Source of the DNA: a virus
IMG/VR virus record: IMGVR_UViG_3300042391_000634
Coordinates: 271,631 to 335,630 of that record
Strand: one strand, 5' to 3'
Length of the DNA stretch: 64,000 nt
Of the stretch, positions 1 to 64,000 are shown in pieces (position 1 is the stretch's first letter; the number at the start of each line of letters is the position of its first letter). Both the position numbers and the translations under genes were made by a program. A model generated the notes under the pieces. It had not been told where the DNA came from. It searched no databases and was given only the letters and a program-made list of their open reading frames with translations.

Positions 1-525
1 AATCAAGAACATTTAAGTTATCTAAAAGATAATGCACCATTTATTATTGACCATAGATATGATTTGAATTATAATTTGGCAGTTAATATAACTAAAGAGG
101 ATTATGAGAGAACATTCCTTTCAATGGTTACAGAATCTTTGGTTGATGACGGAACATTATTCTTCTCGGAGAAAATTTGGAAACCATTAATGGTCGGACA
201 TCCATTCTTGTTATATGGTAATCAATACTCATTGAAATATCTTAAAGAAAAAGGATATAGAACATTTGATAAATGGTTTGATGAGGGTTACGATAATGAA
301 CCAAATAGAGACCAACGATCTATAATGATATCAAAAGAATTAAAAAGATTGAGTGAATTATCAATGGAACAACTTCATCAGATGAGAAATGAAATGAAAG
401 ATGTGTGTCAACATAATCAATTAAAATACAGAGAACTATACGATTTAAAATATAGTGAAATGGAAATAAACAAAGACATATCTGATGTATTAGATGAGAT
501 ATGGTCTGACTTAAATAAAATATAA
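1..525 (+). CDS. Glycosyltransferase-like protein, C-terminal part (5' end outside window)
   Basis: The reading frame is open from base 1, so the start lies upstream of the window and only the last 174 residues are present. The segment has a VTES motif followed about 13 residues later by FSEK and then by KP. The same VTE/SEK arrangement recurs in the genes at 1665 and 57770. Known family: this resembles the sugar-nucleotide-binding C-terminal half of exostosin/GT10-like transferases; the assignment is by motif only. A YDNEPN stretch is also shared with the 1665 gene, so the two are probably paralogues. The gene ends two bases before a nucleotide-sugar dehydrogenase, consistent with one operon. 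Confidence 0.55.
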   Translation, partial: NQEHLSYLKDNAPFIIDHRYDLNYNLAVNITKEDYERTFLSMVTESLVDDGTLFFSEKIWKPLMVGHPFLLYGNQYSLKYLKEKGYRTFDKWFDEGYDNEPNRDQRSIMISKELKRLSELSMEQLHQMRNEMKDVCQHNQLKYRELYDLKYSEMEINKDISDVLDEIWSDLNKI

Positions 526-526
526 T

Positions 527-1702
527 ATGAAAGTAGGATTTATTGGAATTGGTAAATTAGGTAAAGAGGCCGCAGAGGTAATGCACGATGCGGGACATGA
601 TGTAACGGGTTATGATATTCAATCAGTAACCGATACTAAATTTAAAATGGTGACATCATTAAAAGATGTTTGTCAAGATAAAGAATTAATTTTTATAGCG
701 GTGCCAACACCACACGACCCCGCGTATGATGGTAGTCAACCAATGGCTCAATTACCACCAAAAGATTTTGACTATACAATTGTACAGGGAATTTTAAATG
801 AACTAAATGATTATACAAATAAATCACAATTAGTTGTATTAATATCGACTGTTTTACCTGGCACAACAAGAAGAGAGTTTTATCCGTTGGTTAGAAATTA
901 TCGATTTATTTATAACCCATATCTTATAGCAATGGGAACAGTTAAAGAAGATATGATAAAACCTGAAATGATTATAATTGGTACTGAAGATGGAACAACT
1001 ACGGGAGACGCAAACAAACTAACTGAGTTTTACGAAACCTTTGTGTATCCAAAAACAAGATGTGAAATTGGAACTTGGGATGACGCCGAAGGAATTAAAA
1101 TATTTTATAATACATTTATTTCTGCAAAATTAACATTGGTTAATATGATACAGGATATTGCAGAGAAAAATGGAAATATGAATACAGATATTGTTACCGG
1201 TGCATTAGAAAGAAGTACACAAAGAATCACAGGACCGGCATATATGAAAGCGGGAATGGGTGACGGAGGTTCATGTCACCCAAGAGATAATATTGCATTA
1301 AGATATCTTTCAGAAAGATTTGGTTTAGGTTATGATTTATTTGACTCAATTATGAAAACAAGAGAGGTTCAAGCAAAGAATTTAGCCGATAAATTAGTTA
1401 GACAAGCAAGACAACATAATTTACCAATTATTATTATGGGTAAAAGTTATAAACCGGGTGTTGAATTTACAGAAGGTTCATATTCAGTATTAGTTGGTTA
1501 TTACGTTAATTTTACATATAAAGAAAATGTTGATTTTGATAAAATAGAAACACCAGCAGTTTATTTATTAGGACATAGAGGAATTTTTAACGAGACAATA
1601 TTCCCTGAAGGTAGTATTGTTGTGGATCCATGGAGAGAAAGAAAATTAAACGACACAATTTATTATGGAGGAAAAAAACAAGATACTAAATCTTTGTTAT
1701 GA
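527..1702 (+). CDS. UDP-glucose/GDP-mannose dehydrogenase family protein
   Basis: This 391-residue protein has an N-terminal Rossmann nucleotide-binding motif (GIGKLG, residues 7-12), a central helical domain, and the family's active-site segment GGSCHPRDN with the candidate catalytic cysteine at residue 250. A third domain begins near MGKSYKPG, typical of the UDP-binding end. Known family: these enzymes oxidise the C6 hydroxyl of a nucleotide sugar to a carboxylate in two NAD-dependent steps, making uronic acids for polysaccharides. Substrate cannot be told from sequence. It sits between two transferase genes, which fits sugar-donor supply. The protein ends in SLL, part of the shared C-terminal pattern described in the findings. 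Confidence 0.85.
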   Translation: MKVGFIGIGKLGKEAAEVMHDAGHDVTGYDIQSVTDTKFKMVTSLKDVCQDKELIFIAVPTPHDPAYDGSQPMAQLPPKDFDYTIVQGILNELNDYTNKSQLVVLISTVLPGTTRREFYPLVRNYRFIYNPYLIAMGTVKEDMIKPEMIIIGTEDGTTTGDANKLTEFYETFVYPKTRCEIGTWDDAEGIKIFYNTFISAKLTLVNMIQDIAEKNGNMNTDIVTGALERSTQRITGPAYMKAGMGDGGSCHPRDNIALRYLSERFGLGYDLFDSIMKTREVQAKNLADKLVRQARQHNLPIIIMGKSYKPGVEFTEGSYSVLVGYYVNFTYKENVDFDKIETPAVYLLGHRGIFNETIFPEGSIVVDPWRERKLNDTIYYGGKKQDTKSLL

Positions 1703-2963
1703 TAGATGGGATAGTGAAACCAATACCTTCAAATATAATGGAGGAGACAAATTCACATTTAATTTCCAACATCTATTATTACATTTTCAAATAGAAACAA
1801 AGGAACAAAATAAATTTGAAATTAAATCACACAATTTAAGTGAAGTTTATTTTAGGCCCGATTTAAATTTTTATTACCCAATCGCACACGGTAATATTGA
1901 TATAATAAATTTATTTGTTGAAAATGAAGAAAAGGAAACAGAAAAATTTGAAAAGTCACCTTTAAGTGATGAAGTTATTGAATGTTTAAAAAAATGTAAA
2001 AATCTTAAAGTGATTATAGTGACTGAACATGAACCAGATTATGAAACTGGATTTGTTAGGTTATTAGAATATCTCGAATTAAAAAAATTAGACCCAAAAC
2101 AATTTTATGTTATTAATAATAATGAAAGATTAAATGATTTAAAGAAAAAATATAACAGTGAAATAAATGTACATACGTTACATTTTATTGCACATTCATC
2201 TAATTTTTCATTAACAAATGCTGGAGGATGTAATTGGATTGATGATAAGGAAGGTAAAATGTTTATGTGTTTTAATAAAACACCAAAACATCATAGATAT
2301 GCTTTATTGTGTTTTTTAAAAAAACAAGGATTATTAGAAAAAATTAATTGGTCGTTGGTACCACCATACGATTGTTTTCCGATTGGACATTACTATGATA
2401 AAATCTTTACTAAAGAACAAAAGGAATATTTTAAGGATGAAATAATTTATTTTAATGAACTTAAGTTCAAAAGAAGTGACATGGAAGAAGATAAAAATTG
2501 GTTTAATTTATTTAATGAACCTAATACCGAAGGTTTCCCGTCGTGGATGAGAATACCTGAGTTCGGTATGAATTATGAAAATTCATATATTAATATTGTT
2601 ACTGAATCTAAATTTTTTGATGATTTATTTGTTACCCATATTAGTGAGAAATCATATAGACCATTTTTCTATTATCAATTACCAATGATATTGGCAACTC
2701 AATATCATATTAAAACAATGAAAGAGAAATATAATTTTGATTTCTTTGATGACATCATAAATCACTCTTATGATAATGAACCAAATCAAATGAGAAGATT
2801 AGAGATGTTTGTTGAAGAAATTAAAAGATTAGATGGAATACAAGACCAAGTTAAAGAGTTCTATAAGAACAATAAACAAAGATTTGAAGACAATAAACAA
2901 AAGGTATGGAACATGTTGAATATTGTTGAAAAAGATTATCAATTTTTTGAAAGTTTAATATAA
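1665..2963 (+). CDS. Exostosin/GT10-like glycosyltransferase
   Basis: The protein has 432 residues; its start overlaps the dehydrogenase gene by 38 bases, and this ATG is the only good start ahead of the conserved region. The C-terminal third has NIVTES, then HISEKSYRP, then SYDNEPNQ, matching the truncated gene at the left window edge and, less closely, the gene at 57770. Known family: VTE and SEK motifs of this kind bind the nucleotide sugar in exostosin/GT10-like enzymes. The N-terminal two thirds is not recognisable to me. It ends in ESLI, another instance of the aliphatic C-terminal ending. Function as a transferase is inference from motif and context. Confidence 0.5.
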   Translation: MEEKNKILNLCYDRWDSETNTFKYNGGDKFTFNFQHLLLHFQIETKEQNKFEIKSHNLSEVYFRPDLNFYYPIAHGNIDIINLFVENEEKETEKFEKSPLSDEVIECLKKCKNLKVIIVTEHEPDYETGFVRLLEYLELKKLDPKQFYVINNNERLNDLKKKYNSEINVHTLHFIAHSSNFSLTNAGGCNWIDDKEGKMFMCFNKTPKHHRYALLCFLKKQGLLEKINWSLVPPYDCFPIGHYYDKIFTKEQKEYFKDEIIYFNELKFKRSDMEEDKNWFNLFNEPNTEGFPSWMRIPEFGMNYENSYINIVTESKFFDDLFVTHISEKSYRPFFYYQLPMILATQYHIKTMKEKYNFDFFDDIINHSYDNEPNQMRRLEMFVEEIKRLDGIQDQVKEFYKNNKQRFEDNKQKVWNMLNIVEKDYQFFESLI

Positions 2964-3703
2964 TGAGAACACTTTGGACGTTTGGATGTAGTTTTACTGC
3001 GGAGTATGACCCAATCGATGGAATATTTTTTCCATTTGAAAATGATTTTGATAAATATAAAAAATGGAGAGGAGGTAACTTACCACCAGTTTGGCCGACC
3101 ATACTCGGAGAAAGATTAAACTGTAAGGTAATGAATTGTGCCGTTGGGGGTTCATCTAATTACAACATTTTCAATCAGTTCATTAATGTATGTGAGTTAA
3201 TAAAACAAGATGATATTGTGGTGTTTGGATGGACAAACCTTACAAGATTTATATCTGTAAATTTAGATGAAAATATCTTTACACAAATATTAGTTTCAGA
3301 AAATAACTTCGGAGGAACTGGTTTTTCAAAAAGAACAATAGAAGAAATAATGTATAATAGATCTCATCCTTTATGGGCATTAGAAGTAAACCAATGGATG
3401 AGATTTATAAATGTATATTTAAATAACGTTGGTGCTCATAATTTTTATTGGACGGCTGACGAGACAATATTCAATCAACATAATATTCAAGAAGATGATA
3501 CAAAGTGTATCGTTGTAAGAGATGGGGAAAGTAATAAAACAAACTTGTTGGGTTATTTGAACTTACCAATGTTCTTTGATGGAGTTCTTAAAGCAAGAAT
3601 TGTTGAAGAAACTAATGGTATTGTAATTGATGACCATATGGGAGAATTTGGGCACAAAAATCAAGCGGACTATTTCTATAACCATATCATAAAAAATATA
3701 TAA
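2963..3703 (+). CDS. SGNH/GDSL-like hydrolase
   Basis: This 246-residue protein carries the SGNH blocks: nucleophile block FGCSFTAEYD (Ser10), a GGSSNYN block with the glycine and asparagine of the oxyanion hole, and a C-terminal DDHMGEFGH block supplying Asp and His. Known family: SGNH enzymes remove or transfer acyl groups, often acetyl groups on sugars. It is one of thirteen such paralogues in the window and is most like the genes at 59339 and 60103, sharing the MWTFG-type start, the HPLWA/NP-W region and the ending YNHIIKNI. Start and stop overlap the neighbours as ATAATG. The exact substrate is unknown. Confidence 0.75.
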   Translation: MRTLWTFGCSFTAEYDPIDGIFFPFENDFDKYKKWRGGNLPPVWPTILGERLNCKVMNCAVGGSSNYNIFNQFINVCELIKQDDIVVFGWTNLTRFISVNLDENIFTQILVSENNFGGTGFSKRTIEEIMYNRSHPLWALEVNQWMRFINVYLNNVGAHNFYWTADETIFNQHNIQEDDTKCIVVRDGESNKTNLLGYLNLPMFFDGVLKARIVEETNGIVIDDHMGEFGHKNQADYFYNHIIKNI

Positions 3704-4326
3704 TGAGATTAATTACGTTTGGTGATAGTTGGACGGCAGGACATGGAATTGAGACAGATGTAAAATACAAAGAGGAACCGTTCCCTCACATGTTCATCCA
3801 AAAATTAAGAGACATGAACTCATGGCCAAGATGGGTCTCAGATAAATTAAAATGTGAATATATTAATTTAGGTGTTTGTGGTTATGGTAATGAATATATT
3901 TTAAAAGATATTAAAGAAACAGTTGAAAACGGGTTCATTAATAAAGATGATATTGTTATAGTAATGTTATCATATCCTTACCGTTATAAATCAAAAGACA
4001 TTCACAATGTGGTTGAAATATATCTATTAATGGAAGAATTATTGGGGGGATATAAACATTTTTATTTTAATTCTTTCTATCCGTCATTTAGAGAAGAGGA
4101 TGTGGACACAAAAAAATTACCTGAATATTTTATAAATCCAGATGGGTGCGTATCTGATGTATTAAGAAAGTATGAAATAAAAAACGATATAGGTGTTTGG
4201 GAGTATGAGAGTAGGTCAGTTTGGAATGATGAGAAAAATTTCTACGAAGGAGATTACCACCCAAATTTAAAGGGGTATAAAATAATTGCAAAACACATAT
4301 ATGACGAAATCAAACGAAGAATCTAA
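3703..4326 (+). CDS. SGNH/GDSL-like hydrolase
   Basis: The 207-residue product has the nucleophile block TFGDSWTAGHG, a GVCGYGNEY block, and a terminal DYHPNLKGY block with Asp and His. It follows the preceding SGNH gene with an ATAATG overlap but is not close to it in sequence, so this is a family member from a different branch rather than a fresh duplicate. A role in editing acyl groups on glycans is inferred from the surrounding transferases. Confidence 0.7.
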   Translation: MRLITFGDSWTAGHGIETDVKYKEEPFPHMFIQKLRDMNSWPRWVSDKLKCEYINLGVCGYGNEYILKDIKETVENGFINKDDIVIVMLSYPYRYKSKDIHNVVEIYLLMEELLGGYKHFYFNSFYPSFREEDVDTKKLPEYFINPDGCVSDVLRKYEIKNDIGVWEYESRSVWNDEKNFYEGDYHPNLKGYKIIAKHIYDEIKRRI

Positions 4327-5035
4327 AAAAATATGGGAACAATACCTAACTGAAGAATATGTTAAACATGTTGGATATACCCCATATATTCCGAAAGAAA
4401 CTGATTATTACGCGGTTATAATTGAACCAAGGGTTCATCCTGATTTGTTAACGGTAATAAAATCTACAATGTTTCATTTAAATGAAACAAATTCATCTAT
4501 CAAATGGGGGTTACAAATATTTCACGGTAATCAAAATAAAGAATTGGTTGAAAACATTAAGTTAAGTTTAGGTAATGTGACTTTAACAAATATTGGAATT
4601 GATAACTTTACTCATACTGAACATAGTAGATATATGGAAAGTGTTGAGTTTTGGAGACAAGTAAAAGGAACTAAGGCTTTAATCTTCCAAACGGATTCCT
4701 TATTATTAAGGAGCGGAATAGATGATTTTTTAGAATATGATTATGTGGGTGCACCGTGGAGAAAACCCAAAGAAAATCAATGGGTCGGAAACGGAGGATT
4801 ATCATTAAGAACAGTTAGTAAAATGATTGAGATTTGTGAAAATAATCCAGTTACTGAAGATATTTTAGAGGATATTTATTTTATGAAGTATATGGAGGGA
4901 AACGGAGTTGCAGATATCGAAACCGCAATGAAGTTTAGTATGGAGGATGTATTTTCACCAAACCCCTTAGGAGTTCATAACCCAATAAGGCACATAGGAC
5001 CTGAACAATTAAAAAAGGTTTTATATAAAAAGTAA
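4301..5035 (+). CDS. DUF5672-type putative glycosyltransferase
   Basis: The reading frame extends upstream to a TTG at 4286, but the ATG at 4301 is preferred; both overlap the SGNH gene. The 244-residue protein contains YYAVIIEPRVHP near the start, then FQTDSLLLR, then YDYVGAPWR and NGGLSLR. That order is the signature of DUF5672, a domain of GT-A-like appearance common in bacterial and viral glycan loci. FQTDS would be the metal-binding acidic motif. Activity and sugar are not known. It directly precedes the carbamoyltransferase gene. Confidence 0.65.
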   Translation: MTKSNEESKKIWEQYLTEEYVKHVGYTPYIPKETDYYAVIIEPRVHPDLLTVIKSTMFHLNETNSSIKWGLQIFHGNQNKELVENIKLSLGNVTLTNIGIDNFTHTEHSRYMESVEFWRQVKGTKALIFQTDSLLLRSGIDDFLEYDYVGAPWRKPKENQWVGNGGLSLRTVSKMIEICENNPVTEDILEDIYFMKYMEGNGVADIETAMKFSMEDVFSPNPLGVHNPIRHIGPEQLKKVLYKK

Positions 5036-5038
5036 GTA

Positions 5039-6706
5039 ATGTATATAATAGGAATTTCAGCATTTTATCACGATTCATCTGTTTGTTTATTCAGAGATAA
5101 CCAATTAATATTTGCATGTGAAGAAGAGAAGTTCACAGGTATTAAACATGATGATTCGTTTCCAAAAAAAGCGTTGGAATATATCTACAAACAATATAAG
5201 ATAACACCAAAGAATTTACAGGCGGTTTGTTATTATGAAGACCCACAATTGAAATATCAAAGAGTAATGGAAAACATTAAACCTCAATGGTTTAAGAATC
5301 CATTATATTCATTAAAATCTTATTTGAAAATACGTAATAATGTAAAAGAGATTGATAAGAAATTAAAGGAGATTTGTTCCACCGTATTTTATTCAACACA
5401 TCACGAGGCTCATCAATATTATGCACATTATACATCACATTTTGAGGAGTCAACTTGTTTATCGGTTGATGGTGTAGGTGAGATTGATACCGTATCATTA
5501 GGTGTTGCCGATTATAATGGAATCAAATACAGTTCACTTGCAAAGTATCCACATTCAATGGGTCTTTATTACTCCGCATTAACCTCATATTTAGGGTTCA
5601 GACCAAACGAAGGAGAGTATAAGGTAATGGGATTAGCGTCCTATGGTGACCCCCAAAAGTATATTAAAGAGGTAAGAAACCTTATATCATTTAAATCAGG
5701 TAAGTTAGTATGTAATATGGATGTATTTTGTTGGAATAAGACAGATAAATCCATGTTCAATGAAAAACTTGCGGAACTATTAAGTGTTCCACAAAGATTA
5801 CCCGAAGAAACTTTAGAACAAACACACAAAGATTTAGCGGCCGCTGTTCAATTAAGATATGAGGAAGTATTGTTTGAAATTATTAAATCAATTAGACATG
5901 TAAGTAAAAGTCTAAACTTAACGTTGAGTGGTGGTTGTGCTTATAACGGAACCGCAAATGGTAAGATTATTGATAAGACACACTTTACACATCTTTGGAT
6001 ACCACCCGCACCATCAGATGCAGGATCAGCAATCGGTGCTGTTGTTCATTATTTAGTTAAAGAACGTAAAGTAAGGAGTAAAATTACAAGAAGTCCATTT
6101 TTGGGTCCTGAATATTATTACGATTATATTAGACGTGCAATTGGTATGAACAACTTTAAAAAATATGAATCTGAAAATAAATTAAGAACCCATATTGCTC
6201 AAAAAATATTTGAAGGTAAAGTAGTTGGGTGGTTTCAAGGACACATTGAATTTGGATCTCGAGCGTTAGGTAATAGATCTATTTTAGCTAATCCAACGTT
6301 TCCCGATATGAAAGATAGAATCAATAAGGTAATTAAAAAGAGAGAAGGTTTTAGACCATTCGCACCAATGGTTACTCAAGATAAACAACATCAATTCTTT
6401 GAAATGACGGATGATGTTCCATATATGAATCAAGTTGTTAAAGTTAAGGATGAATATAGAGACAAATTACCGGCGGTAACACATGTAGACGGTAGTGCTA
6501 GAGTTCAAACAGTTTATAAACACACAATGATACATGATTTATTAATCGAATTTGAAAAATTAAGTGGTTATCCAATTTTATTGAATACCTCATTCAATGT
6601 TAAAGATAAAACAATGGTATTAACACCAAAAGATGCCGTTGATACTTTCTTTGATACTGATATGGATATATTAGTAATGGGTAATTATGTTATGTATAAA
6701 AATTAA
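5039..6706 (+). CDS. NodU/CmcH-family carbamoyltransferase
   Basis: The protein is full length at 555 residues. The N-terminal domain has the FYHDSSVCLF start, the HHEAH motif at residues 121-125 and the VDGVGE segment. The C-terminal YrdC-like half has GSRALGNRSILANP and REGFRPFAP, followed by LLNTSFN. Known family: these enzymes move a carbamoyl group from carbamoyl phosphate, through an adenylate, onto a hydroxyl of a sugar or antibiotic. In this sugar island the acceptor is probably a glycan or nucleotide sugar. All key motifs look intact, so I expect an active enzyme. Confidence 0.88.
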   Translation: MYIIGISAFYHDSSVCLFRDNQLIFACEEEKFTGIKHDDSFPKKALEYIYKQYKITPKNLQAVCYYEDPQLKYQRVMENIKPQWFKNPLYSLKSYLKIRNNVKEIDKKLKEICSTVFYSTHHEAHQYYAHYTSHFEESTCLSVDGVGEIDTVSLGVADYNGIKYSSLAKYPHSMGLYYSALTSYLGFRPNEGEYKVMGLASYGDPQKYIKEVRNLISFKSGKLVCNMDVFCWNKTDKSMFNEKLAELLSVPQRLPEETLEQTHKDLAAAVQLRYEEVLFEIIKSIRHVSKSLNLTLSGGCAYNGTANGKIIDKTHFTHLWIPPAPSDAGSAIGAVVHYLVKERKVRSKITRSPFLGPEYYYDYIRRAIGMNNFKKYESENKLRTHIAQKIFEGKVVGWFQGHIEFGSRALGNRSILANPTFPDMKDRINKVIKKREGFRPFAPMVTQDKQHQFFEMTDDVPYMNQVVKVKDEYRDKLPAVTHVDGSARVQTVYKHTMIHDLLIEFEKLSGYPILLNTSFNVKDKTMVLTPKDAVDTFFDTDMDILVMGNYVMYKN

Positions 6707-6709
6707 AAT

Positions 6710-6826
6710 ATGAAAAAACTAATCAATTGGGTGAAGAAATACTTTGCCGACAAGAAAAGAAAGAAAGAATTTAAAAAGAAATTAGAAGAATTACGTAAAA
6801 GAGATCCATTTATCTATAACCACTAA
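6710..6826 (+). CDS. Small basic protein (38 aa)
   Basis: A short frame from ATG encodes a very lysine- and arginine-rich product ending DPFIYNH. It begins 3 bases after the carbamoyltransferase stop and ends just before the next ATG, so it fills the gap exactly. Small basic proteins ending in a DPFIY-type motif are, from memory, common in T4-like marine phages. A single charged amphipathic helix is likely. Function unknown. Confidence 0.55.
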   Translation: MKKLINWVKKYFADKKRKKEFKKKLEELRKRDPFIYNH

Positions 6827-6829
6827 TCT

Positions 6830-7564
6830 ATGTTAATATATACAAATGGTTGTTCACATAGTGACGATCACCCAACACTCAAAGAGAGTTATGTTTGGCC
6901 TAATCAACTTATGAGTGGATTTACCAAATCATTTAACTATTATCATAATCAATCTATTTTACCTTTGACTTTAAGTGAAATAAAGGCATTAGATAATGAC
7001 TTTTTAGTTAATGATGCGAGATCTGGTGTTGGTAATGATAAGATATTTCATCAATCAATGGAATCCATATGTAAATTAATGAGTACAGGTAAAAAACCTG
7101 ATTTTGTTATAATACAATGGTCGGGACCAAATAGACGAGAACATTGTTTAATGGATGAAAAACCAGTATATGTAACTTTATATGATAACACAGAATACCA
7201 TTTAAAGTATGAACCGATGGGTAGTATGCATACAATTCATTATGTATATTGTTTACAACAATTTTTAATGAATCACGATATTCCTTATTATTTTTTCAAT
7301 TATATGCAATTTGACTATAGTATTACGGAATTAGAAATATATAAAAAAATCGATATAGGTAGATTCGTTGATTTTGGGTTACATAGTAGAACATTATTTA
7401 CGGGTTTAATCGACCTCTTTAAAGAAAAAAGGTTCAATAGAGATGAACAGGGTCATGCAAATGAGGAAGGAAATAAATTTATTGCGGATAAAATAATGGG
7501 GACAATAAAAAATGACCCATTAAATGAAAAATTTATTGAGAATTATTTCTCAAAATCAACTTAA
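6830..7564 (+). CDS. SGNH-like hydrolase
   Basis: The 244-residue product begins with TNGCSHSDDHP, an SGNH nucleophile block with His in place of the usual Phe after Ser. It has SGVGNDKIF as the Gly/Asn block and ends with DEQGHANEEGNKF, supplying the catalytic His. The Cys-Ser-His variant is shared with the gene at 34941. It lies between a small basic protein and an APS-kinase-like gene. Enzymatic role is inferred from motifs; the substrate is unknown. Confidence 0.65.
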   Translation: MLIYTNGCSHSDDHPTLKESYVWPNQLMSGFTKSFNYYHNQSILPLTLSEIKALDNDFLVNDARSGVGNDKIFHQSMESICKLMSTGKKPDFVIIQWSGPNRREHCLMDEKPVYVTLYDNTEYHLKYEPMGSMHTIHYVYCLQQFLMNHDIPYYFFNYMQFDYSITELEIYKKIDIGRFVDFGLHSRTLFTGLIDLFKEKRFNRDEQGHANEEGNKFIADKIMGTIKNDPLNEKFIENYFSKST

Positions 7565-7584
7565 TTGATTATATTAATAATATT

Positions 7585-8019
7585 ATGATATATTGGTTAA
7601 CAGGACAACCCGGATCAGGTAAAACAACATTAGCATCATGGATACAGGCGAGTTTCCCAATTAAATCTATGATAGTAGATGGGGACGATATCCGTGAGAT
7701 ATTTGTAAATAAAGATTATAGTGAGGAAGGTAGACGTAAAAATATAGAAAAGGCTCAGATTTTGGCTAAATTCTTACACCATAAAGGGTATACTGTTATT
7801 GTATCGTTAGTTTCACCTTATAGAGATCAAAGAGAACAATTTAAGATTGAAATGGGGGATGATTTGATTGAAATTTATGTTCATACCACAAATATTAGAG
7901 GTAGAGAACAATTTCATGTTAATTATGAGGAACCCCAAACCTTTTTTATTGATTGTGATACAACGGATAGTTCCGAATATAACACATTTATGGAATTAAG
8001 AAGAAAATTAAAAATATAG
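7585..8019 (+). CDS. Adenylylsulfate (APS) kinase-like P-loop kinase
   Basis: A compact 144-residue kinase with Walker A motif GQPGSGKTT (residues 7-15), the VDGDDIR motif that follows the first strand in APS kinases, EGRRKNI, and VIVSLVSPYRDQR. Known family: CysC phosphorylates adenosine 5'-phosphosulfate at the 3' position to make PAPS, the donor for sulfotransferases. It is shorter than cellular CysC (about 200 residues), ending soon after the TTNIRGREQ region, so another small-substrate kinase role is possible. Two sulfotransferase-like proteins in the window (12277, 63021) would use PAPS. Confidence 0.65.
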   Translation: MIYWLTGQPGSGKTTLASWIQASFPIKSMIVDGDDIREIFVNKDYSEEGRRKNIEKAQILAKFLHHKGYTVIVSLVSPYRDQREQFKIEMGDDLIEIYVHTTNIRGREQFHVNYEEPQTFFIDCDTTDSSEYNTFMELRRKLKI

Positions 8020-8022
8020 AAT

Positions 8023-8406
8023 ATGAGTAAAAAATATGCGATGTATGTGGGGCGTTGGCAAAATTGGCATAAGGGTCATGAATGGCTCCTTAACCAACAA
8101 TTAGAGAAGGGAAAAGATGTGTGGGTGGCAATTAGAAATGTGGAGATAGATGAGAATAATCCAAAAACTGCTCAACAGGTGATGATGGATTTATCAGATA
8201 CTCAGTTCTTTAAAGAAAATTCACAAAGAATTAATATATCAATTATTCCAGACATTGAGAGTATCAATTACGGTAGAGGAGTTGGATATGACGTTATTTA
8301 CCACGAACCACCTGAAGAAGTAGCTAAAATTAGTGGTACAAGTATCAGAAACGGGTATATTGACTCAAATGGAGATATTATTGAATATCCTAATATGAAT
8401 AATTAA
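8023..8406 (+). CDS. Cytidylyltransferase-like nucleotidyltransferase
   Basis: This 127-residue HIGH-superfamily protein has YVGRWQNWHKGHEWL at residues 7-21, giving the H-x-G-H nucleotide-binding motif, and the second signature ISGTSIRNG near the C-terminus. Known family: enzymes of this fold transfer AMP or CMP onto a phosphate or sulfate. Its position three bases after the APS-kinase-like gene suggests the two act in one route, but whether it activates sulfate, a sugar phosphate or NMN cannot be decided from sequence. Confidence 0.65.
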   Translation: MSKKYAMYVGRWQNWHKGHEWLLNQQLEKGKDVWVAIRNVEIDENNPKTAQQVMMDLSDTQFFKENSQRINISIIPDIESINYGRGVGYDVIYHEPPEEVAKISGTSIRNGYIDSNGDIIEYPNMNN

Positions 8407-8622
8407 ATGATAGTAGAACGTAAACGACATATAGCCAAAACCATTTCATATCGTATTGTGAGCACCCTAATTGGATTTTTACTAATGTGGTTGATAAGTG
8501 GGTCGATTAAGGTCGGAGCGGCGTTTGGGTTAGCTGAATTAATTTATAAACCAATTCAATATTATGTTCATGAAAGAATTTGGTATAAATTGATAAAATT
8601 TGGATTAAAAGATAAAAAATAA
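8407..8622 (+). CDS. DUF2061 membrane protein
   Basis: The 71-residue product starts MIVERKRHIAKTISYR and has two hydrophobic segments around TLIGFLLMWLI and a GLAELIYKPIQYYVHERIWY end, which is the DUF2061 signature. It should be a small inner-membrane protein. The ATG overlaps the previous stop (TAAATG). From memory, DUF2061 genes often sit beside sulfate-activation genes, which matches this placement after an APS-kinase-like protein. Function unknown. Confidence 0.75.
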   Translation: MIVERKRHIAKTISYRIVSTLIGFLLMWLISGSIKVGAAFGLAELIYKPIQYYVHERIWYKLIKFGLKDKK

Positions 8623-8623
8623 G

Positions 8624-8631
8624 TATTTATA
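8624..8631 (+). promoter_or_regulatory. TATTTATA element upstream of the Hint-domain gene
   Basis: TATTTATA lies 18 bases before the ATG at 8650. The same octamer recurs upstream of about ten genes in the window, mostly virion-like, so I read it as a candidate phage late promoter core. Confidence 0.45.
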
Positions 8632-8649
8632 TACAAATAACAAAAAGAT

Positions 8650-10140
8650 ATGAGAACAGTATTGATAGGTTCGGACTTTATGTACGACAAAGATGGTAAT
8701 TTAAAACCAATTGAAATAAATACATCAGTAGGTTGGGATGGTGCCGAAAAAGTAGAAGATGATGTAGATTGTTTAGATTTAACAAATTTATATCAATTTG
8801 TTGAGAATAACAATTTTCAAAATGTACATTATATTGGAAACATTGGTTTTTTTCACAAAACATTAGAAACACACTATAGTGGAAGTTCAGTTACATATGA
8901 ATTTCATAGTGTTAGTGCAACTGCCATTACTATACCATATATCGAAGATACAACCGATGTATTAATTATTAGAAGTGCATATGATACGACCGCATTAGTA
9001 GATGATACATATTGTAGAGATAAAATTGAATTTCTTAAATTAATTAAAGATTCTTCATTTAGTTCTCAATTTGTGTATAAAGATGAAACCAATACATTGG
9101 TTTCAAATATTACATCTATAAATGATAACGGTGAACATCCTAATTTTATACTTAAATCAATATTACCAAATTACGATATATCATTATACCCAAAATATTT
9201 TAAAGTAACGAATCAATCGGAATTAGATACTATTATTGCAAATAATGTTACTACCAATTATTTCTTAATGGAATATTTGTATAATCCAACTAAAATTTGG
9301 GGGGGACATCTGACAGTAATAAGAAGTTTAAATTTATTAGTTCCACCAAATTTAGAATCAATTCAACTTGGACAATATACAAAATTAAATCAAAATATGT
9401 TATTGACAGGTGTAACATATAATCTAACCACATTAGAAGTTGATGCAGATTTTAGATCTAGTTATAGTACACTTCCAATAATAGACAATGTTCCTAAATT
9501 GTTAGATGCAGACATGGTAGAAATGGCGGATGGTTCATTTAAAACTGCGTTGGATTTACAAGTTGGTGATAGTATTAAAACAATTGAAATTCCAAATCCG
9601 GCTGGAACTAGTATAGATAGTTATATATCATCCGAATTTGGTCTTACATATGAAACCTTATTAACTGATACAATATACACAACCAATGTCATTACCAATA
9701 AACAAAAAGTAAACACTTTAACTTTTATACGTGAATTAGTATTTGACGATAATAGTACGTGGGAAGATACATCCGCTTCACGTTATTTGATAGATAGAGC
9801 GGGTGTGGTTATGTTTAAATCTTTATTTGGAATATTTGCAGGAGATGTAGTTTTATTGTTAGATACTACCGATGAGAATATAAATTTTGTAAGAAAAACT
9901 GTTGTATCAAATACTGAATTTAAAAGAGTTTTTTCTGGATGGTTTATTTCAGTTGAGAATGCAAAATTATTCTTAACTAAAACTCCGGGTTCAACTAATA
10001 ACGAATCATTTGTTTCAATTGAACATAATAGAGCTCCTTGTCCTACCTATGCATGTAATAGTGGATGTGGATATTATTGTCCGTCTTGTCCAAAAAATCA
10101 ATCATGTGCACCGGACAATGAGTGTTCACCAATTTGTTAA
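8650..10140 (+). CDS. Hint-domain-containing protein with Cys-rich tail
   Basis: The 496-residue protein has an N-terminal region starting with DGNLKPIEINTSVGWDG, reminiscent of the metal-binding end of ATP-grasp proteins (weak). Near residue 290 comes DADMVEMADGSFKTALDLQVGD, the N-terminal block of Hint/intein domains, and near residue 458 VSIEHN, the matching end block. The position where an intein carries its nucleophilic Cys or Ser is not Cys/Ser here, and no Cys/Ser/Thr follows HN, so splicing is not expected. The last 35 residues hold nine cysteines, suggesting a metal-bound or disulfide-bonded tail. A TATTTATA element precedes it, so I suspect a virion protein. Confidence 0.6.
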   Translation: MRTVLIGSDFMYDKDGNLKPIEINTSVGWDGAEKVEDDVDCLDLTNLYQFVENNNFQNVHYIGNIGFFHKTLETHYSGSSVTYEFHSVSATAITIPYIEDTTDVLIIRSAYDTTALVDDTYCRDKIEFLKLIKDSSFSSQFVYKDETNTLVSNITSINDNGEHPNFILKSILPNYDISLYPKYFKVTNQSELDTIIANNVTTNYFLMEYLYNPTKIWGGHLTVIRSLNLLVPPNLESIQLGQYTKLNQNMLLTGVTYNLTTLEVDADFRSSYSTLPIIDNVPKLLDADMVEMADGSFKTALDLQVGDSIKTIEIPNPAGTSIDSYISSEFGLTYETLLTDTIYTTNVITNKQKVNTLTFIRELVFDDNSTWEDTSASRYLIDRAGVVMFKSLFGIFAGDVVLLLDTTDENINFVRKTVVSNTEFKRVFSGWFISVENAKLFLTKTPGSTNNESFVSIEHNRAPCPTYACNSGCGYYCPSCPKNQSCAPDNECSPIC

Positions 10141-10168
10141 TAATAATTCTTAAATAAAATAAAATAAA

Positions 10169-10258
10169 ATGGCAATCATAATATCAAATACCGATATCAA
10201 TACTTTAAATACCACAATGACAACAATTGGTAGTTTAATAGTAACCGCAAACTCATAA
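10169..10258 (+). CDS. Possible 29-residue peptide
   Basis: Between the Hint-domain gene and the first oxygenase lies a 30-codon frame preceded by a run of AAAAT pentamers that reads directly into its ATG. The product is rich in Thr, Asn and Ile with no recognisable motif. The A-rich leader resembles that of the minus-strand gene at 27722, which favours translation, but the call is weak. Confidence 0.3.
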   Translation: MAIIISNTDINTLNTTMTTIGSLIVTANS

Positions 10259-10290
10259 TGATTTATTAATCATTTAATAATTAGTTATAT

Positions 10291-10821
10291 ATGATACACC
10301 TTATAAAAGGTATATTAACAAAAGAAGAATGTAACATTCTTAAAAACCAGTTTGATATTGATAAACAAATCAATCCATCACTAGATAAATCAAAGGTTAC
10401 AGGTAACACCTATGGGTATGAACCTTCTTATATTTTCAATGAATATTTAGATAAACTTAAATCATCTGTTTTAAAACTTAATTATAAAATAGATGATTTA
10501 AGAAATGTCAATTCATATATCAGAGAATACAAAAATAATGATTTTTTAAAAAAACATAGAGATAGAGACGATATTAGTGTTACTATGTCGATATGTGTAG
10601 AATCAACAATAAATAAAGTTTGGCCATTAAATGCTGAAATTGATGATATAGAATATTCTTTTAACACAAATGTAGGCGATGCTATTGTGTTATTTGATGC
10701 GGATAAAATATATCATTGGAGAGATATTTTAATTTGTAATCAAAATGAAAGAGTAATACAATTCTTTTTACATTGGACACCCATTATACAGATTACCAAA
10801 AAAATAAAAACAATAATATAA
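10291..10821 (+). CDS. 2-oxoglutarate/Fe(II)-dependent oxygenase
   Basis: The 176-residue double-stranded beta-helix enzyme shows the facial triad H89-x-D91 (KKHRDRDD) and H142 (IYHWRD), with R154 as the 2-oxoglutarate anchor. The MIHLIKGILTKEECNIL start is typical of prolyl-4-hydroxylase-like phage oxygenases. Known chemistry: hydroxylation of a C-H bond with decarboxylation of 2-oxoglutarate; target unknown. It is the first of three adjacent oxygenases and ends in KTII, almost the same ending as its neighbours (KTLL, KTLL, KTII). Confidence 0.8.
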   Translation: MIHLIKGILTKEECNILKNQFDIDKQINPSLDKSKVTGNTYGYEPSYIFNEYLDKLKSSVLKLNYKIDDLRNVNSYIREYKNNDFLKKHRDRDDISVTMSICVESTINKVWPLNAEIDDIEYSFNTNVGDAIVLFDADKIYHWRDILICNQNERVIQFFLHWTPIIQITKKIKTII

Positions 10822-11366
10822 TGAATTATAATTTTAAATATTATGGCCAAGTAGATGTATCTAATATCGATAATTTAATTGTAAATACCCAATTAAATTG
10901 GGATGAATACACATATAGACAAACCGATAGATATGGTCAATCCGATACTAAAACAATACCATTATTATGGTCTGAAGATTTTGTTGAAAATATAACTTGG
11001 AAATCTTATGAAATTTTTAAAGATAGTTTAATTGAAATAGAAAATAATTTAATCAATTTATTGGGAGAAGGTAAAATTGAAGTTGCACTATTAATTAATT
11101 TACCAAAAAATAAAAAAATATTACCACACATAGATTCTGGATATGAACATTTTTTTAAAACTAAAAGAATACATATACCAATTACAACAAATGATAAATG
11201 TAACTTTATGGTTGGTGAAGAAATTGTACAAATGAAACTAGGTGAAATATGGGAAATTGATAATGCAAATAAAGTACATGGTGTTAATAATGATGGGAAT
11301 ACTGATAGAATTCATTTATTAATAGACTATCAAATTTCTGACAAAAAAATAAAAACATTATTATAA
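10821..11366 (+). CDS. Aspartyl/asparaginyl beta-hydroxylase-like oxygenase
   Basis: The frame is open upstream to 10773, but the ATG at 10821 overlaps the preceding TAA (TAATG) and begins the conserved protein of 181 residues. Motifs are LPHIDSGY (H103, D105), a KRIHIPI segment with R117, and a VHGVNN segment with H153 followed by R163. This spacing matches the Asp/Asn hydroxylase (PF05118) family, which modifies side chains of proteins or lipids. The substrate is unknown. The ending is KTLL. Confidence 0.75.
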   Translation: MNYNFKYYGQVDVSNIDNLIVNTQLNWDEYTYRQTDRYGQSDTKTIPLLWSEDFVENITWKSYEIFKDSLIEIENNLINLLGEGKIEVALLINLPKNKKILPHIDSGYEHFFKTKRIHIPITTNDKCNFMVGEEIVQMKLGEIWEIDNANKVHGVNNDGNTDRIHLLIDYQISDKKIKTLL

Positions 11367-11379
11367 ACAAAAATAAATT

Positions 11380-11961
11380 ATGGCATTTACATATACAATA
11401 GTTCCTGAATTTTTAACAAAAGAAGAATGTAATATAATATTAAATTTTTCATTAAAAGAATTAAAATTAGAACCATCTCAAATTGTTACTCATTATATGG
11501 GTGGTAATGTTGATACCGATATAAGGAAGTCAAATCAAGTATTTTTTCCATATTATAAAGAATTTCCATTTTTATTAGAAAAAATGAGTAAATTGTTAAA
11601 TAAACATATTGACGTTAAAGGATTTGATTTGGATTATGAACATAGTCAATTTCAATTTACAGAGTATAATTCAGGTGACCATTTTGGTTGGCATAGAGAT
11701 GTAATTGGTGAAAAAATTACAAATTATGATAGATATTGTTCGTTAGTGATACAATTAAATGATGAATATGAAGAAGGTGATTTACAAATAAAAGATATAG
11801 AAGATAAAACATTAACAGTTGAAAAAGGTGTTGGCAATTTAATATTATTTTTATCTAATATTGAACATAGAGTAGTGCCAGTAAAAAGTGGAGTTAGATA
11901 CACATTAGTTAATTGGGTAAAATTAATGGAAAAAAAAGATTATAAAAAAACATTATTATGA
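11380..11961 (+). CDS. 2-oxoglutarate/Fe(II) oxygenase, prolyl-hydroxylase type
   Basis: This 193-residue protein has the prolyl-4-hydroxylase pattern: FTEYNSGDHFGWHRD with H105 and D107, then EEGDLQI, then NIEHRVVPV with H163, and R173 in GVRYTLVNW. All residues for Fe(II) and 2-oxoglutarate are present. It is the most canonical of the cluster. The tail fibre's collagen-like repeats contain almost no proline or lysine, so collagen-type hydroxylation of that fibre is unlikely. It ends in KTLL. Confidence 0.82.
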   Translation: MAFTYTIVPEFLTKEECNIILNFSLKELKLEPSQIVTHYMGGNVDTDIRKSNQVFFPYYKEFPFLLEKMSKLLNKHIDVKGFDLDYEHSQFQFTEYNSGDHFGWHRDVIGEKITNYDRYCSLVIQLNDEYEEGDLQIKDIEDKTLTVEKGVGNLILFLSNIEHRVVPVKSGVRYTLVNWVKLMEKKDYKKTLL

Positions 11962-11962
11962 T

Positions 11963-12274
11963 ATGAAATTAGATTTTAAAGAAATATTCACAGCTTGGTA
12001 TAATGTTGTAAATCATACTCCTGAACAAAGGGAGTTGGCAGATAAAAGATTTGCAATATGTTTAGAATGTCCATCTAAAAAAGAAATATTAGAAGGTAAA
12101 GAATGGTCTTTAAAATGTGGAGAATGTGGTTGCCCATTAAAGGCGAAAGTTTATACAAAAAAAACATATAACAATAAAGATGGTTCATGTCCACTTAATA
12201 AATGGAAAGAAATTGAAATAGAATATATAAGTAATGTCAAAACCAATTATAAAACCAAAAAAACAATTATATAA
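11963..12274 (+). CDS. Zinc-ribbon protein
   Basis: The 103-residue product has paired cysteines (CLECPS; CGECGCPL) and a final CPLNKW, enough for one or two zinc sites. An acidic/basic helical N-terminus with EIFTAWYNVV precedes them. Such small cysteine proteins occur in marine phage genomes, but I cannot name a function. It is tightly packed between an oxygenase and a sulfotransferase-like gene and ends in KKTII, like the oxygenases before it. Confidence 0.6.
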   Translation: MKLDFKEIFTAWYNVVNHTPEQRELADKRFAICLECPSKKEILEGKEWSLKCGECGCPLKAKVYTKKTYNNKDGSCPLNKWKEIEIEYISNVKTNYKTKKTII

Positions 12275-12276
12275 CA

Positions 12277-12966
12277 ATGTCGTACTTAATAAACGATAAT
12301 CTTATATGGATAATTACACCCAAATGTGCTAGCAATTCAATAGAAACAGCCCTATTAAATTCAAATTTAAAGTTAAAAACGTATAACGATACGTTAGATC
12401 CAAAATCACATATACATATACCTTTAAATGATTCATTAAATTATTTTGGTAATAAAGAAACTGTATGCATTACCAGAGATTGGTTTGGAAAATGGTTAAG
12501 TGCATTGAATTTTATTTGGGACATAATTGAATTTTATTGGGGGTTTACACCTATTTGTAAATGGGAAGATATTGATAATGATTTCATATATAATACATTC
12601 GATACGGAATTTTTGAATCATTTACATTGGATAAATGATGAGGGATATGAAAAATGTATAATTAAATTATTAAAAATTAATCAGGACGAAATTAATAACA
12701 TACCAAAAAATTTACCACCAGTAGTTATGGTTTTAATTTCTGAAAAATACTATAAAAGTAATCAAAAATGTACGTATGAATTTGATATTAAAGAGTTAGA
12801 TAAATTTGTTAAATTTATTGAAGATAGGTTTGGTGAAAAAATACAATTAGATAATTTAAACACATCGACGAAAAGACCAAATAAAATAATAATAAACGAT
12901 GAGTTAAAATCTTTTGTTTGGGAAAAATTTGAAAAACCATTTGAAAAACGAAATCAATTAATTTAA
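12277..12966 (+). CDS. Sulfotransferase-like protein
   Basis: The 229-residue protein begins with a strand-loop WIITPKCASNSIETALL, matching the 5'-phosphosulfate-binding loop of sulfotransferases, and later has CITRDWFGKWLSALNFI, matching the 3'-phosphate-binding Arg/Ser motif. Known chemistry: transfer of a sulfo group from PAPS onto a hydroxyl. Together with the APS-kinase-like gene at 7585 it suggests sulfation of a glycan. The match is by motif only. It ends in NQLI. Confidence 0.6.
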   Translation: MSYLINDNLIWIITPKCASNSIETALLNSNLKLKTYNDTLDPKSHIHIPLNDSLNYFGNKETVCITRDWFGKWLSALNFIWDIIEFYWGFTPICKWEDIDNDFIYNTFDTEFLNHLHWINDEGYEKCIIKLLKINQDEINNIPKNLPPVVMVLISEKYYKSNQKCTYEFDIKELDKFVKFIEDRFGEKIQLDNLNTSTKRPNKIIINDELKSFVWEKFEKPFEKRNQLI

Positions 12967-12967
12967 T

Positions 12968-13636
12968 ATGGCAACTCTTTGGACATTTGGAGATTCGTTT
13001 ACTGCAGGTGATGGTTGTGTGCAAAATATAGCAATTAGGGATGGTGATTTTAAATATTATAATGAATATAAACAATCGGATAGTGATATATGGTCAAATA
13101 TATTAAGTAAAACTATTGGATTTGAAGTAAAAAATATGGGAAAAAGTGGAGCAAGTAATGATTATATTTTAGATTCTATTATTGACAATTTTGATATGAT
13201 AGAACCAAATGATGTGGTTATAATTGAAAAAACATTTTACCAAAGATTTGATATTCCTAAATCTGGTGGTGATATATTCCAAACAATTTATGCTGAGGGC
13301 ATCTACCAACTTTCTATTGATTTAAAAATGAACAGATACTTTTGTGAAGATAAATTAGAAAGTGAAACAATATTAAATTATGGTGTTTTATTTGCTGGTC
13401 ATAAATTATTTAAACAAAGACACGATAAACGATTTAAATTTATAAAAACCCAATTGAATAACAAAGGAAACAAAATATTAATGTGGGACGTATTGGATGT
13501 TTTAAATGGTAAATTTGAAACAATATCGGAACATACAAAAGGTAAAATAAAAGATTATCATTTTAGTTTTAATGGTCACAAAACATTTAGTGAACTTTTA
13601 TTTAAAAAATTATACACCAAACCCGAATTAATTTAA
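12968..13636 (+). CDS. SGNH/GDSL-like hydrolase
   Basis: Blocks seen in this 222-residue protein are WTFGDSFTAGDG (nucleophile Ser), GKSGASNDY (Gly/Asn) and DYHFSFNGHK (Asp and His). It starts one base after the sulfotransferase-like stop and is followed by the radical SAM gene with no gap. The ending is PELI. Role presumably acyl removal or transfer on the same acceptor that its neighbours modify; this is inference. Confidence 0.72.
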   Translation: MATLWTFGDSFTAGDGCVQNIAIRDGDFKYYNEYKQSDSDIWSNILSKTIGFEVKNMGKSGASNDYILDSIIDNFDMIEPNDVVIIEKTFYQRFDIPKSGGDIFQTIYAEGIYQLSIDLKMNRYFCEDKLESETILNYGVLFAGHKLFKQRHDKRFKFIKTQLNNKGNKILMWDVLDVLNGKFETISEHTKGKIKDYHFSFNGHKTFSELLFKKLYTKPELI

Positions 13637-14689
13637 ATGAACAATCAAGTTGAGTTAAAGAATTATTTTTGTAGTGTACCATTTACATCATTAGAAATAC
13701 ATAATAATGTTTGTTTTGTTTGTTGTCCATCTTGGTTACCAAACAAAGTGGAACTTAGTGAAATTCCTTTAAAAGATGTTTACAATAGTGAACCAATTAT
13801 AGATATTAGAAATTCTATTTTAGACGGTTCGTTTAAATATTGTAGTAAAGAGCTTTGTCCTTATTTAAGTAAATTAGTAAACTTTGGAGTAACATCAGGA
13901 CCCGTTACATTAAAATCACATTCAAATATTAATAGCCCTATTATAGAAAATAATACACCGAATGATTTAATAATGAATTTTGACAGGACTTGTAATTACA
14001 AATGTCCATCATGTAGAGTAGATTTAATTGTTGAAAATAGTGAAGGAATACAAAGAGTTGAAAAAACAATTGAAGATATTGACACATATTATTCAAAATA
14101 TGTAAAAACTTTGTATATAACAGGATCAGGCGACCCATTTGTTTCAGTTGGATTTAGAAATTATCTAAGAAATTTTAATCCTAAAAAATACCCAAATTTA
14201 TCATCAATACATTTTCACACCAACGCATCTATGTGGAATAAAGAAATGTGGGATAGTATGCCAAATGTACATAAATATGTTCATACGTGTGAAATTAGTA
14301 TAGATGCCGGCACCAAAGATACTTACGAAAATAAAACGAGATTAGGTGGTAATTGGGAAAACTTATTAAATAATTTAAAATTTATTAGCACTTTACCACA
14401 TATGAATGTAAAAACGTCATTTGTTGTTCAAGATACAAATTATACTGAAATGGAAACCTTTTATAATTTAATGTATTCTATATTTGGCAAAAGAGTAAAT
14501 GTATTTTTTGGTAAGATAACTAATTGGGGAACATTTTCTGACGGTGAATTTAAATTAAAACAGGTATGGGATACCGAACATCCAGAACACATGTTATTTA
14601 AAAAAGAATTTAATAAAATATGGAAAAATCAAAACCTTTTTCATAACTTATATGAATTCATAGACAATACACATACATCGTTGATATGA
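13637..14689 (+). CDS. Radical SAM enzyme
   Basis: The 350-residue protein holds the radical SAM cluster motif CNYKCPSC (C119, C123, C126) that binds a [4Fe-4S] cluster, followed by YITGSGDPF, the glycine-rich SAM motif, and EISIDAG. The N-terminus has further cysteines (FCSVPF, CFVCCPSW, YCSKELCP), arranged as if for a second cluster, which in related maturases is at the C-terminus. Known family: it makes a 5'-deoxyadenosyl radical to modify peptides or sugars. It ends in TSLI. The phage also encodes IscU, IscA and a ferredoxin, which could support it. Confidence 0.8.
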   Translation: MNNQVELKNYFCSVPFTSLEIHNNVCFVCCPSWLPNKVELSEIPLKDVYNSEPIIDIRNSILDGSFKYCSKELCPYLSKLVNFGVTSGPVTLKSHSNINSPIIENNTPNDLIMNFDRTCNYKCPSCRVDLIVENSEGIQRVEKTIEDIDTYYSKYVKTLYITGSGDPFVSVGFRNYLRNFNPKKYPNLSSIHFHTNASMWNKEMWDSMPNVHKYVHTCEISIDAGTKDTYENKTRLGGNWENLLNNLKFISTLPHMNVKTSFVVQDTNYTEMETFYNLMYSIFGKRVNVFFGKITNWGTFSDGEFKLKQVWDTEHPEHMLFKKEFNKIWKNQNLFHNLYEFIDNTHTSLI

Positions 14690-14706
14690 TAGTGAAATAA
14701 AAAATA

Positions 14707-15837
14707 ATGGAAGATAATATTTTAAATAAAAAAATAAATATAAATTTTATAGACGGACCTTTTGTTAAAATAATAGAAGATACTACATTACATTATAAAA
14801 TTGAATTTATTGATAGAGATGACAATAAAATTATTTTTGAAATAGATTTAATAAGTAATAAATGGGCCAAATGTTCAAAAAAATACTTTGTAAATTGGTT
14901 AATTAAAATAAAAGGTATTGATAATGATTTTTATTATGAACATACTTTTGATTTAAACAAAAAAAGAGTTTTTGTTTTTTTAGAATCACACTTACTTGGA
15001 GATACCTTAGCTTGGATTGATCAAGTCGATAGATTTAGAATAAAAAATAAATGTGAGGTGATATGTGCAACATCCCATAATAATATCTTCAAAGAACAAT
15101 ACCCCAATATTCAATTTACATCACCTACTTTACCTAAATCAAATGAGTCTGATTTTTATGCACTATATCGATTAGGGGTTTGGCGTATTAATGATGTAAT
15201 CGATATGGATAGACATAAAATTGATCCAAGAAAATTACCATTAATACAAGTTGGTTCTGATATTTTAGGAATTAATTATAAAGAAACAAAACCAAAATTA
15301 GCAAACTTAGGTAAAACAAAACAAAAACTAGTTACAATAGGATTTCACGGTGGAGGACAATTTAAATATTGGAATAACCCGACAGGATGGCAAGAAGTTG
15401 TGAATTTTTTAAATTTAGAAGGATATGAGGTTAGATTATTATCAAATGAAGAAGATGGTTATATGGGTAATCGGCCACCAAATGGTATAACTAAACAACC
15501 AAATGGACCATTAAGTGAAATAATTAAAGTTTTACAAGAATCTGTTTTATTTATCGGTATTAGTAGTGGTTTAAGTTGGTTATCTTGGGCGGCTGGAACA
15601 CCAACAATAATAATATCGGGATTTACAGATATTCATTTAGAACCAATAAATGGAATAACAAGAATCATTAATAAAGATGTATGTAATAGTTGTTGGTCTA
15701 AATATGAATTTAAACCTCATAATTGGTATTGGTGTCCTGTTTATGCCGGTACTGAAAATAGATTTGAGTGTTCTAAATCAATAACTGGTGAAGTGGTAAT
15801 TAAAAAAGTAAAAAATTTAATTAATAATTTATCATGA
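14707..15837 (+). CDS. TibC-like autotransporter O-heptosyltransferase
   Basis: This 376-residue GT9-related protein has the family's N-terminal beta segment (INFIDGPFVKII), the NKWAKCSKKYFVNWLIKI stretch, then ESHLLGDTLAWI, FHGGGQFKYWNNP and a GISSGLSWLSWA donor-site motif. Near the C-terminus four cysteines appear as CNSCW, WCP and FECS, the pattern of the iron-binding finger known in TibC. Known family: TibC/BAHT enzymes attach heptose to serines of repeat-rich autotransporters. A second copy forms the C-terminal half of the gene at 20352. The likely acceptor here is a Ser-rich phage protein, by inference. Confidence 0.8.
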   Translation: MEDNILNKKININFIDGPFVKIIEDTTLHYKIEFIDRDDNKIIFEIDLISNKWAKCSKKYFVNWLIKIKGIDNDFYYEHTFDLNKKRVFVFLESHLLGDTLAWIDQVDRFRIKNKCEVICATSHNNIFKEQYPNIQFTSPTLPKSNESDFYALYRLGVWRINDVIDMDRHKIDPRKLPLIQVGSDILGINYKETKPKLANLGKTKQKLVTIGFHGGGQFKYWNNPTGWQEVVNFLNLEGYEVRLLSNEEDGYMGNRPPNGITKQPNGPLSEIIKVLQESVLFIGISSGLSWLSWAAGTPTIIISGFTDIHLEPINGITRIINKDVCNSCWSKYEFKPHNWYWCPVYAGTENRFECSKSITGEVVIKKVKNLINNLS

Positions 15838-16127
15838 TTTTAAAAGAAAAAATATTATTTAGTAAAGAGGAGTGTCAATCCATTATTTTTTATGGGGGCA
15901 ATAATATTACAAATTGGGATATTAAAGATAGAAAATATCATTCACAGCCAATTACATATTCGTTGGGAAACAAATGGTTATTTGATAAACTTAAAAAATT
16001 TTTTGAAGAACAACTAAACGCTCAAATAAAAAAAAATAAAGAAGTTATTCATTTTCATAAATTTGTAAAAGGTGATTGGTTTTTAGAAAACGAACATATA
16101 AAAATAGAAACAAATAAATTAATATGA
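15834..16127 (+). CDS. Truncated 2OG-oxygenase-like protein
   Basis: The 97-residue product begins like the prolyl-hydroxylase-type oxygenases (ILFSKEECQSIIF) and reaches the HFHKFVKGDWF strand, where the Fe-binding HxD motif would follow, but it stops before that motif and the distal histidine. I see no continuation in any frame; a complete SGNH gene starts at the overlapping ATGA. It is therefore catalytically incomplete, possibly a degenerated copy. It still ends in NKLI, the ending carried by intact neighbours. Confidence 0.5.
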   Translation: MILKEKILFSKEECQSIIFYGGNNITNWDIKDRKYHSQPITYSLGNKWLFDKLKKFFEEQLNAQIKKNKEVIHFHKFVKGDWFLENEHIKIETNKLI

Positions 16128-16927
16128 AACCATTAAAATATTGGAAAAATGACACATTTGAAATATCATCATATCAATATAAATTGGAAGATAGGGTAAA
16201 TAAAAAATATCCCACATCTGGTTCGGATAATAGTGGTAAATGTCTTTATACTTACAATGAACTTGGTTTTAGAGGTGATAGTATTAAGAAACAAGGGTTT
16301 AAAGTAATGTCATTAGGTTGTTCAGTTACCGAAGGTGTTGGTGTAAATGACAATCAAACGTGGTCATCACAATTTGTAAATTTATTAACTAATGGGGTTG
16401 ATATGAATTTTGGTACAGGAGGTAGAAGTAATGACTTTATTTCGAGATGCTTATTATCATATTATGATATCATAAAACCAGATTTAGTTTTAGTTATGTA
16501 TACTTCACCAACTAGAAGAGAATATTATACCGAAAATAATGGAGTTGAACCATTTGTGGTTGGTAGTAAATGGGGTTGGTATGAACACCAAGAAGATGGT
16601 AGAAAGGCACATAAAATGTTATTTGAATTACAAAATGATAATGAAGATTTTATCAATTGGTATAAAAATCATTTATTAATTAAATATTTTTTAGAGTCTA
16701 AAGGTTGTAATTGGTTATGGAATGGTTGGTTTGACATACCAAAAGAATATGAAGAATTTAATAGATTTGATGGTGGTTATGAAAGATTTTTAGATTTAGG
16801 TGTAGATAATGGGCATCCAGGTCCAAACCACAATAAAACCTATGCACACAAACTACATGATTTTATAACAAAAAATTTCCCAAACTACATAAATAATTTA
16901 CCGAAAAATAAGCAAAATTTGATTTGA
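16124..16927 (+). CDS. SGNH-like hydrolase with N-terminal extension
   Basis: The 267-residue protein has about 55 residues before the catalytic domain, including NELGFRGD, a segment common just ahead of SGNH domains in exopolysaccharide enzymes. The blocks are SLGCSVTEGVG (Ser), GGRSNDFI (Gly/Asn) and DNGHPGPNHNK (His). The ATG overlaps the truncated oxygenase stop. It ends in QNLI and is followed by a 30-base gap with an AT-rich element before the long fusion gene. Confidence 0.7.
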   Translation: MKPLKYWKNDTFEISSYQYKLEDRVNKKYPTSGSDNSGKCLYTYNELGFRGDSIKKQGFKVMSLGCSVTEGVGVNDNQTWSSQFVNLLTNGVDMNFGTGGRSNDFISRCLLSYYDIIKPDLVLVMYTSPTRREYYTENNGVEPFVVGSKWGWYEHQEDGRKAHKMLFELQNDNEDFINWYKNHLLIKYFLESKGCNWLWNGWFDIPKEYEEFNRFDGGYERFLDLGVDNGHPGPNHNKTYAHKLHDFITKNFPNYINNLPKNKQNLI

Positions 16928-16936
16928 TTTTCAATT

Positions 16937-16955
16937 TATTTTCATTATATTATAC
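16937..16955 (+). promoter_or_regulatory. AT-rich promoter-like element (TTTTCATTATATTATA)
   Basis: A T-rich stretch runs into TATATTATA a few bases before the ATG at 16958. Similar TTTTC-(A/T)-TATATTATA strings precede the genes at 24905 and 63650, and looser versions precede 52677 and 58981. This suggests a second promoter class distinct from TATTTATA. No experimental support. Confidence 0.3.
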
Positions 16956-16957
16956 CA

Positions 16958-19693
16958 ATGAAAATACTTGCACACACATGTTTTATTGGAGTCACAGGAT
17001 ATGCTAATCACGCAAAGTCCTTTTTTTGTGCTCTGAACAAACACCACACCGTAAAAGTTAGAAATTCAACCATAGGTGGTGGTTGGAAGGGAATGAATAA
17101 CACCCCGCATGATAATGAACCTTACATCACAGATGAGATGAAGGATATGTTAATTCTTCAAACTCTTAATAATTCGGACGGTAGTAGGTCGGATTACCCA
17201 ATCTACGGATATAGCGGTGATTATAATACAGACGTTAATATTGTTTTGGTAGATACAAACAACCATTATTTCTATGACAATTATGTGGGGTATAATATTG
17301 CATATAACGTTTGGGAATCAACACGTTATCCCGATAATTTCTTTAAAAGATTACATTACTTTGACGAGGTATGGGTACCAACACAATGGCAATTTGATTG
17401 TTTGGTTGAACAGGGTTATCCATCACATAAAATATCGATAGTCCCTGAGGGAGTTGATGTGGATACATTTAAACCGTTAACTAAGACACCAAAGAAGGAC
17501 AAATTTAGGTTTTTACACTTTGGTAGATGGGATTATAGAAAAGGAACAACAGAGGTTTTAAGAGCGTTTAGTGAGACATTTAAAGATAGGGACGATGTGG
17601 AGTTAATTGCATCAGTTGAAAACCCTTATCCATTTGACGGACTTAAAACAACTGAAGATAGGGTTAAACATCACAATATAGACACAACGAACATTAAATT
17701 TATAAAATTCACACCACAGGAAGAATATGTAAAATATTTGCAAGAGGGTGATGTGTTTGTTTCATGTGCTAGAAGTGAAGGTTGGAACTTACCTTTAATT
17801 GAGGCAATGGCATGTGGAACACCTTCAATTTATTCCGATTGGGGGGGACAATTACAATTTGCAGAAGGTAAAGGTGTACCAGTTGGAATTAAAGGATTGA
17901 GACCTGCAAATATTGAGCATAAAGAATGGCCAGGTGAATATTGTGAACCAGATTGGGATGATTTGAAGTGGAAGATGAGACAGGCGTACGATTATAACAC
18001 GGCAATGTGGGTAAAGGCCGTTAGTGACGCAAAAGATATTCATGAAAAATTTAATTGGGATACGGTTGCAAAGGGAGCATGTGATATATTGGAAAGAAAT
18101 AAAAAACCATTTGCGTTTGTAACTACCGGTAACTTAGGATACATGCCGGTGATTGAAAAGTTAGTTCAATCATTATTAGAATTTTCTAAACGTAAGATTA
18201 TAGTATATGGTATTGATTGTGAGGTTCCATTTGATTATCCAAATATTATTAAAAGAACGATAACAACACAAAAGATATCTGAACATGATAAATGGTATTG
18301 GAAACAAATGGCATGTATTGAATCCGTTAATGAAGGGTTTGATAACTATGTTTGGATGGATGGTGATGTTGTCGTTAATTACAACGTAGATAATATCAAA
18401 TCTTATTTCAAAGAGATTGAAAACTATCCAATATCCGATATACATGTTCAAGAAGAATTCTTTGGTTGGTATGATGATGGAACTAAATCACAATTATTTA
18501 ATGAACGAGTTGCTGAAGATTGGGGAGTTCAAAAACAACAACCATATATGCATGTATGTATGTATGTTTATAATAAAGAATGTAAATGGTGGTTTGAAGA
18601 GATCCTTAATCATTATGTGGAAGTAATGAAAGATGGTGGTAAAGACTACAAACGTTTATACCTATGGAATGATGAAGGTATTGATAATGCAATGAGATGG
18701 AAATACAACTTTAAAAAACATTTACCACTATCTAATTTTGACACATCATCTTATGATGGTGATGACGGAATGACAAATGAGACACAACATCATTTCTTAA
18801 AGTTTTGGAATGAAGAAGGACCACAAAATTTCAATAGAATATTTGGATATCAAGCAATACCAAAAGATAAGAATCAAATTCTTTATTTCCACGGTAATAA
18901 GAATGCACAGATGTCCGATTTTATGATGGACTTTATTAAGATGAAACGTGATAATAGTTTTTACAAATCAGAACAATTTTATACATCGTTAGATGTTAAC
19001 ACATATAAGTTAGAGAACTTAGGTGACATCAAAGATGTACCGGGAGGTACTATGGAAATTGCAGATAAGTATGGATGGGCAAGAGCAATCTACCATGAAA
19101 TTTTTAATTTACATGATTACTATAAAGGTGGTAATGAAAGAAGAATAAATGAAGGTGATATTGTGGTGGACTTAGGTGGTAACATGGGTATCTTCAATAG
19201 GTGGGCATATCATCAAGGTGCGAGTAAAGTAATCTCATTTGAACCAGATAGACGATATTTTAAATTACTGTCACTTAACGCTGACCCACGTTCAGTATTA
19301 TTCAACGCAGCCGCGGCACATGAAATTGGAGAATTGAATTTATATGAGAGTAGTCACTTAGGTGGGTCAAATGTTTTTGGTGTTGAAGGTCAAGAAGGAT
19401 ATAGTGTTAAAACATATACTTTAAACTATCTTTTTGAAAGTGGTTTAATTGACCATATCGATTTTCTTAAGGTTGATATTGAAGGAGCAGAACATGCTGC
19501 ATTTGCTGGTATCAGTGATGAGAACTTACAAAAAGTTAAAACCATCGCAATGGAATATCATCATAGTCATTTTGAATACGATGAAGAATTAAGAACAAAT
19601 TTTATAAATAAAATGAATGGATTAGGGTTCAATTCATATCTATTATTTATGGGTAATAATAACAGTTTACAAATGATATATTTTTGGAAATGA
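16958..19693 (+). CDS. Three-domain fusion: GT4 glycosyltransferase, GT-A-like domain, FkbM methyltransferase
   Basis: At 911 residues this is the largest gene here. Residues 1-385 form a GT4/GT-B transferase (VPEGVDVDTFKP; FGRWDYRKG; ARSEGWNLPLIEAMACGTPS). Residues about 388-680 form a GT-A-like domain beginning FVTTGNLGYMPV and holding WMDGDVVV as its metal-binding acidic motif. Residues about 728-911 form an FkbM methyltransferase with VDLGGNMGIF, ISFEPDRR and VDIEGAEH. One protein could add sugars and O-methylate the product. The order of action and substrates are unknown. It overlaps the next gene by ATGA. Confidence 0.85.
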   Translation: MKILAHTCFIGVTGYANHAKSFFCALNKHHTVKVRNSTIGGGWKGMNNTPHDNEPYITDEMKDMLILQTLNNSDGSRSDYPIYGYSGDYNTDVNIVLVDTNNHYFYDNYVGYNIAYNVWESTRYPDNFFKRLHYFDEVWVPTQWQFDCLVEQGYPSHKISIVPEGVDVDTFKPLTKTPKKDKFRFLHFGRWDYRKGTTEVLRAFSETFKDRDDVELIASVENPYPFDGLKTTEDRVKHHNIDTTNIKFIKFTPQEEYVKYLQEGDVFVSCARSEGWNLPLIEAMACGTPSIYSDWGGQLQFAEGKGVPVGIKGLRPANIEHKEWPGEYCEPDWDDLKWKMRQAYDYNTAMWVKAVSDAKDIHEKFNWDTVAKGACDILERNKKPFAFVTTGNLGYMPVIEKLVQSLLEFSKRKIIVYGIDCEVPFDYPNIIKRTITTQKISEHDKWYWKQMACIESVNEGFDNYVWMDGDVVVNYNVDNIKSYFKEIENYPISDIHVQEEFFGWYDDGTKSQLFNERVAEDWGVQKQQPYMHVCMYVYNKECKWWFEEILNHYVEVMKDGGKDYKRLYLWNDEGIDNAMRWKYNFKKHLPLSNFDTSSYDGDDGMTNETQHHFLKFWNEEGPQNFNRIFGYQAIPKDKNQILYFHGNKNAQMSDFMMDFIKMKRDNSFYKSEQFYTSLDVNTYKLENLGDIKDVPGGTMEIADKYGWARAIYHEIFNLHDYYKGGNERRINEGDIVVDLGGNMGIFNRWAYHQGASKVISFEPDRRYFKLLSLNADPRSVLFNAAAAHEIGELNLYESSHLGGSNVFGVEGQEGYSVKTYTLNYLFESGLIDHIDFLKVDIEGAEHAAFAGISDENLQKVKTIAMEYHHSHFEYDEELRTNFINKMNGLGFNSYLLFMGNNNSLQMIYFWK

Positions 19694-20352
19694 GTACATT
19701 AGATAATTTGGCAAAAGTGTATGGAACTGATAAGTCTTCCGACAATCACAATTATTGTGTTAAATATGAAAAGTATTTACCATTTAACAGATATGATAAA
19801 TTAAACATATTGGAGATTGGTGTCTTAGATGGTAAGTCACTATTAACTTGGAAGGATTATTATTATCGTTCTAATATTTTAGGTATTGATATTAATGCTG
19901 ATTGTAAAAAATACGAAGAGGAAAGAATTTCAGTTGAGATTGGATCACAAGCTGATAATGTTTTCTTGCTTGATATAATGAGAGAGTATGGACCATTTGA
20001 TATAATATTAGATGATGGGTCACATATGAATGAACATGTTATTTATTCTTTTGAACATCTGTTTGAATCTATTAAACCTGGTGGGGTTTATATAGTTGAA
20101 GATGTTGCAACATCCTATTTCCCTTGGTACGGTGGGGGTTTAAATGACCCTAAGAGTATGATGGAATACTTCAAGAAATTAACGGATGATATTAACTTTA
20201 GAGGTGTTGAGAACTTAGATGACCAAGCCGCAGTATGGGATCGACGAGAAGATAAACTAATACCGTATTCAAATAAAGTACAACCTGATTGTAGAACTGA
20301 CATAGAGTCAATAACCTTCCTTAATGGAATAATTTTAATAAGAAAAAGATAA
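19690..20352 (+). CDS. SAM-dependent methyltransferase (class I)
   Basis: The ATG at 19690 overlaps the previous stop and is chosen over a TTG at 19684. The 220-residue product has LAKVYGTDKS near the start, ILEIGVLDGKSLLTW as SAM motif I, ILGIDIN as motif II, and DIILDDGSHMNEH plus GGVYIVEDV. This arrangement is typical of MycE/cephalosporin-hydroxylase-like sugar O-methyltransferases, where the acidic cluster binds a metal ion. The acceptor is probably a sugar hydroxyl, by family and context. Confidence 0.7.
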   Translation: MSTLDNLAKVYGTDKSSDNHNYCVKYEKYLPFNRYDKLNILEIGVLDGKSLLTWKDYYYRSNILGIDINADCKKYEEERISVEIGSQADNVFLLDIMREYGPFDIILDDGSHMNEHVIYSFEHLFESIKPGGVYIVEDVATSYFPWYGGGLNDPKSMMEYFKKLTDDINFRGVENLDDQAAVWDRREDKLIPYSNKVQPDCRTDIESITFLNGIILIRKR

Positions 20353-22475
20353 TGGGATACACACAATTTAATGATGATGTTTTTGTAGTTGACTGCTGGC
20401 CGGATAATAAAGATAAAGAAAATGTTTTAAAAAAATTACTTACAAGTTTAAAGGTATATAATTGTCCCATTATATTATGTGGACATTACCCTGTTTCACC
20501 TGAGATACAAGTATTGGCTGATTATTATCTATATGATGGTAATAATGATATATTATTAGAAAAGGATTTTGCTGAGTATGGTATTAATAGTGATAGATGG
20601 ACAGATATGGGAACATATAAGTTAACCAATAAAATTGATTTTCATCATGACTATGCAATTTGGTTAACAATGAAAAACGCTTTCAATCTTGTTAAACAAT
20701 TAGGTAAACAATATATTCATTTTTTAGAGTATGATAATTTACCGGACGAAACACAATATCGACAAGCATTTATGGAATATATTAGAAGTAACGATGCGGT
20801 GGTTTATGAGTATTCAGAAGGTTCAACAAAAGAAAGTAATCCATATAGTTCGGCTTATATCTTTTCAATTAAGACAGATGTTGCGTTAAAGATGATTGGT
20901 CTTATTAATAGTAAAAAAGAATACTTTAAGGGTAAACCTGATAGATGGCAATTAGAAAAACAATTATATCAATCAATTAAAAAGGTTACCAATAGCATAT
21001 TCGTTAGTAAGTATATTCCGAACGATAATGAACTTAACATTTTTGCGGTATGGAATAGAAATGGTATATTAAAAAACGGCGTTCGTTTACAAACATATTT
21101 GGGTGTAGACGACTCTGGTCAATTGTTTATTCATTTTATATCGGGGTTTTCAGAACAACCAGCAAATAAAGATTATTTAATTGAAGTTAACTATGGAACA
21201 TATAAAAAATTCCATACGGTTAAAAAGGGAGAATACAAATTAGAAAGACTTGGTGAATATAAACAAAATGAGGTAGTTGAAGTACGTCATCAAGGATTGG
21301 AAATATTCACACAGGAACTTAAACACGAAATGAATGAGTTTAGAAGAAATAATAAATTATCAAGAAATAACGTTAACACAAATAGAAAAACAAACATTTA
21401 TTTTGTAGATGGTCCATTTGTTGAAATTGTTGAAGATGGTGATTATCTATATAATGTTCAATTTATAAATAATAAAAATAATAAAATTGAATATGAATTA
21501 AACCTAAAGAGTAATAATTGGGCTAGATCGGCTAAAAAATACTACGTAGATTGGTTAATTAAAATTAAAGGTGTTGATAATGACTATTATCATGAACATC
21601 ATATGAATTTAGAAAATAATAGGGTTATGATTTGTTTTGAATCAAAATCTTTAGGTGATAGTTTAGCTTGGATACCATATGTTGAGAAATTCAGGGTTAA
21701 AAATAAATGTAAAGTAATATGTTCTACATTTAATAATGATTTATTTAAGAATCAATACCCCGAAATTGAATTTGTTTTACCCGGTAGTAATGTTAATAAT
21801 ATTAATGCACTTTATCGTTTAGGTTTATTTTATGATGATAAAAGACAAATAGATTATACCAAACATCAAACAGATCCAAAGAAAGAACCTTTATTAAAAG
21901 TGGGGTCCGATATCTTGGGGTTAGATTATGAGGAAATTAAACCTAAATTGGCTAAATTAGGGAAGAAGAAAAAGAAAATGGTATCAATTGCGATTCATTC
22001 AACCGCTCAATGTAAATATTGGAATAACCCAACGGGTTGGCAGGATGTCGTAGATTACCTTAAAGCTAAGAATTATGAAGTCAGACTCCTATCAAGAGAA
22101 GAAGATGGATATATGGGTAACAAAAATCCAAAGGGTGTAACGATACAACCCACTAGTAAATTAACAGATATCATAAAAGTGTTACAAGAATCTGAATTAT
22201 TTATAGGTATAAGTAGTGGATTAAGTTGGTTATCATGGGCTTCAGATACACCTACAGTTATAATTTCAGGATTTACTGATGTTGATTTAGAACCTACCGA
22301 TGGTGTAACAAGAATAATCAATAAAAATGTATGTAATAGTTGTTGGTCTGACCATGAATTTAATCCAGGTAATTGGAATTGGTGTCCTGTTCATGAGAAT
22401 ACAGAAAGACAATTTGAATGTTCAAAAACTATTACAAGTGATGATGTTATATTAAGAATTGAAAAACTTTTATAA
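20352..22475 (+). CDS. Fusion of a putative GT-A domain and a TibC-like O-heptosyltransferase
   Basis: The 707-residue protein has an N-terminal domain (about 1-230) with HFLEYDNLP, a likely acidic metal-binding motif, so I read it as a probable GT-A transferase. A spacer (230-345) may be a beta domain. From about 350 on it parallels the 14707 gene: FVDGPFVEIVEDG, ESKSLGDSLAWI, IAIHSTAQCKYWNNP, GISSGLSWLSWA, and the cysteine finger CNSCW/WCP/FECS. The tail-fibre gene starts 65 bases downstream, which makes that fibre a prime candidate acceptor. It ends in EKLL. Confidence 0.75.
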   Translation: MGYTQFNDDVFVVDCWPDNKDKENVLKKLLTSLKVYNCPIILCGHYPVSPEIQVLADYYLYDGNNDILLEKDFAEYGINSDRWTDMGTYKLTNKIDFHHDYAIWLTMKNAFNLVKQLGKQYIHFLEYDNLPDETQYRQAFMEYIRSNDAVVYEYSEGSTKESNPYSSAYIFSIKTDVALKMIGLINSKKEYFKGKPDRWQLEKQLYQSIKKVTNSIFVSKYIPNDNELNIFAVWNRNGILKNGVRLQTYLGVDDSGQLFIHFISGFSEQPANKDYLIEVNYGTYKKFHTVKKGEYKLERLGEYKQNEVVEVRHQGLEIFTQELKHEMNEFRRNNKLSRNNVNTNRKTNIYFVDGPFVEIVEDGDYLYNVQFINNKNNKIEYELNLKSNNWARSAKKYYVDWLIKIKGVDNDYYHEHHMNLENNRVMICFESKSLGDSLAWIPYVEKFRVKNKCKVICSTFNNDLFKNQYPEIEFVLPGSNVNNINALYRLGLFYDDKRQIDYTKHQTDPKKEPLLKVGSDILGLDYEEIKPKLAKLGKKKKKMVSIAIHSTAQCKYWNNPTGWQDVVDYLKAKNYEVRLLSREEDGYMGNKNPKGVTIQPTSKLTDIIKVLQESELFIGISSGLSWLSWASDTPTVIISGFTDVDLEPTDGVTRIINKNVCNSCWSDHEFNPGNWNWCPVHENTERQFECSKTITSDDVILRIEKLL

Positions 22476-22512
22476 TTTGGTGATTTTTTTCATTTAATTT
22501 AAAATTATCAAG

Positions 22513-22520
22513 TATTTATA
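22513..22520 (+). promoter_or_regulatory. TATTTATA element upstream of the tail fibre
   Basis: The octamer lies 19 bases before the tail-fibre ATG, in the only gap between the glycosylation genes and the structural genes. This is the placement expected for a late promoter that uncouples fibre expression from the upstream enzymes. Confidence 0.5.
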
Positions 22521-22539
22521 TGGGTAACAATTAAACCAT

Positions 22540-24567
22540 ATGAAAATATTTGACGCAAACATCTCTGGATCACTAAACGTATCGGGCTCAGCCCATTTCT
22601 TTAATGATCTTACAGTAGACGGAACACTAAACGCCACCATCAGTGGAACATCCACAAACGCACTATCCTTAAACACAACGGGTTCCGCTCGTTTTGCTAC
22701 AACAGGTAGTAACGTATTTAAAGCCGACCAAACAATTAGCGGTTCACTTTATGTGACTACCGATATAATATTAAATGGACAATCATATACTGGACAAACT
22801 TCTGGTACATCAGGAACTAGTGGATCTAACGGTTCTTCAGGAACCTCAGGATCTAGTGGATCTAACGGTTCTTCAGGAACCTCAGGATCTAGTGGTTCAG
22901 ATGGTTCTTCAGGAACTTCAGGAACATCAGGTTCTTCAGGATCTAACGGATCTAGTGGAACATCAGGTTCTTCAGGATCTAACGGATCTAGTGGAACATC
23001 AGGATCTAGTGGTTCTAACGGTTCTTCAGGAACATCAGGTTCTTCAGGATCTAACGGATCTAGTGGAACATCAGGATCTAGTGGTTCTTCAGGAACATCA
23101 GGAACTAGTGGTTCTTCAGGAACTGCGGGTACATCAGGTTCTTCAGGTACCGTTACCTTATCAGGAACACAAGACAATGGTTTATTAACACTTAATGGAT
23201 CTTCTCCAAATGTGTCTGTAGAATCTAATTTAACATATGACGGATCTTTATTTAAGGTTAATTCAAACACAACAATTACAGGTTCATTGACCATTACCGC
23301 AAACTTAAACGTTTTAGGTTCTTCATCAATCACATATACTACTGCATCTCAATTAAGAGTAAATGATAATGTTATAACGGTTAATACCGCATCGCCAGGT
23401 GTAAGATTTGGTGGTTTATCTGTAATGGATAGTGGATCAAATAGTAGTACGGGATCTATATTTTGGGATTCATTAAATAACAGATGGGTATATCAACAAG
23501 AATCAGGATCATCTTACACAGGTGGTATCATAATGTCTGGTCCAAGAAACAATGGGGCTTTAGGAAGTGAAACTACTTTAACAAACAATAAAGTTGCAAA
23601 ATCTACGGGTGGAGATCATCTTGGTGATAGTAATATCAGTGACGACGGAACGACGGTTACAATTAGTACAAATACAGAAATTACAGGTTCATTAAAGGTA
23701 ACAAATGGTATCACAGGTACTTTAACAGGTAATATCACAGGTAATGCGGCAACGGTAACAACAAATGCTAACTTAACAGGTAATGTAACCTCAGTTGGTA
23801 ATTCAACGACAATAGCTGCGGGAGTTGTAACCGATTCAATGTTAGCTGGTTCTATATCAAACGCTAAATTAACTAACTCATCTGTAACGGTTTCGGCAGG
23901 AACAGGTATGAGTGGTGGTGGTGCGGTATCATTAGGTGGTACAGTGACATTAACAAACGCGGGTGTAACCTCAATCACAACAAATACAGGATTAAGTTCA
24001 AACGTAGGTGCAACAGGTGCGGTTACGATTACAAATACAATAACCAATAACAACCAATTAACAAATGGTGCGGGATATCTTTCAACCGCCGTAACCTCAG
24101 CAGTGGCTGGTACGGGTGTTGGGGTAAGTGCAGCAACAGGAGCCGTAACATTCTCAATCGGTCAAGCGGTAGCAACATCATCAAACGTTCAATTTAACTC
24201 ATTGGGTGTAGGAACTGCGGGACCAGTAACAGCAGGTTTAATCAGAGCAACAAATGATGTTATTGCGTTCTACGGTTCTGATGAAAGACTAAAAGAAAAC
24301 ATCACACCAATTGAAAATTCCTTAGATATCTTAAAACAAATAAATGGTTATTACTTCGATTGGAAGGAAATGCCAGGTATTCATGAGAACGAAGGTCATG
24401 ATATAGGGGTTGTAGCACAAGAAATTGGTGCTGTTTTACCTGAAATCGTAACAACAAGAGAGAATGGTTATATGGCCGTTAAATACGAAAAATTAGTTGC
24501 ATTGTTAATTCAAACAAACAAAGAATTATTAAATCGTGTTGAGGCTTTAGAAGCTAAAATAAAATAA
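22540..24567 (+). CDS. Collagen-like tail fibre with S74 intramolecular chaperone
   Basis: The 675-residue protein begins MKIFDANISGSLNVSGSA, an adaptor-like start. Residues 87-203 are about 39 Gly-X-Y triplets in which X and Y are nearly all Ser or Thr (GTS, GSS, GSN). A beta-rich region follows, with Thr/Asn/Gly repeats up to about 560. The last 96 residues are a peptidase S74 domain starting SDERLKEN (S580), with DIGVVAQEIG and YEKLVALLIQ, then a coiled coil. Known family: the chaperone trimerises the fibre and cuts itself off before that serine. The triplets should form a triple helix studded with hydroxyls. Confidence 0.9.
   Translation: MKIFDANISGSLNVSGSAHFFNDLTVDGTLNATISGTSTNALSLNTTGSARFATTGSNVFKADQTISGSLYVTTDIILNGQSYTGQTSGTSGTSGSNGSSGTSGSSGSNGSSGTSGSSGSDGSSGTSGTSGSSGSNGSSGTSGSSGSNGSSGTSGSSGSNGSSGTSGSSGSNGSSGTSGSSGSSGTSGTSGSSGTAGTSGSSGTVTLSGTQDNGLLTLNGSSPNVSVESNLTYDGSLFKVNSNTTITGSLTITANLNVLGSSSITYTTASQLRVNDNVITVNTASPGVRFGGLSVMDSGSNSSTGSIFWDSLNNRWVYQQESGSSYTGGIIMSGPRNNGALGSETTLTNNKVAKSTGGDHLGDSNISDDGTTVTISTNTEITGSLKVTNGITGTLTGNITGNAATVTTNANLTGNVTSVGNSTTIAAGVVTDSMLAGSISNAKLTNSSVTVSAGTGMSGGGAVSLGGTVTLTNAGVTSITTNTGLSSNVGATGAVTITNTITNNNQLTNGAGYLSTAVTSAVAGTGVGVSAATGAVTFSIGQAVATSSNVQFNSLGVGTAGPVTAGLIRATNDVIAFYGSDERLKENITPIENSLDILKQINGYYFDWKEMPGIHENEGHDIGVVAQEIGAVLPEIVTTRENGYMAVKYEKLVALLIQTNKELLNRVEALEAKIK
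22798..23150 (+). repeat. Tandem repeat encoding Gly-Ser/Thr-Ser triplets
   Basis: About 39 nine-base units alternate around GGATCTAGT, GGTTCTAAC, GGTTCTTCA and GGAACATCA. Longer blocks of 45 to 60 bases recur almost exactly, for example around 22910-22990 and 23020-23080, as expected from recent slippage or unequal recombination. The repeat also opens long frames in other reading phases that are not genes. Confidence 0.9.
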
Positions 24568-24579
24568 TTATATTAAATG

Positions 24580-24614
24580 ATACTCACCACGTCCTAAAAA
24601 AATGTGGTGAGTAT
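24580..24614 (+). terminator. Perfect 11-bp inverted repeat after the tail fibre
   Basis: ATACTCACCAC and GTGGTGAGTAT flank a 13-base loop beginning 13 bases after the fibre stop. The right arm runs straight into TATTTATA, so the hairpin and the putative promoter of the next gene share bases. There is no U-tract after it, so it may stabilise or process the fibre mRNA rather than be a classic terminator. Confidence 0.6.
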
Positions 24615-24619
24615 TTATA
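24612..24619 (+). promoter_or_regulatory. TATTTATA element upstream of the 72-residue gene
   Basis: The octamer lies 29 bases before the ATG at 24649 and overlaps the right arm of the hairpin that follows the tail-fibre gene. Confidence 0.45.
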
Positions 24620-24648
24620 ACAAAGAACTTAGTTAAAAGAAATATATC

Positions 24649-24867
24649 ATGGGTACAGTACCAGCAACGGGAACCGAAGTAAGTATGGGAAGAATTAGTG
24701 TAGTTTTAGGACTGGCAGCAACACCAGGTCAAGTACAAGTAGGTTTGAACTCAACTTTAGGTGTTGGTCGTAATAGGTCATATTCAGGAATTGCTAGTAT
24801 CCCAAGTGGATCTGAAAGTGCTGAAGGAGCATCTTTCGGTGGTTTATCAGGTTCAGGTACATATTAA
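24649..24867 (+). CDS. Small Gly/Ser-rich protein, probably virion-associated
   Basis: The 72-residue product is rich in glycine, serine and alanine, has no cysteine, and ends FGGLSGSGTY. It has its own TATTTATA element and follows the tail fibre, so a fibre accessory or another small virion part is plausible. I recognise no family. Confidence 0.5.
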   Translation: MGTVPATGTEVSMGRISVVLGLAATPGQVQVGLNSTLGVGRNRSYSGIASIPSGSESAEGASFGGLSGSGTY

Positions 24868-24877
24868 TTTTACATTT

Positions 24878-24899
24878 TCACCTTTTTTTATTATATTAT
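24878..24899 (+). promoter_or_regulatory. AT-rich promoter-like element
   Basis: A T-tract followed by ATTATATTATAATG sits directly before the gene at 24905 and resembles the element at 16937. Only a few bases separate it from the start codon. Confidence 0.3.
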
Positions 24900-24904
24900 A
24901 ATGT

Positions 24905-25348
24905 ATGGATTTACGTTATAAGTGTCACCCCTCAAAATACGAATTACAATACGTTAAATGGAACGGAATTAACTTTGATAGAGAAAGACTCATCAAGTTT
25001 GTTAAACGTCTCAAATTGACGTATTTTTTGTGTTTTATACCCTATTACAGAAGGGAACATCAAATACTTAAGGAGATATTAAACACTTACGATATAGTTC
25101 GTATTCAAGGACTATTAGATGGGGATGAGAACATATTAAGAATGTGTTTTATTGAGAAATGGGCAAGGATTGGTGCTGTAGATATCTTACTAACAAATAC
25201 ATATTCAAGATTAACATATACGACGATTAGTAATCTTCCAATTAAAGACTTTCAACTTATATCTAAAAGGGTTGAAGAAATGGTTGAAGCGGGTAGAAAC
25301 ATAACATATCAAAATAATACCATAACAGACAACATACCAGGATTATGA
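24905..25348 (+). CDS. Hypothetical protein
   Basis: This 147-residue protein has no motif I can name. It is basic in the first half (KFVKRLKLTYFLCFIPYYRR) and mostly helical in appearance. The stop overlaps the start of a glycosyltransferase gene (TATGAG), so the two are probably co-translated and may work together. It opens a short plus-strand pair before the strand switch at 25968. Confidence 0.45.
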   Translation: MDLRYKCHPSKYELQYVKWNGINFDRERLIKFVKRLKLTYFLCFIPYYRREHQILKEILNTYDIVRIQGLLDGDENILRMCFIEKWARIGAVDILLTNTYSRLTYTTISNLPIKDFQLISKRVEEMVEAGRNITYQNNTITDNIPGL

Positions 25349-25980
25349 GTAAATCAATCAACAATAGTTCAATGTGGGAGGTAAAACCACTTAAGTTATC
25401 AATATTAGTTCCAACGAGGGATACTGTTCATAGTCAGTTCTCTTATTGTATAACTCAATTATTTAATACAACAAGAGAGGCGGGTATAGATGCTTATTTA
25501 TTCTACGATTCAAGTACAATATTATTAAATCAAAGAAACAATCTTATTAAGAAAGCAAAGGAAGTAAATTCAGATTATGTCCTTTGGTTAGATAGTGATA
25601 TGATGTTCCCACCAACCACAGCGTTACGTCTTTTAGAACACAATAAGGACATTGTGGCATGTAATTATATGAGACGTTCAAAACCTCTTAAAACGGTTGC
25701 ATACACCGATTTAAATGATTGGAATAGTTGGTTACCAATGGAAATACAGGAAGACCTCGTTAAAGTGGAGGGAGTAGGTATGGGATGTATGTTAATGAAA
25801 TTAGATACATTCGATAAATTAGAAAAACCATATTTTGAATTTAGATATAAAGAAAACACCGAAGATTACTTCGGTGAAGACTTTATTCTATTAGGTAAGT
25901 TAAGAGAATTAGGATATGAAGTGTTTATTGATACATACTTAAGTATGATGGTTAAACATGTTGGTAATTACGCCTTTTGA
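25345..25980 (+). CDS. GT-A-type glycosyltransferase
   Basis: The 211-residue protein has LSILVPTRDTVHSQF at the start, then NQRNNLIKKA, and the acidic metal-binding motif WLDSDMMFPP, followed by IVACNYMRR. These fit a small GT-A fold transferase of the kind seen in marine phages. A late segment around EDFILLGKLRELGYEV resembles the usual acceptor-side motif. Its 3' end overlaps the convergent minus-strand GT2 gene by 13 bases. Confidence 0.65.
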   Translation: MSKSINNSSMWEVKPLKLSILVPTRDTVHSQFSYCITQLFNTTREAGIDAYLFYDSSTILLNQRNNLIKKAKEVNSDYVLWLDSDMMFPPTTALRLLEHNKDIVACNYMRRSKPLKTVAYTDLNDWNSWLPMEIQEDLVKVEGVGMGCMLMKLDTFDKLEKPYFEFRYKENTEDYFGEDFILLGKLRELGYEVFIDTYLSMMVKHVGNYAF

Positions 25981-27080
25981 TTTTTGTCGACAATTAACAA
26001 ACTTAAATTACCATATTCATATAAACCTGGACTATAATCATCTATTGAAACTCTTATAGTGTTAATAACATTAAAATCATCCTGAGTTAAGTCATCACCA
26101 ACAAAAACTTTTATATCTACGTTATCGACATCCTCAAATTTAGATTTTAAATCATATCTTGTAAATTTCTTCTCGTTATCAATATAATTTTGAGGAATTT
26201 CATCTATTTCAATCTTATCAAAAAATGGTTCCAACAATTCAATATGTTTGGAACTACTTAATTTAACACCAACAACTTTCTTAACGTATGTAAAGTTATC
26301 TGTTGTTTGATAATCCATGGCATTAAACATAGGAATACTAATACCCCATTTTCTAATGAAATTTCTAATTGAATGAGCTTCAATGTCTTGACGTATGTTT
26401 TTCATTTCATCACTAAATCTTGATGTCTGTGAAACAAAATGATAAGTAATTGCACTATCACATGTTTTTAATTCATATCCTTTTAATTTCGCACGAATTA
26501 AAAAGTCATCATCTTCACAAAAACATGGAACAAAACTAAATCCATCAAATCCACCTAAATCAATAAATGTTTTCTTATATGATGACATAAAGAAAACTGC
26601 ACCATTATGTAGAGTATCACTATTTTTCCATTGTTTAACATAATCATTAAAATTTGAATCATCAAAATTATTAAATCCCCTACCTAAATCTATTAACACC
26701 TTACCTGGTCTTTCGTGACCTTTAAAAATGGGTGGTTCGATTGTTGTATATGACAATATCATATTCTCAGTTAACAATCTTTCAATTGCCTCCAAGAAAC
26801 CTTCACCGATAACCATATCGTTATGTATAAGAACAATCTTTTCAGTATCAACAAGATCAATACCGGCATTATATGTTTCAGAAAAAGTTAAACGATCATC
26901 ATCATGAAAGAAAGATAAATTTTCATCCATTAAAGATTGTAACCATTCTTTTGTACCATCACTTGAACCACCACTACTAATAACTAATGGTGCATCGGGG
27001 TAAATTTCACGAAGTCTTTTATAACATTCTGTTGTTAAATCTAATTTATTGTAAACGGCTAAGACAAAGCTTATATTCAT
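25968..27080 (-). CDS. GT2 family glycosyltransferase
   Basis: The 370-residue protein opens with ISFVLAVYNKLDLTTECYKRL, has SSGGSSDGTKEWL, then VLIHNDMVIGEGF as the acidic donor-site motif and CEDDDFLIRAKLKGY as the catalytic-base motif. It is a full GT2 domain of about 240 residues plus a 130-residue C-terminal extension of unknown role. It is the last gene of the minus-strand sugar island, transcribed toward 25968. Confidence 0.8.
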   Translation of the reverse strand: MNISFVLAVYNKLDLTTECYKRLREIYPDAPLVISSGGSSDGTKEWLQSLMDENLSFFHDDDRLTFSETYNAGIDLVDTEKIVLIHNDMVIGEGFLEAIERLLTENMILSYTTIEPPIFKGHERPGKVLIDLGRGFNNFDDSNFNDYVKQWKNSDTLHNGAVFFMSSYKKTFIDLGGFDGFSFVPCFCEDDDFLIRAKLKGYELKTCDSAITYHFVSQTSRFSDEMKNIRQDIEAHSIRNFIRKWGISIPMFNAMDYQTTDNFTYVKKVVGVKLSSSKHIELLEPFFDKIEIDEIPQNYIDNEKKFTRYDLKSKFEDVDNVDIKVFVGDDLTQDDFNVINTIRVSIDDYSPGLYEYGNLSLLIVDKNQKA

Positions 27081-27098
27081 TTTATTATTTTTTAAGTT

Positions 27099-27722
27099 CT
27101 ACACTTTTTTATTGTTAAATTTATTAAATTTCTTACAAATCGTTAATCCATGTCTATATGGAAACGATTCATTATGGTCTTTTGGTTTTGTACCTAAGTC
27201 AATAACTTGATATCCAATATCAAAAAAATGATTAGACAAATCTCTTTCATCTGGTTGATGAATCCATCCAACACCATTATAAAATGAATGACTGGTTGTT
27301 TTTTGATAATGTAAATTAGTATCGTGTAAAACCAAGACCGTATCATCGTCTATTATACCACATTCCACCATGTTATTAAAAAAAGATAAGGAATAATTAT
27401 AGTTATGACAATCAAAAAATACCATATCAACTCTATCTTTAATATCGTCTTTAACCACTCGTTCTACAGATTTAATAATTGTTATATGATTAGGTGAAAT
27501 TGGGGTTAGGTTAGTAATATCAATAGTATAAACAGTACCATCTGTGCCGACTGATTCTAAAAAGTTTTTTGCGGAATAACCATGAAGTCCCCCCACCTCA
27601 ATTATTCTTTTAAAAACGCATGTTTTTATTATTGAAAATAAAACCAATGCTTCGTCGTCTTGAATTGGCCCTAAAACCATTTGACTAGGTTCTTGTGTAA
27701 GATGTTCTAAATTATATTTCAT
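27099..27722 (-). CDS. SAM-dependent methyltransferase
   Basis: The 207-residue product has IIEVGGLHGYSAKNFL as the SAM-binding glycine motif, VYTIDI as the second acidic motif, VDMVFFDCHNY and VLVLHDTN. This is a class I methyltransferase of the Methyltransf_24 type, often found in glycan loci. The leader upstream of its ATG is a run of AAAAT and GAAAT pentamers. Acceptor unknown. Confidence 0.7.
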   Translation of the reverse strand: MKYNLEHLTQEPSQMVLGPIQDDEALVLFSIIKTCVFKRIIEVGGLHGYSAKNFLESVGTDGTVYTIDITNLTPISPNHITIIKSVERVVKDDIKDRVDMVFFDCHNYNYSLSFFNNMVECGIIDDDTVLVLHDTNLHYQKTTSHSFYNGVGWIHQPDERDLSNHFFDIGYQVIDLGTKPKDHNESFPYRHGLTICKKFNKFNNKKV

Positions 27723-27758
27723 TTCATTTCATTTCATTTTATTTTATTTTATTATTAA
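27723..27758 (-). repeat. AAAAT/GAAAT pentamer run in the leader of the 27722 gene
   Basis: In the direction of transcription three AAAAT-type and three GAAAT-type units run into the start codon. A similar run precedes the possible peptide at 10169. A-rich leaders help initiation in Bacteroidota, which mostly lack Shine-Dalgarno pairing, so this may be a translation enhancer; it is also a slippage-prone tract. Confidence 0.5.
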
Positions 27759-28335
27759 AAACGTAAAACATCATCCTCTCAAATTCCCAAGGAGATTGTT
27801 CTCTTTCTTCAGTTATTTTTTTACACTTCTCATAAAAAGAAATGTCTCTCATTCTTATTTGTTCTTTAGTCACACAAAATAAACAACCGGCAACAAACGG
27901 ATATTCACCAATTGGAGGTGATGTAAATAATGATGACCATAATGTGTTGATGTTTAATACTGGTACGTGGTGAGGTAGACCGTTTGATTGACTTACCAAT
28001 TTTTCTTTAAACACACCATTACTAAAAAAATGACAATCATCGATATTCAATTTACTATAACCTAATGAATTAGGAAAAACATCTAATATCCAATCATAAT
28101 TCTTAACGTGGTCAAATGGTTCAGCTTGAGTAAAGAAAACCCAATCAGATAAATTATTGTAATTAGTCACGATGTGATGAAAATATGTGTGCATCTCCCT
28201 ACCAACATTATCTAATTTAATAGTGTTTAAAATTTCAACATTTGATTTATTGTAAATGATAATTTTATAATCCTTTACTTTATTTAACCAATTTAAATTT
28301 TCTTTATAGTATGATACAACTAATTCTTTTGTCAT
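27739..28335 (-). CDS. DUF3431-type putative glycosyltransferase
   Basis: This 198-residue protein has VSYYKENLNWLNKV, IYNKSN, NVGREMHTYFHHIVTNY and VFFTQAEPFDH in the order typical of DUF3431. Proteins of this family are found in bacterial, fungal and viral sugar loci and are thought to be transferases, without a defined reaction that I know of. PFVAGCLFCVTKEQI near the end may be the acceptor-side loop. It follows the epimerase gene directly. Confidence 0.65.
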   Translation of the reverse strand: MTKELVVSYYKENLNWLNKVKDYKIIIYNKSNVEILNTIKLDNVGREMHTYFHHIVTNYNNLSDWVFFTQAEPFDHVKNYDWILDVFPNSLGYSKLNIDDCHFFSNGVFKEKLVSQSNGLPHHVPVLNINTLWSSLFTSPPIGEYPFVAGCLFCVTKEQIRMRDISFYEKCKKITEEREQSPWEFERMMFYVFNNKIK

Positions 28336-29331
28336 TTATTTTGTTTTCCAAAATGAATAAATTCCTTTATCTAATTCGTAGAACGGCCACACAAATCTCT
28401 CTCTAACTGGTTGACTTTTAACCCACTCCCACATTTTAGTTAGACCTTCTTTTAAATCTGTTTTATGTTCAAAATCTAACAGGTCAATTGACTTTTGCCA
28501 AGTTGGTATAGAGTGTTTAACCTCGTGTCTACCTTCAAAATATTTCACTTCACCTCCACCAACTACTTCACGTAAAATTTCGTTAGCTTCATTGATTGAA
28601 TATTCTTTTACACCACCTAGATTAATTATCTCTTTCGATGCTCTAATATCTTGAGAAGCTTTCCATAATGGTTCAAGACTGTCATCAATATAACTAAACG
28701 CTCTTGTTTGTGTACCGTCACCAAATATTGTCATTGGTTCATTGATTGTGTGTTGATACATCCAAATACCTAATACGTTTCTATATTTGTCCCATACGTT
28801 TTGTTTAACACCGTAAACATTGTGAGGTCTAATGATACACCAATCAAGTCCGTGTTGTTCACCGGCAATCTGTATATCCATTTCACAACCATATTTAGCG
28901 ACACCGTAAGGGTCAATAGGTTTAGGAACTTGAATCTCATCAAACATGTTACCATCTTGATGACCATACACCGCTAATGTCGATGTGAATACTAATCTTT
29001 TAATATTGTGTTTAATACATTGTGTAATAATACGTGATGTTGCAACTAAATTGTTTTGATAGTTATATGTTCTAATAAATGGTGATAATCCTTCAGCAGC
29101 ATAAGCCGCAAAGTGATAAACGTAATCAAATTGGTGTCTTTCAAAACATTCTTCAACATTACCATTAACTAAATTCATCTCCCATAACTCCACTTTAGAA
29201 TTAACATTTTCTTTATAACCACCACTCATATCGTCTATACCAACAATATGAACATCGGGATGATTTTCAATAATGTAATCTGATAATCTTGACCCAAGTA
29301 AACCCGCAACTCCTGTAATTAAAATTTTCAT
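28336..29331 (-). CDS. NAD-dependent sugar epimerase/dehydratase (SDR)
   Basis: The 331-residue protein has the extended-SDR fingerprint: GVAGLLGSRL (NAD-binding), GIDDMSGGY, HFAAYAAEG, TSTLAVYG for the active-site serine/threonine and YGVAKYGCE for the catalytic Tyr-x-x-x-Lys. It most resembles UDP-glucose 4-epimerases and related nucleotide-sugar epimerases. It should supply a modified sugar for the transferases of this minus-strand cluster. Confidence 0.85.
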   Translation of the reverse strand: MKILITGVAGLLGSRLSDYIIENHPDVHIVGIDDMSGGYKENVNSKVELWEMNLVNGNVEECFERHQFDYVYHFAAYAAEGLSPFIRTYNYQNNLVATSRIITQCIKHNIKRLVFTSTLAVYGHQDGNMFDEIQVPKPIDPYGVAKYGCEMDIQIAGEQHGLDWCIIRPHNVYGVKQNVWDKYRNVLGIWMYQHTINEPMTIFGDGTQTRAFSYIDDSLEPLWKASQDIRASKEIINLGGVKEYSINEANEILREVVGGGEVKYFEGRHEVKHSIPTWQKSIDLLDFEHKTDLKEGLTKMWEWVKSQPVRERFVWPFYELDKGIYSFWKTK

Positions 29332-29942
29332 ACTTTATAATAATTTTCTTTTAAATCATTTTCGTTTACATAATTTATTTTTTTCATAATGACTTGATAA
29401 CCATTGTTAACTATTTCTAAATATTTGTGATATCCATGATAAAACGCGTCAGCACCAGTTTTAACTTGCATATATTGTTCTTGTTCAAGTCCTCCACCGT
29501 AATCGTCAAATATAATATAACCATTATTTTTCAAACAGTAAAATGCATTAACAGCATCTTCTAAAACATATTTACACATATGATTACCATCAATGTAAAC
29601 AAAGTCTAAAAACTCTTTAGTGTCACCGTTATGGTTAAATGTTTTAAAACTATCGGCCGACTCACCTAAAATATATGTTACCTTATCTTCATATGGTTTA
29701 ATATTGTTCTCAATAAATTCATTTGTATTAATATCCATTATATAATGATGTGAACCTTCCTTTTTACAGAATTCATCTAAAATATAAACTGAAGAACCAC
29801 CATACAATGCACCTATTTCTAAACATACTCTTGGTTCATCACCATAGTTAGGTAAAAAATGGTCCCATGCATCCACATGATTTAAAAAGAAATAACGTTC
29901 TCCTTCTGGATATTTAAAATGTTCGGGGTATTGATATGACAT
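29328..29942 (-). CDS. SAM-dependent methyltransferase
   Basis: The 204-residue protein has CLEIGALYGGSSVYIL as SAM motif I, HHYIMDIN as motif II and FVYIDGNHMCKYVLED. This last stretch is characteristic of Methyltransf_24 proteins in polysaccharide clusters. It overlaps the epimerase start by four bases, so the two are probably translated together. Confidence 0.7.
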   Translation of the reverse strand: MSYQYPEHFKYPEGERYFFLNHVDAWDHFLPNYGDEPRVCLEIGALYGGSSVYILDEFCKKEGSHHYIMDINTNEFIENNIKPYEDKVTYILGESADSFKTFNHNGDTKEFLDFVYIDGNHMCKYVLEDAVNAFYCLKNNGYIIFDDYGGGLEQEQYMQVKTGADAFYHGYHKYLEIVNNGYQVIMKKINYVNENDLKENYYKV

Positions 29943-29944
29943 AA

Positions 29945-30676
29945 TTAATTTTTTTTATACATAAAGTTATAAACACCACAATCTTCCACATCACATGAAA
30001 CGTGTATGTTGTTTAACCATATTTTAGGGGTTTTTGTTGGTGTGTAATCGGATTGACCCCTATTACAAAGAATTAACCAATCTTCATATGTTTTATAATA
30101 GTAATGATTTAATTGAATAATATCTGTAGGGCCGTTGGGATTGAATGGGCCTCTAAAAAAATTCCTATTAGTGTCCATTAATTTATTTGATGGGTTGTGA
30201 GGTAAAGACATTGTTGATTCACTTTTTAAATTCAATAAAGTTTTTATATGATGATTAACATCTTTATCTCTAAATGTAAATTGTTTTATCAATGAATTTT
30301 TATTTTCATTATCTCTAACTAATTTATTATTAGAACCAAACATATACCAGTTCATCGATATTCCAAATTCATTATGGTATTCTAATATAAATTCTTTAAT
30401 ATTAGAATGTTTTTTTAGATGTATAAATTCATCACAATCAATGAAGGCAACCCAGTCATAATCATTTTTATATTTAGAAATAAAATCATTATACGATTTT
30501 ACTTGCTTGTGCTTACCTGGAAAATCAACAAGTATAATATTAGGATGGTTAATTTTACATTTCCAATCGTTTTGATAAATTATAATATCGTCAAAACCTA
30601 ATTTTAAATGATAATTACACCACTCCTCGATATAATGGTCCTCATCCTTTGCAATACACATAACCGATATTCTCAT
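29945..30676 (-). CDS. GT92-like glycosyltransferase
   Basis: The 243-residue protein begins ISVMCIAKDEDHYIEEWCNYHLKLGFDDIIIYQND, the usual start of GT92/Glyco_tranf_2_4 enzymes, followed by WVAFIDCDEFIHL, the acidic donor motif, and NHYYYKTYEDW late in the protein. The family adds hexoses in many contexts; the donor here is not predictable. Its ATG overlaps the upstream gene's stop. Confidence 0.8.
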   Translation of the reverse strand: MRISVMCIAKDEDHYIEEWCNYHLKLGFDDIIIYQNDWKCKINHPNIILVDFPGKHKQVKSYNDFISKYKNDYDWVAFIDCDEFIHLKKHSNIKEFILEYHNEFGISMNWYMFGSNNKLVRDNENKNSLIKQFTFRDKDVNHHIKTLLNLKSESTMSLPHNPSNKLMDTNRNFFRGPFNPNGPTDIIQLNHYYYKTYEDWLILCNRGQSDYTPTKTPKIWLNNIHVSCDVEDCGVYNFMYKKN

Positions 30677-31293
30677 AATGAACTATAGTAGTTGTTTTGT
30701 TTTTCTTGACGATCAATCGTCTTATGGTGTTGTATACAATATTCTTCATCTAATGGTAATGATGAAAATTTCTGACCACCTATTATTCGTTCGTGAACCT
30801 TACCATACCAAGTCATTCCTTTACGGTATATTCGTCCTTGAGCATCAGGAAAGTTTACCCATCCTTTTTTATTAACATTCCAACCCCATTTATTAATATG
30901 TTCTTGTGTTATACCATTAACAGTATTAATACGAGGAACAAATATTAAATCAACCTTTGGATTTAATTCTAATATCTGATGGAGATTTTTAATTACATAT
31001 TCACTAACCATTTCATCGGCATCTATTTGATAGATATAATCTCCCTGACAGTAATCATTCAATTTGTTTTTCCAATCCGCAAAGTTACCACCAAAATCAA
31101 ACCCTCTCCACGTTTGAACGTGAGGGAATTTATTATATGGTAATAAGAAATCTAATATTTCGGGATTGCCGTTCTTCTCATCATAGAGAATAACAATCTC
31201 ATCTTCCTTTCTTTTATGTTCAAATAAAAATGGAACTAATCTTTTTATTTCCTCTAATTCATTACAAACTGTAATTGCAAAACTTATTTTCAT
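30673..31293 (-). CDS. GT2-like glycosyltransferase
   Basis: The 206-residue protein starts ISFAITVCNELEEIKRLVPFL, has YIYQIDADEMVSEY as the metal-binding motif and a late KVHERIIGG segment, followed by the HHKT box seen in waaE/kdtX-like GT2 enzymes. It forms a four-base overlap with the GT92-like gene. Short for the family but with all expected motifs. Confidence 0.75.
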   Translation of the reverse strand: MKISFAITVCNELEEIKRLVPFLFEHKRKEDEIVILYDEKNGNPEILDFLLPYNKFPHVQTWRGFDFGGNFADWKNKLNDYCQGDYIYQIDADEMVSEYVIKNLHQILELNPKVDLIFVPRINTVNGITQEHINKWGWNVNKKGWVNFPDAQGRIYRKGMTWYGKVHERIIGGQKFSSLPLDEEYCIQHHKTIDRQEKQNNYYSSL

Positions 31294-31294
31294 A

Positions 31295-31537
31295 TTATGC
31301 TCTTTGTCCTCTGTTTATTCTTCCCGTTAATATATTTATTACTTCGTTGTCAATTTCTTCCACAATTTGTTCCGACATTAATCTTGTTAATTCAGCCTCA
31401 GCATCAATTCCATGATAATAATTTAAATCATCAACCAATTCAGGTCTCCATTGTGCTCGTAATGTTCTAACGATATTCTGAATACCTTCCGATTGAATTG
31501 TTATCCCATGAAAAAATCTAAACTGTCTAACTCCCAT
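31295..31537 (-). CDS. 80-residue protein resembling a T4 gp23 capsid segment
   Basis: The ATG at 31537 is chosen because the longer frame (to 31585) overlaps the preceding gene, and MGVRQFRFFHG starts the conserved part. The region RTLRAQWRPELVDDLNYYHGIDAEAELT plus LMSEQIVEEIDNEVI resembles the helical stretch of T4-type major capsid proteins, in which LxAxWTxELAxDL is followed by HGIDAExEL and EINREV. As a free-standing 80-residue protein in a sugar cluster this is unexpected. The match is from memory, not a search. Confidence 0.45.
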   Translation of the reverse strand: MGVRQFRFFHGITIQSEGIQNIVRTLRAQWRPELVDDLNYYHGIDAEAELTRLMSEQIVEEIDNEVINILTGRINRGQRA

Positions 31538-31538
31538 A

Positions 31539-31769
31539 TTATTGTCTTTCTCTTGTGAATAATTTAAATACTCTACCATTATCATTAAATGTCATTTCAG
31601 TATTACTCGTTGGACTTAAACGAATACTACAATCATTCGGACCATGAGCAAAAATAACTGGTTCATCATCACCAAATTGAAAACAAAATTCAACATTTGA
31701 TGGTTCAAATGAGACCGGTGTAAAACATAATGTAGGTGTTTCATCACCTTTAAAAAATTTGAAGTTCAT
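31539..31769 (-). CDS. Hypothetical protein (76 aa)
   Basis: The product starts NFKFFKGDETPTLCFTPVSFEP and appears to be all beta. It ends one base before the start of the gp23-like gene and begins at the stop of the GT4 gene, so the three are co-transcribed. No family recognised; the pairing with a capsid-like piece suggests a virion or assembly role rather than sugar chemistry. Confidence 0.45.
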   Translation of the reverse strand: MNFKFFKGDETPTLCFTPVSFEPSNVEFCFQFGDDEPVIFAHGPNDCSIRLSPTSNTEMTFNDNGRVFKLFTRERQ

Positions 31770-33031
31770 TATTTAACTTTATTTAATTTAGGTAATATTA
31801 ATTTAGTTTGTTGTGGAGGAGGTTGAAACGCAATTGAATAAGGTTTTAATATCTCACCAAACTTAACTTTCATTTTTTCTAAAGAAAAATTTTCTTTATT
31901 TTCTTCTTTAAGTTTTAATGACTTCAATAAAAAATTACTATAATCATTTTTAACTATTTTCATAATTTCAGCAGCTTCACCGTAGTTCGCCGTAAACCAT
32001 TTAGATCCTTTAATGATGAACTGATCAATTGCACTATCGTCAACATCTGTTAATTTACCACCAACCATAACGGATTTATCCATAGGTAAAAAATCTTTAT
32101 GTCCCGACCAATTAGAGGCAATAACGGGTTTTCCTGACATTGTGAATTCTAATAGTGGTCTACCGAATCCCTCACCTTTAGTAATCGATACCATAGATTT
32201 TATTTTTGGATGATTATACAAATCATTCATTTCTTTATTAGTAAGGTCACCAAATAACAAATATATTGAAGGTGGATTTTGTATATCGGTAACAACATCT
32301 TTAATTTTCTTTATAAACAAATCTCTTTCTTTAATTGAGAAATTAGATGATGATGTTTTTAATACTAATGCCGGCATATCCCTACCATCTTTAAATGATT
32401 CAACAAAACATTTAATTAACATACCAATGTCTTTTCTATCTTGACCTATATTACCTTTTAACCAATGACCAACAAATAAAAATGCAAAGTTTTCTTTTAT
32501 ATCCAATTTAAAATCTTTATTAATTACATCATTAAATATTGATGTATCAACACCCTCAAATAGAACCTCAATAGGTTTTTCTATTCTATGTTGTTTAATT
32601 ATTTCATTTGTATTTTTATTTCTTTCGTCATAAACCGTTGATAATAAAACTTCTTTAGAAAAATTAGATGTTGCAATAATTAAATCCATTTGATTACAAC
32701 CATCAACCCAATCTTTAGGGGCTACAGTTGTTTCAATACCTGCGGTGATACCAATGTTAAATTTACCAAATCTACGAAACTCATTAGGTACAGTAACTTG
32801 AATGTAGATGTCTGGTAATCCTTCAAATCTTGTTGTAATATTAGATTCAATCCATTTATGAAATGTATTGTCAGGTTCTAATGCAGTCATAGGTGTGTTA
32901 CCCCATACACAACTATCAATCTTTATATTAAAAAGATTCATTTGATATAATGATTCTAATAAATCTCTTGAATGTGATCCATAACCACTTCTTGTTTTAA
33001 CCGGTCCTCTAAATAATATTGTTGGTTTCAT
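31769..33031 (-). CDS. GT4-like glycosyltransferase
   Basis: The 420-residue GT-B protein has TRSGYGSHSRDLLESL (acceptor-side start), FEGVDTSIFND, FLFVGHWLKGNIGQ, and the donor-site segment KGEGFGRPLLEFTMSGKPVIAS with the two conserved glutamates. Its C-terminus is rich in proline and lysine. It overlaps the next GT4 gene by one base. Full length for the family. Confidence 0.8.
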   Translation of the reverse strand: MKPTILFRGPVKTRSGYGSHSRDLLESLYQMNLFNIKIDSCVWGNTPMTALEPDNTFHKWIESNITTRFEGLPDIYIQVTVPNEFRRFGKFNIGITAGIETTVAPKDWVDGCNQMDLIIATSNFSKEVLLSTVYDERNKNTNEIIKQHRIEKPIEVLFEGVDTSIFNDVINKDFKLDIKENFAFLFVGHWLKGNIGQDRKDIGMLIKCFVESFKDGRDMPALVLKTSSSNFSIKERDLFIKKIKDVVTDIQNPPSIYLLFGDLTNKEMNDLYNHPKIKSMVSITKGEGFGRPLLEFTMSGKPVIASNWSGHKDFLPMDKSVMVGGKLTDVDDSAIDQFIIKGSKWFTANYGEAAEIMKIVKNDYSNFLLKSLKLKEENKENFSLEKMKVKFGEILKPYSIAFQPPPQQTKLILPKLNKVK

Positions 33032-34392
33032 TAAATTACTTTATATAAATTAAATCTCTCTCTTGGAGTGAAATTTTTTATTGTTTTGTTAATCCCATCA
33101 CACATTTTATCACACATAATTTTCGATGATAGGTTTTTAATTGCCCATTCTCTTCCCTTTAAACCTCTTTCTTTTCTTTCTTCTTTAGACCAATTATACA
33201 TTTCCATTATCGTATCGGCAACATCATTGTTATTAACTCTATCATCGTACAAGTAAGGTGTTAATGGTGAACCATTTAAATTAATTGCTGATGACCATAT
33301 AGGTATAACCCATTCACCATATGGGATAGTTTCATAATCCTTTTTACTGTGTAATGTTTCTATATTTATATAATCATTTTCTGTAAACGGAAATCCACAT
33401 TGGTCTTGTAATCCACCTGTTACATTAACAATAATAGGGGTTCCAGCCATTATACTTTCGGCGGTACCTAAACCAAATCCTTCATTATTTGCAATGTTAA
33501 TCGTACAATCAGCAAGATTATATAATTTATTTAAAACATCAGACTCAATTTTAGACTGAGAAAATATTACGTCATAATTTGGACATATCTTATCTCTAAC
33601 AGCGTATAAATCAGTACCATTGTTATCTATAGGAGTTGTGTGCATTAATAAAACACATCTCTTTGATTTTTCTTTAGGAAGTTTATCACAAAACAACTTA
33701 AAAGAATTAATAACATCTGAAGGTTGTTTTCTACGAATATTTCTACTGTTAAAAAACAAAACAAAATCATATTCTTTATCACCAAACAAATCTTTTTTTA
33801 CATCAATCAATTCTTTATCCTCCAATGGTTTAAATGTATCTTGATTGATACCGTGAGGAACGTAACTAATTTGCCAATCTTGTAATGGTTTACAAAAACC
33901 GTCATCTAATTTACCAACACGGTGGACAATTCCATATGTTAATTTAGAAATACAACCTAACCAATCACAACTTTCGTAGTAGTTTTTATTATATAATGGG
34001 TCCGGTGTGTTATCCCAAATATGGTAATAAAGAATTGGAACTTGTTGTCTAATTTCATGTTCATTGTCATATAACCATTGCCAATAGTGAGGATCGGTAA
34101 AGTGTAATATTGCATCGATTTTAAATTCACTTAATAATTTTCTTAAAATGTTTATATCACCGTAACTATTGTATGGTATAATTTTTAATTCAGCATCGGC
34201 AATTCCAGTTTTTTCTCTAATGTCGGTATCCACATCAACCATTTTTCCATTTTCAGGATGATTAATACCAGCACCTAATTGAACCCAATTAAATCTATCT
34301 ACAGTACCCATTACAATTTCTCTTGACATAGTGGAAATTCCCGATGTCATTCGTAAATCGTCTGATAATAATAAAATTCTTTTTTTACCCAT
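33031..34392 (-). CDS. GT4-like glycosyltransferase
   Basis: The start at 34392 (MGKKRILLLSDD) is preferred over an upstream GTG because it follows the preceding stop at once (TAATATG). The 453-residue protein has MTSGISTMSREIVMG, YVPHGINQDTFKP, FFNSRNIRRKQP and ANNEGFGLGTAESIMAGTPIIV, the donor-site motif. It is the first transferase of the minus-strand operon. It ends in YKVI, close to but outside the strict aliphatic ending pattern. Confidence 0.8.
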   Translation of the reverse strand: MGKKRILLLSDDLRMTSGISTMSREIVMGTVDRFNWVQLGAGINHPENGKMVDVDTDIREKTGIADAELKIIPYNSYGDINILRKLLSEFKIDAILHFTDPHYWQWLYDNEHEIRQQVPILYYHIWDNTPDPLYNKNYYESCDWLGCISKLTYGIVHRVGKLDDGFCKPLQDWQISYVPHGINQDTFKPLEDKELIDVKKDLFGDKEYDFVLFFNSRNIRRKQPSDVINSFKLFCDKLPKEKSKRCVLLMHTTPIDNNGTDLYAVRDKICPNYDVIFSQSKIESDVLNKLYNLADCTINIANNEGFGLGTAESIMAGTPIIVNVTGGLQDQCGFPFTENDYINIETLHSKKDYETIPYGEWVIPIWSSAINLNGSPLTPYLYDDRVNNNDVADTIMEMYNWSKEERKERGLKGREWAIKNLSSKIMCDKMCDGINKTIKNFTPRERFNLYKVI

Positions 34393-34393
34393 A

Positions 34394-34591
34394 TTAATAT
34401 TTTGACCCACTCACAGATAAATCTGTGTAATTGTTTATTTTATTTCTAAATGCATCATCTTTAACATAAAGATCTAATGTACGATTAACTAATTTTTGTA
34501 GGTTAATATTACCATCAATTGCATTTATTTTAAATTTTCTGTAAACGTCTTCCAATACATGGACACTCGTTAATTTTTTTTCTACTTTCAT
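34394..34591 (-). CDS. Putative ribbon-helix-helix protein
   Basis: From the ATG at 34591 the product is 65 residues. KLTSVHVLEDVYRKFK followed by LQKLVNRTLDLYV gives a short strand and two helices in the spacing of Arc/MetJ-type ribbon-helix-helix proteins. Position at the head of the sugar operon would suit a regulator of that operon. The fold call rests on pattern alone. Confidence 0.5.
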   Translation of the reverse strand: MKVEKKLTSVHVLEDVYRKFKINAIDGNINLQKLVNRTLDLYVKDDAFRNKINNYTDLSVSGSKY

Positions 34592-34680
34592 ATTCAATTA
34601 TATATTTAGATATATATTACTAATTCAAAAAATATCGCCAATTAAGACGATATTTTTAATTATCATTAATATTAACGATA

Positions 34681-34848
34681 CTAAGTGTTAAGTTGATTTA
34701 ACTTAGCAATTATTGCATCAACAGTTTTTTGTTGTTCTTCTGTTAGTGTTGGAGATTGTGTAGGTTGAGATTGGTCAACAGTCACATTAACTTCCGCAGG
34801 TTGATTTACAACCTCTGTGTTTTTATTTTTTTTACAGCCGCATCCCAT
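34681..34848 (-). CDS. Small Cys-rich-start protein (55 aa)
   Basis: Reading down from the ATG at 34848, the product begins MGCGCKKNKN, then has a Val/Gln/Pro-rich middle and a helical end TEEQQKTVDAIIAKLNQLN. The start motif suggests metal binding or lipid-like anchoring but is too short to name. A TATTTATA element precedes it in the direction of transcription, as for virion-like genes on the plus strand. Confidence 0.55.
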   Translation of the reverse strand: MGCGCKKNKNTEVVNQPAEVNVTVDQSQPTQSPTLTEEQQKTVDAIIAKLNQLNT

Positions 34849-34862
34849 AGTATTTCTTTTTT

Positions 34863-34870
34863 TATAAATA
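34863..34870 (-). promoter_or_regulatory. TATTTATA element, minus strand
   Basis: On the plus strand this reads TATAAATA; in the direction of the 34848 gene it is TATTTATA, 14 bases before the ATG. It is the only minus-strand instance found in front of a gene and shows the element follows gene orientation. Confidence 0.45.
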
Positions 34871-34940
34871 TTTTGGTTTATTGTTTTTATTTCTTATATT
34901 TTAATAATACAAAAAATAAATTTTAAAATCAATAAAAAAC

Positions 34941-35624
34941 ATGAAAATAGGTGTTCAAGGTTGTTCCCATTCTTCCGACAGTTACGGACACCCGTGGCAT
35001 TACTATTTAGGTCAAGAATATAGTGCGGACATTAAATTTGGGGCATCCTCAGGTTCAGGTAATGAAATCAACATTGAGAAGGTTAAAATGTTAATAAATC
35101 GTTATCCTGATATGAAAACCTTTATTTTACAACTTACCGACCCCTCAAGATTAGATTTTGGTATAGATAATATTGATTATGATTGGTTATATAGAGATAA
35201 AGAATTAATAAATTTAAGACACTATACGGTTAGATTAAATAATAATGACGGCGAACTTAAACATCATTTTAGAAATAAATATGAGATACATGATTTTTTT
35301 AAGAATCATGTTTTAACATCAGATTTAAATATCAAATATAAAATTTTTCATACATTAATGTCAATTCAATACATATGTAATTTTTATGATATTAAAGTAA
35401 TTTTTATAAGTTGGTTTGTTGATTTACAATCACTTGCAAAAGAAATTGGTTATAGTGATATATTGGATAAAATGAACGTATTAAAAGGAACGGTTATGGA
35501 TTTTATTGATAAAAATAAAGTAATGGAAATCCCTGGTAACGGACACTACGGATCAAAAGAACATAAAAGAATATTTGAAGAATATATAAACCCACAATTA
35601 ATAAAATATAATATAAATGGATAA
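34941..35624 (+). CDS. SGNH-like hydrolase
   Basis: The 227-residue protein starts KIGVQGCSHSSDSYG with a Cys-Ser-His nucleophile block like the gene at 6830. GASSGSGNEINIEK is the Gly/Asn block and PGNGHYGSKEHKR carries the His. It begins the plus-strand region after the divergent intergenic gap and overlaps the DNA methyltransferase gene by eight bases. Substrate unknown. Confidence 0.65.
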   Translation: MKIGVQGCSHSSDSYGHPWHYYLGQEYSADIKFGASSGSGNEINIEKVKMLINRYPDMKTFILQLTDPSRLDFGIDNIDYDWLYRDKELINLRHYTVRLNNNDGELKHHFRNKYEIHDFFKNHVLTSDLNIKYKIFHTLMSIQYICNFYDIKVIFISWFVDLQSLAKEIGYSDILDKMNVLKGTVMDFIDKNKVMEIPGNGHYGSKEHKRIFEEYINPQLIKYNING

Positions 35625-36309
35625 GGATTTCAAAATGGTTAAAAGTGTCTACACCTCAAACTTTGACGCAATTACGAACATAATGCACCTTTATAACATA
35701 GAAAGGTTTGATTTAGATTGTACATACTCTAAAGGTAGTTTTTGGAAAGACTTACCTGGACCCGTTTATAAGACAGATTTAATACCTGCAAATGATACGG
35801 TAGTTGAGGCTAATTCTGAGAATCTACCGTTTGAGGATGGGTCAATGAGAACTATTATGTATGATCCTCCATTTGTTGTGGCTGGAGCATCCTATAAGAA
35901 CAATAAAGAAGGTAGCTCAATCATAGCAAAAAGATTTGAGGGGTATACTAATTATAAAGAATTAACTGACAATTATTACAATACATTAAAAGAATTATAT
36001 AGGGTATGTCAGAAAGGTGGGTATGTTGTAATGAAATGTCAGGACACAGTATCAGGAGGTAAGAATCACTTTACACATTGTCTTATTATGAACATGGCTA
36101 TGGAGATTGGGTTCTATCCAAGAGATATGTTTATTCTTCATAACAAGGTGAGAATAAATAGTTTTGGAACAAAATGGACTAAACAAGAACATGCAAGAAA
36201 ATATCATAGTTACTATTGGGTATTTGAGAAAGTGAAACCAAGAGTAAAATATGATTTTATAACCCCAATTAAATTAGAAATAGATATCGATGAGTCACCA
36301 AATAATTAA
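35617..36309 (+). CDS. DNA methyltransferase-like protein (DPPF)
   Basis: The 230-residue protein has IMYDPPFVV as the catalytic D-P-P-F motif of amino-methylating DNA methyltransferases, preceded by LPFEDGSM and followed by GGYVVMKCQD. I do not see a clear FxGxG SAM motif, so it may be permuted, divergent or act on another nucleic acid. It overlaps a second methyltransferase gene by 20 bases; the two may form a pair. Confidence 0.6.
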   Translation: MDKDFKMVKSVYTSNFDAITNIMHLYNIERFDLDCTYSKGSFWKDLPGPVYKTDLIPANDTVVEANSENLPFEDGSMRTIMYDPPFVVAGASYKNNKEGSSIIAKRFEGYTNYKELTDNYYNTLKELYRVCQKGGYVVMKCQDTVSGGKNHFTHCLIMNMAMEIGFYPRDMFILHNKVRINSFGTKWTKQEHARKYHSYYWVFEKVKPRVKYDFITPIKLEIDIDESPNN

Positions 36310-36958
36310 TAAAGATTTTAGAACTTGTGAAATTCCAAGTGGATTAACAATAACTGACCCACCATATAATCAAGATTATTCATATAATGAATATGACGAT
36401 AAATTGACCGATGAACAGTATATTGAATTATTATCACACATCCCAACCCCTTGTGTTATAATACACTACCCTGAGGAAACGATTAATATATTACCAAAAG
36501 CAATTAAAGCAAAATGTGAACAAGTTGTTTGTTGGGTATATAATTCTAACACAGGAAAACAAAGTAGATTAATTTCTTGGTGGGGATGTAAACCTGATTT
36601 TAGAAAGGTTAGACAACCTTATAAAAATTTGAAAGATAAGAGAATACAAAAAAGAATATCGGAGGGGAAAACAGGTGCAAAATTATATGATTGGTGGGAA
36701 ATTAATCAGGTAAAGAATGTTAGTAAAGAAAAGACCGACCACCCTTGTCAAATCCCTGAAGAGTTAATAAAACGAATCATAATAACAACCGCTAAGGAAA
36801 ATCAGACTATAATTGATGTCTTTGGAGGTAGTGGAACAACGTCAAAGGTTGCGAATGATTTGGGTTATGATACCATATCATATGAAATAGACCCATTGTA
36901 TTGTCAAATTGCGGAAAATAGAATTAAACAGGATTTTGAGGAGACCCCAAATACATAG
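36290..36958 (+). CDS. DNA methyltransferase (N6-adenine/N4-cytosine, DPPY)
   Basis: The 222-residue protein has ITDPPYNQDY near the N-terminus and IDVFGGSGTTSKVANDLGYDTISYEID near the C-terminus. Catalytic motif first and SAM motif last is the beta-class order. HPCQIPEELIKRII is the usual helix before the SAM motif. It may protect phage DNA from host restriction. No restriction endonuclease is seen nearby. Its 3' end overlaps the convergent DUF192 gene by 35 bases. Confidence 0.8.
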   Translation: MSHQIINKDFRTCEIPSGLTITDPPYNQDYSYNEYDDKLTDEQYIELLSHIPTPCVIIHYPEETINILPKAIKAKCEQVVCWVYNSNTGKQSRLISWWGCKPDFRKVRQPYKNLKDKRIQKRISEGKTGAKLYDWWEINQVKNVSKEKTDHPCQIPEELIKRIIITTAKENQTIIDVFGGSGTTSKVANDLGYDTISYEIDPLYCQIAENRIKQDFEETPNT

Positions 36959-37286
36959 CCACTTTATCACCAATTTTCCAACCATCGGTAGAACCCGAGG
37001 GAAATTCAATAACATGGTCACCAATACCCGTGTAACGGGGTAAGGTCATTCGATGTGGGTCTTCAACAGGACAATTACGATGAATGTGACTGATACGTTT
37101 ATTGAGGATAAAAACGATATCTAATGGGATTAAACAATTCTTCATCCAAAATGAATGATGACCTCTACCCATTTTGAATACCATACAACCGTTTAGTTCT
37201 TCTCTACCCATCATACCTCTTTCAATATCCTCAGGTGTAGACAAGTATTCGGCGGCAAATGTTTTATTATTAATGTGAACTGACAT
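36924..37286 (-). CDS. DUF192 protein
   Basis: The 120-residue product contains ERGMMGREEL, GCMVFKMGRGHHSFWMKNCLIPLDIVFI and a VIEFPSG end, the full DUF192 signature. The family is widespread in bacteria and archaea with no agreed function. There is no signal peptide, unlike many cellular members. It is a single minus-strand gene between two plus-strand blocks, with a divergent promoter region at 37287-37333. Confidence 0.8.
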   Translation of the reverse strand: MSVHINNKTFAAEYLSTPEDIERGMMGREELNGCMVFKMGRGHHSFWMKNCLIPLDIVFILNKRISHIHRNCPVEDPHRMTLPRYTGIGDHVIEFPSGSTDGWKIGDKVAMYLGSPQNPV

Positions 37287-37297
37287 ATCTATAATTA

Positions 37298-37329
37298 TTT
37301 GGAATTATCAAAATATATCATTATATTTA
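37298..37329 (+). promoter_or_regulatory. Bacteroidota-type promoter
   Basis: TTTG at 37298-37301 and TATATTTA at 37322-37329 are separated by 20 bases, close to the TTTG-N19/20-TAnnTTTG consensus of Bacteroidota, with one mismatch in the last base. The start codon of the downstream gene follows four bases later. Confidence 0.4.
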
Positions 37330-37333
37330 AACT

Positions 37334-37585
37334 ATGGAAAGTATATTCGGAGGTTTAATAGAATTTGATACGGAAAATGACTTTGATGAATTTGTTAAAG
37401 ACATCAATGAAAAAAATGCACTTTCAATAATTGAAAAGGCTTTTGAATATGGTCATCATAATAATTTATATACGGTGCAAGAGACGTATTTTATTTATAA
37501 ATGTTTAAAAAAATTAAAAGACAATGCAAATAAGAATCAAGGAAATCATTTACATAATGATGATACTAACGGGGATATTAATTGA
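37334..37585 (+). CDS. Hypothetical acidic protein (83 aa)
   Basis: The product begins MESIFGGLIEFDTENDFDEFV and is mostly helical, with an Asn/Asp-rich hydrophilic tail. The tail overlaps the next small gene. I do not recognise the family, although acidic proteins of this size are common in phage middle-gene regions. Confidence 0.5.
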   Translation: MESIFGGLIEFDTENDFDEFVKDINEKNALSIIEKAFEYGHHNNLYTVQETYFIYKCLKKLKDNANKNQGNHLHNDDTNGDIN

Positions 37586-37703
37586 GAAATACGGACTTAA
37601 GGGTGCCGACCCTGAGTTGGTAAAATATTTTGGATGGGGGGTGATTAGTCTCGGTTCATTCAATTTAGTATTAGATTACATTAGAAAACCTAAAAAGAAA
37701 TAA
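37557..37703 (+). CDS. Small membrane protein (48 aa)
   Basis: From the double ATG at 37557 a 48-residue product is encoded, with a short hydrophobic start (MMILTGILI), a second hydrophobic stretch VKYFGWGVISLGSFNLVL and a basic tail. It overlaps the 3' end of the previous gene and ends just before the next ATG. A single membrane span is likely. Confidence 0.5.
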   Translation: MMILTGILIEKYGLKGADPELVKYFGWGVISLGSFNLVLDYIRKPKKK

Positions 37704-37704
37704 T

Positions 37705-38277
37705 ATGATAAAGTATACAAAAAAATGGGACAAAGAGTTTACCAAAAAATATTCCAATTGTTTGAAAGAATTGGAATCTCTTGAAAAAGAATTTAAAACT
37801 ATGGTTGACGATAATCCCGACCAATACATTTCAGTTTATCCTGACACTTCCAACATTGAATTAGGTCAAGAAAATGGTTTTATGGTTTATGACTTTGGTA
37901 AGGACGAGACTCCACGTGTTGATGTTCAGTTATCAACACCTAATGGATCTTTTAATTTTACATTTACCGATTTAAAAAAACTAATTGAGTTCAGAGATGA
38001 ATTAATGAAATCAATTGACACATTCAAAAGACCATTAGAAAAAGAAAAAAACATAATTGATTCAGATTGTGATGAGGATTTACCTGAAGACGCTGAAGAA
38101 ACAGAATGGGAAATTAAAGCCGAACAACCATTAGTTCAATCTTGGACTTACACGGTTATGGCGAGAAGTGCATGTGAAGCAATTAAGAAAATAGAAGAGG
38201 GTGAAGAAGATGGGGTCACTAATAACGATGATTTCAATTACTATGATTACGGTGATATTGAATACGAAGCAATTTAA
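37705..38277 (+). CDS. Hypothetical protein with acidic C-terminal domain
   Basis: The 190-residue product has a helical, lysine-rich start, a strand-rich middle (YISVYPDTSNIEL, VDVQLSTPNGSFNF) and a long acidic linker. It ends in SWTYTVMARSACEAIKKIEEGE, a beta-alpha module that recurs at the ends of many small phage proteins. Function unknown. Confidence 0.5.
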   Translation: MIKYTKKWDKEFTKKYSNCLKELESLEKEFKTMVDDNPDQYISVYPDTSNIELGQENGFMVYDFGKDETPRVDVQLSTPNGSFNFTFTDLKKLIEFRDELMKSIDTFKRPLEKEKNIIDSDCDEDLPEDAEETEWEIKAEQPLVQSWTYTVMARSACEAIKKIEEGEEDGVTNNDDFNYYDYGDIEYEAI

Positions 38278-38282
38278 ATAAT

Positions 38283-38477
38283 ATGTTAAATAATTATGAC
38301 AAAGATTTCTTTATTTATAAAAAGAAACATCATTGGTTTATTATACCGACAGTTGTTTTCTTTTACAATAAAGATACGTTTCTCGAAACCGGCGTAACAT
38401 CACCATCTTGGGGATTAACAATTAGATGGTTAACATATATGGTGGGAATACAAATACAAAAGACTTATGAAAATTGA
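38283..38477 (+). CDS. Hypothetical protein (64 aa)
   Basis: The product is rich in aromatic residues (KKKHHWFIIPTVVFFYN; SPSWGLTIRWLTYM) with a hydrophobic centre that may be membrane-associated. It overlaps the next gene by eleven bases. No family is recognised. Confidence 0.45.
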   Translation: MLNNYDKDFFIYKKKHHWFIIPTVVFFYNKDTFLETGVTSPSWGLTIRWLTYMVGIQIQKTYEN

Positions 38478-38649
38478 GATTACAAAAGAACAGATAGAAA
38501 AAACATTGGGTTATGAAATTGAACATTTTAGCTTACATCCACATTATAAAGATGGGTTATGTAGCGGGTTAGAAATATGTGTAACCCCAACAGTTACAGA
38601 AATTGAAATACCAATGGAGGTTTTTATATCCACAAAAAGACCATCATAA
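38467..38649 (+). CDS. Hypothetical protein (60 aa)
   Basis: The product begins MKIEITKEQIEKTLGYEIEHFSL and ends with a beta strand and KRPS. It is hydrophilic and probably a small alpha/beta protein. The overlap with its upstream neighbour supports translation. Function unknown. Confidence 0.45.
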   Translation: MKIEITKEQIEKTLGYEIEHFSLHPHYKDGLCSGLEICVTPTVTEIEIPMEVFISTKRPS

Positions 38650-38652
38650 TAG

Positions 38653-39285
38653 ATGAATACATTATGGACATTTGGAGATAGTTTAACCGATGGATTTAGA
38701 TCTAATGATACGTGGGCAAAAACGTATGTTGATTGGAAAGGTTATATTCCATTAACATATGGTGAAATTATATCTAAAGAATTAAATTACGAATTAATTA
38801 ATTTAGGTAAGGGTGGTTCAGACAACAACCTAATATTTGAATCATTTATTAAAAACATAGATAATATTAAAGATGGAGATATTGTAATAATAGGTTGGTC
38901 TGATATTGGTAGATTTAGATTAGCCACCAAATTAAATACATGGATATCATTTGTTCCTAATTTTAACAATAACCTGACAAATATGGAAAACATTAGTAAC
39001 CAAACAATAATGGAAGTATTTGTTAATAGGTTATCTGATGTCTATACCGATGAGGTCAATATATGGATTAATTTTATTAAAAAAACCATAAAAAATTTTA
39101 AAATTATTAATTGGTCAACATTTAATCAAGGTAAAATAAATGGTATTTATGTTAATGAAATTGAGAGAATTATAGATGAAACCAATGGACTTATAAAAGA
39201 CGCACATTTTAGTGAAAGGGGTCAAAAACAGTTATCTGAAATTTTATTAAATAAAATAAATGGTAATTATAACAAAATAATATAA
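38653..39285 (+). CDS. SGNH/GDSL-like hydrolase
   Basis: The 210-residue protein has WTFGDSLTDGF with nucleophile Ser, GGSDNNLIF with Gly/Asn, and KDAHFSERGQK with Asp and His. IVIIGWSDIGRFR is shared with the copies at 2963, 60103 and 60870. It ends in NKII and is followed at once by a bidirectional terminator, so it closes a plus-strand unit. Confidence 0.72.
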   Translation: MNTLWTFGDSLTDGFRSNDTWAKTYVDWKGYIPLTYGEIISKELNYELINLGKGGSDNNLIFESFIKNIDNIKDGDIVIIGWSDIGRFRLATKLNTWISFVPNFNNNLTNMENISNQTIMEVFVNRLSDVYTDEVNIWINFIKKTIKNFKIINWSTFNQGKINGIYVNEIERIIDETNGLIKDAHFSERGQKQLSEILLNKINGNYNKII

Positions 39286-39286
39286 A

Positions 39287-39320
39287 AAAACCCTGATAAT
39301 CAATAAATTAACAGGGTTTT
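39287..39320. terminator. Bidirectional intrinsic terminator
   Basis: AAAACCCTG at 39287-39295 pairs with CAGGGTTTT at 39312-39320 around a 16-base loop, with an A-run on the left and T-run on the right. It lies between two convergent genes (SGNH, plus; small basic protein, minus) and can serve both. Confidence 0.75.
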
Positions 39321-39334
39321 AGTAAGGAATTGTA

Positions 39335-39460
39335 TTATCTTCCTTGTCCACGATAGTTCTTTTCAGTTCTATCATGTTTGTTGCGAGTTTTGGTAGATTT
39401 ACCACATTTTCTTTTACCGAAAGTGACTTTATTACTACTTACACCTTTTGATTTAGCCAT
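39335..39460 (-). CDS. Small very basic protein (41 aa)
   Basis: Reading from the ATG at 39460 the product starts MAKSKGVSSNKVTFGKR and ends NYRGQGR, with about one third Lys and Arg. From memory, similar VTFGKRK...KYRGQGR proteins are common in large T4-like phages. Nucleic-acid binding is likely from charge alone. It is the only minus-strand gene between 37300 and the right end. Confidence 0.6.
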   Translation of the reverse strand: MAKSKGVSSNKVTFGKRKCGKSTKTRNKHDRTEKNYRGQGR

Positions 39461-39499
39461 AAATTTATTTTATTATAAGTATATCTGAAAATACTTTTG

Positions 39500-39507
39500 T
39501 ATATTTG
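39500..39507 (+). promoter_or_regulatory. Bacteroidota-type -7 element (TATATTTG)
   Basis: TATATTTG fits TAnnTTTG and lies 17 bases before the ATG at 39525. A matching TTTG box at the expected distance upstream is not clear. Confidence 0.4.
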
Positions 39508-39524
39508 AACCCTAAACTTACTTT

Positions 39525-41456
39525 ATGGAAGAAATATTACTTTATCAACGATACTCTTACGCAAGGATAACCCCGTTTAAGAACTATTCTAAGTTCCCAA
39601 GAGTAGACATACCTCATAGTGGTATACATAAACAAGTGTCATATGAAGATATCAAGTATGGTGGTAGTATGGCCACTGAATATTATGACGGGAATAGTGG
39701 AGTCCCAATATCACCACTAACAGATGAAATTAAGAAGAAAAAAACAAGATTTTTTTATTGGGATGATGAGTATAAAAATCCTCCGATTATTAGGTACGCA
39801 TCCACTCATAAACTAAATGGAATAATAGGGGAGTTTTATACCACAAAAGATAGACACATCAAGAAATACTATAACGAACCTCTTAGTGAAATATCGGTTC
39901 ATATTATAGAGAGGTCAGTAATAAAAAGAGGTGATAAGGTTACCATTAAAATAAATAAATTTACAAAATGTAGAGGATTTAACTGTAAGTATTTTAAATC
40001 AAACAAATGGGCATCATCGGTTACTTTTGATATGGTTAAAGGAGATTTTTTATTGGTTAATAGTAGTAAACACGGTAAAACCAAAACCACACCTCGATTT
40101 AGAAAGAATGGATTTCAACAACTTGACAATTTTATAGACAGTAGTGATGGACCATTTAAGTTTTTGAGAAATCATTTAAGTAAAAATAATCCATTGTATA
40201 ATGAATTAAAAAATAATTTTAAAGATAAAGAATTTAACGAGGTGTTGAGTAAAGTGTTTAATATTAATTTTCCAACAGACGGGTTATTATTTAAAACTAT
40301 GTTTTATGACGAAGTAATGAGGTGGTTTATTAATACCAAAAAAATAAAGATACCAAATGACTATAAAAAACTATTGGTTCATTATTACCCAACAGAAAAA
40401 TACTTAAAGAAAAACGATAGAAAATTAATTGCATCAGTATTAGATGTTTATCAAATAAAATCTAAAGTAACAATAAAACTATTACACGAGAAACCTAATA
40501 TTGATTTAGGTTCTTTATATATGTTATGTTATTTGTTTGGTAATAACTATCAAAAATATATTGGTTCCATAAATAAAGATTTATTTGGGACAACATCCGA
40601 TAACGATAAGGGACATTTAATTGGAGCATCATCATTAAAATTGATGGAAGATATACGTGACAGAATTAAAAATCATGGATACGACATATCGGATATTGAA
40701 AAAGAAAATTTATTATCAGTATTAACAATAAATCCAGAAAGAGGAGTATCTGTCAATGAAAATTTTATGGGTTTAGTAATGGATCATTTTAAGATGTTAG
40801 ATAAAATTAGAGAATATGACAGTAACATTAGAATGAGGGCGACCACCTCAATTAAATTCCATACTGAACATAACGAATTATCTAGAATGATATCAGCAAT
40901 TAAAAAGGGTTGGGTCATTCAATATTCCTATCCTGAAGAAACGGTGAGACAAATACAACAACCAATTAGTTGTGAGAAAAAAAGTGAGTTGTGGAAACAC
41001 AATAGTAATGGTATCAAAGAACTCATCACCACAGTAAGTGATGGTGAGATAATGATATACCCATACGTTCTAACAAGAGAAGAGGAATACATTGAAGAAG
41101 GTAGGTTTATGCATCACTGTGTTGCATCATACGCGGAGACAGAGACATCAATCATTGTATCATTGAGGACTGAAGACAAACAAGATAGAGTTACGTGCGA
41201 GTTTAAAATATCTGATGGAAGAATGACACAATCAAAATATTTCTCAAACGCACAACCACCAAAACATTATCAAAATGCAATAGATGGTGTAAGTGATTTG
41301 ATTAGAATACATGCAAGATTTGGAACACTCAATTGGTTAAAGAAAGATAGGGTTCCAGTTATGATAAATGGAGTTGAAATTGCACCAGAAATGAGAGAAC
41401 CAAGAAGATTGATTGATATTTTAGATTTAGATGATGATTTACAGTTACTATTTTAA
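39525..41456 (+). CDS. PcfJ-like protein
   Basis: The 643-residue protein has a C-terminal segment YVLTREEEYIEEGRFMHHCVASYAE, then ITSIIVSLR-type strands and YFSNAQPP, the PcfJ-domain pattern (PcfJ is a plasmid pCF10 transfer-region protein of unknown biochemical role). The E-G-x-x-M-x-H-C-V core is fully present. The N-terminal 450 residues are unassigned. It has a paralogue immediately downstream and its own Bacteroidota-type promoter. Confidence 0.65.
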   Translation: MEEILLYQRYSYARITPFKNYSKFPRVDIPHSGIHKQVSYEDIKYGGSMATEYYDGNSGVPISPLTDEIKKKKTRFFYWDDEYKNPPIIRYASTHKLNGIIGEFYTTKDRHIKKYYNEPLSEISVHIIERSVIKRGDKVTIKINKFTKCRGFNCKYFKSNKWASSVTFDMVKGDFLLVNSSKHGKTKTTPRFRKNGFQQLDNFIDSSDGPFKFLRNHLSKNNPLYNELKNNFKDKEFNEVLSKVFNINFPTDGLLFKTMFYDEVMRWFINTKKIKIPNDYKKLLVHYYPTEKYLKKNDRKLIASVLDVYQIKSKVTIKLLHEKPNIDLGSLYMLCYLFGNNYQKYIGSINKDLFGTTSDNDKGHLIGASSLKLMEDIRDRIKNHGYDISDIEKENLLSVLTINPERGVSVNENFMGLVMDHFKMLDKIREYDSNIRMRATTSIKFHTEHNELSRMISAIKKGWVIQYSYPEETVRQIQQPISCEKKSELWKHNSNGIKELITTVSDGEIMIYPYVLTREEEYIEEGRFMHHCVASYAETETSIIVSLRTEDKQDRVTCEFKISDGRMTQSKYFSNAQPPKHYQNAIDGVSDLIRIHARFGTLNWLKKDRVPVMINGVEIAPEMREPRRLIDILDLDDDLQLLF

Positions 41457-41491
41457 CTACACATTTTCATTTAATCCATATATATTACTAT

Positions 41492-42910
41492 ATGGATTTA
41501 TTATTTTCTTACAATCAACAAAAGAAAGATAGAAATAGAAAAACCGATAATCAAATTGCTCAATGTTTATTGAGATTGTATATCGATGGAGAAAGTTTAT
41601 GTTACGAAGGTATTTTTTATTTTGATTACGATAGGTATAGTAAAAAAAGACACGTAACGTTTGAACATAATTTTACCGTCAACATTATATCTGGAGATGT
41701 TAGTGTTACATATAAAATCATCAACGATGGATTAACCGATGATAAATTCTTAAAAAATTCAACTAAATTTAAAAAAAATGATTTTAAATTATTATACGAT
41801 CTTGTTGAAAATGGAATTGATCGTGGAGAAAAAAGAAGAGGATTTTGGGGTGTTAAATATGATAGGTCAGTAGAACAAATTACTAATATTATGATTAGTA
41901 AATTAAGACCAAATTTTAAATCTGAATTTTATTTAAATAAAAATTATAAATCAAATACAGCATTTAATACCATATATGAATTAATGGTAGATTATCATTT
42001 AGATTTAAAAGGTATAAAAGCACACAACGGAATATATTATGACATTCAAAATGAATACCCAAAGAAAAAATGGTTAGTTAAAAATGATTACAAATACATT
42101 CCATCTGTTTTAGATTATTATGGAATTAAATGTAAGTATTTGGTGTCTGAATTATCTAAGACAAATAGAAATGTCCAACTAAGTTCATTGAATTATTTGT
42201 GTAAACTATTTGGTAAAAATTATGTTGATTACCTCAAAAAGATATCTTGGGATATACATTGTTACGACGCATCACCAAATAAAAAAATACATGAATTAAA
42301 AAATGAATTTGAAAAAGAATGTTTAGTTAATGTAATTAACACTTGGGAAACTGAGGTTATAAAAACAGATTCATTAATCTACATACTAAATAAGATGTTC
42401 ACAATTAGAGAATTGTTAGAACAAAGAGGTCTTAATTTAAAGTTTAAAGCAAATAATGACAACCAATTTGATAATATCATGGAAATGTGGTCGGGATTAA
42501 AATTATATTTTGCCAGAGGATATAAGGTCAGGTATATCATGTCAAACGATTTTATTAAAGAAATGGAAGAAGATATTATAATTGGTGATTTAACATTCAA
42601 ACCTAAAATATTATTAACGGAAGAGGACTTTAGACTTGAAGGGTTTTATATGAAAAATTGTATGTCCAAACAATTTGCACATGGGGCAATATACATATTC
42701 GCTTCATTACAACACAAAAGAAAAAGAATTAATTTACAATATAGAAAGGGAAATCTCATACAATCATATGGTAAAGCAAACACTCCCGTCATTAGTATAT
42801 TTGAAGAGGCAACCAATATTTTAACCTCAAGATTTAAGAAATACTCCACATTAGAGTGGAAAAAAGAAAAATATGAATTTATAACTAATTCATTATCAAT
42901 GAGTAAATAG
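41492..42910 (+). CDS. PcfJ-like protein, second copy
   Basis: The 472-residue protein parallels its upstream neighbour in the order of segments (a RYS-like start, DYGIKxKY, SSLNYLCKLFGKNY, ILLTEEDFRLEGFYMKNCM). It is shorter at the N-terminus and has K-N-C in place of H-H-C in the PcfJ core. It looks like an old duplication that has diverged. Function unknown. Confidence 0.6.
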   Translation: MDLLFSYNQQKKDRNRKTDNQIAQCLLRLYIDGESLCYEGIFYFDYDRYSKKRHVTFEHNFTVNIISGDVSVTYKIINDGLTDDKFLKNSTKFKKNDFKLLYDLVENGIDRGEKRRGFWGVKYDRSVEQITNIMISKLRPNFKSEFYLNKNYKSNTAFNTIYELMVDYHLDLKGIKAHNGIYYDIQNEYPKKKWLVKNDYKYIPSVLDYYGIKCKYLVSELSKTNRNVQLSSLNYLCKLFGKNYVDYLKKISWDIHCYDASPNKKIHELKNEFEKECLVNVINTWETEVIKTDSLIYILNKMFTIRELLEQRGLNLKFKANNDNQFDNIMEMWSGLKLYFARGYKVRYIMSNDFIKEMEEDIIIGDLTFKPKILLTEEDFRLEGFYMKNCMSKQFAHGAIYIFASLQHKRKRINLQYRKGNLIQSYGKANTPVISIFEEATNILTSRFKKYSTLEWKKEKYEFITNSLSMSK

Positions 42911-42949
42911 ATATCTACACTTCCATTTTTTATTACAAAAATAGTTTTG

Positions 42950-42957
42950 TATATTTG
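42950..42957 (+). promoter_or_regulatory. Bacteroidota-type -7 element (TATATTTG)
   Basis: TATATTTG lies 16 bases before the ATG at 42974 in the gap after the second PcfJ-like gene. The -33 region is T-rich without a clear TTTG. Confidence 0.4.
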
Positions 42958-42973
42958 TATAAACATTTAAATT

Positions 42974-43138
42974 ATGCAAGAAAAAGAATCAAAAACAAGC
43001 ACACATTTTCGGATTAGTTTAGTTAAATCTTTTTTTAGAATTTGTGCGGGTGTTGCTTTAGCTGATGGAAATTTACTGTATGCGGGTGGTTTATTAATCA
43101 TTGCCGAAGCGCTTGGAATTGCTGAAGAAATATTTTAA
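42974..43138 (+). CDS. Small hydrophobic protein (54 aa)
   Basis: The product starts MQEKESKTSTHFRISLVKSFF and has a hydrophobic second half RICAGVALADGNLLYAGGLLIIAEALG. A membrane-associated hairpin is possible. It sits behind its own promoter-like element and two bases before the next gene. Confidence 0.5.
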   Translation: MQEKESKTSTHFRISLVKSFFRICAGVALADGNLLYAGGLLIIAEALGIAEEIF

Positions 43139-43140
43139 TT

Positions 43141-43455
43141 ATGAATCATTATTTAATTACGGCGATAGCCAATAAAACCTATTACGATAATATGAAAACA
43201 TTTAAAGACATCGAGTTTAAAACAAACCCAATGGGTGAAGAGTTTGGAATTACGAGTAGAACAAAATTTAAAAACGGATATGAGGCTTCAGTAGTTAAAA
43301 GTGAACACTCATATGGAGGTAGAGATGGTCTATATGAATTGGCCATTTTTAAAGACGGTGAAATATGTTATGACACACCAATTACTGATGATGTGATTGG
43401 TTATTTATCAATGAAAGACGTAACCGACACGTTTATTAAAATTCAAGAGTTATAA
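43141..43455 (+). CDS. Hypothetical protein (104 aa)
   Basis: The product is a small alpha/beta protein with strands around FGITSRTKFKNGYEASVVK and YELAIFKDGEICY, ending with a helix DVTDTFIKIQEL. I do not recognise a family. It is co-transcribed with the two genes that follow. Confidence 0.45.
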   Translation: MNHYLITAIANKTYYDNMKTFKDIEFKTNPMGEEFGITSRTKFKNGYEASVVKSEHSYGGRDGLYELAIFKDGEICYDTPITDDVIGYLSMKDVTDTFIKIQEL

Positions 43456-43456
43456 T

Positions 43457-43720
43457 ATGAACACTGAAACCAAATTTAGAGCGGGATTAGCTATGACATT
43501 GTTAGGTTTAACGATAATGACATTTGAATATTTTGAGAAGGACAGAGTCTATCAGGAACTTAAAGTATCATCATCAACACAAATTGATAGTTTAAGAGAT
43601 GAAAATTTTATTTTAAATGTTGAATTGGGTAGAAATGATTTAACTTGGGAGTATCTTAAAGAAAACTTCCCTAATGTGTATAATAATGTAATGAATTTTA
43701 AATCACATGAAACAGAATAA
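43457..43720 (+). CDS. Single-pass membrane protein with coiled coil (87 aa)
   Basis: An N-terminal membrane segment (GLAMTLLGLTIMTF) is followed by a charged helix SSTQIDSLRDENFILNVEL that could form a coiled coil. This is the layout of an inner-membrane spanin, but length is short and no outer partner is evident, so the lysis role is only a possibility. It overlaps the next gene. Confidence 0.45.
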   Translation: MNTETKFRAGLAMTLLGLTIMTFEYFEKDRVYQELKVSSSTQIDSLRDENFILNVELGRNDLTWEYLKENFPNVYNNVMNFKSHETE

Positions 43721-44027
43721 AGAAACTGAAATATTTTTAGGTGCGGGGAATAATGTGACAATGAAATCATCAAGATTAGTTAGCACATATCAAACACTTT
43801 ATTTAACCACACCTGAGGATGGAACAATATCAATAAACGTTAAAATTGAGGCGGATTTTGACACTATACCGGAAGAATATCAAGAGGTGTTTATGAATAT
43901 GATATCTGTTAAATATTTGAATAGGGTTTCATTTGGTGATAACCCATTCTCACAATGTTTACCGGCACCCAAAAGACGTTGGTATCAATTTTGGAAGAAA
44001 TTGGAATATAAAACTAAAACCGTATGA
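43707..44027 (+). CDS. Hypothetical protein (106 aa)
   Basis: The product is beta-rich at the start (SRLVSTYQTLYLTTPEDG) and ends with a basic aromatic tail APKRRWYQFWKKLEYK that could sit at a membrane surface. Its stop overlaps the next small gene (ATGATG). No family recognised. Confidence 0.45.
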   Translation: MKQNKETEIFLGAGNNVTMKSSRLVSTYQTLYLTTPEDGTISINVKIEADFDTIPEEYQEVFMNMISVKYLNRVSFGDNPFSQCLPAPKRRWYQFWKKLEYKTKTV

Positions 44028-44164
44028 TGTACATTGCAATTGGGATTATCGGAACCATAATATGGATGGCGTATGAAATGTATACAGCACCATACATGGA
44101 CGATGATGGTAGAATAACCAAACCAGGTAATAAACTATCGGATCTATTTAAAAAGAAAAGATGA
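44024..44164 (+). CDS. Small membrane protein (46 aa)
   Basis: From ATGATG overlapping the previous stop, the product has one membrane span (YIAIGIIGTIIWMAYEM) and a polar tail ending in KKKR. It is immediately followed by the iscU leader. Function unknown. Confidence 0.5.
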   Translation: MMYIAIGIIGTIIWMAYEMYTAPYMDDDGRITKPGNKLSDLFKKKR

Positions 44165-44172
44165 TATTTATC
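44165..44172 (+). promoter_or_regulatory. TATTTATC variant element upstream of iscU
   Basis: The eight bases differ from TATTTATA only at the last position and lie 15 bases before the iscU ATG, overlapping the end of the preceding small gene. Confidence 0.35.
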
Positions 44173-44187
44173 ATATAAACAACTAAT

Positions 44188-44589
44188 ATGGCATATTCAG
44201 ATAAAGTATTGAATCACTATTCCAACCCACAAAATGTAGGAACATTAGATAAATCTAAATCCAATGTAGGGACTGGATTGGTGGGTGCACCCGAATGTGG
44301 TGATGTAATGAGATTACAAATTGAGGTTGTAGATAACATTATAGTTGATGCTAAATTCAAAACCTTTGGATGTGGTTCAGCAATAGCATCTTCATCTGTC
44401 GCAACTGAGTGGTTGAAAGGAAAGAGTATTGATGAAGCAATGACGATTGACAATATGGATTTAGTTGAGGAATTAAATCTACCGCCAGTTAAAATTCACT
44501 GTTCGGTTTTAGCCGAGGATGCCATTAAATCTGCAATAAACGATTACCGTGTTAAGAATGGTATGGATGTATTAGTATTTGAACATTAA
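44188..44589 (+). CDS. iscU: IscU-like Fe-S cluster scaffold protein
   Basis: The 133-residue protein is a complete IscU: LNHYSNPQNVG at the start, then C37 with D39 in GAPECGDVM, C62 in TFGCGSAIASSS and C105 in KIHCSVLAEDAI. These are the three cluster ligands and the conserved aspartate, at the positions known from bacterial IscU. Known role: assembles [2Fe-2S]/[4Fe-4S] clusters with sulfur from a cysteine desulfurase, then hands them on. No desulfurase is seen here, so the host IscS/SufS would have to donate sulfur. It is followed by an IscA-like gene. Confidence 0.92.
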   Translation: MAYSDKVLNHYSNPQNVGTLDKSKSNVGTGLVGAPECGDVMRLQIEVVDNIIVDAKFKTFGCGSAIASSSVATEWLKGKSIDEAMTIDNMDLVEELNLPPVKIHCSVLAEDAIKSAINDYRVKNGMDVLVFEH

Positions 44590-44590
44590 T

Positions 44591-44920
44591 ATGGTTACAA
44601 TATCGGATAAAGCACTTAATCATGTTGTTCTGTTAATGATGGAAAAAGGAATAACACCTGACACCCATTTTCTTCGTGTTGGGGTTAAGGGAGGTGGATG
44701 TAGTGGATTATCTTACGCTATGGATTTTGATGATATGGTAACAGATATGGATGAAGTTGTTGATTTAAATGTCTTGAAAGTGATTATAGATAAAAAATCA
44801 GTTCTATATCTATATGGAACCGAATTAGATTATTCCGATGGATTAAACGGAAAAGGATTTAATTGGATTAACCCACAAGCTAGCCGCACTTGCGGATGTG
44901 GAGAAAGTTTTGCATTATGA
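44591..44920 (+). CDS. iscA: IscA/HesB-family Fe-S carrier protein
   Basis: The ATG at 44591 directly follows the iscU stop. The 109-residue protein has C37 in GGGCSGLSY and C101/C103 in TCGCGESF, the three cysteines that bind the cluster in A-type carriers. Known role: receives clusters from IscU and delivers them to target proteins. Phage targets could include the radical SAM protein at 13637 and the ferredoxin at 53560. Its stop overlaps the next SGNH start (ATGA). Confidence 0.92.
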   Translation: MVTISDKALNHVVLLMMEKGITPDTHFLRVGVKGGGCSGLSYAMDFDDMVTDMDEVVDLNVLKVIIDKKSVLYLYGTELDYSDGLNGKGFNWINPQASRTCGCGESFAL

Positions 44921-45594
44921 TATATTATTTAGGGGACAGCCATACCGCAGGAATACATACACCTGATGAATTAGGTATTGATTATAAACATATAACATAC
45001 CCAAAGTATCTATCTAAAATGATGGGAATGGAATATGTTAATTTAGGTATACCTGGAAGTAATTTAGTTAATAATGTCAATGTTTTTATAGAAAACATGA
45101 AAGATATTATAGATAATGCTAAAATTGTATTTTTTCAATTTCAACATTTTCAAAATGCATATTTTAGATTTGATGAGGAAAATTTTAATTGGAAAGATTT
45201 AGCAATAAGAGATGATGATGTTTTAGATAGACTTAAAACTTTTAATCTAACTGAAGACGATAAGTATGTGTTAGTTAGTTATTTAAATAAGTTTGAAGAA
45301 CGAAGAAGTTGGTATGAAATGCAAAAGGTTTATTCTTTATTTAATCAATTAGAATTATACGGTATTAAATGTTATAGTTTATATTGGACTAAACCTGCAA
45401 TTATTAATACAATGGAAGATAAAAGAAATGTTATTTTCCCTAATAACATTAAGTTTGTAAACCAAATTGGTTTGACTACAATTAATGACGAAACTAACGG
45501 AAAGTGGGTGGATATGCATACAGGTACGGAAGGAAACAAAAAACTTGCTAGTTTTATTTATGATTTTATAGGTATTAATAAAAAAATCATTTAA
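44917..45594 (+). CDS. SGNH-like hydrolase
   Basis: The ATG at 44917 overlaps the iscA stop. The 225-residue protein has YYLGDSHTAGIHT (Asp-Ser-His nucleophile block), GIPGSNLVNN and DMHTGTEGNKK. The His after Ser echoes the 6830 and 34941 copies. It ends in KKII. A 70-base AT-rich gap follows. Confidence 0.68.
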   Translation: MIYYLGDSHTAGIHTPDELGIDYKHITYPKYLSKMMGMEYVNLGIPGSNLVNNVNVFIENMKDIIDNAKIVFFQFQHFQNAYFRFDEENFNWKDLAIRDDDVLDRLKTFNLTEDDKYVLVSYLNKFEERRSWYEMQKVYSLFNQLELYGIKCYSLYWTKPAIINTMEDKRNVIFPNNIKFVNQIGLTTINDETNGKWVDMHTGTEGNKKLASFIYDFIGINKKII

Positions 45595-45664
45595 TTTTTT
45601 TTATTAATTTATTTTTTGTATATTTTTACGTGAAGATAATATTACTAAAATTAAAAATTAAATT

Positions 45665-45772
45665 ATGGAAATGTTAATTATAATTGGATTTGTAGTTTTT
45701 GCCGTAATGTCGGTATTCGGAACTATAAATTTAATAAGACAAATCAACAACATTAAGGATGAAAATCAATAA
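45665..45772 (+). CDS. Small membrane protein (35 aa)
   Basis: The product is one membrane span (MLIIIGFVVFAVMSVFG) with a short polar tail. Its 3' end overlaps the next ATG by fourteen bases. The AT-rich gap before it contains TATATTTT, a partial Bacteroidota-type -7 element. Confidence 0.45.
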   Translation: MEMLIIIGFVVFAVMSVFGTINLIRQINNIKDENQ

Positions 45773-46517
45773 AATTTTTGCCAATGGGTGTAGTTTCACA
45801 TATGGAGGAGGACTACATTGGGAAGATGTTAAAGAGATATATCGTAAGGAGTTAAATATTGATATTGTAAATCATTTAGATTATGCATACCCTAATGTAA
45901 TTGGTTATGAATTAGGTGTCGATGTGGTTAATAACTCAGTACCAGGAGGGTCTTCTAATAGATTGGTTAGAACAACCTATGAATATCTTTATGAAAATAA
46001 AGATAACTTAGATGGAACTTTTTTTATATTAGAAATACCACCATATTGGAGAGATGAGTTGTATTCAAATGAATTAAAAAGAACCATCAATTTAACAATA
46101 ACAAGTATTCATTCATATACAGATATTACAGACTTTGCAAACGGTAACCCAAGAGAAGATCTATCAAAAATTTACAAAGACTTAACAAATTATTTTTATA
46201 ATTTTGTTGAGGATGATTTTGAAAAAAATAAAATGATGGCAACCTTCTTTGGTTTAATATCTTATATAAAACTATTGGGATTAAATTATCTGATTATTGA
46301 TAGTGGGGACTTTCAAATGTATCTTAAGAACCATAATTTATCAAATGACGATTATAATTTTATTTGGTTTGATAAAGATGCTTTATGTAATTGGATGAAT
46401 AAACATGAAATATTAATTAAACATGAAACCAATGGATTATCTAAAGATGAACATTTAGGTATTGAGGGTAATAAAATAGTTGCTCAAAGAATAATTAATA
46501 AAATGAAAGATGATTGA
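45759..46517 (+). CDS. SGNH-like hydrolase
   Basis: The 252-residue protein has FANGCSFTYGGG (nucleophile block), PGGSSNRLVR (Gly/Asn) and KDEHLGIEGNK (Asp and His). FFILEIPPYWRDEL occupies the place of the IVIIGWT strand in the other copies. It does not carry the aliphatic ending (KMKDD). It overlaps the next membrane-protein gene. Confidence 0.7.
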   Translation: MKINKIFANGCSFTYGGGLHWEDVKEIYRKELNIDIVNHLDYAYPNVIGYELGVDVVNNSVPGGSSNRLVRTTYEYLYENKDNLDGTFFILEIPPYWRDELYSNELKRTINLTITSIHSYTDITDFANGNPREDLSKIYKDLTNYFYNFVEDDFEKNKMMATFFGLISYIKLLGLNYLIIDSGDFQMYLKNHNLSNDDYNFIWFDKDALCNWMNKHEILIKHETNGLSKDEHLGIEGNKIVAQRIINKMKDD

Positions 46518-46728
46518 ATTATTAGGATGGGTCGCTTCCGTAGTTGTTTTGGTGTCCATGACATTTAAAACAATGTGGAAATTAAGATTAGTGAATAGTA
46601 TTGCTTGTGTTATGTGGATATGTTATGGTTATTTTATAACAAATAACCCAACTATGTTTGTCAATTTAGCTATATTAATAACACATATAATTTGGTTCGT
46701 TAAAAACAAAACATATGAAAAAAATTAA
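46510..46728 (+). CDS. Small three-span membrane protein, SemiSWEET/YgjV-like
   Basis: The 72-residue product has three hydrophobic segments (LLGWVASVVVLVSMTF; VNSIACVMWICYGYF; FVNLAILITHIIWFV). Layout and length match half-transporters of the SemiSWEET/YgjV type, which dimerise to move small sugars or related solutes. Assignment by topology only; a sugar role would suit the context. Confidence 0.5.
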   Translation: MIELLGWVASVVVLVSMTFKTMWKLRLVNSIACVMWICYGYFITNNPTMFVNLAILITHIIWFVKNKTYEKN

Positions 46729-47401
46729 ACATCCTTTAGTTAAAGGTGTAGTTAAAGAAATTGTTCCACAAATATATTGTGTTCAAATTGATGATGATTA
46801 CGATCGTGCAATGTTATTTTGTCGTTATCAAGAATATTATGAATCACCACATAAAAAGTTTAGAGGTAAACGTTTTACTTGGATGGAATATATGAGACAT
46901 TACAAAGATATGTGGAAGAAAAGAACTTTTACATATCCTGATGATTGGGCTGGATATAATATCCCATCAAATATATTAGACGGAGGAGTAGATGCGTTTT
47001 ATAAAGAAACCGAGTATGATGTTATTATGAATGACATTTATTTTTATTGTTCAATTGATTCACAAAATAAAAATAATGGAACAAGATGTGATTGGTATTT
47101 GATTGGTGCAAGTTCTAAGGATAAAGGAACAATGAACCACGAAATTGCTCACGGTTTATACTTTACCAATAAAGATTATAAGAAAAGGGTAAATGAAATC
47201 ATTGGTAATATTAAATCAACTCATTATGATAAGTTAAAAAAGAAACTTATTAAAATGGGTTATGTGGACGACAAGAAAATTATTGATGATGAGATACAAG
47301 CCTTCATGTCAACAGGTTTATATAATGAACTGAACACAAAAGAATTAAAGGTTTATGAAAAAGAATTTAAAAGTAATTTTAAAAAATTCAATGAGAGGTA
47401 A
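46715..47401 (+). CDS. Putative zinc metallopeptidase
   Basis: The 228-residue protein carries HEIAH at residues 142-146, the zincin H-E-x-x-H motif, in the setting GTMNHEIAHGLYF. An acidic DDEIQAF about 50 residues later could give the third ligand. No signal peptide is seen, so it may act in the cytoplasm. The rest is unassigned; related proteins exist in large phages from memory. Overlaps both neighbours. Confidence 0.55.
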   Translation: MKKIKHPLVKGVVKEIVPQIYCVQIDDDYDRAMLFCRYQEYYESPHKKFRGKRFTWMEYMRHYKDMWKKRTFTYPDDWAGYNIPSNILDGGVDAFYKETEYDVIMNDIYFYCSIDSQNKNNGTRCDWYLIGASSKDKGTMNHEIAHGLYFTNKDYKKRVNEIIGNIKSTHYDKLKKKLIKMGYVDDKKIIDDEIQAFMSTGLYNELNTKELKVYEKEFKSNFKKFNER

Positions 47402-47912
47402 AGCAATATTCATAGATATCGACGGACCACTATCATATGGGACATGGGGAGATGGTAAAGTAAAAATAATGGAGGAAACCCCAACCGAATTTACAATACC
47501 CTATTCGTGGAATCAAGACGAGTGTGACGCGTTATGTGAAATCATTAAACAAACTGATGCAAGATTAGTGGTGTCATCTGATTGGAGAAAACACTATGGA
47601 TTTAACCAATTGATGATGATATTTGAACATTATGGTATTGGTAGATGGAATTTGTTAGATACCACATCACATTTTAACCCTCGTAAGAAAATGAGTTCAT
47701 CTAATGAATGGGATAGAGCGTGCGAAATTGAGACTTGGGTTAAGACATTCAAACCTACCAATTGGATTTCTATTGATGATATGCAATTAAACTTTGGATA
47801 TAAATCATTAGGTATTCCACAATTTCATCATGTCCAAGTTGATGGTGATTGGGGACAGGGTGGAAAATTAAAAAATAAAATTGATGAATGTATTAAAAAA
47901 TTAAACAGATAA
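47391..47912 (+). CDS. HAD-like phosphatase domain protein
   Basis: The ATG at 47391 is preferred over an upstream in-frame start because it overlaps the preceding stop and begins MRGKAIFIDIDGPLS. The 173-residue product has DIDGPLS (catalytic Asp pair region), VVSSDWRKH (motif II Ser and nearby Lys/Arg) and WISIDDM (motif IV). This is the small HAD type seen near RNA-repair and phage end-processing genes; the substrate could be a nucleic-acid 3' phosphate or a sugar phosphate. Confidence 0.65.
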   Translation: MRGKAIFIDIDGPLSYGTWGDGKVKIMEETPTEFTIPYSWNQDECDALCEIIKQTDARLVVSSDWRKHYGFNQLMMIFEHYGIGRWNLLDTTSHFNPRKKMSSSNEWDRACEIETWVKTFKPTNWISIDDMQLNFGYKSLGIPQFHHVQVDGDWGQGGKLKNKIDECIKKLNR

Positions 47913-47915
47913 ATT

Positions 47916-48077
47916 ATGGGATACGTAATTGGTGTTGGTTGTAGTTTTGTTTTAGCGGCGATAGTTGCGTTCTTTTGGGTTAGAGGTATTGATTATATGA
48001 AGGAAAACCATCCAGATTATAAGGGAGATGACCTATTTGGTAAATTTGACGATGAAGATGAGAAACACATAGGATAA
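47916..48077 (+). CDS. Small membrane protein (53 aa)
   Basis: The product has an N-terminal membrane span (GYVIGVGCSFVLAAIVAFFW) and a charged tail with DYMKENHPDYKGDD. It lies directly before the virion lysin leader. Function unknown. Confidence 0.5.
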   Translation: MGYVIGVGCSFVLAAIVAFFWVRGIDYMKENHPDYKGDDLFGKFDDEDEKHIG

Positions 48078-48092
48078 AACAATAATTTGGGA

Positions 48093-48100
48093 TATTTATA
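48093..48100 (+). promoter_or_regulatory. TATTTATA element upstream of the lysin gene
   Basis: The octamer ends only five bases before the ATG at 48106, so a promoter here would give a leaderless or nearly leaderless transcript. Confidence 0.4.
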
Positions 48101-48105
48101 TTCGT

Positions 48106-49515
48106 ATGAAGAAAAGAACTTTAAAAGAGGAATTAGAGAGAATACATAGTATCACTTACGGTAAGAAAGTAATATTAGAGGACGATTTATTAACAAAACT
48201 AATACAGGGCGGTGACACGAATGCCATTAAACCAATAGACGATCCCACTAAAGCCGATTACGTTGATAATGATGTTTCAAAATTCCTTACCGATCTTAAA
48301 TCTATTAAACAACCAGTTAGTCAACAGAAATTAGGGTCCATGCAACATCAAAAAGAAGTGGAAACAGTTCAAATTGGGTTGGTTTTATTGGGTTATGAAT
48401 TACCGAGATTCGGGATTGATGGGTTATTTGGTCCTGAAACTGCAGAAGCGGTTAGAAAATATAAGACTGATAATAACATTATAAGTGAGGGAGCCATACC
48501 TGGTATTGATGAAATGGTATGGAACAAGATGCCATGGGGTATTGATGCTGGTAATAAAAAAGACGGTTTAAAGTGGTCAAATCACGATACACATATTCAT
48601 TTTGGGTTTACTGACGCTCAGGTTGCTGTTAAAGTAATGGAAAAGGCTTTATCGTTAGGTTTACATGCGGGTGAAAATCCGTATACGTCTAAAGTTAACC
48701 CTGTACACGTTAATAATAGTCACCATTACGAAACATTTAGTCAAACTGTTAACGGTAAAAAAGTAGGTGGAGGTTTAGATGTTAGTGGTAATGCGGATAA
48801 AATGGAAGAATTGTTTAATTGGGTATCGACCGAAATAGGTAGTGGAGAGTCGGTTACCATGAGTGGTGAATTAGATACTAACACTGACGAAAGTGCGGTA
48901 GAATCAGTTACACCTGAGATGGCTCAATCAATGGCGTCTAAATTAGAATTAAAGGGTGTAACTAAAGAACAATTAAGTCAATTAATAGATAAAGTTACAA
49001 CAGGAGGAAGTGACGTTTTTACAGATTTAGATTTAATGACAGAAGATGGTTATAAGATGTACACTAGAATATGTGATATATTTATAAAATTAAGAAACCC
49101 TAATTTATTGAATATCACAGGTGATATGATGGCTTCAAGTGCTAAAAGAACATTTGAAAAACGTAACAAATATATTCCACCTGAATTGGCTTTAGGTCAA
49201 TTAGCGGCTGAAGGAGGTATAGGAAACCCTGATTCAAATGTCCTACCAATAAAAACTAAAAACCCATTCAACGTGGGAAATACCGATGACGGAGCTACGG
49301 TAAACCATAGTTCAGTTCAATCAGGAATTGATGCATATTACGATTTAATTGCTAGAGATTATATAGGTAAAGGTAAAACCGCACAAGACTTAATTTATAA
49401 TTTTGTTAACCATAATAATCTAAGATATGCAGGTGCACCAAACTATGAAAAGGTGGTCGCTTCTATCGCAAAACAAGTAAATAAAATTGCCAAAAGTTTA
49501 GGAACAAATTCGTAA
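48106..49515 (+). CDS. Peptidoglycan-degrading protein with binding, peptidase-like and lysozyme-like domains
   Basis: The 469-residue protein has, in order: an N-terminal helix ending VILE; a PG_binding_1 domain (about 85-130; GYELPRFGIDGLFGPET); an M15-like region with THIHFG, SHHYETF and GGGLDVSG; and a glucosaminidase/lysozyme-like domain (about 350-465; LALGQLAAEGGIGN, NPFNVGN). Such multi-domain proteins open the cell wall during infection or lysis. There is no signal peptide, and its TATTTATA element suggests late, virion-linked expression. VILE could be a prohead protease site. Confidence 0.75.
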   Translation: MKKRTLKEELERIHSITYGKKVILEDDLLTKLIQGGDTNAIKPIDDPTKADYVDNDVSKFLTDLKSIKQPVSQQKLGSMQHQKEVETVQIGLVLLGYELPRFGIDGLFGPETAEAVRKYKTDNNIISEGAIPGIDEMVWNKMPWGIDAGNKKDGLKWSNHDTHIHFGFTDAQVAVKVMEKALSLGLHAGENPYTSKVNPVHVNNSHHYETFSQTVNGKKVGGGLDVSGNADKMEELFNWVSTEIGSGESVTMSGELDTNTDESAVESVTPEMAQSMASKLELKGVTKEQLSQLIDKVTTGGSDVFTDLDLMTEDGYKMYTRICDIFIKLRNPNLLNITGDMMASSAKRTFEKRNKYIPPELALGQLAAEGGIGNPDSNVLPIKTKNPFNVGNTDDGATVNHSSVQSGIDAYYDLIARDYIGKGKTAQDLIYNFVNHNNLRYAGAPNYEKVVASIAKQVNKIAKSLGTNS

Positions 49516-49538
49516 AATATTTCGTAATATCAAAAAAG

Positions 49539-49569
49539 AAGTTTAGATTTATATTCTAAACTTTTTTTT
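49539..49569 (+). terminator. Intrinsic terminator after the lysin gene
   Basis: AAGTTTAGA at 49539-49547 pairs with TCTAAACTT at 49555-49563, followed by a run of T up to 49569. The next start codon begins at the end of the T-run. Confidence 0.75.
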
Positions 49570-49959
49570 ATGCCAAATGAAACTTGTATTATCTGTGGAA
49601 AAGAAACTAATGTCGATTTAAACACACATATCGATTTAAGATATGGTTACGTTGAAGGAGCTGGTCAATGTTGTAGAGAGTGTTATGATAGAACATATAA
49701 CAAATCATCTGAAGATTATATCACAACAGTAATGAAAAATAGAACAACATTAATTACAATATCGGCGGAAGATATTTTAAATACACCCAATGACCAAGAA
49801 CTTGGGGCGAAGGTTAGACAGAAATATTGGGAATTAACCAAAGAAACCCCAACCCCACAAATGATTTGTAGTTATTGTGGTCGAGATACATCTGAAATTG
49901 ATTATGATTATTTAGTTAATACCGATCATTTGGAATGTATATTAAAAATGAATCCATAA
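49570..49959 (+). CDS. Zinc-finger-like protein (129 aa)
   Basis: The product has CIICGKET near the start, QCCREC in the middle and CSYCGRDT followed by HLEC near the end, giving two probable zinc sites. The ATG sits on the T-run of the preceding terminator, so it may be made by read-through or from a promoter not seen. No family recognised. Confidence 0.5.
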   Translation: MPNETCIICGKETNVDLNTHIDLRYGYVEGAGQCCRECYDRTYNKSSEDYITTVMKNRTTLITISAEDILNTPNDQELGAKVRQKYWELTKETPTPQMICSYCGRDTSEIDYDYLVNTDHLECILKMNP

Positions 49960-49972
49960 GTCATAAACGGAG

Positions 49973-49980
49973 TATTTATA
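49973..49980 (+). promoter_or_regulatory. TATTTATA element upstream of the 50002 gene
   Basis: The octamer lies 21 bases before the ATG, in the same setting as the tail-fibre and Hint-domain leaders. Confidence 0.45.
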
Positions 49981-50001
49981 TACACATAGAAGTATACTCA
50001 A

Positions 50002-51237
50002 ATGAAAGAAATATCAAAGAAAGACTTATTAGTTCAATTAATGGAACAATCTGATGTAGATGAAATGGCCTATAACCAAAAGGGAACACAGGACACATCT
50101 AACAAACTTGCAGCATTCAGACCTATTTTTAAACCAGGGAATACTACAAATATACCCGATGGATGGGAACTTAAAAAAATAAATACGGTTGAAGACCCTG
50201 ACACAGGTGAAAAGAAAAAAGAACTTGTTCCAAATAGTGAACGTATTTGGATTCCATTAGACGGAGTTGAGTTGGAAGCATTTAAAGAAGCAAACAAAAG
50301 TTGGTTAGATAGTTTAAGTGATAGTCACGGTATGGCTCCTGAATTGGTGGCAACCAAAAGACTTAAAGACCAACCAAGAAACGCTAAGGCGGGAACATCT
50401 TACCAACATTCTGGTAACGTTAAACCGTCAACAACCAAGATTAAAATAGAACTTAACCGTTTAGTTGATGAGTATTTGGGTAATCCTGATGTGTCAGCAC
50501 GTTTAGAAAGATTAAGTATTCCTGAGGTTAAATCAAGGGATAGAAAACATTTAAATAGATATGGTAGAGTAGATAATGACCAAATCAATTATCAAACACA
50601 CACATTTAATTCTTATTTATCATCAACTCAATTCTTAAAGTTTGTTATGTCAAGAATTGGCGGTAAGAAATTGGATGACCCATATAAATCATATCACTTG
50701 GCTCGTCAATTCAACCAAAACTATATGAATTGGGAAGAAACGAGAAAGAATAACAAACAATATCAAGGAAAGACACCAGCTTATATGTTGGATGCATATG
50801 GTTTTGATGAGGAGAACTTGGATGTGACAGTTAGAATGGATTTATCAGTTAAAGGACAATTACTTGATAATCAATACCTATGGACCATTAGATTTAAAAC
50901 TAAATTCGGTAGAAAACTTAAGGAAGACAGATGGGTTAGTAATGGTTTAGAGTTGGATAAAGATGAGACCATCAGAAAGACGGCACAACTTGAACCAGGA
51001 ACTCAATTTGACGATAGAATGACTGTAATGGATAGTTTACCTATCAAGACATCATTAATTGAAGCCTTGGACGAATTAAGAGATAAAATTATGACTGAAT
51101 ATAAACCAGTTGAAATGTTGAAGAAGGCTAACGTTAAACAATACGATATTACAAAAAAACCTACAGTAAACGAAGGTATTGAAATTGCCAAACAAGTTAT
51201 TAAGAAAATTAATAATATAAAGAAACTTAAAAAATAA
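50002..51237 (+). CDS. Hypothetical protein, probably virion-associated
   Basis: The 411-residue protein begins KEISKKDLLVQLMEQSDVDEM, a short helix ending LME that fits a prohead-protease site of the (L/I)-x-E type. The rest is hydrophilic with a strand-rich region around LDVTVRMDLSVKGQLL and a basic tail ending NNIKKLKK. No enzyme motif is seen. The late-type upstream element and strong terminator behind it suggest an abundantly made structural or packaged protein. Confidence 0.5.
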   Translation: MKEISKKDLLVQLMEQSDVDEMAYNQKGTQDTSNKLAAFRPIFKPGNTTNIPDGWELKKINTVEDPDTGEKKKELVPNSERIWIPLDGVELEAFKEANKSWLDSLSDSHGMAPELVATKRLKDQPRNAKAGTSYQHSGNVKPSTTKIKIELNRLVDEYLGNPDVSARLERLSIPEVKSRDRKHLNRYGRVDNDQINYQTHTFNSYLSSTQFLKFVMSRIGGKKLDDPYKSYHLARQFNQNYMNWEETRKNNKQYQGKTPAYMLDAYGFDEENLDVTVRMDLSVKGQLLDNQYLWTIRFKTKFGRKLKEDRWVSNGLELDKDETIRKTAQLEPGTQFDDRMTVMDSLPIKTSLIEALDELRDKIMTEYKPVEMLKKANVKQYDITKKPTVNEGIEIAKQVIKKINNIKKLKK

Positions 51238-51271
51238 AGAGCCCATCCTTGGATAGTATTCTTGGATTGAC

Positions 51272-51283
51272 ACACGTACGTGT
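51272..51283. repeat. 12-bp perfect palindrome (ACACGTACGTGT)
   Basis: A GC-containing perfect palindrome lies in the gap after the 50002 gene, just before the terminator. It could be a protein-binding site or an extra stem of the 3' end. Confidence 0.45.
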
Positions 51284-51291
51284 TTCGCCCT

Positions 51292-51322
51292 AATCCTCAC
51301 AGAAATGTGGGGATTTTTTTTT
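51292..51322 (+). terminator. Intrinsic terminator
   Basis: AATCCTCAC at 51292-51300 pairs with GTGGGGATT at 51307-51315 (one T-G pair) around a six-base loop, then a nine-base T-run. It ends the 50002 transcription unit. Confidence 0.85.
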
Positions 51323-51329
51323 GTGATAT

Positions 51330-51360
51330 TTTGTGATATCAAAAACATTTAATATCTTTG
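51330..51360 (+). promoter_or_regulatory. Bacteroidota-type promoter (TTTG-N19-TATCTTTG)
   Basis: TTTG at 51330-51333 and TATCTTTG at 51353-51360 are 19 bases apart, an exact match to the phylum consensus. It follows a terminator and precedes an ATG at 51366, so the transcript would have almost no leader. Confidence 0.65.
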
Positions 51361-51365
51361 TTGGT

Positions 51366-51773
51366 ATGAATATATTACTATTAATCTTTATAATATTGGT
51401 TTGGGCAACCTCATCTGTTTATGTGATGTATTATCATAATAAACATTACACATTAGGTTTGGATATGGTAATAGGTGCAATATTGTTAGGACCAATATTA
51501 GCTTTAATAGTAGGAAAGGATGTTGAGGAGAAGAAGAAATATTATGGGGTAATGGAACGGGAGAATAACAATCAACATAGAGGATGGTTTAGAACAATGT
51601 CAGAAATTAATAGACAACGAATGACAAGTTTTGGTAGAACTATTCCACCTCCACCACCAATATCACGAGTAGAACGAGCACAATCAGAAAGAGAAACGGC
51701 AATTAGGTCTGCAATAGAAAGAATAGATAAAAATAAATTAAAAGACTTTAAATTTTTGAGCGGTGGTAAGTAA
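51366..51773 (+). CDS. Two-span membrane protein with proline-rich cytoplasmic tail
   Basis: The ATG at 51366 lies just after a promoter; an upstream in-frame start would fall inside the promoter. The 135-residue product has two membrane segments (MNILLLIFIILVWATSSVYV; LDMVIGAILLGPILALIVG), then a charged tail with a run of five prolines. Function unknown. Confidence 0.55.
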   Translation: MNILLLIFIILVWATSSVYVMYYHNKHYTLGLDMVIGAILLGPILALIVGKDVEEKKKYYGVMERENNNQHRGWFRTMSEINRQRMTSFGRTIPPPPPISRVERAQSERETAIRSAIERIDKNKLKDFKFLSGGK

Positions 51774-51987
51774 ATTCAAGTTCTTCCAAAAGAACATATA
51801 TAAAGATAGATGTAGATTACAAATTGGTTCCACATTTATTTCCCGTGGATACTATTGTATTGTAACCAAAGTATCCCCCAATCATTTTACTTATATTATT
51901 CAAGAGACTGGAATGACTGGTTATATGAATTACCAACATTATTTAACCACACCATCAGCAGCAGGAAGACAATTAAATAGAATATAA
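51763..51987 (+). CDS. Hypothetical protein (74 aa), GTG start
   Basis: The frame starts at GTG within the end of the previous gene. The product is basic at the N-terminus and strand-rich (RLQIGSTFISRGYYCIVTKV), possibly an SH3-like small barrel. It ends at the ATG of the phosphoesterase gene. Confidence 0.45.
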   Translation: MVSKFKFFQKNIYKDRCRLQIGSTFISRGYYCIVTKVSPNHFTYIIQETGMTGYMNYQHYLTTPSAAGRQLNRI

Positions 51988-52640
51988 TGTTAAAGATACC
52001 GAACGATAGAAAAGTATGGGTGACTTCGGACACACACTATTCACACACAAACATATGTCGTGGAATAACTAATTGGAGATTACCTAATGGTGATGTACCG
52101 GAAAAACAAACACGCCCATTTGAAACATTGGATAAGATGAATGCATCAATTGTTAATAACATCAATGAGGTTGTCGGACAGGATGATTTGTTGATACACT
52201 TTGGTGATTGGAGTTTTGGTGGATTTGAAAACATTGAAGAACTTCGTAATAGAATATGGTGTAAAGAGATTCATTTAATTTATGGGAACCACGACCACCA
52301 TCTGGTTAACAATAGAGATAACTGTCAGAAATTATTCACATCAACACAGTGGTTCCTACAATTGAACTATATGGGTGAGACAATGGAATGTATGCACTTT
52401 CCTATCCTGTCATGGAATGGACTGGGTAAGGGTCGTATACACCTTCACGGACATTCTCACCTTAGTAATGAAAAGAAAATATCATTTAGGAGAATGGATG
52501 TTGGTATGGATGGACATCCTGAATTTAGACCTTATGATTTACATAGGGAGATATTAAACCCAATGAAGAAACAACCGATAGGTTCCGAACTTGGAGATGA
52601 TGAACATCATGTTGATGGATTGAAAAATGTTATTGGATAA
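51987..52640 (+). CDS. Calcineurin-like metallophosphoesterase
   Basis: The 217-residue protein has the full set of metal ligands: SDTHYSH (D15, H17), HFGDWSFGG, YGNHDHH and LHGHSHLS. Known family: two-metal phosphodiesterases acting on nucleotides or nucleic acids; this short type resembles phage- and bacterium-encoded YfcE-like and UDP-diacylglucosamine hydrolase-like enzymes. The substrate is not predictable. Confidence 0.85.
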   Translation: MLKIPNDRKVWVTSDTHYSHTNICRGITNWRLPNGDVPEKQTRPFETLDKMNASIVNNINEVVGQDDLLIHFGDWSFGGFENIEELRNRIWCKEIHLIYGNHDHHLVNNRDNCQKLFTSTQWFLQLNYMGETMECMHFPILSWNGLGKGRIHLHGHSHLSNEKKISFRRMDVGMDGHPEFRPYDLHREILNPMKKQPIGSELGDDEHHVDGLKNVIG

Positions 52641-52654
52641 TTTCTTTCTTTCAA

Positions 52655-52676
52655 AATATTTTCTTATATTTTGAAT
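52655..52676 (+). promoter_or_regulatory. Promoter-like AT-rich element
   Basis: ATTTTCTTATATTTTGA precedes the ATG at 52677 and contains TATATTTT, near the Bacteroidota -7 consensus, with a T-rich upstream region. Confidence 0.3.
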
Positions 52677-52919
52677 ATGAATTTAGAAGAAATAATTGAA
52701 ATGTTTCCCGAAGAGGAGTTCTTAACCGCAGATGGTTTTGATAGTGCCATAGTTGGTGTCGAACCAAATACAATGAGATTGGTATATAGTCGTGATAAAA
52801 TGATTGGTATACTAATTGAAGATGAGGAGATGGAAGAGATTGATGCGATTGAATATCTTGAGTTTAACACTTGGAATGCTTATGTTGGTGAGAAGACGCC
52901 AATTTTTATTGAAATTTAA
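52677..52919 (+). CDS. Hypothetical acidic protein (80 aa)
   Basis: From the ATG at 52677 the product starts MNLEEIIEMFPEEEFLTADGFDSAIVGV and is very acidic. The EEFLxADGFDxAIxG stretch is, from memory, conserved in many bacterial and phage small proteins of unknown function. One in-frame start lies two codons upstream. Confidence 0.55.
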   Translation: MNLEEIIEMFPEEEFLTADGFDSAIVGVEPNTMRLVYSRDKMIGILIEDEEMEEIDAIEYLEFNTWNAYVGEKTPIFIEI

Positions 52920-52930
52920 AATTATATTAT

Positions 52931-53215
52931 ATGATGTTATTTGTGGTTATTTTATTAGTAATTTTTGTTGTAGTACCAGGTGTCATTTTTTTTAAGATGG
53001 AGATAGGGATAACAAACGATAGACTACTATGGTTAGAAGAAAGATTAACTAAGTTAGAAAAGGATGCGGTTAAGATTACATTTACCCCAAAACCAAATCC
53101 AAAACAATTTGATGGAGTTAAAAGTGAAGAACCGTTTGTGAAAACTAGAACCAAACGTAAACCCAAATCAGTAAAAGATTGGGAAGACCAATTTGACTTA
53201 GGTGGACATGAATAA
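52931..53215 (+). CDS. Single-pass membrane protein with coiled-coil region
   Basis: The 94-residue product has an N-terminal membrane span (LFVVILLVIFVVVPGVIFF), a short coiled-coil-like helix (DRLLWLEERLTKLEKDAV) and a basic, proline-containing tail. Topology would place the tail in the cytoplasm or periplasm depending on insertion. Function unknown. Confidence 0.5.
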   Translation: MMLFVVILLVIFVVVPGVIFFKMEIGITNDRLLWLEERLTKLEKDAVKITFTPKPNPKQFDGVKSEEPFVKTRTKRKPKSVKDWEDQFDLGGHE

Positions 53216-53229
53216 ATGGATTTACTCTA

Positions 53230-53237
53230 TATTTATA
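53230..53237 (+). promoter_or_regulatory. TATTTATA element upstream of the 53251 gene
   Basis: The octamer lies 13 bases before the ATG, right after the preceding stop codon. Confidence 0.4.
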
Positions 53238-53250
53238 TAAAAAGAACATT

Positions 53251-53466
53251 ATGTCAAAAGTAGTAAAAATTAAACAATCTGATATCGAAAGTATTGTTGA
53301 AAATATAGTATCGGGTCAAATGGACCAAGAAAACTCAATTGCAAAGGAAGAAACCACAGAAGATATTGATAATCAAAGTGGTGAGAAATTTATGGTAGCT
53401 AAAAGTGAAGACGGTAAGTTTGCGGTAATCAACATTAAAACAGGTGAAGTTTTAGGAATGAAATAA
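53251..53466 (+). CDS. Small acidic protein (71 aa), possibly packaged
   Basis: The product starts KVVKIKQSDIESIVENIV, a helix containing I-V-E that fits an (L/I)-x-E cleavage rule, followed by an acidic linker and a C-terminal beta hairpin (FAVINIKTGEVLG). Late-type element upstream, terminator downstream. No family recognised. Confidence 0.5.
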   Translation: MSKVVKIKQSDIESIVENIVSGQMDQENSIAKEETTEDIDNQSGEKFMVAKSEDGKFAVINIKTGEVLGMK

Positions 53467-53486
53467 AGAATATAGAGTTTTATACC

Positions 53487-53513
53487 AACCCCAAAGAAAT
53501 TTGGGGTTTTTTA
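53487..53513 (+). terminator. Intrinsic terminator
   Basis: AACCCCAAA at 53487-53495 pairs perfectly with TTTGGGGTT at 53500-53508 around a GAAA loop and is followed by a T-run. GAAA is a stable tetraloop. Confidence 0.9.
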
Positions 53514-53523
53514 TTGCTATTTT

Positions 53524-53555
53524 TTTGGATATTCGAATTAATTTATCTACCTTTG
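53524..53555 (+). promoter_or_regulatory. Bacteroidota-type promoter (TTTG-N20-TACCTTTG)
   Basis: TTTG at 53524-53527 and TACCTTTG at 53548-53555 fit the phylum consensus with a 20-base spacer, directly after a terminator. The ferredoxin ATG at 53560 is only four bases further, so the mRNA is probably leaderless. Confidence 0.65.
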
Positions 53556-53559
53556 TTGT

Positions 53560-53880
53560 ATGAGTTATATAATAGGTAGTAAGTGTGTTAGTTGTATTGA
53601 TGGATCTTGTTTAAAGGTCTGTCCAGTCGATTGTATCAACGGACCTATTGATGTAAAAGGTATGGGTAAAGAACTTGAAACGATGACCAAAGAAGATTAC
53701 ATTGGGAAACAACTATATATTAACCCTGATGTATGTATTGATTGTGGCGCGTGTGTTCCTGAATGTCCTGTGGATGCTATTCACCCAACTGAAGAATGGG
53801 CAATTAAGGATGGTGAGTTAGAGTATGTACATAAGAACTATGAATTTTACGGACAAACATACAACCCCAAAATAAAATGA
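53560..53880 (+). CDS. Ferredoxin with two iron-sulfur cluster motifs
   Basis: The 106-residue protein has [17 protein letters not shown] (C9, C12, C17, C21, C25) and [16 protein letters not shown] (C59, C62, C65, C69). This resembles the FdxA-type seven-iron/eight-iron bacterial ferredoxins, with an insertion between the clusters. Known role: one-electron carrier. It could feed electrons to the radical SAM enzyme or to host metabolism. It has its own strong host-like promoter, which suggests expression early or independent of late control. Confidence 0.9.
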
Positions 53881-54080
53881 AACCACTAACTTACTACAAA
53901 GGACCTGAGATATTTTGGTTCCGAATCTTTGGTTATGGACTATCCTTTAGGTCTTTTAGACACGGACATGTACCGTTCTCAATACGGTATGGTTATCGTA
54001 AAACCTATAAACTTTTTGGTTATAGAGTTGAATTTCTTAAAAAAGATAAAATTAAATACTATGGACGCAGACAGTTTTAA
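53877..54080 (+). CDS. Small basic aromatic protein (67 aa)
   Basis: The product starts [27 protein letters not shown] and continues [20 protein letters not shown]. This [17 protein letters not shown] pattern is, from memory, a recurrent small phage protein. It overlaps the ferredoxin stop and the next gene. A longer frame starting at 53929 in another phase covers part of this region; its true start is probably 54061. Confidence 0.55.
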
Positions 54081-54351
54081 TCAAAAGTATAAAGAATACA
54101 TACCAAATGATTGGTATGGTTTAGGGTTTAACATTCCTGAAGTAACTGATTACTTGGATAAAATAATGGAAGAATTAATTTTAATACCAGGATTTGAACT
54201 TCACCAAATTAAATTAAAATTTAATACGGCGAGATTTTATTTTGAAACTAATTGGAAAGATAAGAATTTAGAATTAGCCCTACAGAATAAAATCGAAGAC
54301 AAAATAAACGAATTAGTAAAAGAACACGACGAAAAAAAGAACTCATTATGA
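54061..54351 (+). CDS. Hypothetical protein (96 aa)
   Basis: The ATG at 54061 begins [20 protein letters not shown], inside the end of the preceding gene. The product is helical with a middle strand region (LHQIKLKFNTARFYFET) and a charged C-terminal helix. It overlaps the exonuclease start. No family recognised. Confidence 0.5.
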   Translation: MDADSFNQKYKEYIPNDWYGLGFNIPEVTDYLDKIMEELILIPGFELHQIKLKFNTARFYFETNWKDKNLELALQNKIEDKINELVKEHDEKKNSL

Positions 54352-54992
54352 TATACATCAGCATAGATATTGAAACCAGCGGTTTAGACCACGAGAAACA
54401 CAAAGTATTATCTATCGGTGCCATCATCGAAGATACCGAAAAGAAATTACCATACGAAGAATGTCCTAAGTTCAATGCAATTGTTCTTCAAAATGAAATA
54501 ACAGGTTCACCGAGAGCACTAACAATGAACAAAGATTTAATTGCAATGATAGGTGAATACTTGGAGGGTAGTGATGATATTAGATTTAATATGGATACCA
54601 TTCTTAATTATTCTTTTTATAAACAAGATGATGTTGTAAAAAAGTTTTACGAGTTCCTTTGGGTAAATGGATATGGTGACGCAATACCAAATCAATTATT
54701 GGTTACATCGAGAATTGATTCAAACTCAAAACCAATTACAATTAATGTTGCAGGTAAAAACTTTGGGACATTTGATAAGTTATTTTTACAAGAATTACCT
54801 TGGTGGCAAAAACTAATCAGAACTCGTCAAAGAGTGTTGGACCCCGCAATCTTAATGGTTGATTGGAAGAACGATAAGTCCTTACCAAACTTAACACAAT
54901 GTAAAGAACGTGCAGGTATTAATGGTATTGTGACACACGATGCACTTGAGGATGCGTGGGACGTTATTGAAGTAATGAGAAAATTTTATTAA
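54348..54992 (+). CDS. DnaQ-like 3'-5' exonuclease (DEDDh)
   Basis: The 214-residue protein has IDIETSGLD (D and E of ExoI), NVAGKNFGTFDKLFL (D of ExoII) and VTHDALEDAW (H and D of ExoIII), with a roughly 80-residue insertion between ExoI and ExoII. It is a free-standing nuclease, not fused to a polymerase. Possible roles are proofreading, RNA trimming or host DNA breakdown. Confidence 0.82.
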   Translation: MIYISIDIETSGLDHEKHKVLSIGAIIEDTEKKLPYEECPKFNAIVLQNEITGSPRALTMNKDLIAMIGEYLEGSDDIRFNMDTILNYSFYKQDDVVKKFYEFLWVNGYGDAIPNQLLVTSRIDSNSKPITINVAGKNFGTFDKLFLQELPWWQKLIRTRQRVLDPAILMVDWKNDKSLPNLTQCKERAGINGIVTHDALEDAWDVIEVMRKFY

Positions 54993-54995
54993 AAT

Positions 54996-55145
54996 ATGAA
55001 AAAATACGAATACCTATCAAGACCATTACAAACTACCGAACATCTTAACATTTTAGGTCAAGAAGGTTGGGAACTAGTATGTATAAATCAAAACATCTTT
55101 ATCTTTAAGAGAGAGATTGTTGAAGAAAAAACTAAAAAGAAATAA
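54996..55145 (+). CDS. Small protein (49 aa), DUF4177-like
   Basis: The product contains LNILGQEGWELVCI followed by a strand IFIFKRE and a lysine-rich end. The LNxLGxEGWELV core is typical of DUF4177-type small proteins. It fits exactly between the exonuclease stop and the next ATG. Function unknown. Confidence 0.6.
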   Translation: MKKYEYLSRPLQTTEHLNILGQEGWELVCINQNIFIFKREIVEEKTKKK

Positions 55146-55146
55146 T

Positions 55147-55392
55147 ATGGCAAAGGCAACATTAGAGTTTGATTTAAATGATTCCGATGATATGATAGCA
55201 CATCTAAGAGCGGTCAAGTCTTTAGATATGGCGATGGCTTTATGGGAAATTGTACATAACACTAAAAAAGGTTTAGAATGGTCAATGGAAGACAAAGAAA
55301 TTGACAAATATGATGCTTTGGAATTGGTGTATAAAAAGATACATGAAATCTTAGATGACCATAACATTAATACAGATGAATTAATTAACTAA
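55147..55392 (+). CDS. Hypothetical protein (81 aa)
   Basis: The ATG at 55147 follows the previous stop at once; an in-frame start 30 bases upstream is less likely. The product MAKATLEFDLNDSDDMIAHLRAVKS is an acidic, mostly helical protein of a type common in phages, often annotated as conserved hypothetical. Function unknown. Confidence 0.55.
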   Translation: MAKATLEFDLNDSDDMIAHLRAVKSLDMAMALWEIVHNTKKGLEWSMEDKEIDKYDALELVYKKIHEILDDHNINTDELIN

Positions 55393-55414
55393 AATTTGGA
55401 ATTACAAATAAAAA

Positions 55415-55422
55415 TATTTATA
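55415..55422 (+). promoter_or_regulatory. TATTTATA element upstream of the 55445 gene
   Basis: The octamer lies 22 bases before the ATG, in a 52-base gap after the 81-residue gene. Confidence 0.45.
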
Positions 55423-55444
55423 TTTTAGAATAAAACTATACACC

Positions 55445-56506
55445 ATGTCAAGAATTAAAGATTTAAGAACTAATGAAGATTACAACCTAAACATCGTTTC
55501 TATTTTAGAAATGTTTAGTCCTGAAAGTAAATCAAAATATACGGAGACATTACTTCGTATGATGAAGAACACACCAAACCTAAAAGAACACACCAAAGAA
55601 ATTAAATTGTTCTTAGTTGATAAGTTTCCATTTATAGAAAAAAGTAAATTAGATTTGATGAGTGACATCCAAATGATGTTATTATATAAGTTTATCGATG
55701 GATTTTTTAATACAGAAGATTTACAGAAATATAGAAAGTTCTGTGAATACAACGAAAGAAATTTAATTGAAGAAAATGATTTAACAAAATACAAATCATT
55801 TGAACAGATGATAGCAGCAATGGGTGTTGCCGAAATGAAATCTGAAGAGAAAGAATTAGAAACACAAGTTATTAAAATACATGAAGATGCTGAGTGGTTA
55901 TTGATTAGACCTTTAACATTCAAATCATCTTGTAAGTATGGTGCAAATACTAAATGGTGCACAACTACAGAACACAATCAAGAATACTATAACAAATACG
56001 CTAAGAGAGGTGTGTTAGTTTATTGTATTAACAAGAAAAATGGATATAAGGTTGCTGCGTTTTATTCATTAGATAAAAACGAACCGGAGTTTTCATATTG
56101 GAATCAAAAGGATACTCGTATCGATTCAACTGATTCACAATTACCGTTAGAATTAATTGGTTTTATTCGTGATTACGTTAAAGACCCTAAAGTAAAATCA
56201 AATACGGCAATGTTAACTGGTGATGCTAAGAAGAAAGAGTTGGCACAATCAAATAATAAAAGAGGTAATGCGATTAGTGAGAGAGTTGCGTCAGCGGTAA
56301 GAAGAGCACAAGAAGAGATTGAAGTATCTGAACCGATGGCAATGGAAGAATCCGTAATGGAACAACCTGAATTACCATTTTATGACCAAAGAAGCGATGA
56401 AACGGAGGAGGAAGGACCAACAATATGTTACCAACCCGAACAACCTGAAAGTTCTTTAGATAGAATGCAATGGTCATCAACTACCACTACATCAGAAACT
56501 GAATAA
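55445..56506 (+). CDS. Conserved phage protein with TKWCTT motif
   Basis: The 353-residue protein has a helical N-terminal half and a central domain with EDAEWLLIRPLTFKSSCKYG, NTKWCTTTEHN and a GVLVYCINKKNGYK strand pair. The YGxxTKWCTT core recurs in large phage genomes without assigned function and distantly recalls the H-x-C/W-C core of the PcfJ-like proteins. The last 80 residues are acidic and disordered-looking. A late-type element precedes it. Confidence 0.5.
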   Translation: MSRIKDLRTNEDYNLNIVSILEMFSPESKSKYTETLLRMMKNTPNLKEHTKEIKLFLVDKFPFIEKSKLDLMSDIQMMLLYKFIDGFFNTEDLQKYRKFCEYNERNLIEENDLTKYKSFEQMIAAMGVAEMKSEEKELETQVIKIHEDAEWLLIRPLTFKSSCKYGANTKWCTTTEHNQEYYNKYAKRGVLVYCINKKNGYKVAAFYSLDKNEPEFSYWNQKDTRIDSTDSQLPLELIGFIRDYVKDPKVKSNTAMLTGDAKKKELAQSNNKRGNAISERVASAVRRAQEEIEVSEPMAMEESVMEQPELPFYDQRSDETEEEGPTICYQPEQPESSLDRMQWSSTTTTSETE

Positions 56507-56520
56507 AGAATAAATTGAGA

Positions 56521-56528
56521 TATTTATA
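56521..56528 (+). promoter_or_regulatory. TATTTATA element upstream of the 56532 gene
   Basis: The octamer ends only three bases before the ATG. If it is a promoter core in the usual position, transcription would begin inside the start codon, so this instance argues for caution about the promoter reading. Confidence 0.3.
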
Positions 56529-56531
56529 GGT

Positions 56532-56765
56532 ATGAATGTAATTATCACTGAAAATCAGTATGTTAGATTGGTTGAAAACTATTGGGATAGGGAAAAACTA
56601 TATGATAGGAAGAAAATAGTCGAAAGATTAAAAAAAGGACCATCATATATAAAACAATATATTAAAAAATTACCTCATATAGAAATGCAAGACGATCAGG
56701 GTAATATCCTGATTGCAACCAAAATACCTCAAACTATTTACCAATATCTATTTGGTAATTTTTAA
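56532..56765 (+). CDS. Small protein (77 aa), possibly packaged
   Basis: The product begins MNVIITENQYVRLVE, a strand plus helix ending in L-V-E, which fits an (L/I)-x-E cleavage site, followed by a basic helical part. Short ITExQ-x-x-RLxE starts are, from memory, common on late proteins of Bacteroidota T4-like phages. It ends before a strong Bacteroidota-type promoter. Confidence 0.5.
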   Translation: MNVIITENQYVRLVENYWDREKLYDRKKIVERLKKGPSYIKQYIKKLPHIEMQDDQGNILIATKIPQTIYQYLFGNF

Positions 56766-56772
56766 AACATTT

Positions 56773-56803
56773 TTTGGAATATCCTAAAAATACACTATCT
56801 TTG
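56773..56803 (+). promoter_or_regulatory. Bacteroidota-type promoter (TTTG-N19-TATCTTTG)
   Basis: TTTG at 56773-56776 and TATCTTTG at 56796-56803 have a 19-base spacer, an exact consensus match. It drives the DnaA-domain gene starting at 56821. Confidence 0.65.
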
Positions 56804-56820
56804 AACTCTAAATTAAAAAT

Positions 56821-57219
56821 ATGAGTAAAAAATCAGTTTCAATTAGTCCATATTCATTTCCTGGACTTAGGTTATCACAAAGAGAGAAGGAGAGTTTTAA
56901 GAATTCACAAAGGTCATTAAGGTTTAGAATAACTAAGGATGAAATTTTACAGATTATCGCTTATGAATGTTCGGTATCGGTTACCGATATTGTGACAAAA
57001 ACAAGAAAAAAAGAAGTGGTTAACGGACGTTTCATATTCTGTGGTATCATGAAAGAATACTTTGGTTATTCTTTAAAAAAAATTGGCGAGTTTGTTGGGG
57101 GTCGTGACCATACAACTATAATCCATTCAGTTGAAAAATATCACGATAGATATCAAAATGAAGAACATTATAGGTTTTTAGTAAATAACATTTATAATAA
57201 AATAGGAATAACAAAGTAA
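56821..57219 (+). CDS. Orphan DnaA domain IV protein
   Basis: The 132-residue protein has a basic N-terminal tail of about 35 residues, then the DNA-binding domain of DnaA: DEILQIIAYECSVSVTDI, TRKKEVVNGRFIFCGIMKE and GGRDHTTIIHSVEKY (signature GGRDHTT at residues 93-99). The AAA+ ATPase domain is missing. Known: this helix-turn-helix binds DnaA boxes at replication origins. Alone it could compete with host DnaA, mark a phage origin or act as a repressor. It has its own host-type promoter. Confidence 0.85.
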   Translation: MSKKSVSISPYSFPGLRLSQREKESFKNSQRSLRFRITKDEILQIIAYECSVSVTDIVTKTRKKEVVNGRFIFCGIMKEYFGYSLKKIGEFVGGRDHTTIIHSVEKYHDRYQNEEHYRFLVNNIYNKIGITK

Positions 57220-57220
57220 T

Positions 57221-57766
57221 ATGAAAACGTTAATTATACATCCGGCCGATCCGAGCACATTTTTTTTAGATATTGTTTATGAATCAGTGCAAGATAAAAC
57301 ATTAATTACTGGTGGAGTATCTAAAGGAGATTTAATTAGATTAATTGATGAACATGATCGTGTTATGATGATGGGTCACGGCAGTCCGGCTGGACTTTTT
57401 TCAGTGGGTCAATTCAAGAATGTTGGGGCATATATTATTGACCAATCAATGATACCTTATTTAAAACAAAAAGAGAATAATGTTTACATATGGTGTAATG
57501 CCGATAAATTTGTTGACGTATTTGGATTAAAGGGATTTTATTCTGGTATGTTCATCAGCGAAGTAGGTGAGGCAAACTATTGTGGTTTACCAGGTATGAG
57601 TCAAGAAATTGTTGACGAATCTAACTATGGGTTTTGTAATATTATTGCAAAATATATTAATGAAAACAAAGAACTTATACATGAAAATGTTAAGAAAGAG
57701 TATGGTCTTATTGCCGAATCAAATCCTGTGGCACTTTATAACAATAATAGATTATATAAAGCTTAA
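57221..57766 (+). CDS. Conserved protein with His and Cys motifs, caspase-like candidate
   Basis: The 181-residue protein starts KTLIIHPADPSTFFLDIVYE, then has RVMMMGHGSPAGLF and VYIWCNADKFV. A His-Gly strand end followed by a Trp-Cys strand end is the arrangement of the catalytic dyad in caspase/CHAT-fold peptidases, so I suggest that fold; I cannot confirm it. Near-identical family members seem, from memory, to exist in Bacteroidota as small hypothetical proteins. It follows the DnaA-domain gene by one base. Confidence 0.45.
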   Translation: MKTLIIHPADPSTFFLDIVYESVQDKTLITGGVSKGDLIRLIDEHDRVMMMGHGSPAGLFSVGQFKNVGAYIIDQSMIPYLKQKENNVYIWCNADKFVDVFGLKGFYSGMFISEVGEANYCGLPGMSQEIVDESNYGFCNIIAKYINENKELIHENVKKEYGLIAESNPVALYNNNRLYKA

Positions 57767-57769
57767 TTA

Positions 57770-58930
57770 TTGGACTTGTTAGAAAAATATGAACATTTAA
57801 ATGATAAACTTAATTTAAGTGATATCAGAGATAAGAAGATTATATCTTGTTTAATATCTGACTTTGCAATGTATTGGGTGTATTATTTAGCTTCCGACAA
57901 CGAAAAGGTATCGGTGTCTAAGAATTACGTAATATCGTATTCAAAAAAATTCGATGTATATTTTATATATTTTACAACGGATAATAAAGATAAAGTAATT
58001 GAATACATAAATGAACTTATAGTTAATAACTACGTTCATTTTGTGATGTGGAAATTTAGAGAGACTCGTGAATTGGTTATGTACTTTGAGAATAATGATA
58101 TGTCTAATTTTGACTACTCATTAGTTAATAATATGTCAGAAATTGTTTTTGATGATGAACCACATAATCTTAATGAGTATAAAAAGATTAAATATTTCTT
58201 TGCATGTACTAACATATTAGAAAGAAATAAGAATCATATTCATACAGATTCTAAATTCCCAATTAATAATCCTGATAAGTTTATATTAGATTACAAATAT
58301 TCATTTACATATTTCTATACTAAATTAGGATTTTGTTATTTTCAAAAAGGAGACCACATTATTGAGATTGCAAATAGAAAGAATAAAGTTTTTTTATATT
58401 CAAAAACACAAAATAAACACAGAACAATATCTATCAATGAGGCATTGGAAACAGGTAAGATATATGAAAAACCATACACCGATGAAGATTACTTTTGGTA
58501 TTTTAATAATTACAACTATTACCATACTCCATTTGTAATTGATTACAATTTATGTAAATTCAATTTAGTTACCGAAACTTTACCACTATTAAAATCTAAC
58601 ACAGAAGAACATATACAAACGTGTAAGTTTTTTAGTGAGAAAACAATTAAATCATTAATGGTTGCAACGCCCGCTTATGTTTTATTACAAGAAGAAGTTT
58701 ACGATGTATTAAAGAGTTATGGATTTTATTTTCTAAATGATGAGTTTGGTAAATATGGATATGAAAATTATGAAAAGTTTTGTGATTTTCTAAAACGTTC
58801 ATCTGATAAACAATTAGATGACCTATTCAATAGAACCTACGAAAAAAGTAAATTAAATAAAATAAAATTAGAGGAATATATCTATTCAGATAAAACAAAA
58901 GAAATAAATTTATTAATAAATTTTAAATAA
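57770..58930 (+). CDS. Exostosin/GT10-like glycosyltransferase (TTG start)
   Basis: The 386-residue frame begins at TTG right after the previous stop. The C-terminal third has FNLVTETL, then FFSEKTIKSLM and a YEKFCDFLKR helix, parallel to the VTE/SEK pattern of the genes at 1 and 1665. The N-terminal part is unassigned. It is closed by a strong terminator. Transferase activity is inferred from the shared motifs. Confidence 0.5.
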   Translation: MDLLEKYEHLNDKLNLSDIRDKKIISCLISDFAMYWVYYLASDNEKVSVSKNYVISYSKKFDVYFIYFTTDNKDKVIEYINELIVNNYVHFVMWKFRETRELVMYFENNDMSNFDYSLVNNMSEIVFDDEPHNLNEYKKIKYFFACTNILERNKNHIHTDSKFPINNPDKFILDYKYSFTYFYTKLGFCYFQKGDHIIEIANRKNKVFLYSKTQNKHRTISINEALETGKIYEKPYTDEDYFWYFNNYNYYHTPFVIDYNLCKFNLVTETLPLLKSNTEEHIQTCKFFSEKTIKSLMVATPAYVLLQEEVYDVLKSYGFYFLNDEFGKYGYENYEKFCDFLKRSSDKQLDDLFNRTYEKSKLNKIKLEEYIYSDKTKEINLLINFK

Positions 58931-58951
58931 AACCCCTTAAGGGGTTTTTTT
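58929..58951 (+). terminator. Intrinsic terminator
   Basis: AAAACCCCTTAAGGGGTTTT is a perfect palindrome with a TTAA loop, followed by more T. It begins one base before the stop codon's end, so it overlaps the coding end. Confidence 0.9.
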
Positions 58952-58963
58952 ATTTAAATAATT

Positions 58964-58980
58964 TTTCTTATATTAATAAC
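58964..58980 (+). promoter_or_regulatory. Promoter-like AT-rich element
   Basis: TTTTTCTTATATTAATA sits between the terminator and the ATG at 58981 and resembles the elements before 16958 and 63650. Confidence 0.3.
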
Positions 58981-59331
58981 ATGTTTAATTATTATAAAAT
59001 ATTCTTAGGAATATTATTTGGGATTATAGGGCAAACCGGAACTTTCTGTCAATTACAAGTTTCTTACAAGTATGGTTGGTATGATAGATATCCTTGGTTA
59101 GTTATACTAGCAAGTGTTCCTTTAGGGTGGATTTATATCCTATCCGTTAATAACTTTATAGAAGGTTTTGGAGGTCAAATATGGCCATCAAGGTTGGTTG
59201 GTTTTGGGGTTGGTGTAATAGTATTCACTCTTATGTCACATTTCCTATTTAAAGAGCAATTAGACCTTAAAAATGGTATATGTTTAGGTTTAGGACTCAC
59301 AATAATACTCGTACAATTATTTGTTAAATAA
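58981..59331 (+). CDS. Four-span membrane protein, DMT/EmrE-like
   Basis: The 116-residue product has four hydrophobic segments, beginning IFLGILFGIIGQTGTF and ending GICLGLGLTIILVQLF. Size and topology match small multidrug-resistance/DMT half-transporters, which work as dimers. The EQLDLKNGICLGLGLT end is typical of DMT proteins. It opens the SGNH array and could export or flip a small substrate. Assignment by topology. Confidence 0.5.
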   Translation: MFNYYKIFLGILFGIIGQTGTFCQLQVSYKYGWYDRYPWLVILASVPLGWIYILSVNNFIEGFGGQIWPSRLVGFGVGVIVFTLMSHFLFKEQLDLKNGICLGLGLTIILVQLFVK

Positions 59332-59338
59332 TAAATTT

Positions 59339-60103
59339 ATGGCGACATTATTTGGATTCGGTGATAGTTTTACCGGCGGACATTTTTTAGATAAAGACTT
59401 TGAACCATATAAACAGTGGAAGGAGTATAGGGGAGGAGATTTACCACCAGTGTGGATAGATTTATTAGGTGATAAACTTAATATGAATGTTATAAACTAT
59501 GGACATGGGGGTAACTCAAATCAAGAAATATTTGAAACAATATGTAACAACTGTTATCAATTTAAAAAAGAGGATATTGTTATAATTAACTGGACTGAGA
59601 TACATAGATTTAGATGGGTCGCATATGGTAATTATAGGGCTCCCGAAGGTATTTTTAATGTAGATTATTGGAGAAGAATATCTGCCGCTTCTGATGATAG
59701 TGAAGAAATTAAGAACCAAACAAAAATGGATATTATTCAAAATAGATCTTCTTATTTGTATATTGAAGAGATCTATAATTATGAAAAAATTATAGATCAA
59801 CTATCAAAATCAATTGGATTTAATGTTTTCTATTGGTCTGGTGATAGTGATATTATTTACAGATTACCGTCAGATAAATTAAAACAAAAGAAATATATTA
59901 TTAATGATTTAATATCTAATATTACAGAAAATCCCCCCAACATCTTTAGATTAGGTGGTATTTTCTTTGATACAATAAAACATTACGGTGGGTTAATAGT
60001 TAAAGAAGAAACAAATGAAAATTGTACCGATACACATTTAGGAGAAAGTGGACATAGAGTTCAATTTGAATTATTTTATAATTATATTATAAAAAATATT
60101 TAA
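59339..60103 (+). CDS. SGNH/GDSL-like hydrolase (array copy 1)
   Basis: The ATG at 59339 begins MATLFGFGDSFTGGHFL; an upstream frame start overlaps the previous gene and is less likely. The 254-residue protein has GHGGNSNQEIF (Gly/Asn), IVIINWTEIHRFRW and DTHLGESGHRVQFE (Asp, His). RGGDLPPVW is shared with 2963 (RGGNLPPVW) and 62243 (RGGNLPLCW). It ends IIKNI like the copies at 2963 and 60103. Confidence 0.75.
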   Translation: MATLFGFGDSFTGGHFLDKDFEPYKQWKEYRGGDLPPVWIDLLGDKLNMNVINYGHGGNSNQEIFETICNNCYQFKKEDIVIINWTEIHRFRWVAYGNYRAPEGIFNVDYWRRISAASDDSEEIKNQTKMDIIQNRSSYLYIEEIYNYEKIIDQLSKSIGFNVFYWSGDSDIIYRLPSDKLKQKKYIINDLISNITENPPNIFRLGGIFFDTIKHYGGLIVKEETNENCTDTHLGESGHRVQFELFYNYIIKNI

Positions 60104-60870
60104 TGAGTACATTATTTACATTTGGTTGTAGTTTTAGTGAGGAATTTAGTGTTCTATTACCAAGAACATCCCCCAATACAAGAGTTGACTATATTGAACA
60201 ATACTTTAATGGTGTTGCACCAGATTCATGGCCTACGATGTTATCTAAAAAGTTAGGATTTGATATTAAAAATTATTCAGGTAATGGGGGGTATAAAGAC
60301 CCAATAAATAACATAGGTGAAGGTAATTGTAATCAATCGGTATTAAACAACATCGCATATTATTGTAATCAGTTTAAGAAAGGGGACATTGTTATTGTTG
60401 AATGGACGTATATTGAAAGGTTTAAATGGGCGAACGAAACAGGTAAGTCAATGATATCTGTTTATCCCGCGTTTGTTCCTGGTACTGGAATACCTGATTA
60501 TCCAGATTACATCGATAATAACACAGCGGAGAACATATTTGTTAATAGAACAAATCCAATATGGATTAATGAATTATTCATTCAACAGAAACTATTAAAT
60601 CAATTTGCAGATAATACAGGATTTAATATATTTTATTGGACTGTAGATAATAATATTATAAATTATAAGAATAAAGAAATTAAAAATGATAAAAAGTATT
60701 TGTTATCAGATACGTTGGGTGAAAGAGATTATATGAATTTATTTAAAGAAGAAGGTGCTAAAACAATAATAGAAGAAACAAACGAAAAAGTCAGAGATTG
60801 GCATTATGGTGTAACGGGTCATCAGGTTCAATGTGATTTGTTTTATAACTATATTATAAAAAATATTTAA
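60103..60870 (+). CDS. SGNH/GDSL-like hydrolase (array copy 2)
   Basis: The 255-residue product has FGCSFSEEFS (nucleophile), a longer glycine block GNGGYKDPINN, IVIVEWTYIERFKW and DWHYGVTGHQ. It shares the VNRTNPIWINE and YNYIIKNI segments with its neighbours and overlaps both by one base. Clearly a tandem paralogue. Confidence 0.75.
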   Translation: MSTLFTFGCSFSEEFSVLLPRTSPNTRVDYIEQYFNGVAPDSWPTMLSKKLGFDIKNYSGNGGYKDPINNIGEGNCNQSVLNNIAYYCNQFKKGDIVIVEWTYIERFKWANETGKSMISVYPAFVPGTGIPDYPDYIDNNTAENIFVNRTNPIWINELFIQQKLLNQFADNTGFNIFYWTVDNNIINYKNKEIKNDKKYLLSDTLGERDYMNLFKEEGAKTIIEETNEKVRDWHYGVTGHQVQCDLFYNYIIKNI

Positions 60871-61610
60871 TGAATACATTATTTACATTTGGATGTAGTT
60901 ATACTGAAGATTTTGAAAGAGTTCTTGAAATTACTAAAAATAGTGATTTTATACCCGCACAAAGAAGATATGTTGAAAATCATTTAGATGGTAGAACACC
61001 AAAATCGTGGCCTCAATTATTGAGTGAAAAATTGGAGATAGATTTAAAAAATTATGGAGGAGGTGGAATGTCAAATTATCAAATATTTGAAGAGATATGT
61101 GAACATTGTAATGAATTTAAAGAAAACGATATTGTAATAATTGGATGGACACATATAACGAGATTTAGGTGGCCATTCAACAACGGGGGTTGGTCCTCTA
61201 TTTTTTCAGATTTTACCGAAACCACTTCTGAGTTGATGAGTAAAATAACACACAGTGAAATATTAGTTAATAGAACAAATAAAATGTTTATTAATGAAAT
61301 ATATCAATATCAAAAACTATTAGAACAATTTTGTAAATTACTTGGTGTTAAATTATATTTTTGGTCATCAGATGATAACATTATATATAAAGAAAATAAA
61401 GAATTTTTTACCGATAAAAAATATTTATTAAATGATTTAATTTCAAATAATAACAACATCTTTAACATCATACAAAAAAATGGTGGTAAAACAATAAACG
61501 AAGAAACTAATGGTGAAATACCTGATAATCATTTAGCGGAAACTGGACATAGAGTACAAGCTGAACTTTTTTACAATCACATTATAAATGGGAAACAAAA
61601 AATTATTTAA
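60870..61610 (+). CDS. SGNH/GDSL-like hydrolase (array copy 3)
   Basis: The 246-residue protein has FGCSYTEDFE (nucleophile), GGGGMSNYQIF (Gly/Asn), IVIIGWTHITRFRW and DNHLAETGHRVQAE. It shares VNRTNKMFINE with copy 2. It ends in KQKII and overlaps the oxygenase gene by 23 bases. Confidence 0.75.
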   Translation: MNTLFTFGCSYTEDFERVLEITKNSDFIPAQRRYVENHLDGRTPKSWPQLLSEKLEIDLKNYGGGGMSNYQIFEEICEHCNEFKENDIVIIGWTHITRFRWPFNNGGWSSIFSDFTETTSELMSKITHSEILVNRTNKMFINEIYQYQKLLEQFCKLLGVKLYFWSSDDNIIYKENKEFFTDKKYLLNDLISNNNNIFNIIQKNGGKTINEETNGEIPDNHLAETGHRVQAELFYNHIINGKQKII

Positions 61611-62241
61611 CAATGGATACCTAATTGGATCTTTTGACTATGATAGTATCATTAAAGATGATATAGATTTAGTAATTGAAAAATCAAAAGATACTAATAA
61701 TTTATCTTGTAGATATGACATTGCCGGTAAAGACCTAATTAAATTACATTTCACTAAGAGCTGCACTTACGAACAAAGTTTAATGTATGATAAATACGTT
61801 AAAGAAACTGATGAAAATGTATTCGGGGTATTTCAAAAATGGTTTAGTATAGACATACCAGTGAGTGACAATTTTAGAAAATTATCTTTCGAATTGATAA
61901 AGGATTTATACGATTTAAAAGATGATAGTAAATTGATTTATAATGATGAATATACAATGTTTAATGATGGTTGTTTTATAAATTCTCACGTTGATAATGA
62001 TAAAGATTCTAAAAGAAGAATATGTGTGGTTTTGATTTATCTTAATAAAGAAATACCTAAAGATGCCATTGGAGGTGGTTTAACGATTGAAGATTCACAC
62101 GGTGTTAAAGTTACAGTTGAACCAAAGTATACAACATATACCATTTTAGATTTTACAAATAATAATTTAAGACATGAGGTATCTAAAGTAAAAAATTGGA
62201 ATAGATATACCTACATTAACTTTATTGATTTAATAGATTAA
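61588..62241 (+). CDS. 2-oxoglutarate/Fe(II)-dependent oxygenase
   Basis: The 217-residue protein has the facial triad NSHVDND (H134, D136) and LRHEVSKV (H196), with R206 in NRYTYINF for 2-oxoglutarate. GGGLTIED is the usual strand before the distal half. It is the fourth complete oxygenase of the window, embedded in the SGNH array as the others are near SGNH genes at 12968 and 16124. Substrate unknown. Confidence 0.78.
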   Translation: MGNKKLFNNGYLIGSFDYDSIIKDDIDLVIEKSKDTNNLSCRYDIAGKDLIKLHFTKSCTYEQSLMYDKYVKETDENVFGVFQKWFSIDIPVSDNFRKLSFELIKDLYDLKDDSKLIYNDEYTMFNDGCFINSHVDNDKDSKRRICVVLIYLNKEIPKDAIGGGLTIEDSHGVKVTVEPKYTTYTILDFTNNNLRHEVSKVKNWNRYTYINFIDLID

Positions 62242-62242
62242 C

Positions 62243-63046
62243 ATGAATACAATACACGCATTTGGAGACAGTTATACAGAGGGACAACCATACGAATGTA
62301 CTTACCCACCATTTATTCAATGGAGAGAATTAAGAGGTGGAAACCTACCATTATGTTGGGTTGATATATTAGGAGAGAAGTTAGGTATGGAAACAATTAA
62401 TCGTGGAGTTGGTGGTAATTCTAATGTTCAAATATTTCAGGATGTTTGTGAACACGCACATACTTTTAAGAAAGGGGACATTGTGTTTGTAAATTGGGCA
62501 TATAGGGATAGGTTTAGATGGGGATGTTTAATAAAATACGCTGACGGATCTTGGTCACATAAAGATAAAGAAGGTAATCCATTACACACTTGGAGAAAGT
62601 TAAGTTCACATAATGGTAATCCTGACGATTTTAATTATATCTCTAAATCAACCAAGGAGGAAATAGTTGTTAACAGATCAACCGGTTTGTATATTGATGA
62701 GATTTACAATTATGAGAATATAATTGAACAGTATGCCGATGCGAGAGGATTTGAAATTTATTTTTGGTCTACTGACAATGATATAATATATTCGTTACCT
62801 CCTGAAAAATACAACCAAAAGAAATATATATTACATAATGTAATAACACCACGTCAGTATGTTAAGGAATATCATGGGGGTGACTTTATGTCTATGATTA
62901 TGTTTAAAGGTGGTGAAACCATATATATGGAAACAAACCACGTTGTTGAGGATGATACTCATTTAGGTGAGAAAGGACATAAAATACAAGCTGAATTATT
63001 TTACGAATACATTTTAAAATATGAGAATATTAGTATTAAAACATAG
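62243..63046 (+). CDS. SGNH/GDSL-like hydrolase (array copy 4)
   Basis: The 267-residue protein has AFGDSYTEGQPY (nucleophile), GVGGNSNVQIF (Gly/Asn), IVFVNWAYRDRFRW and DDTHLGEKGHKIQAE. It shares the FYWSTDND/FYWSGDSD-type segment with copy 1 and the RGGNLP stretch with 2963. Its 3' end overlaps the sulfotransferase-like gene by 26 bases. Confidence 0.75.
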   Translation: MNTIHAFGDSYTEGQPYECTYPPFIQWRELRGGNLPLCWVDILGEKLGMETINRGVGGNSNVQIFQDVCEHAHTFKKGDIVFVNWAYRDRFRWGCLIKYADGSWSHKDKEGNPLHTWRKLSSHNGNPDDFNYISKSTKEEIVVNRSTGLYIDEIYNYENIIEQYADARGFEIYFWSTDNDIIYSLPPEKYNQKKYILHNVITPRQYVKEYHGGDFMSMIMFKGGETIYMETNHVVEDDTHLGEKGHKIQAELFYEYILKYENISIKT

Positions 63047-63602
63047 AAGAGCAGGTGGGTTTAATTTATCTCAATGGATTGCGAGTGAATTACAACTTCA
63101 TCATTATCATGAACCTTTAGGTGAAGACAACCCATTTAATAGACATAACGCCGAACGTGCATTATATGGTGGTAATGTGGTTATAGAAGAAATACCTGAA
63201 TCAATTAAAGAATTTGGATTGGACTATGAGGAATATCTTAATACATTTGATAAGATAATATGTTTAACAAGAAATGATATTAAAGAATGTGCAATTAGTT
63301 TACAGACATTCATTAGGAAAGATAAGTATGAACAATATAATATCATAAACACAGATTGGTTAAATTTAAATCAATCTGAATTTAATTTAAATGAGGAATA
63401 TCTTAATAAATCAAAAATAGAAATTTTAAATGTTATTAATGGTTTGCAAGTTACTTATGAAGATATATTCGAAACAAAAAAAGATGTCCAAGAAGTAGTT
63501 AACTATTTGGGAATGAACAAATTAAGATATATTGAAACATTAAATATTATAGATCCTGCTGCTAAAAAATTACGGAATATATCAACTAAAAAATTGATTT
63601 GA
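63021..63602 (+). CDS. Sulfotransferase-like P-loop protein
   Basis: The 193-residue product begins ILVLKHRRAGGFNLSQWIASEL, matching the PAPS 5'-phosphosulfate loop position, and has KIICLTRNDIKECAISLQTF, matching the Arg/Ser 3'-phosphate motif, as in the 12277 gene. It is short but keeps both halves of the site. With an APS-kinase-like gene in the same window a sulfation route is plausible. It ends in TKKLI. Confidence 0.55.
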   Translation: MRILVLKHRRAGGFNLSQWIASELQLHHYHEPLGEDNPFNRHNAERALYGGNVVIEEIPESIKEFGLDYEEYLNTFDKIICLTRNDIKECAISLQTFIRKDKYEQYNIINTDWLNLNQSEFNLNEEYLNKSKIEILNVINGLQVTYEDIFETKKDVQEVVNYLGMNKLRYIETLNIIDPAAKKLRNISTKKLI

Positions 63603-63615
63603 TATATTGAATTAT

Positions 63616-63632
63616 TTTTCATATATTATAAT
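63616..63632 (+). promoter_or_regulatory. Promoter-like AT-rich element
   Basis: TTTTTCATATATTATA precedes the ATG at 63650 by about 18 bases and closely matches the element before 16958. Confidence 0.35.
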
Positions 63633-63649
63633 TGTAAATAACTATACAA

Positions 63650-63763
63650 ATGAGAGAGGCTTTTGATGTAATGAGTGAACATCCATTCCTTACAATTTTC
63701 TTGGGATTTGTCCTAATGGTGGTCGTAAGTGAAATAACCGAGATATTTAAGAGAAAGGAGTAA
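63650..63763 (+). CDS. Small membrane protein (37 aa)
   Basis: The product has one membrane span (FLTIFLGFVLMVVVSEI) after a short polar start and ends FKRKE. Proteins of this size and HPFL-x-IFL start are, from memory, frequent in marine T4-like phages. It is followed by a gene with an unusual Shine-Dalgarno-like leader. Confidence 0.5.
   Translation: MREAFDVMSEHPFLTIFLGFVLMVVVSEITEIFKRKE
63756..63760 (+). promoter_or_regulatory. Shine-Dalgarno-like sequence before the last gene
   Basis: AAGGAG immediately precedes TAACATG, placing a canonical ribosome-binding sequence about four bases from the ATG at 63765. It is part of the end of the preceding gene. Such sites are rare in this window, where most starts rely on A-rich leaders. 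Confidence 0.4.
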
Positions 63764-63764
63764 C

Positions 63765-64000
63765 ATGAAAAAATTTTTATTTTTCCGCGGATATGTGGAA
63801 ACCAATTTGTTGGATATTGATTGGGAAGAAATCAATAGAAGAATGAATACCAACATAATACCAATAACATATCCAACTTGGACAGGAACAACATATACCC
63901 CAACATGGGTTGTAAATCCGAGTTATATAACGTATACTCAACCTAATTATACGATTACAACCACACCTGGTACAGGAACTTATACAATACCTTACAACGG
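63765..64000 (+). CDS. Thr/Tyr/Pro-rich protein, 3' end outside window
   Basis: The gene is cut by the right edge after 78 codons. The start MKKFLFFRGYVETNLLDIDWEE is followed by a stretch very rich in Thr, Pro and Tyr (TYPTWTGTTYTP, TQPNYTITTTPGTGTYT). This composition suggests a surface-exposed, extended or repeat-bearing virion protein, and another hydroxyl-rich candidate acceptor for the glycosylation enzymes. No family recognised. Confidence 0.5.
   Translation, partial: MKKFLFFRGYVETNLLDIDWEEINRRMNTNIIPITYPTWTGTTYTPTWVVNPSYITYTQPNYTITTTPGTGTYTIPYN

Follow-up and report, generated by a model that had tools for sequence, protein, structure and literature searches.

Asp433 and His434 of the replication initiator DnaA make base contacts with DNA. 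According to a review, Arg399 reads the TTA part of the DnaA box in the minor groove, the helix 434–451 reads the rest of the box, and the variants T435M and R399A show a binding defect (PMC5742627). Phage proteins that consist of DnaA domain IV alone are already annotated. Flavobacterium phage tooticki6-1, Olleya phage Harreka_1, the Pelagibacter phages HTVC035P and HTVC010P and Rhizobium phage RHph_N28_2 encode this domain without the AAA+ domain, and in several phages such proteins are labelled "DnaA" or "replication initiation" despite the missing ATPase. A search of the open PubMed Central literature returned no report that a domain IV encoded alone by a phage acts on promoters, which is weak evidence.

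The 64 kb stretch of DNA that was analysed, referred to as the window, forms the final part of a virus record of 335,630 bp and contains the gene described here. Coordinates are those of the window unless given as record positions. The locus comprises the following features:

56532..56765, plus strand: small upstream ORF of 77 aa, with a counterpart upstream in locus L002
56774..56803, plus strand: putative Bacteroidota-type promoter, TTG-19-TATCTTTG, assigned by consensus; elements in 14 of 20 homologues
56821..57219, plus strand: gene for the stand-alone DnaA domain IV protein, 132 aa, the only DnaA_C match of the 335,630-bp record
56842..56871, plus strand: N-terminal motif ISPYSFPGLR (residues 8–17), family form ISPYxxPG(I/L)K, from the alignment of 20 homologues
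56938..57138, plus strand: Bac_DnaA_C (domain IV) part, residues 40–106, from PF08299, fold and residue check
57221..57766, plus strand: conserved gene immediately downstream, candidate for a caspase-like protein, from 76 related loci and a fold model

In the ORF list of the window, the reading frame 56821–57219 begins with ATG and encodes a product of 132 aa. Residues 40–106 match positions 2–68 of the 69 positions of the Bac_DnaA_C profile (PF08299, E 4.3e-19), that is, nearly the whole profile, with 68.7 bits against a curated cut-off of 31.5. The preliminary description of this DNA had called the protein an orphan, complete DnaA domain IV with the GGRDHTT signature (here residues 93–99) and without the ATPase and oligomerisation domains, and the profile searches confirm this. 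The NCBIfam model of full-length DnaA aligns with its last 106 positions alone and reaches a score of 69, its cut-off being 343.9; because the alignment is C-terminal only and far below the cut-off, domains I–III are absent. The protein thus has neither the AAA+ ATPase domain III nor the domain I of a DnaA replication initiator, and as domain IV alone in a virus record it belongs to the stand-alone phage DnaA_C class.

An AlphaFold2 model built from 20 phage homologues agrees with the E. coli crystal structure 1j1v, in which domain IV is bound to a DnaA box, with a TM-score of 0.92 by target length and an rmsd of 1.2 (mean pLDDT 79; about 90 in the domain and about 50 in the first 30 residues). 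In E. coli numbering, R399, R407, K415, R432, D433, H434, T435, T436 and H439 are kept, and R398T, R401K, Q408F and P423K are changed. The preliminary description had named substitution of the key base-contacting residues as grounds for giving up its reading; because the equivalents of R399, D433, H434 and T435 are kept, these grounds fall away. Among the 20 homologues, H434, T435 and R407 are present in all 20, D433 in 19 and R399 in 16. In one group of four family members Asn occupies the R399 position, which counts against a regulator that reads DnaA boxes. From the contact residues and the predicted fold we infer that the 132-aa protein probably binds DnaA boxes. Ahead of the domain, the ISPYxxPG(I/L)K motif is as invariant as the DNA-contact residues (Y11, P14 and G15 in 20/20 homologues, I8 in 19/20, S9, P10 and K17 in 18/20); it lies in the low-confidence region of the model, and we found no name for it. 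An intact DNA-contact surface without domains I–III would also suit a protein that, having no ATPase, occupies the boxes of the host oriC and blocks chromosome initiation, a role raised in the preliminary description. By itself, such a shut-off of the host gives no account of the invariant N-terminal motif and leaves the promoter-linked boxes in phage genomes (see below) unexplained, and we consider it quite improbable.

The host-type promoter that had been placed before the gene is likewise in agreement with the sequence. TTG at 56774 is followed by a 19 bp spacer and by TATCTTTG at 56796–56803, 17 bp before the ATG, an arrangement which we take to be the Bacteroidota promoter consensus. TAnnTTTG occurs within 50 bp upstream of the gene in 15 of the 20 homologues, with TTG 19–20 bp before it in 14/20; in the five homologues without TAnnTTTG the gene starts, by reading, close behind the upstream reading frame. 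Because of the promoter type, as judged by this consensus, and because Flavobacterium and Olleya phages are among the distant matches, the host is probably a member of the Bacteroidota. An exact DnaA box is absent from the promoter of the gene, which counts against a regulatory role at boxes. The spacer of this promoter contains a GGAATAT(T/C)C-like palindrome that recurs in several homologues, and related GAATATTC elements stand beside boxes at record positions 16682 and 40255.

A direct search returned one relative, G001, whose protein is 76% identical. The neighbour gene 57221–57766 has 76 related loci, of which 30 carry a DnaA_C gene by local profile, mostly directly upstream; whole-record searches of related records found the domain in 26/50 and 7/27. 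The product of the neighbour gene contains an invariant GHG (H53) and WCNAD (C92), and its fold model (pLDDT 97) gave weak matches to caspase-4, gingipain RgpB, the Craspase TPR-CHAT protease and other folds, none with E <0.001. We regard it as a candidate caspase-like protease encoded in at least 76 phage loci. Records that share the gene at record position 40623 are without DnaA_C (0/8, and none in a ninth record, G086). A single-sequence query of bacterial genomes found no relative of the 132-aa protein; a profile search found 80 loci with at most 43% identity, in which the alignment never begins before query residue 8 and in most cases not before residue 16. DnaA_C matches from unannotated faecal clones named "Bacteriophage sp." were rejected as phage relatives, since the six that were translated are long or full-length DnaA and probably bacterial DNA. 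Elsewhere in the window, short GGATCTA repeats occur at 22822–23074 within ORF 22540–24567, which matches tail fibre families. Neighbouring ORFs at 59321–60870, starting FGFGDSFT and FTFGCSFS, are apparent paralogues of a GDSL-like family with more copies in L002, and Nol-like carbamoyltransferase and glycosyltransferase-methyltransferase genes at 5039–6706 and 16958–19693 point to sugar decoration by the phage.

The scan for clustered DnaA boxes that the preliminary description had recommended found no exact TTATCCACA in the window, and boxes with at most one mismatch number 33 there against 34.6 expected. The whole record holds 10 exact boxes, eight of which lie at 16.7–48.9 kb, i.e. within 32 kb (placement p 1.5e-5), about half of them intergenic. 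The preliminary description had also suggested that the protein might define the phage origin. An origin near the gene was rejected, given the lack of exact boxes and of any one-mismatch excess in the window. A tight cluster like that of an origin is not supported either, since most boxes of the record are scattered over 32 kb and several of them are directed at promoters. Across related records, box density is 75 in 3.14 Mb for gene-bearing and 26 in 2.99 Mb for gene-less records, with 47 and 40 in the respective control text.

As to features of an oriC-type origin, the record shows only an inverted box pair at record 40255/40270, flanked by divergent operons, one leftward and one rightward. 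The protein could mark a phage origin, for example at this pair, and recruit replication proteins via its N-terminus. The position of the pair between divergent operons would fit, as would the occurrence of inverted pairs in 4/50 records, all gene-bearing, against none in control text, and the boxes beside AT-rich intergenic DNA in G013, G014 and G017. However, inverted pairs are confined to two lineages (the comparison with gene-less records gives p 0.12, with records taken as independent), and one box at 40255/40270 is also compatible with a promoter at a distance of 39 bp. The change of GC skew at the pair (record 39–40 kb) was rejected as evidence of an origin, since in almost every segment sampled the skew goes with the direction of the genes. 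Because it has no ATPase, the phage domain IV cannot open an origin as DnaA does. We judge a role as origin factor very improbable. Operons related to those at the pair occur in G014, G032 and L087, and the leftward operon begins with a homologous gene that has boxes just upstream in both G000 and G032, although these phages are only 33% alike there, which favours a regulator at promoters. Nine related loci with the gene at record 40623 (L012–L020) contain no TTATCCACA, and the inverted pair is not conserved there. At 198–202 kb of record G000 (L162) GC skew is -0.12 though the long ORFs are all on the plus strand, opposite to the trend elsewhere. At 22–40 kb of G000 (L003, L004), outside the window, TTGTTTGGC is present in 27 copies (0.81 expected) and TGTAATACG in 15 (0.6 expected); both lie mostly between leftward genes and form an unexplained repeat or operator family.

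TGTGGATAA followed by TAnnTTTG after 22–52 bp gave 19 matches in 7/50 records, compared with 3 in reversed text and 5 in the opposite orientation. Nine of these matches belong to record G060 and four to the phage's own record; without G060 the comparison is 10 against 5, and of these 10 the two from G031 and G032 have a single sequence in common, which may be coding. In the phage's own record four boxes, all in one orientation, face a TAnnTTTG 22–39 bp downstream, at distances of 39, 39, 30 and 22. Within a 46 kb region of the phage 4/8 boxes show the promoter pattern, at a chance of 2.6% each (p 2.9e-5). Three of the four box promoters lack TTG at the usual distance, and 4/9 boxless promoter-like upstream regions have it. 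In G060, a 53 kb fragment, a box stands at 38–40 bp in 10 of 14 promoter-like upstream regions, and several of its promoters have a second box 11 bp further up, at 50. The box promoters of G060 are copies of one another, which counts against a regulator. The box-promoter distances recur with a period of about 10 bp (28 distinct distances, R 0.52, leaving out the two L375 sites used to find the period), with p 3.5e-4 at 10.0, 1.5e-3 at 10.5 and 0.02 at 11.

In the whole viral collection, before any promoter filter, matches at 39–40 bp (at least 118) hardly differ in number from those at 44–45 bp (94), which counts against a regulator. A full promoter with a gene start is present in 26/120 at 39–40 bp against 3/94 at 44–45 bp (p 7e-5), and after dereplication in 13/81 against 2/60 (p 0.024). 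A stand-alone DnaA_C protein occurs in 8/117 loci of the 39–40 bp set against 1/94 of the 44–45 bp set (p 0.045), the eight representing about five lineages. Fixed orientation and helix-phased distances upstream of promoters are features of activator-regulon sites, and a minority of the records contain such putative sites. The statistics on orientation, spacing and clustering speak against boxes that are unrelated to the gene, as chance or host-derived leftovers; the promoter pattern is absent from most gene-bearing records, as such leftovers would have it, and we nevertheless give this explanation very little credence.

Among the 50 records (one of undetermined status), a box-promoter site was found in 6/28 gene-bearing and 0/21 gene-less records (p 0.03), a figure that, like the other by-record comparisons, treats records as independent and ignores their kinship. 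The 22/28 gene-bearing records without such a site, many of them fragments, count against a regulator, as does the closest relative, G001, in which seven exact boxes are mostly intragenic and none matches the promoter pattern. The 53 kb of G060, with the largest box-promoter array, contain no DnaA_C gene. G001 and G060 thus oppose a strict link; both are probably fragments. Host DnaA is present at phage entry. The boxes might be read by host DnaA, which would then activate early phage promoters as the phage enters, with the phage domain IV later displacing it and switching these promoters off. Host DnaA may be the reader because DnaA is known to activate as well as to repress and acts in ori-lambda transcription (PMC8203912). 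The promoter set alone fits the phage protein and host DnaA alike, and the array of G060, on a fragment that has no DnaA_C gene, would suit the latter. Among records of known status, however, box promoters occur in gene-bearing ones only, and we regard this scenario as rather unlikely.

Overall, the sequence data suggest control of transcription at phage promoters rather than blocking of the host origin or marking of a phage origin. We propose, with a probability of roughly 0.48, that the 132-aa protein is a phage-encoded DnaA-box transcription regulator of early or accessory phage promoters, most likely an activator. Host RNA polymerase would transcribe the gene from its host-type promoter, and the helix-turn-helix of the product, with its conserved contact residues and fold, would bind TTATCCACA boxes. 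In a few phages such boxes lie in one orientation, and apparently on one helix face relative to TAnnTTTG, upstream of accessory and presumably early promoters. Placed about 39 bp above TAnnTTTG, a box would lie in the zone bound by activators that touch RNA polymerase. The bound protein, perhaps via ISPYxxPGxK, could then contact RNA polymerase or another factor, and this contact would help promoters that often lack the -33 TTG. We further speculate, more in doubt than in confidence, that in large Bacteroidota phages the DNA-reading domain of DnaA has become a dedicated activator with a helix-phased DnaA-box regulon, that ISPYxxPGxK contacts the transcription machinery, and that at phage promoters the phage thereby competes with the host initiator or imitates it. 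If the product indeed runs a set of phage promoters, labels such as "DnaA" or "replication initiation" mislead about its function. A recurrent phage regulator would gain a list of targets, and phage transcription would be tied to the replication control sites of the host.

Compared with DnaA domain IV (PF08299, 1j1v), the phage protein has the fold, the helix-turn-helix and the contact residues in common; it differs in standing alone, in the four changed positions and in its own N-terminal motif. The stand-alone DnaA_C proteins of the Flavobacterium, Olleya, Pelagibacter and Rhizobium phages are less than 60% identical to it in every matching record, and the ISPYxxPGxK start is absent from all five that were translated. 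The conserved N-terminal motif, the syntenic large-phage family and the promoter-linked boxes are, as far as we have seen, new parts. YfdR of an E. coli cryptic prophage is likewise a phage-derived interference with DnaA, but by the title of the paper it binds the DnaA protein and not DnaA boxes (PMC4776307). Full-length DnaA as a transcription factor (nrdAB, dnaA, ori-lambda) likewise reads DnaA boxes near promoters (PMC8203912). That factor is the cell's own and is switched by ATP, whereas here a phage protein without ATPase would act at several phage promoters from boxes in a fixed orientation.
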